In this document: positions 1 through 22,440 of the stretch, in pieces
Position numbering within the stretch: position 1 is the stretch's first letter
How the letters are laid out: the number at the start of each line of letters is the position of its first letter
Origin: a virus
DNA length: 22,440 nt
Virus record (IMG/VR): IMGVR_UViG_3300029787_000365
Span: 1 to 22,440 of that record
Reading direction: 5' to 3' (one strand)
The notes under the pieces: model-generated
What the model saw: the letters and a program-made list of their open reading frames with translations, nothing else
Database searches by the model: none
Told to the model about the DNA's origin: nothing
Position numbers and translations under genes: made by a program

Positions 1-3000
1 GATTTTAAAATTATTTCACCTGGATTTAACTATAAAAAACTTCCTAAATTTAAATCGGTTACTAGCACAAATGGTAGTAATGCAAATATTGTCGCTGTAT
101 CTACATCAATCGGTAGAATACAAGATGTTAGAATACTTGATATTGGATATGAATATTCATCTGATAAAACTCTAAGTCCAGAGGCATTTATATCACCAGT
201 AGTAAATATTGATAATCTTGATGTAATTAATTCTACAACTATTATTAAAGGTGGAAAAAATTATATTAATGCACCAAATTTAATTGTATTCAATCCAATA
301 AGCAATACATTAGTAAATGATTCATCTTTAGTTGCGATTGCACCTAATCAAACAATATCAGAAGTTAAAATTCTTGCACCAGTAACAGGATTAGATTCTG
401 TTAATCATTCTATAATTGCAATCAATAACTCAAATGGTGTTGGTATAAATTCAATACAATCTAGTTCATCTGGTTTAGTAACTTGTTTCCTTGAAACTCC
501 TATGAATGGTTTTGTAGATCCACAACCATTTGCTATTGGGGACGAAATATTTGTTGAGGGTATTCAAAGAATCGGTGAAACAGGTATTGGTGCTACACAA
601 GGAGGCATTTCAACAAATACTACGATTGAAGGTGATGGATTTAACTCTGAAAATTATAATTATCAATTTTTTACTATTGATGATTACATTGCTGGAACAC
701 AAGCGATTGTCAAATTTAGTTTAGCAGGTTTAACTACTAATACAGGTATTGCCAAAACATTCCAATCAGGATATGCAACTATAATTAATAAGCAAAATTA
801 TCCAACAATAGAACCAATACAAACAAGAGGTAAATTTGAATTAAATGAAAAGTTAATAATTGATGGTAAAATAACAGATTTATCAGTTGTTGAAATTAGA
901 GATGATTATATAAAAATTGATGGAAAATTTGAAATTAAAAAAGGTGATAGAATAACTGGTAGATTAACTAATGTTTCTGCTGAAATAACAAGTATTGTTG
1001 GAAATAAAGCAAAATTTAAAACAGATTTTTCAAATCGTCAAGAATATGGTTGGTTAGATGATATTGGTAAATTAAATCAAGATTATCAAGTAATACCAGA
1101 TAATGATTACTATCAAAATTTGTCTTACACAGTTAAAAGCACAATAGAATGGGATAAATTTGTAAATCCAGTAAATCGTTTAGTTCATCCTGCTGGATTG
1201 AAAAATTTTGCAGATACATCTGTAGAAAGTAAGGTATCAGTTGGTGTAGGAACCACAGCTCTGACAAAAGATTTGATTGTTCTTGATATAGCTAATATTT
1301 TGGGATTAGAAGATAAACAAAGAGTTGATGCTATCAATAATTTTGATTTCGCAACAGACTTTGATACAAGAACAAATAGATCTAAATTTGTAAATTTTTC
1401 CAATAAATCTTTAACAGATTTTTCAAGATGTAAAACAAACAGAGTATTAGTTCATGATGATATAAGCGGTAAGTTTTCAAGCACTGGTTTTCAAGAAAAT
1501 AATACTGTTATCGAAGAATTAACTGAGGACTATGCAAATTATTTAATTCAAATAATTGATCCAGATACTTTTGATACTCAATTTACAGAATTGATAGTTT
1601 TAACTACAACTGATGATGCTTATTTGCTTGAAAAAACAACTGATTTTACAACACTAGAACTCGGTGAATTTACAACAGAAATTACTTCTGGTGGAACTAA
1701 AAATTTAATATTTACACCTACTGAAGAATTCACAAAAGATCATGACATTAAAATTTTAAAAATTGATTTTAATACTGATTTAGTCGGTATAGCAACAAAT
1801 TCAATTGGAAATGTTGATTTGACTGGTGTTAATATTGGAGTAAGTAGTGCACCTTCTGGAATCACAACTGCTACAATAGCACAATTTTCAAAATCTGATT
1901 TTAATGGTCTCTATGCAAATATATTTGTTCAAGATAGCGTAACTAAAGAAACTAATTATAATGAAGTAATTATAGATTTTGATGGAACTGACACTACAAT
2001 ATCTCAAACATATTTTGATACTTTAGGTGGATTCAGTAATTCTTCTGTTGGAGTTATCACAGCAAGATATGAAAATGACTTTATCAAATTACAATGCGAA
2101 AATGATAGACTAAATTCACTTAATGTAAGAACAAATATAGTTGGATTAGGAACTACAACAGCTGGAATTGGAACTTATAGATTCTCAGTTAGTGGTCAAC
2201 CAACAGGAGCAGAAAGAAGTGCTAGATTAGAGTCTAATTATGTAACTGGAACAGCAAGCACGATTACATATGGAACAATTAGTAAAACTCTTGATAGTTC
2301 TGCAAAATCACTTATAAGAGTATCATGTGGTGAAACTTCAGCAATACATCAAATAGTATCAGTAAGAGACGCTGACGATATTTTAACTGTTCAATATCCT
2401 TTCGTATCTGCTGGTTCTACAACTGGTATAGGAACTTTTGGTGGTGAAATAGACGGATCTAATATAAATTTAAGATTTTATCCAGATTCTGAATTTACAT
2501 CATTAGTTGAAGTTCAAGCATTTAATCAGATATTTTATACAGAAAATGATTTCTCAAATGTTCCACCTGATTTAAACTATGGAACTGTTACTCAAAATTT
2601 ATTCTTATCAACATATGATGGTTTAAGTGGATTAAGAGCAAACAAAGTAGAATTTGATTTGAAATATGAAGGAACTCCAATATATTCCAAAACTTTTGAT
2701 CCGACAAATTCAGGGATATTAAGCACAACCACAGGTATATTTACAATACCAAATCATTTCTTTAATACAAATGAGCAATTAACTTACGCACCAGCATCAT
2801 CCTTTGTGGGAGTATCAGCTACTGCTGTATCAATTGGTGCAACAGCAAATGTTGCAGGAGTCGTCACTACAATATTACCAAGCACTGTTTTTGCAAAGGT
2901 AACAGATGAAAATACCTTCCAATTATTTACAAGACCAGAATATGTTTCATCTGGATCTGCTGTAACATTTACTGGAACTGGTTCTGGTAATTTACATAAA

Positions 3001-6000
3001 TTGTCAATGACCAAACAATTGTCAAAAACAATTATTGGTCTAGATGGTGTTGTTCAACAACCAATCACATTTACATCTATAACTCATACTTTTGGAGTCT
3101 TTGATGGATTCGCACATCAACCTACTATTGGTGTAGGAGTAACACAACTCATTCTAAGTGGAATATCTTCAATAACAACTTCAGATTTATTAAAGATTGG
3201 TGATGAGTTCATGTCAGTTACAGAAGTTGGTTTTTCAAGCACTCCTACTGGAACTATTAATGATGCAACTGATGTATCATTAGGTATTGCGACTCTGCCA
3301 TCTGTAAAAGTCACAAGAGGTCAATTAGGTATACCAGCAGCTGGTATATCTTCTGGAGCGAGTGTAAGGGTTCACAGAGGATCATTCAATATTGTTGATA
3401 GTAAAGTATACTTTACAGACCCACCAAAAGGAAATACAAGATCGAGAAAAGATGATACAAATTTACCATTTGTAAAAGCAGATTTTAGTGGTAGAACTTT
3501 CTTAAGAAGTAACTATACTACTAATATGTTATTTGATGATATATCAGATAATTTTACAGGTATTGGTAAAACATACACTTTAACTGTCGGTGGTGCAAAC
3601 ACATCATCTGGTATTGGAGTTGGTAATGGTGTTTTATTCATTAATGGTGTATTCCAAACTCCTTTAACAAGTAATAACACTGGAAATAATTATGAATTTA
3701 TTAGTGATACAACTGCAGGTATATCAACTGTTGAATTTACAGGTATTACCTCTGCAAATGGTAATTTCATCGTATCAGAATCTGATATAAATCAAAATCA
3801 AGTTCCTAGAGGTGGTATAATCATCTCATTAGGATCTACTGCAGGTCTTGGATATGCTCCTTTACAAGGTGCAAAGGTCAAACCATTCAAAAATGCTGCT
3901 GGTGGTATTACAAGTATTGTTGGTATAGGAACCTCTTCAGGTTTTAATATTGGAATACAAACTGCAACATATGATAATACATCAGGTATTATTACAGTCA
4001 CAACAAACAAAGTTCATGGTTTTGCATTAGAAAGACCTAATACTGTTAAATTAAAAAATCTAGAGTTTAGTTGCGTTGGTTATAGTGGTGTTACGACAAC
4101 CATATTCCAAGACCATGAAAGAGGTTTATTTGTAGTTGGTATTGTATCTGATAGAACATTTGAAGTTCAGGCAGGACCAAGCACAATAGCTCATACTTAT
4201 GTTGGTGGTGGAGAAGCTTATGAATTTTTCGGAGATCTCACTTTTGGTTCGGGATATCGTGGTGGTTCAGTTTCAATTGGTGTAACAGACCAAGCATATG
4301 TTCATAGATTTATAAGTGCTGGTATAAATTCAATTCGTAAGGGTAATTTTGCTGCCACAGGAGCAAATGCATTTACTGCTACAAATGCAACTTATACATC
4401 ACATACAGGAACTTTATTATTAACAATTCCAAATCATGGTCTTACAACAAGTGATACTGTTGGAATTGATACTGGTGGACTAGTATTTAAATGTTCAAAG
4501 GATAATTTCTTCTCAAATCATCCATATCCAAGGGCAGTATCTAAAACAAGTTTCCCTAACTCAGATCCTATTGCTGGTATTCAAACTGCAATTATTGCAA
4601 AAACTGATGATACTATCACACTTCAGGTAGGTGTTGGTGGAGGTGCTGGTAGTGGAGCAGTTGTTACTGCAACTGTCGGTGTAGGTGGAACACTAGCATT
4701 TAACATTGTTTCTGCAGGAACTAGCTATGTCAATCCAGAAATAATAATACCAGAACCATCATACAGTAATTTACCAGTTGTTGGTGTATCAAGACTAGGA
4801 GTTGGTCCAACAACTGATACTGGTTCTAATTTATTAATTGATGTTGAAGTTGGTGCATCAAGAACTACAGTTGGTATTGGTTCAACAACTTTCGAGATAT
4901 CAAATTTTAAAATATCAAGACCTGGACATTCATTTAAAATAGGTGATAAATTCAAACCAGTTGGATTAGTTACTGCAGCACATTTAACTTCACCAATTAA
5001 TGAGTTTGAATTAGAAGTTTTAAGAATATTCAATGATCAATTTTCTTCATGGCAATTTGGTGAGTTAGATTACATAGATGATATTAGGAATTTGCAAAAT
5101 GGTTCAAGAACCAAATTCCCATTATTCTTCAATGGACAATTATTGAGTTTTGAAAAAGACAAAACAAATTCACAATCACAACTTATTGATTTAGATGCAG
5201 TATTACTCATATTTGTAAATGGAGTATTACAAAAACCTGGTGAATCATATCAGTTCCAAGGAGGAACTACATTTACATTTACAGAAGCACCAACAGGAGA
5301 ATCATCACCTGGTGCAAATGATCATGATAATGTTGATATTTTCTTCTATAAAGGACAAGATGGAGTTGATGTAGATATTGTTGATATTTCAGAGTCAGTC
5401 AAAAGAGGTGATGAAATTAAAGTCATGAGAAGTCCTGTTGGTTTAACAACTGCACAGGAGAGTGAAAGAGTAGTTAAAGAAATTTTAGGTTCTAATTTAG
5501 TTGAAACAAATATCTATTCAGGTCTTGGAGTTGATGAAAATAATGAAAAACCAATTAGATGGACTAAACAAAAAGTTGATTTAATTGTAAATGGAGAAGT
5601 TATTGATAAATCAAGAGCATCCATTGAACCTCAAATATACCCAACAGCAAAAATTATTGGAAATTTAACTGAAACATCAGGTGCTACTGGAACAGGAGGA
5701 ATTTTTGTTGATAATGCTGAAGTATTTTTCTATGAAATGGGTGGTAAAGATGGACTTTATATACCAGCATCTGATAAGTATGGTGTTACTATCAATGAAG
5801 TAGACGCACTAATTTCATCTGGAAGTATCGGTGTAGGTGCTGCAGCAACTGCTATTGTATCCGCTGCTGGAACTATTTCATCAATTGATATAACAAGTGG
5901 TGGTTCAGGGTATTCTGGATTAATTGATATTGGTATTTCATCTCCAGTAGGGATTGAAAAAGTTGTTGGGGTTGGAACTACTGCTACCGCTACTGTAACA

Positions 6001-6666
6001 ATAACAAATGGTGCAATATCTGCTGCTACAATAGTAAATCCAGGTTTAGGTTATACATTTACCAACCCACCAAATGTTATTATAGAATTACCTACATTCC
6101 AAACTGAAAAAATTACATCTATTGATGATGTTGAAGGTTTTACTGGAATTATAACTGGGATTAGTTCAACAACCAATAGTGGACAAACCGCACTTAAGTT
6201 CTTCTTTAGAGCAACAAAAACTGCAAGTAGTTTATTGGTTGGTTATCCATTATTAATTAAGGATACTACAGTTGGAAGTGGTGTTGTCTCTGTAGATACT
6301 CACAATTCATCCGTGGTTGGTGTTGGAACAACATTCCTTGATAATGTTTATAAGGTTCATGCTATTTCAACTAACGGAGAAGACGGTGTAATTACTTGCA
6401 ACGTTCAGAATGGTTCAAATGTAAGTATTGCAGAAACTGGTTTCCATTATCCAACTGGTATTGGAACATCAAAATCATTGGGTCGATTAAGTTGGGGTAG
6501 AATATACAATGCTACTCGTTCTACTAGTCCAATTTCGATTGGAGTAACTGGATTGACAGTTAACTCAGGTTTGAATACCTTCCCAACAATTCAAAGGAAA
6601 AATTATACTGCAGCATCTTTAAGAGGTCTAAGATCTACTGGTGCAATAAGAGTATTTGGACTTTGA
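1..6666 (+). CDS. Giant virion structural protein at the gp7 position, 5'-truncated by the window edge
   Basis: The frame is open from base 1 with no stop, so the true start lies left of the window. The first ATG at 502 is inside the protein. The visible part is 2221 residues, over twice T4 gp7 (1032 residues), which occupies this place just before gp8. I see no clear sequence match to gp7, so a baseplate role is inferred from position. The protein is Gly/Thr/Ser/Ile-rich and repetitive. GxxY-type repeats lie at residues 1-130 and again near 1550-1590 and 1945-2035. Three copies of an NGVxQxP motif lie near residues 1012, 1214 and 1740. A TRGxxG module lies near 1065-1135. Many VGVGTT or GIGT turns are scattered throughout. 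Similar low-complexity giant proteins are common in marine T4-like phages. It ends 42 bases before the gp8 start, with a late promoter in the gap. It is probably a baseplate or tail-fibre-linking component. Confidence 0.8.
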   Translation, partial: DFKIISPGFNYKKLPKFKSVTSTNGSNANIVAVSTSIGRIQDVRILDIGYEYSSDKTLSPEAFISPVVNIDNLDVINSTTIIKGGKNYINAPNLIVFNPISNTLVNDSSLVAIAPNQTISEVKILAPVTGLDSVNHSIIAINNSNGVGINSIQSSSSGLVTCFLETPMNGFVDPQPFAIGDEIFVEGIQRIGETGIGATQGGISTNTTIEGDGFNSENYNYQFFTIDDYIAGTQAIVKFSLAGLTTNTGIAKTFQSGYATIINKQNYPTIEPIQTRGKFELNEKLIIDGKITDLSVVEIRDDYIKIDGKFEIKKGDRITGRLTNVSAEITSIVGNKAKFKTDFSNRQEYGWLDDIGKLNQDYQVIPDNDYYQNLSYTVKSTIEWDKFVNPVNRLVHPAGLKNFADTSVESKVSVGVGTTALTKDLIVLDIANILGLEDKQRVDAINNFDFATDFDTRTNRSKFVNFSNKSLTDFSRCKTNRVLVHDDISGKFSSTGFQENNTVIEELTEDYANYLIQIIDPDTFDTQFTELIVLTTTDDAYLLEKTTDFTTLELGEFTTEITSGGTKNLIFTPTEEFTKDHDIKILKIDFNTDLVGIATNSIGNVDLTGVNIGVSSAPSGITTATIAQFSKSDFNGLYANIFVQDSVTKETNYNEVIIDFDGTDTTISQTYFDTLGGFSNSSVGVITARYENDFIKLQCENDRLNSLNVRTNIVGLGTTTAGIGTYRFSVSGQPTGAERSARLESNYVTGTASTITYGTISKTLDSSAKSLIRVSCGETSAIHQIVSVRDADDILTVQYPFVSAGSTTGIGTFGGEIDGSNINLRFYPDSEFTSLVEVQAFNQIFYTENDFSNVPPDLNYGTVTQNLFLSTYDGLSGLRANKVEFDLKYEGTPIYSKTFDPTNSGILSTTTGIFTIPNHFFNTNEQLTYAPASSFVGVSATAVSIGATANVAGVVTTILPSTVFAKVTDENTFQLFTRPEYVSSGSAVTFTGTGSGNLHKLSMTKQLSKTIIGLDGVVQQPITFTSITHTFGVFDGFAHQPTIGVGVTQLILSGISSITTSDLLKIGDEFMSVTEVGFSSTPTGTINDATDVSLGIATLPSVKVTRGQLGIPAAGISSGASVRVHRGSFNIVDSKVYFTDPPKGNTRSRKDDTNLPFVKADFSGRTFLRSNYTTNMLFDDISDNFTGIGKTYTLTVGGANTSSGIGVGNGVLFINGVFQTPLTSNNTGNNYEFISDTTAGISTVEFTGITSANGNFIVSESDINQNQVPRGGIIISLGSTAGLGYAPLQGAKVKPFKNAAGGITSIVGIGTSSGFNIGIQTATYDNTSGIITVTTNKVHGFALERPNTVKLKNLEFSCVGYSGVTTTIFQDHERGLFVVGIVSDRTFEVQAGPSTIAHTYVGGGEAYEFFGDLTFGSGYRGGSVSIGVTDQAYVHRFISAGINSIRKGNFAATGANAFTATNATYTSHTGTLLLTIPNHGLTTSDTVGIDTGGLVFKCSKDNFFSNHPYPRAVSKTSFPNSDPIAGIQTAIIAKTDDTITLQVGVGGGAGSGAVVTATVGVGGTLAFNIVSAGTSYVNPEIIIPEPSYSNLPVVGVSRLGVGPTTDTGSNLLIDVEVGASRTTVGIGSTTFEISNFKISRPGHSFKIGDKFKPVGLVTAAHLTSPINEFELEVLRIFNDQFSSWQFGELDYIDDIRNLQNGSRTKFPLFFNGQLLSFEKDKTNSQSQLIDLDAVLLIFVNGVLQKPGESYQFQGGTTFTFTEAPTGESSPGANDHDNVDIFFYKGQDGVDVDIVDISESVKRGDEIKVMRSPVGLTTAQESERVVKEILGSNLVETNIYSGLGVDENNEKPIRWTKQKVDLIVNGEVIDKSRASIEPQIYPTAKIIGNLTETSGATGTGGIFVDNAEVFFYEMGGKDGLYIPASDKYGVTINEVDALISSGSIGVGAAATAIVSAAGTISSIDITSGGSGYSGLIDIGISSPVGIEKVVGVGTTATATVTITNGAISAATIVNPGLGYTFTNPPNVIIELPTFQTEKITSIDDVEGFTGIITGISSTTNSGQTALKFFFRATKTASSLLVGYPLLIKDTTVGSGVVSVDTHNSSVVGVGTTFLDNVYKVHAISTNGEDGVITCNVQNGSNVSIAETGFHYPTGIGTSKSLGRLSWGRIYNATRSTSPISIGVTGLTVNSGLNTFPTIQRKNYTAASLRGLRSTGAIRVFGL

Positions 6667-6678
6667 TTAAATAACCAC

Positions 6679-6686
6679 TATAAATA
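6679..6686 (+). promoter_or_regulatory. T4-type late promoter (TATAAATA) upstream of gp8
   Basis: A perfect TATAAATA octamer lies in the 42-base gap between the giant left gene and gp8. In T4 this octamer is the whole late promoter, recognised by gp55 sigma with gp33 and the sliding clamp. Transcription would be expected to start a few bases downstream, before the gp8 ATG at 6709. The ribosome site for gp8 is weak, only an A-rich AAAGAAAAG stretch. Confidence 0.75.
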
Positions 6687-6708
6687 AAAAGAAAAGTATA
6701 ATTTTAAG

Positions 6709-8298
6709 ATGTCGGCAATTGTTACTGACCAATTTAGAATTCTGAACGCAAATAATTTTGTAGAATCAGTAGAAAATACGAATAATTCATACTATGTTTT
6801 TGCAGGATTATCAAATCCAGCAGGATCAGGAACTTTAGTGGGTTACGGTAGATCTTCAAATTGGAATTCAATCACACCACCACCAACAGATAGTTTTTCA
6901 TATAGATCTCATACTGGTGATACCATGATGTTTGGTAAAAAAGTATCATCAGCAAATATAAGAAGGATAATAAGAAGAGTTGATTGGGTATCTGGAAATA
7001 GATATGAAATTTATAGAGATGACTATAGTGCCTCAAATCCAAGTCCATTAACCGCTGCAAATAGATTATATGATGCAAACTACTACGTTCTTAATTCCGA
7101 CTTCAAAGTTTACATTTGTATTGATAATGGTTCAACAGGAACTAACCCGCTTGGAAATGTGTCTCAAGATGAACCCACATTTACAGACTTAGAACCATCT
7201 AAAGCAGGTAATAGTGGAGATGGATTTATTTGGAAATATTTGTTTACAGTCTCTCCTAGCGATATTATTAAATTTGATTCTACTGAATTCATAACAGTTC
7301 CAAATAATTGGTCTTCAAGCACTGATTCACAAATAAGAGCAGTTCGTGAAAATGGTGATTCTTCTGTAAATCTAAATCAAATAAAACATGTTTATATTGA
7401 AAGTGCTGGTAGTGGATATGCAAATGGATTAAGTCAAGAAGTTGATATCATAGGAGATGGAACTGGTGCAAAAGCAAGAGTAGATGTTGTTAATGGTGCT
7501 ATAACAGATGTCATTGTTAGTGCTGGTGGAAAAGGTTATAGTTATGCTTTAGTTGATTTAGGAACTTTAAATAGCAATGTAAGTGCAACTGGAAGAGCAA
7601 AATTAATTCCTATCTTACCACCAGGTTTGGGTCATGGCACAGATGTTTATACTGAATTAGGAACTGATAGAGTAATTGTTTATGCTAGATTTGACGATTC
7701 TACTAAAGATTTTCCAATTGATACTAAATTTGCACAGGTTGGTATTGTAAAAAATCCAACTAAGGTTGGAACGTCTGTAACCTACACTGACAACACTTAT
7801 TCTTCACTTCAAGCAGTTAAATTTAGCAGTGTAACTGGAACTCCACAAGTTGGTGAGGAAATAAAACAAGTTTTAACCATATCCCCTAATACTGGAAAAG
7901 TTGCTACTGGTTTTATTGCTTCATATGATATTGAGACTAAAGTTCTAAAATATTTTAAAGATAGGTCTCTTAATTTTAATAGAACAACTTATGATCAAAC
8001 AGATTATACTGGTATATCCACAACTGGAAGATCGTATCAATTTGAATCTGATAGTAATGCCAATGATATAAAAGGTGCCACATCCACATTTTCTGGTTCA
8101 ATATTTTCTAATTTTTCAGGCATTACAACAAACCCAACTGGTAACAAATTAATAAATTTAGAAACTAACTTTGTTTCAGGGTTATCTGATTCAGAGATAA
8201 ATAAAGGGTCAGGTGAAATAGTCTACTTAGATAATAGACCTTTGATTGTTAGAAACTCTCGACAAAAAGAAGACATTAAAATCATACTAGAATTCTAA
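6709..8298 (+). CDS. 8: Baseplate wedge subunit gp8
   Basis: gp8 is a structural subunit of the T4 baseplate wedge, which surrounds the hub and carries the tail fibres. Both ends match T4 gp8. The N-terminus has IVTDQFRILNANNF, then SNWNS, TPPPTDS and the WKYLF segment near residue 177, which corresponds to YVWEYLFEIPP of T4. The C-terminus GEIVYLDNRPLIV followed by EDIKIILEF corresponds to GEMIYMENRPPII and EINILFTF. The protein is 529 residues against 334 in T4. The excess falls in two insertions. One, near residues 222-285, carries paired GxGY repeats. The other, near residues 385-500, lies between the conserved VGIVKNP segment and the C-terminal motif. The gene follows a late promoter and ends one base before the next ATG, so the two are probably coupled. 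Confidence 0.9.
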   Translation: MSAIVTDQFRILNANNFVESVENTNNSYYVFAGLSNPAGSGTLVGYGRSSNWNSITPPPTDSFSYRSHTGDTMMFGKKVSSANIRRIIRRVDWVSGNRYEIYRDDYSASNPSPLTAANRLYDANYYVLNSDFKVYICIDNGSTGTNPLGNVSQDEPTFTDLEPSKAGNSGDGFIWKYLFTVSPSDIIKFDSTEFITVPNNWSSSTDSQIRAVRENGDSSVNLNQIKHVYIESAGSGYANGLSQEVDIIGDGTGAKARVDVVNGAITDVIVSAGGKGYSYALVDLGTLNSNVSATGRAKLIPILPPGLGHGTDVYTELGTDRVIVYARFDDSTKDFPIDTKFAQVGIVKNPTKVGTSVTYTDNTYSSLQAVKFSSVTGTPQVGEEIKQVLTISPNTGKVATGFIASYDIETKVLKYFKDRSLNFNRTTYDQTDYTGISTTGRSYQFESDSNANDIKGATSTFSGSIFSNFSGITTNPTGNKLINLETNFVSGLSDSEINKGSGEIVYLDNRPLIVRNSRQKEDIKIILEF

Positions 8299-8299
8299 A

Positions 8300-11200
8300 A
8301 TGCCACAAAAGACTAACTTAAATATATCACCTTATTATGATGATTTCGATAAGGCAAATAATTTTTACAAAATACTGTTTAAACCTGGATACCCAGTTCA
8401 AGCAAGAGAATTAACTGGTCTACAGTCTCTTCTACAAAATCAAGTTGAATCTTTTGGTAAACATATTTTTAAAGAAGGTTCTATGGTCATACCTGGTGGT
8501 ATTGAATATGATCCTACTTATTTTTCAGCAAAAATAAATTCTACTCATTTAGGTGTTGATGTATCAGTATATTTAAGTGAAATAATTGCAAATAATAGCG
8601 GAAAGGGAACAAGAGTAAGAGGACAAAGTTCAGGTATAGTAGCAACAATTAAAAATTTCATTCTTCCTCCAGAGGAAGGAGTTGATGAAATAACAATTTT
8701 TATTAAGTATAATCAGTCAGGGAATGATGGAGAGAGCACAGCATTTCCAGATGGAGAAGTGCTCATACTAGAGGATAATCTAACTTATGGAAATACAACT
8801 TTAAATATAGAAGAAACTGTTTTAACTTTAGTTTCTGAGAACGCAACTGCTACTGGTTCTGCTTTTGGTGTTAACAAAGGTGTATATTTCATGCGTGGAA
8901 TATTTGTTGATGTTCCAACTTCCCTAATTGTATTGGAACCATATTCAACTACACCATCATATCGTGTTGGTTTTGAAATTTTAGAAGAGATTGTTAATGC
9001 AAATGATGACTCATCTTTATATGATAATGCAAAAGGATTCACAAACTTTGCTGCACCAGGTGCTGATCGATTTAAAATTACTGTTAAATTAACTAAGAAA
9101 GCGTTACAGGATTATGAAGATACTAATTTTGTAGAGTTATTCAGAACAACAAATGGTGAAACTAAAAAATTACAAGATTCTACAGTATATTCAGAACTTA
9201 AAAAATATTTTGCAAAGAGAACATATGATGAATCAGGTAATTACTCAGTCGAACCTTTCCGTGTTAATTGTCAAAATTCTCTAAATGATGAAGTTGGATC
9301 GGGTGGATTATATACAGAAAATCAATTAACTGACAAAGGAAATACTCCAACTGATGATTTAATGTGCTACAAGTTATCAGCAGGTAAGGCATATGTTAGA
9401 GGATTTGATGTATATTTACCAGGAACTACAGTAGTTGATGTAGAAAAACCAAGAGATACAAAAACAATAAAGGTAGCATCAATTCCATTTAATATGGGAA
9501 GTTTAGTAAAACTTAACCATGTTATTGGATCACCTTTTGTTAATATTGGTGGCACAAATACAAATGTAGTTCAACTATACAATCAAAGAAGAGGAGCAAC
9601 TACTGCAGGGACTAATGGTATACAGATAGGTGAGGCAAGAGTATATTCTTTTGGTGTTTCTGATGCACCATATTCAGGCACTACAACAGAGTGGGATTTA
9701 CATTTATATGATATTCAAACATTTACTATTTTAAAGTGTAATGTTTTAACAAATGCAGGTGATAAAGTAGCGGGAACAAGAATTAGAGGTTTAGCAAGTG
9801 GAGCAATTGGGTATCTTGCAAAAAATGCAAATGCAACTGGAGTCAATGAACTAGCAGTATCACAAACAACTGGTGCTTTTATTAATGGAGAGCAATTGAT
9901 ATTTAATGAAAAAACATCAACAGAAAATGCATCAATAGTTGAAGTTCTTCAATATACTACTGATGATATTAAAATGGTGTATCAAGACACCTTTGGAACA
10001 ACAGGTATTTCAACTTTTGCTGCGGACACTAAACTTTATGATCGAGTTTTACCTAGTTTTTCACTCACAGACCAGTTAAATGTAATAAACACCTCTGCTC
10101 AAGTTAATAATCGTAATTTTGCAGGAGTTGGAATTAAAACTGATACTATAATTGCATTTAATAATGGTATTGCAAATGATCCGCATTTTAATAGAATATC
10201 AAATATTAGTTCTAATGGTAAGACACTTACATTATCATCTACAAATACAGTTGCTGGCATCAATAACGGTGCTGTATTATCTGGTGTTTCAACTTCTTCA
10301 ACATTTAGAATTAAAGTTCCAAAAATTATAAACACTGATTCTGGTATTTTTTCAAAGTTACCTAGACAAGTTATTTCAAATGTAGATACTTCTGGTTCTA
10401 ATTTAATCATCAGTAAACAAATTGTAGGTCAAAATGTAAGTAGCAAATCTTTAAGTATCAATTCCCAATCTGCATTTGATGCCTCTGTAGGAATTACAAG
10501 TGTATTTTTTGAACCATTTGATGCTGAAAAATATTCAATTACTTATCAAGATGGATCTATTGAAACATTAACCTCAGATCAAGTTACTATTTCTGATAAT
10601 GGAAATGTTGTATCATTTAGTGGTTTGAAAGAAACAACAGCAAGTCAAGTTGTTGTTAATACAACTTTAAAAAAGGTTGGTGCATCAAGTAAATCTAAAG
10701 ATTATCTAAGAAGTCAACAATTAAGTGTTACAAGAACTTCAGGAGTAAATACCTTGAATGGACTCTCAATACATGATGGATATGGAGTAAGAGTTGAAGA
10801 TAGAGAAATATCATTAAATGTTCCTGATGTAGTTAAAATTCTCGCAGTTTATGAATCAAAATCAAATGCTGTTCCTGTTTTAGACGCTTTAACATTTGTT
10901 TCTGGTTTATCTTTAAACACAAATGCTATAGTTGGTGAAAAAATTGTAGGTAAAGATAGTAGAGCAGTAGGTCAAATTGTTTCTGCACCAAGTGCGACAG
11001 AAATTAGATTTGTTTATCTTAATGCAAATAAATTTACAATTGGTGAAGTTATAGAGTTTAAAGAATCAGCAATTGAATCAATACTACAACAAGTTGAAAT
11101 TGGTAATTTTATAGATCGAACCAACAATTACATTTTAGATAAAGGACATAAAATTCAATACTGTGATTTTTCAAAAATAGTAAGAAAAGCAAAATCTGCT

Positions 11201-14200
11201 ATACCATCAAAACAATTATTAATAATATTTGATCAATATCAAGTGGCAAGTGGAAACACTGGTGATTTCTTCTCAGTAAATTCATACACAAAAGAGAGAT
11301 ATTCAAATGATATACCATTTGTAGGCAATCGTAGAGCAACTGATATTATTGATTTAAGACCAAGAGTTAATTCATTTACTGTAACAAATACATCCAAATC
11401 TCCATTTGCATTTACAAGTAGAAGTTTTGAGTCAACAAATCCATTTGTTGTAACACCCAACGAAAGTTCAATTTTAGGATATAGTTACTATCTACCTAGA
11501 ATTGATAAATTGGTTATTAATCAATATGAAGAAGTTAAATTAATAAAGGGGGAATCATCTGAGGAACCAGTCCCACCAACTGAGGTTGGAAATTCTATGG
11601 AGATTGCTGAAATATCCCTACCACCATATCTTTTCAATACTGTTAAAGCACCTAATATTAGGATGTATGATAATAAAAGATTCACAATGAGAGATATTGG
11701 TGCTCTTGAGAAAAGGATAGAAAATTTAGAATTAACAACTTCTTTAAGTGCTTTAGAAGTCAGCACACAATCTTTAGAAGTTAAAGATGCAGATGGACTT
11801 AATAGATTTAAAACAGGATTTGTTGTTAATAATTTTTCAGACAGAAACTTTATTGATTTTTCAAGAGAGACAGGTTCACGATGTGATGTTGATGTAATTA
11901 ATAAAGAATTAATTAGTGCTGTTGATTTTTGGTCAATCAATCCAGAACTTGCGTTAAATCCAAGTATTGATATTGATGCTGCTGATTTAAACTCTAATTT
12001 ACAACTATTAGATACTAATTGTAAAAAAACTGGTGACTTAATCACATTAAATTACACTGAAGTAGATTGGTTAGAGCAACCTCAAGCAACTGAAGTAGAA
12101 AATGTTAACCCGTTTAATGTCATTGTATTCATGGGTGGTATTATTCTCGACCCTCCTTCAGATAATTGGACAAGAACGATATATCTTGAAACTGATAGAG
12201 TTGAGTCTAGTGGGGCAACATGGGCAGAAGTTGCGACTGAAGAAGTGCTTGGAACTATAAACGAATCTCCTCTAGAATCAACTGATGGTAGTTTGGTTGT
12301 AAGAGACATTCAAGATCCAGATTATAATACTTATAGAAGAAGAATAAGAATTGTTAAAAGATTAACTGCTCAAACTCAAGAAATTAGAAAATCATATCAA
12401 AATGTTTTACAAGGTCCTAGTCATGAATTTGATTATGTTGAAAGTGTTAAAGTAACAAGTGAAGTAGATCCATTCATGCGTTCTAGAAACGTATTCTTCA
12501 ATGCAAATGGTTTAAGACCACTTACAAAACATTATCATTATCTTGATAATGGTGTACCTGATATTGTTCCAAAATTAGTTGAAATAACTATGTCATCTGG
12601 AACTTTCAATGTATTTGAAAATGCAAAGATTGAAATTAACGGTGAGCAAATTGGATTTATGAGAATACAAAAACCAAATCATAAATTTGGTGATTCTTCA
12701 AGACCAGATGTAGGAGCTGGTTTAGGATCTCCATCGGTTTTAGTTGAAGAATATACTGTTGATCCATATGATAATACAAGACCAGCTCCCTCAGACACAT
12801 ATTCTGCAACATCAAAACTTTTAAATATTGATTCAATATCGTTAGCAAATGTAGAAAAATATTATGGATATGTTGTTAAAGGTGCAAAAATTACTGGAGA
12901 ACAAAGTGGAGCAGTCGCAACTGTAAGTAGTATTGATTTATTCAGTGATAATTGGGGAGATTTACTCGGAGCATTCTTCTTCAGAAATCCAAATACAACA
13001 CCAAAACCACCAACTGTATTTTCAACAGGAACGAAAACATTTAGAGTTACAGCAGCACCAGAGGGCACTATACCAGTTCCTGGCAGCACTGAACATGCTA
13101 GTGATGCATCTGGTGTATTTACAGGAACAGGAACCATACAAACCACTGTAACATCTAATGTAGCAGTTAGAAATCCACCCCCTCCTTCAGGAACTCGTCA
13201 AAGTGAAATAACTCAAAGAACTAATTTAATTTATAAAGAGGAAGAGCAAAAATACTATGCTCCTCACAGAGATCCATTAGCTCAATCATTTACTGTTGAT
13301 GAAACAGGTGCATTCTTATCATCATTTGATGTATACTTCAAATCAAAAGATCCATTAGCAAAATTATTTGTTGAATTAAGAGAAGTTGAATTAGGAACTC
13401 CTACAAGATTCTTAGTTCAAGATTATGCACAGATAGCAGTTAACCCAAATAATATTAATATCTCTGATGATGCATCTGTAGCAACCACTCTTAGTTTTTC
13501 ATCACCAGTCTATCTTGAACCCGAAAAAGAATATGCTTTAGTATTCTTATCACCTGCTTCAGACAAGTATGAAATGTGGGTTGCAACAATGGGTCAAAAG
13601 ACAGTCAGAACTACGAATCTTCCTGATGTTCAAAATGTTGTGGTATCAAAACAATATATTGGTGGTAGTTTATTCAAATCACAAAATGGAACAATATGGA
13701 CTGCAAGTCAGTATCAAGACTTGACTTTCAAATTACGTAAGGCATCATTTGTTGATTCTGGTTCTACTACATTTTATAATACTCCAGTTGAAGCTGGTAA
13801 TTTAAATACACAAGTATTATCTCAAAATCCAATACACACATTACCTAGAAAACAAATAGTAAAACTTACTAGTGCTGGTGCTAACCAAGCAAACCTTCCA
13901 ATTGGTAGAAAAGTAAGCACAGGTGCTGCTGGTGATGCAGAAGATGTAAGTGTTACTGGTATTATTGAAGGAAGAGGTGCACCAATATCATCTAATTCAT
14001 CCTTTAATATTATTACAAGAGGTTCTGGATATGAATTAACAAATTCTAATAATATTCCTCTCAAATCACTTACAGGTAGTGGAACTGGTGCTCAGTGTTC
14101 AGTTTCATTGACAGATGGAATTGTAGATTCAAATGGTATTAGTAATTTGACACTTGGAACAGGTTATCAAGTTGGAGAAGTTCTTACTATTGATAATAGT

Positions 14201-15745
14201 GATGCAAAAGTATTGAGAGGTTCTGGATTTAAATTAGTTGTAACAACTATAAGTAACACACTTGATACATTATTCCTTACAGATGTTCAAGGAGACATAT
14301 TCCCAAATACTGAAACTTTAATTCAATATGGTGCAAGTAACAATTCAAGAACTGTAGTATCACCTGCGACGACAGTAAATGGTAACTCAACCACAAATGG
14401 TGATTTATATTCTGGTAAGGTAATTGAAGTTACCCAGTATAATCATGCTCATCATGGTGCGACTAATCAAGTTGAAATCAAAAACGTTAAACCAGATACT
14501 ACTTTGGTTCCAACTTTAGCTGCCTTAACTGCAGAAGGAACGTCTGTATCACTTGGTAATACTTCACCATTCAATAGTTTTGGTGGAATTACAACAGACA
14601 GAGGTGAAGCATTAATAGGAGAAGAAATTGTATCTTATGTAGTGGGAACTGGTCAACTTACACTAACCAGAGGTATTTTAAATACCACTGCTACTACACA
14701 TGATGTTGGTGCAACAATTCAAACTTATGAGGCAAGTGGAATGCCATTAGTTGGTATTAATACAACATTCACAGTTCCAACCAATACAACATTGAAAAAT
14801 TCTTCAAATATTGATAATTATTACCTTGAAGTTAATGTAGGTGGTATTGCACCGACAAGAACAGGAAAAACACTTTTATGTTTCTCTAATGAAAAAGCAG
14901 TTGGTGGGAATGATGTTAAAATATCACAAAACCATCAATTTAGTTCAATAAATCCACAGTTTAATGTTATTACACCTGGTAGCACTACTCGTGTGAATTC
15001 AACTATTAGAACTATTAGTGGAACTAGTGCAAACGGAAGTGAAATTTCATTTATAGATCAAGGATTTGAACCAGCAGTATTAAATCAAACTGTATTCTAT
15101 CCAACTCCAAGACTAGTAGCATCAAAACTTAATGAAAATGTAAAACTTACAAGTTTACCAAAAAATAAATCACTCACTCTTAATGTAGATATGAGTTCGA
15201 CTGATTCAAACTTATCACCTGTTTTAGATGTTAAGAATGCAACATTTATTTTAGGTAGGAACAAAATCAACAATCCGATTGGAATCGATAATTATTCTAC
15301 TGATAATAAAACTACTCAATTAGAAGATGATCCTCACGGTTCTATATTTGTATCGAAAAGAGTGAATTTAAAGCAACCAGCAACTTCTTTAAAAGTTTTA
15401 GTTGGTGCAAGTGTTCAACCTGAAGCAGATTTTAGAGTTTTCTATAGATTGTTTAGTGAAGACTCAACTGAAGTTTCACAAACTTACAGAGCATTTCCAG
15501 GTTATAAAAATATGAATGATATTGATGGTGATGGATTTGGTGATGAAATTATTGATTTAAGTCAAAATGATGGTAGAGCTGATGCATTCGTATCACCAAA
15601 TCAGTTTGATAGATTCTCAGAATATCAATTCTCAGTTGATAATTTAGAACAGTTTAGTGGTTTTGTGATAAAAATTGTTATGATATCTACCAATGAATCA
15701 TATCCTGTGAGAATCAAAGACTTTAGAGCAATCGCATTAGCATGA
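8300..15745 (+). CDS. Giant DUF4815-type baseplate/tail virion protein
   Basis: This 2481-residue protein begins with a hallmark of DUF4815 phage virion proteins: ISPYYDDFD, FKPGYPVQARELTGLQS, LLQNQVESFG, then an IPGG turn near residue 65. A second hallmark, MRDIGALEKRIENLEL, lies near residue 1130 and is probably a short coiled coil. A third, HRDPLAQSFTVDETGAF followed by a beta-rich region, lies near residues 1656-1720. Linking stretches contain repeated SGA-type modules (near residues 103, 491, 879 and 1528), a GxGY repeat pair near 1900-1960 and a TRG module near 2100-2150. A DxDGDGxGD calcium-loop-like motif lies at 2407-2419. There is no signal peptide or membrane segment. Its place after gp8 suggests the gp9/gp10 region of T4, hence a baseplate-fibre connector, but I see no direct match to those proteins. 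The next gene overlaps it by four bases. There is no evident ribosome site, so translation is probably coupled to gp8. Confidence 0.85.
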   Translation: MPQKTNLNISPYYDDFDKANNFYKILFKPGYPVQARELTGLQSLLQNQVESFGKHIFKEGSMVIPGGIEYDPTYFSAKINSTHLGVDVSVYLSEIIANNSGKGTRVRGQSSGIVATIKNFILPPEEGVDEITIFIKYNQSGNDGESTAFPDGEVLILEDNLTYGNTTLNIEETVLTLVSENATATGSAFGVNKGVYFMRGIFVDVPTSLIVLEPYSTTPSYRVGFEILEEIVNANDDSSLYDNAKGFTNFAAPGADRFKITVKLTKKALQDYEDTNFVELFRTTNGETKKLQDSTVYSELKKYFAKRTYDESGNYSVEPFRVNCQNSLNDEVGSGGLYTENQLTDKGNTPTDDLMCYKLSAGKAYVRGFDVYLPGTTVVDVEKPRDTKTIKVASIPFNMGSLVKLNHVIGSPFVNIGGTNTNVVQLYNQRRGATTAGTNGIQIGEARVYSFGVSDAPYSGTTTEWDLHLYDIQTFTILKCNVLTNAGDKVAGTRIRGLASGAIGYLAKNANATGVNELAVSQTTGAFINGEQLIFNEKTSTENASIVEVLQYTTDDIKMVYQDTFGTTGISTFAADTKLYDRVLPSFSLTDQLNVINTSAQVNNRNFAGVGIKTDTIIAFNNGIANDPHFNRISNISSNGKTLTLSSTNTVAGINNGAVLSGVSTSSTFRIKVPKIINTDSGIFSKLPRQVISNVDTSGSNLIISKQIVGQNVSSKSLSINSQSAFDASVGITSVFFEPFDAEKYSITYQDGSIETLTSDQVTISDNGNVVSFSGLKETTASQVVVNTTLKKVGASSKSKDYLRSQQLSVTRTSGVNTLNGLSIHDGYGVRVEDREISLNVPDVVKILAVYESKSNAVPVLDALTFVSGLSLNTNAIVGEKIVGKDSRAVGQIVSAPSATEIRFVYLNANKFTIGEVIEFKESAIESILQQVEIGNFIDRTNNYILDKGHKIQYCDFSKIVRKAKSAIPSKQLLIIFDQYQVASGNTGDFFSVNSYTKERYSNDIPFVGNRRATDIIDLRPRVNSFTVTNTSKSPFAFTSRSFESTNPFVVTPNESSILGYSYYLPRIDKLVINQYEEVKLIKGESSEEPVPPTEVGNSMEIAEISLPPYLFNTVKAPNIRMYDNKRFTMRDIGALEKRIENLELTTSLSALEVSTQSLEVKDADGLNRFKTGFVVNNFSDRNFIDFSRETGSRCDVDVINKELISAVDFWSINPELALNPSIDIDAADLNSNLQLLDTNCKKTGDLITLNYTEVDWLEQPQATEVENVNPFNVIVFMGGIILDPPSDNWTRTIYLETDRVESSGATWAEVATEEVLGTINESPLESTDGSLVVRDIQDPDYNTYRRRIRIVKRLTAQTQEIRKSYQNVLQGPSHEFDYVESVKVTSEVDPFMRSRNVFFNANGLRPLTKHYHYLDNGVPDIVPKLVEITMSSGTFNVFENAKIEINGEQIGFMRIQKPNHKFGDSSRPDVGAGLGSPSVLVEEYTVDPYDNTRPAPSDTYSATSKLLNIDSISLANVEKYYGYVVKGAKITGEQSGAVATVSSIDLFSDNWGDLLGAFFFRNPNTTPKPPTVFSTGTKTFRVTAAPEGTIPVPGSTEHASDASGVFTGTGTIQTTVTSNVAVRNPPPPSGTRQSEITQRTNLIYKEEEQKYYAPHRDPLAQSFTVDETGAFLSSFDVYFKSKDPLAKLFVELREVELGTPTRFLVQDYAQIAVNPNNINISDDASVATTLSFSSPVYLEPEKEYALVFLSPASDKYEMWVATMGQKTVRTTNLPDVQNVVVSKQYIGGSLFKSQNGTIWTASQYQDLTFKLRKASFVDSGSTTFYNTPVEAGNLNTQVLSQNPIHTLPRKQIVKLTSAGANQANLPIGRKVSTGAAGDAEDVSVTGIIEGRGAPISSNSSFNIITRGSGYELTNSNNIPLKSLTGSGTGAQCSVSLTDGIVDSNGISNLTLGTGYQVGEVLTIDNSDAKVLRGSGFKLVVTTISNTLDTLFLTDVQGDIFPNTETLIQYGASNNSRTVVSPATTVNGNSTTNGDLYSGKVIEVTQYNHAHHGATNQVEIKNVKPDTTLVPTLAALTAEGTSVSLGNTSPFNSFGGITTDRGEALIGEEIVSYVVGTGQLTLTRGILNTTATTHDVGATIQTYEASGMPLVGINTTFTVPTNTTLKNSSNIDNYYLEVNVGGIAPTRTGKTLLCFSNEKAVGGNDVKISQNHQFSSINPQFNVITPGSTTRVNSTIRTISGTSANGSEISFIDQGFEPAVLNQTVFYPTPRLVASKLNENVKLTSLPKNKSLTLNVDMSSTDSNLSPVLDVKNATFILGRNKINNPIGIDNYSTDNKTTQLEDDPHGSIFVSKRVNLKQPATSLKVLVGASVQPEADFRVFYRLFSEDSTEVSQTYRAFPGYKNMNDIDGDGFGDEIIDLSQNDGRADAFVSPNQFDRFSEYQFSVDNLEQFSGFVIKIVMISTNESYPVRIKDFRAIALA

Positions 15746-15945
15746 TACCAGTAGAAGGACATAAAAATCTATTTCGTGATGAAAAAACAGGAGCTGTATT
15801 AAATATTGATACAGCAGGGTATTCAAATTACATGTCTAATAAAAGGATAAATTCTGATAAACAGGCAGAATTAGATGATATGAGAAATGAGATTGATACT
15901 CTTAAAATCATGTTAAATGAACTTGCTTCAAAGATAACATCATAG
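15742..15945 (+). CDS. Small conserved phage protein with C-terminal coiled coil
   Basis: This 67-residue protein starts in a four-base ATGA overlap with the stop of the DUF4815 gene, a classic translational coupling arrangement. The N-terminal part (MIPVEGHKNLFRDEKTGAV) looks like a small conserved protein I recall from the structural block of marine T4-like phages. The C-terminal half, about residues 33-65, is charged with regular hydrophobic spacing (LDDMRNEIDTLKIMLNEL), which suggests a coiled coil. A role as a virion minor component or assembly factor is inferred only from position. No enzymatic motif is visible. It is the last gene before the second late promoter. Confidence 0.8.
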   Translation: MIPVEGHKNLFRDEKTGAVLNIDTAGYSNYMSNKRINSDKQAELDDMRNEIDTLKIMLNELASKITS

Positions 15946-15949
15946 TAAA

Positions 15950-15957
15950 TATAAATA
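15950..15957 (+). promoter_or_regulatory. T4-type late promoter (TATAAATA) upstream of the fibre/neck cluster
   Basis: A perfect TATAAATA octamer lies in the 40-base gap between the 67-residue gene and the next ATG at 15986. By analogy with T4 late promoters, transcripts would start around ten bases further on and cover the fibre-like, neck, tail completion and small terminase genes. I see no clear terminator hairpin upstream of it, so read-through from the gp8 promoter is also likely. Confidence 0.75.
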
Positions 15958-15985
15958 CTTTTTAGATCTGAATACGCTAACTTAG

Positions 15986-16213
15986 ATGGCAGATATCAAA
16001 GTCAGAGTTGGACAACAAAATGCTACAAAGGTGATTTCATCTCTGGCAGGTTCCCAAACTCTATCATTATCAGAATTAAGCGATGTAAATGCTTCCGTTT
16101 TATCAAATGGAATGGTATTAGTATATAATGGTGTGACGAAAAAATTTGACGCAACGTTGGAGTTGACTCCAGGTGCAGCACAGAACTTAGACATCAACGG
16201 GGGTAACTTTTAA
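15986..16213 (+). CDS. Small virion-associated protein preceding the fibre gene
   Basis: This 75-residue protein contains LSELSDVNASVLSNGMVLVYNG followed by KKF. This is a short pattern (LSDVN, then GxxLVYNGxTxKF) that recurs in phage fibre and tail proteins as a repeat or linker. It ends in DINGGNF, which resembles the LDGGTF end of the downstream fibre-like protein. The stop codon overlaps the next start as TAATG. The early part (MADIKVRVGQQNATKVIS) is compact and may form beta structure. It is probably a small structural or fibre-associated protein. The exact role is unknown, and it lies first behind the late promoter at 15950. Confidence 0.75.
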   Translation: MADIKVRVGQQNATKVISSLAGSQTLSLSELSDVNASVLSNGMVLVYNGVTKKFDATLELTPGAAQNLDINGGNF

Positions 16214-17919
16214 TGGCCAGTATTATTAGAATCAAACGATCCTCTGGTACTACAAAACCAGGTAGTTTGAATTGGGGTGAAATGGCATATGTAACTGGTA
16301 TAGGCAGTTACGGTGGTACAAATCAATATAAGGATAGAGTATTTCTTGGAGATGACGGAACAAACGTCAATCCAATAGCAGGACACTATTATACTTCTAT
16401 GATGGAGCACACACCTGGTGCTTTAGCAGGTGTGGCTAATTCAAGAAATAGTGATGGTGGTATTGTAGCAATACTTGATAGTAGTAGAAAAATAGATGTA
16501 TGGAATGTAGATAATATTACTTTAGATACAAATACAATATCTTCAACTGATACTGATGGTGATTTAATTTTAAATCCTAATGGTTCTGGTGAGATAATGA
16601 TTCCTGATGATACCTTCTTAGGTTTCGGTGGTGGAGCAAATGGAACAGCAGCATCAGATTCAAAGATTGAATATGATGAAAATGGAACAGATAAGTTAAC
16701 ATTTACAGGTGCTGATGTAAGATTTAATATCGCTACTCAGTCAACAACAAAAGATACAGGTGCTATAATAGTTGAAGGTGGTGTTGGTGTTGAGAAAAAT
16801 GTAAACATTGGTGGTAACTTAGTAATTGGTGGTGGATCTGCTGTTCTTGGTAAAATTTCAGTTGCAGATAATGTTATTTCATCACTAGGTAATTCAGATA
16901 ACAAGATATTCATTGACCCATTCCCAGATGGATTAAGTAATGAAGGTGATGTTATCATCAAAGGTAACTTACAAGTTGATGGTACGACTACTACAGTTAA
17001 CTCAACACAGACAACTGTAAATGATCCAATCATGATGGTTGGTGACACTACCAGCACAAGAACTGTAATGGTAACAGTTCAATCAGGTGTTTCTACAGTT
17101 ATTATTGATCAAGTAACAGGTATTGCAGTTAATGATACTCTATTACATTCAAGTTTCTCAGCAAGTGGTATTACAACTGTCACAGCGATAAACACTGGTG
17201 CAAAAATGCTTACCTTCCAAGGCACAACTGTTGCTGGAATAAGCACACAAACTACATTCTCAGTTGTACATGCAACAGATACCAATACTGACCGTGGACT
17301 TGGATTTACATATAATACTGGTATCGGAACTGCAAACTCAACCGATGGTTTCTTTGGACTAGATGATAGTTCAATCGCATCTAGCACAGCAGGAACAGGG
17401 AATCACGGTACACACGGTGATAATAGTCGTAGGTGGACTTATGTTCCTGATGCAACCATATCTGCTAGTGTTGTAACTGGTACAAAAGGTTTCTTAGATA
17501 TTAAAGGTATCTACTATCAGTCAGGTAACTTTGCTTCAGGTGGTGTAGTTTGGTTTGATGACACAGGTTTGCAGAGGTCTACAAATGCTCCACAAACTCC
17601 AGTTACTACTTCAAAGCAAATATTAACTGCAATAACTAAAATAGCATTAAGTTCTTTGAGTGCTGCTATCACTGCATCTGCTGGTGATATCATAAAACAA
17701 GATGGTTCAGGTGCGTTTGGTGTGGTTGAAACTGGAGTCAGTGGTGCTACAGCAGTGAATTTAATTGGAGTTGAAGGAACATTTAATACATCTGGAAACT
17801 TAAGAAGAGAAGGTGTTAGTGGTGCAATAGCAAACTTATCATCAGTTCCTGCTGCTGCAACAAGTGTATATGTAAATAAACCACATTGGACTTCGACCCT
17901 TGATGGAGGAACTTTCTAA
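16213..17919 (+). CDS. Fibre-like virion structural protein
   Basis: The protein has 568 residues. The N-terminus (IRIKRSSGTTKPGSLNWGE, then MAYVTG and VFLGDDG) resembles the N-terminal fold seen in many phage fibre and tropism proteins, where a GELAY segment is followed by a glycine-rich IGDG turn. Around residues 176-212 there is a DTGAIIVEGGVGVEKNV repeat with IGGNLVIGG, and around 251-270 a GNLQVDGTTTTVNST segment. Both are common beta-repeat elements in marine T4-like phage fibre proteins. The C-terminus is STLDGGTF. The gene occupies the place where T4 has gp12 and the whisker protein wac, before gp13, but I see no specific match to either. A strong GGGGG ribosome site lies at 16199-16203. 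The stop codon directly abuts the next ATG. A short-fibre or whisker-like role is an inference. Confidence 0.75.
   Translation: MASIIRIKRSSGTTKPGSLNWGEMAYVTGIGSYGGTNQYKDRVFLGDDGTNVNPIAGHYYTSMMEHTPGALAGVANSRNSDGGIVAILDSSRKIDVWNVDNITLDTNTISSTDTDGDLILNPNGSGEIMIPDDTFLGFGGGANGTAASDSKIEYDENGTDKLTFTGADVRFNIATQSTTKDTGAIIVEGGVGVEKNVNIGGNLVIGGGSAVLGKISVADNVISSLGNSDNKIFIDPFPDGLSNEGDVIIKGNLQVDGTTTTVNSTQTTVNDPIMMVGDTTSTRTVMVTVQSGVSTVIIDQVTGIAVNDTLLHSSFSASGITTVTAINTGAKMLTFQGTTVAGISTQTTFSVVHATDTNTDRGLGFTYNTGIGTANSTDGFFGLDDSSIASSTAGTGNHGTHGDNSRRWTYVPDATISASVVTGTKGFLDIKGIYYQSGNFASGGVVWFDDTGLQRSTNAPQTPVTTSKQILTAITKIALSSLSAAITASAGDIIKQDGSGAFGVVETGVSGATAVNLIGVEGTFNTSGNLRREGVSGAIANLSSVPAAATSVYVNKPHWTSTLDGGTF
17905..17910 (+). 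promoter_or_regulatory. Strong ribosome binding site (GGAGGA) for the 58-residue gene
   Basis: GGAGGA lies nine bases before the ATG at 17920, inside the last codons of the fibre-like gene (the DGG residues). It is the best Shine-Dalgarno match in the window and supports translation of the small gene that follows. Confidence 0.7.
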
Positions 17920-18096
17920 ATGCAGCAAAATAGTGAAGTAGATGTTAATGTGTTAGTGAACTTATATCATACAAAACTCGCAGCAGCATTAAACCAAAAC
18001 GTTCTTTTGGAAGCAAAACTCCAAACTCTAAAAAATGATTTTCAAAAAGAAAAAAATGAACTTTTAGAGCAATTAGCAAATTTAAAGAGTGAATAA
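17920..18096 (+). CDS. 58-residue coiled-coil protein upstream of gp13
   Basis: This small gene starts immediately after the TAA of the fibre-like gene and is preceded by a strong GGAGGA site. Its TAA overlaps the gp13 start as TAATG. The protein begins MQQNSEVDVNVLVNLYHTK. Residues 18-58 form one long predicted helix with heptad-like leucines (NVLLEAKLQTLKNDFQ, then NELLEQLANL). The tight packing and good ribosome site argue that it is real. The function is unknown. A coiled coil next to the fibre and neck genes could be a trimerising or chaperone-like factor, but nothing in the sequence proves this. Confidence 0.75.
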   Translation: MQQNSEVDVNVLVNLYHTKLAAALNQNVLLEAKLQTLKNDFQKEKNELLEQLANLKSE

Positions 18097-18941
18097 TGGC
18101 AAAACCATCAACCAAACAAGGATTAATTGATTATTGTTTTCGTAAACTGGGAGCACCAGTTTTAGAGATCAATGTCGATGATGATCAGGTGGATGATTTA
18201 GTTGATGATACTATACAGTATTACAACGAACGTCATTATAATGGTATTGAAAGAATGTATCTTAAATATAAGATAACTCAAGATGATATTGACAGAGGAA
18301 CAGCAAAAGGAACAGACGGTGTTGGTATTGTAACCACGACTGGAACATCTTCAAATGTTAGTGGACATGGAACAGTAACTAGTAATTTTTACGAAACTTC
18401 TAATTTCTTAGCAATTCCAGATCACGTAATAGGAGTGAACAAGATATTTAAGTTTGATTCAAGTTCTATTTCGGGTGGAATGTTTAGTATTAAATATCAA
18501 TTATTTTTAAATGATTTATATTATTTTAATTCTGTTGAATTACTACAATTTGCAATGACAAAAACATATCTTGAGGATATTGATTTTTTGCTAACAACCG
18601 AAAAACAGATAAGATTTAATCAGAGACAAGATAGATTATATTTAGATATTGATTGGGGATCTCAAACAGTCGATACATTTATTGTAATAGATTGTTTTCG
18701 TGCTCTTAATCCTGATGAATTTACTCAGGTTTATAATGATCCATTTGTCAAACTTTATTTAACTGCATTAATTAAAAGACAGTGGGGACAAAATTTAATT
18801 AAATTTAGGGGAGTAAAATTGCCAGGTGGAATTGAAATGAATGGTAGGGAAATCTATGATGATGCCACTAGAGATCTTGATGCTCTGAAACAGAGAATGG
18901 CAACAGAATATGAAACTCCTCCTCTAGATTTCATAGGTTAG
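18096..18941 (+). CDS. 13: Neck protein gp13 (head completion)
   Basis: In T4, gp13 and gp14 form the neck that seals the filled head and lets the tail join. This 281-residue protein matches T4 gp13 (309 residues) at both ends. The N-terminus has LIDYCFRKLGAPVLEINV with a downstream YNERHYNGI, like LRRLGAPIINVELT and YGEYHFDGI. The C-terminus has LPGGIEMNGREIYDDA, then LDALKQRMATEYETPPLDFIG, like LPGGVTIDGQRLIEEA and the LLDPPFGILVG end. The middle is less similar, with a Gly/Thr-rich stretch near residues 72-96. An AAAGAG site lies six bases before the start, and the ATG overlaps the stop of the 58-residue gene. gp14 follows after six bases. Confidence 0.92.
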   Translation: MAKPSTKQGLIDYCFRKLGAPVLEINVDDDQVDDLVDDTIQYYNERHYNGIERMYLKYKITQDDIDRGTAKGTDGVGIVTTTGTSSNVSGHGTVTSNFYETSNFLAIPDHVIGVNKIFKFDSSSISGGMFSIKYQLFLNDLYYFNSVELLQFAMTKTYLEDIDFLLTTEKQIRFNQRQDRLYLDIDWGSQTVDTFIVIDCFRALNPDEFTQVYNDPFVKLYLTALIKRQWGQNLIKFRGVKLPGGIEMNGREIYDDATRDLDALKQRMATEYETPPLDFIG

Positions 18942-18947
18942 TGAACA

Positions 18948-20363
18948 ATGGCATTAAATCCATATTTTCTACAAGGTTCACAGGCAGAACAAAGGTTAGT
19001 TCAGAATCTTATAAATGAACAACTTAAAATTTATGGTGTAGAAGTAACATATATTCCAAGAAAATATGTTAACACAGAATCAATAATAGAAGAAGTAACG
19101 ACATCAAAATTTGATGATAACTTTCAAATAGAAGCATATGTAAACACATATGATGGATATGCAGGTGCAGGAGATGTTTTAACTAAGTTTGGTATGAGTT
19201 TAAGAGATGAAGTTACTCTTACAATATCAAGAGAAAGATTTGAAGATTTTATTTCACCTTTTATGAATGCTGATGATGACATTGAGTTGTCATCTCGACC
19301 TCGTGAAGGTGATTTAGTATTTTTTCCATTAGGACAAAGATTATTTGAAGTCAAGTTTGTAGAACATGAAAATCCTTTTTACCAATTAGGTAAGAACTAT
19401 GTTTATGAACTGAAATGTGAACTCTTTGAATATGAGGATGAAGTTATTGATACTTCAATTGATGCAATTGATACTCAGGTTGAAGATGAAGGATATATTG
19501 CAAATCTTCAACTTGTTGGAGTTGGTAGAACTGCAACTGCATCTGCAATTGTTAATAGTGGTTATATTCGTGAAATATTCTTAAATAATGATGGGTCAGG
19601 GTTTACAGGAACTCCTATAGTTTCAATAAGCACATCTCCCTCTGGTTTATCTGGTTCTAATGCTACAGCAGTTGCATTTACAACATCAAGAACAAATATC
19701 ACATCTGTTGAAAAAATATTATTAACGAATGCTGGTTTTGGTTATACAGAGGCACCTACAATTACATTCTCAGGTGGTGGTGGAACTGGAGTCGCTGCTA
19801 CTTGTTCAATTAATACTGCAACGAATGGTATTATTAGATTTGTTATTAATGATACTGGTGTTGGATATGGAACTGCACCAACAGTAACAATTCCAGTTCC
19901 AAATGCTGGTGTTGCATCTGATAGAGCTACTGGTATTGCATCCATTGGTATTGACCCATCAAGTGGATTTAATCGTGTTAATTCAATCTTTGTATCTAAT
20001 CCTGGTGCAGCGTATACATCAGCACCTTCTGTTACAATATCTGACCCAGAGACTATTAGTGGAATTGGAACATATCATTTCAATGAGGTTGTTCAAGGAA
20101 TGCGTTCAGGAACTCAAGCAAGAGTTAAGAATTGGGATTATGATACTAAAATACTTAAAGTTGGTAATGTTGGAATTGGAACCACTACGACAGGATTCTT
20201 CTCTGGTGAAGACATTAAAGGACTTACTTCGGGTGCAATATTCAGTGTTTCTACATTTGATGAGGATAATACTACCGATAAATACAATGAAGGTGATATA
20301 TTTGAGTCAGAAGCAGACTTGCTTATTGACTTTTCAGAATCAAATCCATTCGGGAGTTTTTAA
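18948..20363 (+). CDS. 14: Neck protein gp14 with a large repeat insertion
   Basis: gp14 is the partner of gp13 in the head-tail neck. The N-terminal 165 residues match T4 gp14 throughout: YGVEVTYIPRKYV, YVNTYDGYAGAGD, FGMSLRDEVTLTIS, EGDLVFFPL and ENPFYQLGKN correspond to segments of the T4 protein. The end, FSESNPFGSF, resembles FESSPFDNDF. T4 gp14 has 256 residues and this protein has 471. The extra block, about residues 185-441, lies between the two conserved parts. It contains four or five beta-rich GxGYxxxPxVxI repeats followed by two SGA-type modules. The repeats share their pattern with those in gp8 and in the giant left protein. gp14 is followed directly by the ATG of a small gene. 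Confidence 0.93.
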   Translation: MALNPYFLQGSQAEQRLVQNLINEQLKIYGVEVTYIPRKYVNTESIIEEVTTSKFDDNFQIEAYVNTYDGYAGAGDVLTKFGMSLRDEVTLTISRERFEDFISPFMNADDDIELSSRPREGDLVFFPLGQRLFEVKFVEHENPFYQLGKNYVYELKCELFEYEDEVIDTSIDAIDTQVEDEGYIANLQLVGVGRTATASAIVNSGYIREIFLNNDGSGFTGTPIVSISTSPSGLSGSNATAVAFTTSRTNITSVEKILLTNAGFGYTEAPTITFSGGGGTGVAATCSINTATNGIIRFVINDTGVGYGTAPTVTIPVPNAGVASDRATGIASIGIDPSSGFNRVNSIFVSNPGAAYTSAPSVTISDPETISGIGTYHFNEVVQGMRSGTQARVKNWDYDTKILKVGNVGIGTTTTGFFSGEDIKGLTSGAIFSVSTFDEDNTTDKYNEGDIFESEADLLIDFSESNPFGSF

Positions 20364-20573
20364 ATGGGATATCCAAAACCTTATAAAATACCATATGATC
20401 CTTGGTTTGATTACAACATTCCAGCAGCAATAAATGATGCTTTACAATGTTGGATAGCAACTGAAGATACAGCAAAGTGGACAACTGAAGTTGATGAAAC
20501 TGTACATTCTAAAATGTATGATTTAGCAACAGAAAGTGGTTTGCTATTAGGTGGATCGGAGTTATTAACGTAG
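20364..20573 (+). CDS. 69-residue protein of unknown function between gp14 and gp15
   Basis: The gene starts directly after the gp14 TAA. A GGGAG ribosome site at 20352-20356, seven bases before the ATG, supports the start. The protein opens with a Pro/Tyr-rich segment (MGYPKPYKIPYDPWFDY) and then looks mostly helical, with two tryptophans (CWIATED, AKWTTEVDE). It has no signal peptide, membrane segment or known catalytic motif. T4 has no gene between 14 and 15. I do not recognise a family. Its tight place in the neck cluster suggests a small virion or assembly protein, which is inference only. Confidence 0.72.
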   Translation: MGYPKPYKIPYDPWFDYNIPAAINDALQCWIATEDTAKWTTEVDETVHSKMYDLATESGLLLGGSELLT

Positions 20574-20577
20574 AAAA

Positions 20578-21426
20578 ATGTTAGGAAATTATTTTTACCA
20601 CGAAATTATAAAGAAAACGGTTATTGCGTTTGGAACATTATTTAATGATATCCATGTACGTCATGAAGATGGTGCAGGGAATATTATTTCTGATATTAAG
20701 GTTCCAGTTGCATATGGACCAAGACAAAAGTTTTTAGCAAGAGTTACACAACAAGCAGAATTAAATAAGGCAACTCAGATTACATTACCTAGAATTTCTT
20801 TTGAGATTACAAATATCTCATATGACTCTACAAGAAAAGCAGGTATTACTCAGACATTTAAAGCAAAGGATGTTAATAATGACCAAATGAAAAAGGTCTT
20901 TATGCCAGTCCCTTATAATCTTGGATTTGATTTAAATATATTAGTGAAATTGCAAGATGATGGATTACAAATATTAGAACAGATATTACCATTCTTTCAA
21001 CCAGGTTTTAATATATCAATTGATTTAGTTAAATCAATCGGTGAGAAAAGAGACATACCAATGGTGCTACAGAATATAACACAGCAAGATGATTATGAAG
21101 GTGATATGTCAACACGAAGAGCATTAATATACACATTATCATTTACAGCAAAAACATTTATGTTTAATCATATTGCTCAAACTCCAGAAGGACTTATCAA
21201 AAAAGTTCAGTTGGATTACTATTCAAATACAAATACTCAAACAGCATCAAGAGTTCAAAGATATACTGTTCTACCAAAAGCGAAGAAAGATTATAATGAA
21301 GATAATGTTATAGATACTGCAGATGACTTATTAATTGAACCAGGTGATGATTTTGGATTTACAGAAACAAGTTCATTCTTTGGTGATGCTAAAGAGTTTA
21401 GTCCTACAAGAAAGGTAGATATCTAA
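20578..21426 (+). CDS. 15: Tail completion / sheath stabiliser protein gp15
   Basis: In T4, gp15 forms a ring that caps the tail tube and sheath and docks onto the neck. This 282-residue protein is close to the T4 length (272). The N-terminus MLGNYFYHEIIKKTVIAFG followed by LFNDIHV matches MFGYFYNSSFRRYATLMG and LFSNIQI. A later LPRISFEITNISYD matches LPRINLHLVDFSY. The middle has VPYNLGFDLNILVK and EQILPFFQPGFNISI, typical of the family. The C-terminal 45 residues are acidic and include a dockerin-like calcium-loop pattern at 238-249 (DYNEDNVIDTAD). The stop overlaps the gp16 start as TAATG. Confidence 0.93.
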   Translation: MLGNYFYHEIIKKTVIAFGTLFNDIHVRHEDGAGNIISDIKVPVAYGPRQKFLARVTQQAELNKATQITLPRISFEITNISYDSTRKAGITQTFKAKDVNNDQMKKVFMPVPYNLGFDLNILVKLQDDGLQILEQILPFFQPGFNISIDLVKSIGEKRDIPMVLQNITQQDDYEGDMSTRRALIYTLSFTAKTFMFNHIAQTPEGLIKKVQLDYYSNTNTQTASRVQRYTVLPKAKKDYNEDNVIDTADDLLIEPGDDFGFTETSSFFGDAKEFSPTRKVDI

Positions 21427-21677
21427 TGAGCAAGTTTGATTCTTTAAATGATACTTTTGATACTGATGATAGTGTTGAAGTAGATGCGATTGTTAAAGCA
21501 GAAGATACTGAATTACAGAAGAGTCAAACTAGAGCAGAGAACGTTGAAAAGGATTATGATTATACAAGAGGTAATTTATATTCACTCATAGAAAAAGGGC
21601 AAGAAGCAATTAATGGTATTATGGAAGTTGCAGGAGAAACTGCAAGTCCAAGAGCATACGAAGTTGCAGGTCAATAA
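21426..21677 (+). CDS. 16: Small terminase subunit gp16, truncated N-terminal part
   Basis: gp16 is the DNA-recognition subunit of the T4 packaging terminase and works with the gp17 ATPase. This 83-residue frame carries the family's most recognisable stretch in marine T4-like phages, from KDYDYTRGNLYSLIEKGQE through INGIMEVA to PRAYEVAGQ. It stops right after GQ, where relatives continue for several tens of residues with a helical segment. T4 gp16 has 164 residues. A sequence resembling the normal C-terminus (TELSKMLKDG) follows in the -1 frame and ends nine bases before the next ATG. The simplest reading is an internal, frame-changing deletion. An AAAGG site at 21411-21415 precedes the start. 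Identity is fairly sure; whether the truncated product is made or works is unknown. Confidence 0.82.
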   Translation: MSKFDSLNDTFDTDDSVEVDAIVKAEDTELQKSQTRAENVEKDYDYTRGNLYSLIEKGQEAINGIMEVAGETASPRAYEVAGQ

Positions 21678-21733
21678 CTGAACTATCAAAGATGTTAAAA
21701 GACGGAATGCTAAATAATAATAGCTCTGAATAG
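21671..21733 (+). pseudogene. 16: Remnant of the gp16 C-terminus in the -1 frame
   Basis: Read from 21671, the sequence gives SITELSKMLKDGMLNNNSSE and then a TAG at 21731-21733. This resembles the tail of marine T4-like gp16 proteins, as I recall them, where a VGSTAEL-type segment precedes a short hydrophilic end. The frame is -1 relative to the N-terminal part, and the helical middle is absent. The stop lies nine bases before the ATG at 21742, a normal gene spacing, which supports this as the original gene end. The assignment rests on family memory and should be tested by alignment. Confidence 0.6.
21710..21716 (+). promoter_or_regulatory. Possible late promoter (CTAAATA)
   Basis: CTAAATA resembles the T4 late consensus and a late motif reported for cyanophages. 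It lies inside the gp16 tail remnant, 25 bases before the ATG at 21742, which suits a promoter for the next gene. The sequence is short and this genome is A+T-rich, so a chance match is quite possible. The downstream gene has no clear ribosome site. Confidence 0.35.
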
Positions 21734-21741
21734 TCTGTATA

Positions 21742-22440
21742 ATGGCGAAGACTTCCTGTAAGAAGGGACAATACTACTGCAACACTGACCAAAAGTGTAA
21801 ACCTATTCCTGATGGATATAGTGTTCGTGCTGATGGAATTCTTGTCAAAGAAGATAAGCATGGTGATCACGAACCAGAAATGATTCGTAGTCAATTGAAA
21901 ACTGCAGGTAGAGCATCTAAACGTATTGAAAAACATTCACGTAAGAAAGAAAATTTCAAAGCGTGGGTGCAATCAAAGATAACTAAGGCATCTGATTACT
22001 TAGATACTGCTGCAGATTATCTTGATGGTAAAGATGATGTTAAAGAAGGTTCACTTCGTAAATGGTTTAAGGGTTCTAAATCCAAAGACGGTAAAGGTGG
22101 ATGGGTTAATGTAACCACAGGTGGAACTTGTGCAAGTGATGAACCAGGTGAGGGAGTACCAAAATGTGTATCTCGTTCTAAATATGAGAGTATGACTCCT
22201 GCAGAAAGAAGATCTGCATCTAGAAGAAAGAAAAGTAAAGATAAAGGTCAGCAATCAAAAACTAGTGCTGCAAAACCAACTTATGTTTCAACTGATAAAC
22301 CTAAAAAGAAAATGAAAGAAGAATTTATTTCACTACCACTTCAACTTGAAGTTCCACAAAACGATGGAGAGTTTAAATTAGGTCTGATGTTCCGTGAGAG
22401 TTTAGAACAAAATCGTGGTATGCTCTTCGTATTTGAAAAT
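21742..22440 (+). CDS. Mosaic phage protein, Cys-rich start and DUF192-like end, 3'-truncated by the window edge
   Basis: This frame is open from the ATG at 21742 to the window edge (233 residues visible) and carries good coding content. Residues 3-20 are Cys-rich (SCKKGQYYCNTDQKCKPIP). Residues about 42-90 are helical and charged, with WVQSKITKASDYLDTAADYL, a segment type I recall from several marine T4-like phage proteins. Residues about 100-160 hold LRKWFKGSKSKDGKGGWVNV with two further cysteines and a basic RRSASRRKKSKDK run. This resembles a small phage domain (possibly DUF6321). The last 40 residues match the start of DUF192 (LGLMFRESLEQNRGMLFVFE). The gene lies where T4 has gp17, so it is an extra gene between gp16 and whatever follows. 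No function can be assigned. Confidence 0.75.
   Translation, partial: MAKTSCKKGQYYCNTDQKCKPIPDGYSVRADGILVKEDKHGDHEPEMIRSQLKTAGRASKRIEKHSRKKENFKAWVQSKITKASDYLDTAADYLDGKDDVKEGSLRKWFKGSKSKDGKGGWVNVTTGGTCASDEPGEGVPKCVSRSKYESMTPAERRSASRRKKSKDKGQQSKTSAAKPTYVSTDKPKKKMKEEFISLPLQLEVPQNDGEFKLGLMFRESLEQNRGMLFVFEN

Follow-up and report, generated by a model that had tools for sequence, protein, structure and literature searches.

A GxGY repeat module in neck and baseplate proteins of a marine T4-like phage and its candidate role as a docking surface

A beta-rich repeat of about 42 residues, carrying a GxGYxxxP turn, is present as a tandem array in the neck protein gp14 of a marine T4-like phage and recurs in its gp8, gp7 and DUF4815 proteins, and these copies almost certainly represent one shared module. 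The window, i.e. the whole stretch of 22,440 bases that was analyzed, is a complete IMG/VR record, and its genes match the block that encodes tail and neck in marine T4-like phages (Kyanoviridae), with Prochlorococcus phage P-SSM2 among the closest annotated relatives (gp14 identity 64%). Since the order gp7, gp8, DUF4815 protein, small genes, gp13, gp14, gp15 is common to the window and P-SSM2, the giant protein at the left end, which matches phrog_2885, is the C-terminal 2,221 residues of gp7, truncated at the contig end. The last gene (21742-22440) is cut at the contig end as well and has, at the C-terminal end of its product, the beginning of a DUF192 domain. A leucine-rich ORF of 176 codons, which overlaps the end of gp14 in another frame (19903-20433), is probably not a gene.

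The repeat and its copies in four virion proteins

The neck core of gp14 (PF11649), which also matched T4 gp14 in PDB 9mkb (1e-26) and 9lu4, is free of the repeat, and residues 190-365 (window 19515-20042) consist of four tandem units. Each unit is laid out as strand A (GxGATATA), strand B (GxIxxIxLxN), the GxGYxxxP turn and a short strand C. The features of gp14 are as follows, the bit scores being those of a mixed profile.

18948..19481, + strand: gp14 neck core, residues 1-178, without repeat (Pfam T4_neck-protein 8.6e-34, residues 3-175)
19515..19631, + strand: gp14 unit 1, residues 190-228, with FLNNDG loop (49.9 bits)
19632..19772, + strand: gp14 unit 2, residues 229-275 (47.9 bits over 234-275)
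19773..19895, + strand: gp14 unit 3, residues 276-316 (36.6 bits)
19896..20042, + strand: gp14 unit 4, residues 317-365 (47.8 bits; match 322-365)
20058..20258, + strand: gp14 small beta-barrel, residues 371-437, probably with strand 184-190 (AlphaFold2 model, moderate confidence)

In the full AlphaFold2 model of gp14, where the neck core is poorly modelled, residues 371-437 together with strand 184-190 seem to make up a single small barrel, within which the array would be inserted. The best VIA match of the barrel was to residues 491-559 of the JBD30 baseplate protein (Z 6.5, 66 residues, 2.7 A). Four units were found in 79 of the 80 related gp14 proteins, and the remaining one (L076:3476-4264) carries six, exactly two gained, which would correspond to the addition of a single two-unit domain.

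Outside gp14, the following copies were located in the window.

1..300, + strand: gp7 residues 1-100, diverged units with a GGKNYINAP motif near residue 82 (profile-profile 90% for 41-120)
4639..4749, + strand: gp7 residues 1547-1583, one weak unit (profile-profile 90%; 9.1 bits with the bacterial HMM)
5821..6087, + strand: gp7 residues 1941-2029, two units (profile-profile 97.8%; 21-23 bits with the bacterial HMM)
7363..7557, + strand: gp8 residues 219-283, two units (profile-profile 94-95%; PHROG cross-matches)
13985..14254, + strand: DUF4815 protein residues 1896-1985, diverged copy (profile-profile 95%; PHROG)

gp8 belongs to the T4 gp8 baseplate wedge family (PF09215, 3.8e-14) with conserved N- and C-terminal parts, and hhalign matched it to T4 gp8 at 97%, leaving the repeat region and the middle part unmatched by T4.

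A test set beforehand, in which a profile from one protein alone was to find the copies in the others, gave a borderline outcome, as the gp14-only HMM scored the giant protein at 11.7 bits, above the shuffled-control maximum of 10.5, and gp8 at 7.5 bits, below it. This HMM was dropped as a test, the gp8 and DUF4815 scores lying too near the shuffled controls, and because a gp14-only profile was too narrow, bacterial and archaeal genomes were searched with the gp14 arrays. An independent profile was then built on bacterial proteins plus the sheath protein of one E. coli phage, with all marine-phage sequence excluded. The independent HMM scored gp14 at 16-28 bits, giant-protein residues 1944-1972 and 1992-2028 at 21-23 bits, gp8 residues 251-278 at 17 bits and giant-protein residues 1550-1578 at about 9 bits, against a maximum of 6.7 for shuffled or reversed control proteins. 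The DUF4815 copy was missed in this single-sequence HMM search; its detection, like that of the first two segments of the giant protein, needs profile-profile comparison. In a profile-profile scan of 156 protein windows the highest values were those of giant 1921-2040 (97.8%), gp14 (95-98%), DUF4815 1881-2000 (95%), gp8 201-320 (94-95%), giant 41-120 (90%) and giant 1521-1600 (90%); windows overlapping a copy in part gave 16-57% and all others 7% or less. When the profile was reversed or its columns were permuted, which keeps the composition, none of 685 comparisons rose above 19%.

These values bear on the possibility that the similarity is merely what glycine-rich, beta-prone sequence produces by chance, the copies being unrelated. 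The units are indeed short and glycine-rich, and the gp14-only HMM barely parted the other proteins from shuffled sequence. The independent profile, however, distinguishes every copy from the remaining windows as well as from the 685 nulls, profiles of equal composition fail once reversed or permuted, and the order A, B, GxGY, C is maintained across phyla, with Gly, Tyr and Ala positions conserved across copies. On the strength of the reversed and permuted nulls we rejected chance similarity, which we regard as extremely improbable. The sequence-only reading, which had placed the repeat in gp14, gp8, the giant protein and, more weakly, the DUF4815 protein, is thus borne out by the independent profile, and its coordinates were correct to within a few tens of bases.

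Furthermore, PHROG scans support the links between the proteins from separate data. The gp8 insert matches the gp14 family (1.2e-5) and the gp7 family (5.9e-7), the C-terminal copies of the giant protein match the gp14 family (5.5e-7) and the gp8 family (3.2e-5), and its residues 1-140 match the gp14 family (1.7e-4). The DUF4815 copy gave matches at 1.5e-5, to another baseplate family at 2.3e-4 and to the gp8 family at 0.0047, and window 4600-4870 gave no clear cross-family match in PHROG. We also noticed a second possible shared module, GExIxGxxSGAxAxV, which lies in the small barrel of gp14 (window 20058-20258) and is weakly common to the same proteins (gp8 residues 361-490, giant 561-760, DUF4815 81-170, 441-530 and 801-930), with profile-profile values of 38-79% against an all-window median of 0.5%.

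Distribution in phages and bacteria

Among 160 marine loci, units scoring at least 10 bits were found in gp14, gp8, gp7, the DUF4815 protein and one further ORF (L089), which is probably another piece of gp7, and none at this threshold was found in gp13 (0/75) or in the protein encoded at 16213-17919 (0/69). In pelagiphage HTVC008M, which is assigned to the same virus family, units are present in gp8 and in the protein at the gp7 position, and its gp14 has neither array nor barrel and retains the core and the C-terminal tail; units were sought in T4 gp14 and none was found. As both these gp14 proteins are without the array, it appears to have been inserted into gp14 within the cyanophage branch. 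Outside this group the repeat is carried by the tail sheaths of Jilinvirus (in E. coli phage ep3 as an insert at about 145-230 of a Pfam Phage_sheath_1 protein) and by phage tail-fibre families. It was also observed as an insert at about residues 137-214 of a lambda-like tail-tube protein (Phage_TTP_11) in a Pseudomonas MAG (L179:3467-4267), the gene being probably that of a prophage. The sheath and tail-tube inserts resemble those described here in having about two units and strong profile matches to the gp14, gp8 and gp7 families, and differ in their host proteins and phage types. On these sequence comparisons the module is not restricted to marine T4-like phages. The earlier proposal that the repeat has spread as a module is well supported: the proteins that carry it are otherwise unrelated, the insert is missing from gp14 of HTVC008M and of T4, units are present in gp8 and the gp7-position protein of HTVC008M, and the repeat lies within the ep3 sheath and the tail-tube protein.

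The units appear to have affected annotation. HTVC008M has at the gp7 position a protein of 1,016 residues (I899_gp055, L292:33435-36485), which carries repeat units and was deposited as head closure Hc2, the label of the gp14 family, although gp14 is a separate gene in this phage; the label is probably due to the repeat units. The same name, head closure Hc2, is given to phrog_3465, to which the window's copies in gp7 and gp8 have matches. In S-MbCM6 a protein of about 7,000 residues adjoining gp6 (AFD02696.1, L165:1512-10423) was deposited as gp8 baseplate wedge and may be gp7. The HTVC008M record has, in addition, annotated curli genes (CsgF, CsgG, CsgB) and an outer membrane porin (L292:7562-9557 and 28040-28897).

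In the search with the gp14 arrays, at least 27 bacterial and archaeal contigs were found to encode the repeat, mostly in large proteins of extracellular appearance, the bacterial arrays being from Planctomycetota, Verrucomicrobiota, Acidobacteriota and others. They have the same unit and motif as the phage copies, and a profile made from them detects the latter; on the other hand, they are longer (up to 17 motifs) and reside in large proteins that are not virion proteins. No Pfam Ig or Big family was among the matches of 37 arrays and 13 diverse copies (E up to 1), and NCBIfam held no model matching the copies. A made-up consensus used as query gave no match in phages, probably because it was masked as low complexity. 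In a search of a library with few subscription journals we found no literature on the motif letters or on repeat domains of cyanophage structural proteins.

Ig-like domains are carried by lambda gpV and T4 Hoc. Phage Ig-like domains are likewise small beta domains exchanged among unrelated virion proteins and found in sheath and tube proteins (PMC9230969), whereas the present module is built of repeats, carries the GxGY motif and does not match Pfam Ig or Big. It is probable that the module is an unnamed surface domain, with two solved relatives, which behaves like the promiscuous Ig-like domains.

Predicted fold and probable solved relatives

Because matches to the small barrel prevailed in the structure search with whole gp14, a separate model of the array was made, for which AlphaFold2 gave a pLDDT of 91.7 and a pTM of 0.81. 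With Foldseek, neither the whole gp14 model nor the array alone matched the PDB at E<=0.001. When the array was re-aligned with VIA, residues 99-186 of T4 gp18 came first (Z 5.8, 72 residues, 2.8 A), a Z below 8 being one that a common arrangement can give, and the rows that followed were antibody and T-cell receptor domains at Z 4.0 and lower. Domain I of gp18 is a six-stranded barrel with a helix (PMC3004832), and since the matched domain is six-stranded and the unit three-stranded, two units would probably make one six-stranded domain. The alignment starts at residue 23 of the array and residue 99 of gp18; if this start is ungapped, GSGF of gp14 would fall on GSNY of gp18. A second GxNY motif of gp18, GKNY, lies 41-42 residues after GSNY and is not maintained in T4 relatives. 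An hhalign comparison of domain I (98-188) with the repeat was not significant, and in phrog_26741 the same stretch was matched by domain I (8.5e-5) and by the gp8 copy of the window (0.0015). Domain I (residues 98-188; PDB 3foa, 3j2m, 9mkb) is an inserted beta domain like the gp14 array and differs from it in that it lies in the sheath as one domain only, has an additional helix and carries diverged motifs (GSNY, GKNY). Taken together we consider homology of the module to gp18 domain I likely. Domain I also matches phrog_9703, which is labelled head decoration (0.0019, L193:10828-11100; 0.0017 from the T4 relative L210), and this hints at a similar domain on a capsid.

The second probable relative is found in the tail spike Dpo31 of the marine podovirus Carin-1, whose D3* is an inserted, protruding domain spanning residues 434-536 (PMC13317679). 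A PDB sequence search with the gp14 arrays gave no match; a diverse repeat profile run against the whole PDB matched Dpo31 450-514 (E 0.004) with two motifs covered, and in the reverse search D3* matched the gp14 family (3.1e-4). On these matches in both directions, homology to D3* (PDB 28lx, 28mg, 8ck1) appears highly probable. Unlike the gp14 array, D3* is one domain, on a trimeric depolymerase spike, and is termed Ig-like by its authors. gp18 is not mentioned in the Dpo31 paper (PMC13317679), and a search of a library with few subscription journals gave no earlier statement of a link between gp18 and Dpo31.

Candidate role on the virion

From the computed repeat, its homology across proteins, the gp14 insertion and the predicted fold, we infer the following arrangement. 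Two units, each with strands A and B, the GxGYxxxP turn and the short strand C, would fold as one six-stranded domain of the kind of gp18 domain I and Dpo31 D3*; the four units of gp14, probably two domains, would be inserted with the small barrel between neck core and C-terminal tail, with further copies placed in gp8, gp7 and the DUF4815 protein. The domains would project away from neck and baseplate, and with their turn loops would provide sites where retracted fibres or other appendages dock, in the manner of gp18 domain I and the long tail fibres of T4. As regards position, T4 gp14 is disordered from residue 178 onward before tail joining and then binds gp15 (PMC12270204), and it is thus plausible that an insert at this place would be located on the outer side of the head-tail joint. 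For this account as a whole, a promiscuous, outward-facing, two-unit docking module, we would put the chances at about even.

A docking surface is the role we favour because of the T4 precedent and the conservation of the FLNNDG loop. Pointing outward and taking no part in the contacts between sheath subunits, domain I of gp18 binds the baseplate as well as the retracted long tail fibres, and the mutations G106S, S175F and A178V in it block fibre retraction (PMC3004832). These residues fit the gp18 sequence only when numbered without Met1, and G106 is then the first Gly of GSNY. In unit 1 of gp14, FLNNDG precedes the first glycine of GxGY and is conserved at 96%, whereas the array as a whole reaches 73% and the gp14 core 86%. 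It is to be noted against docking that long arrays are also found in bacterial proteins, where there is no fibre to be held. Docking as the main role is put forward tentatively, by analogy with T4, at somewhat less than an even chance. Since no unit was found in gp18 of the marine phage P-SSM2, such a role would have had to move; that fibre docking went from the sheath to neck and baseplate, with a gp14 collar of six double domains and the gp7 and gp8 copies gripping folded fibres or other appendages by means of the conserved NNDG loop, seems to us improbable.

The sequence-only reading had considered that the repeat may decorate the virion surface or bind sugars. Surface decoration fits both solved relatives, as they protrude. 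Glycan binding is a live alternative because D3* sits on a polysaccharide depolymerase spike: the module would be a weak glycan-binding domain touching polysaccharide of the host surface, as proposed for phage Ig-like domains. Its presence in phage tail-fibre families and in large, seemingly extracellular bacterial proteins agrees with this. The likeness of D3* to sugar-binding domains, however, is very weak (DALI Z 2.9; PMC13317679), the neck is distant from the host surface at first contact, and the conserved Gly, Tyr and Ala positions appear structural. T4 is the better precedent for fibre docking than for sugar binding, and we hold the glycan reading to be rather doubtful.

It can also be argued that the module is a passive spacer or bulk domain, tolerated on the virion surface and cementing or shielding it with no specific partner. 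The array is more variable than the core (pairwise identity 0.63 against 0.81), unit 4 being the most variable (mean pairwise identity 0.535), the number of units varies, and the module occurs in many unrelated proteins. A purely passive domain is nevertheless unlikely in our judgement, as the loop of unit 1 is nearly invariant, single-residue changes in domain I of T4 lead to a specific phenotype (PMC3004832) and four units are retained in nearly all sampled gp14 proteins.

If the relationships hold, one module would unite domain I of T4 gp18, D3* of Dpo31, the inserts of coliphage sheaths and of a tail-tube protein and the repeats of cyanophage neck and baseplate, and the cyanophage repeats would thereby gain a testable fold and a candidate role. 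The module may mislead annotation, as with the Hc2 label in HTVC008M, and a named domain model would allow it to be mapped across phages and bacterial surfaces.
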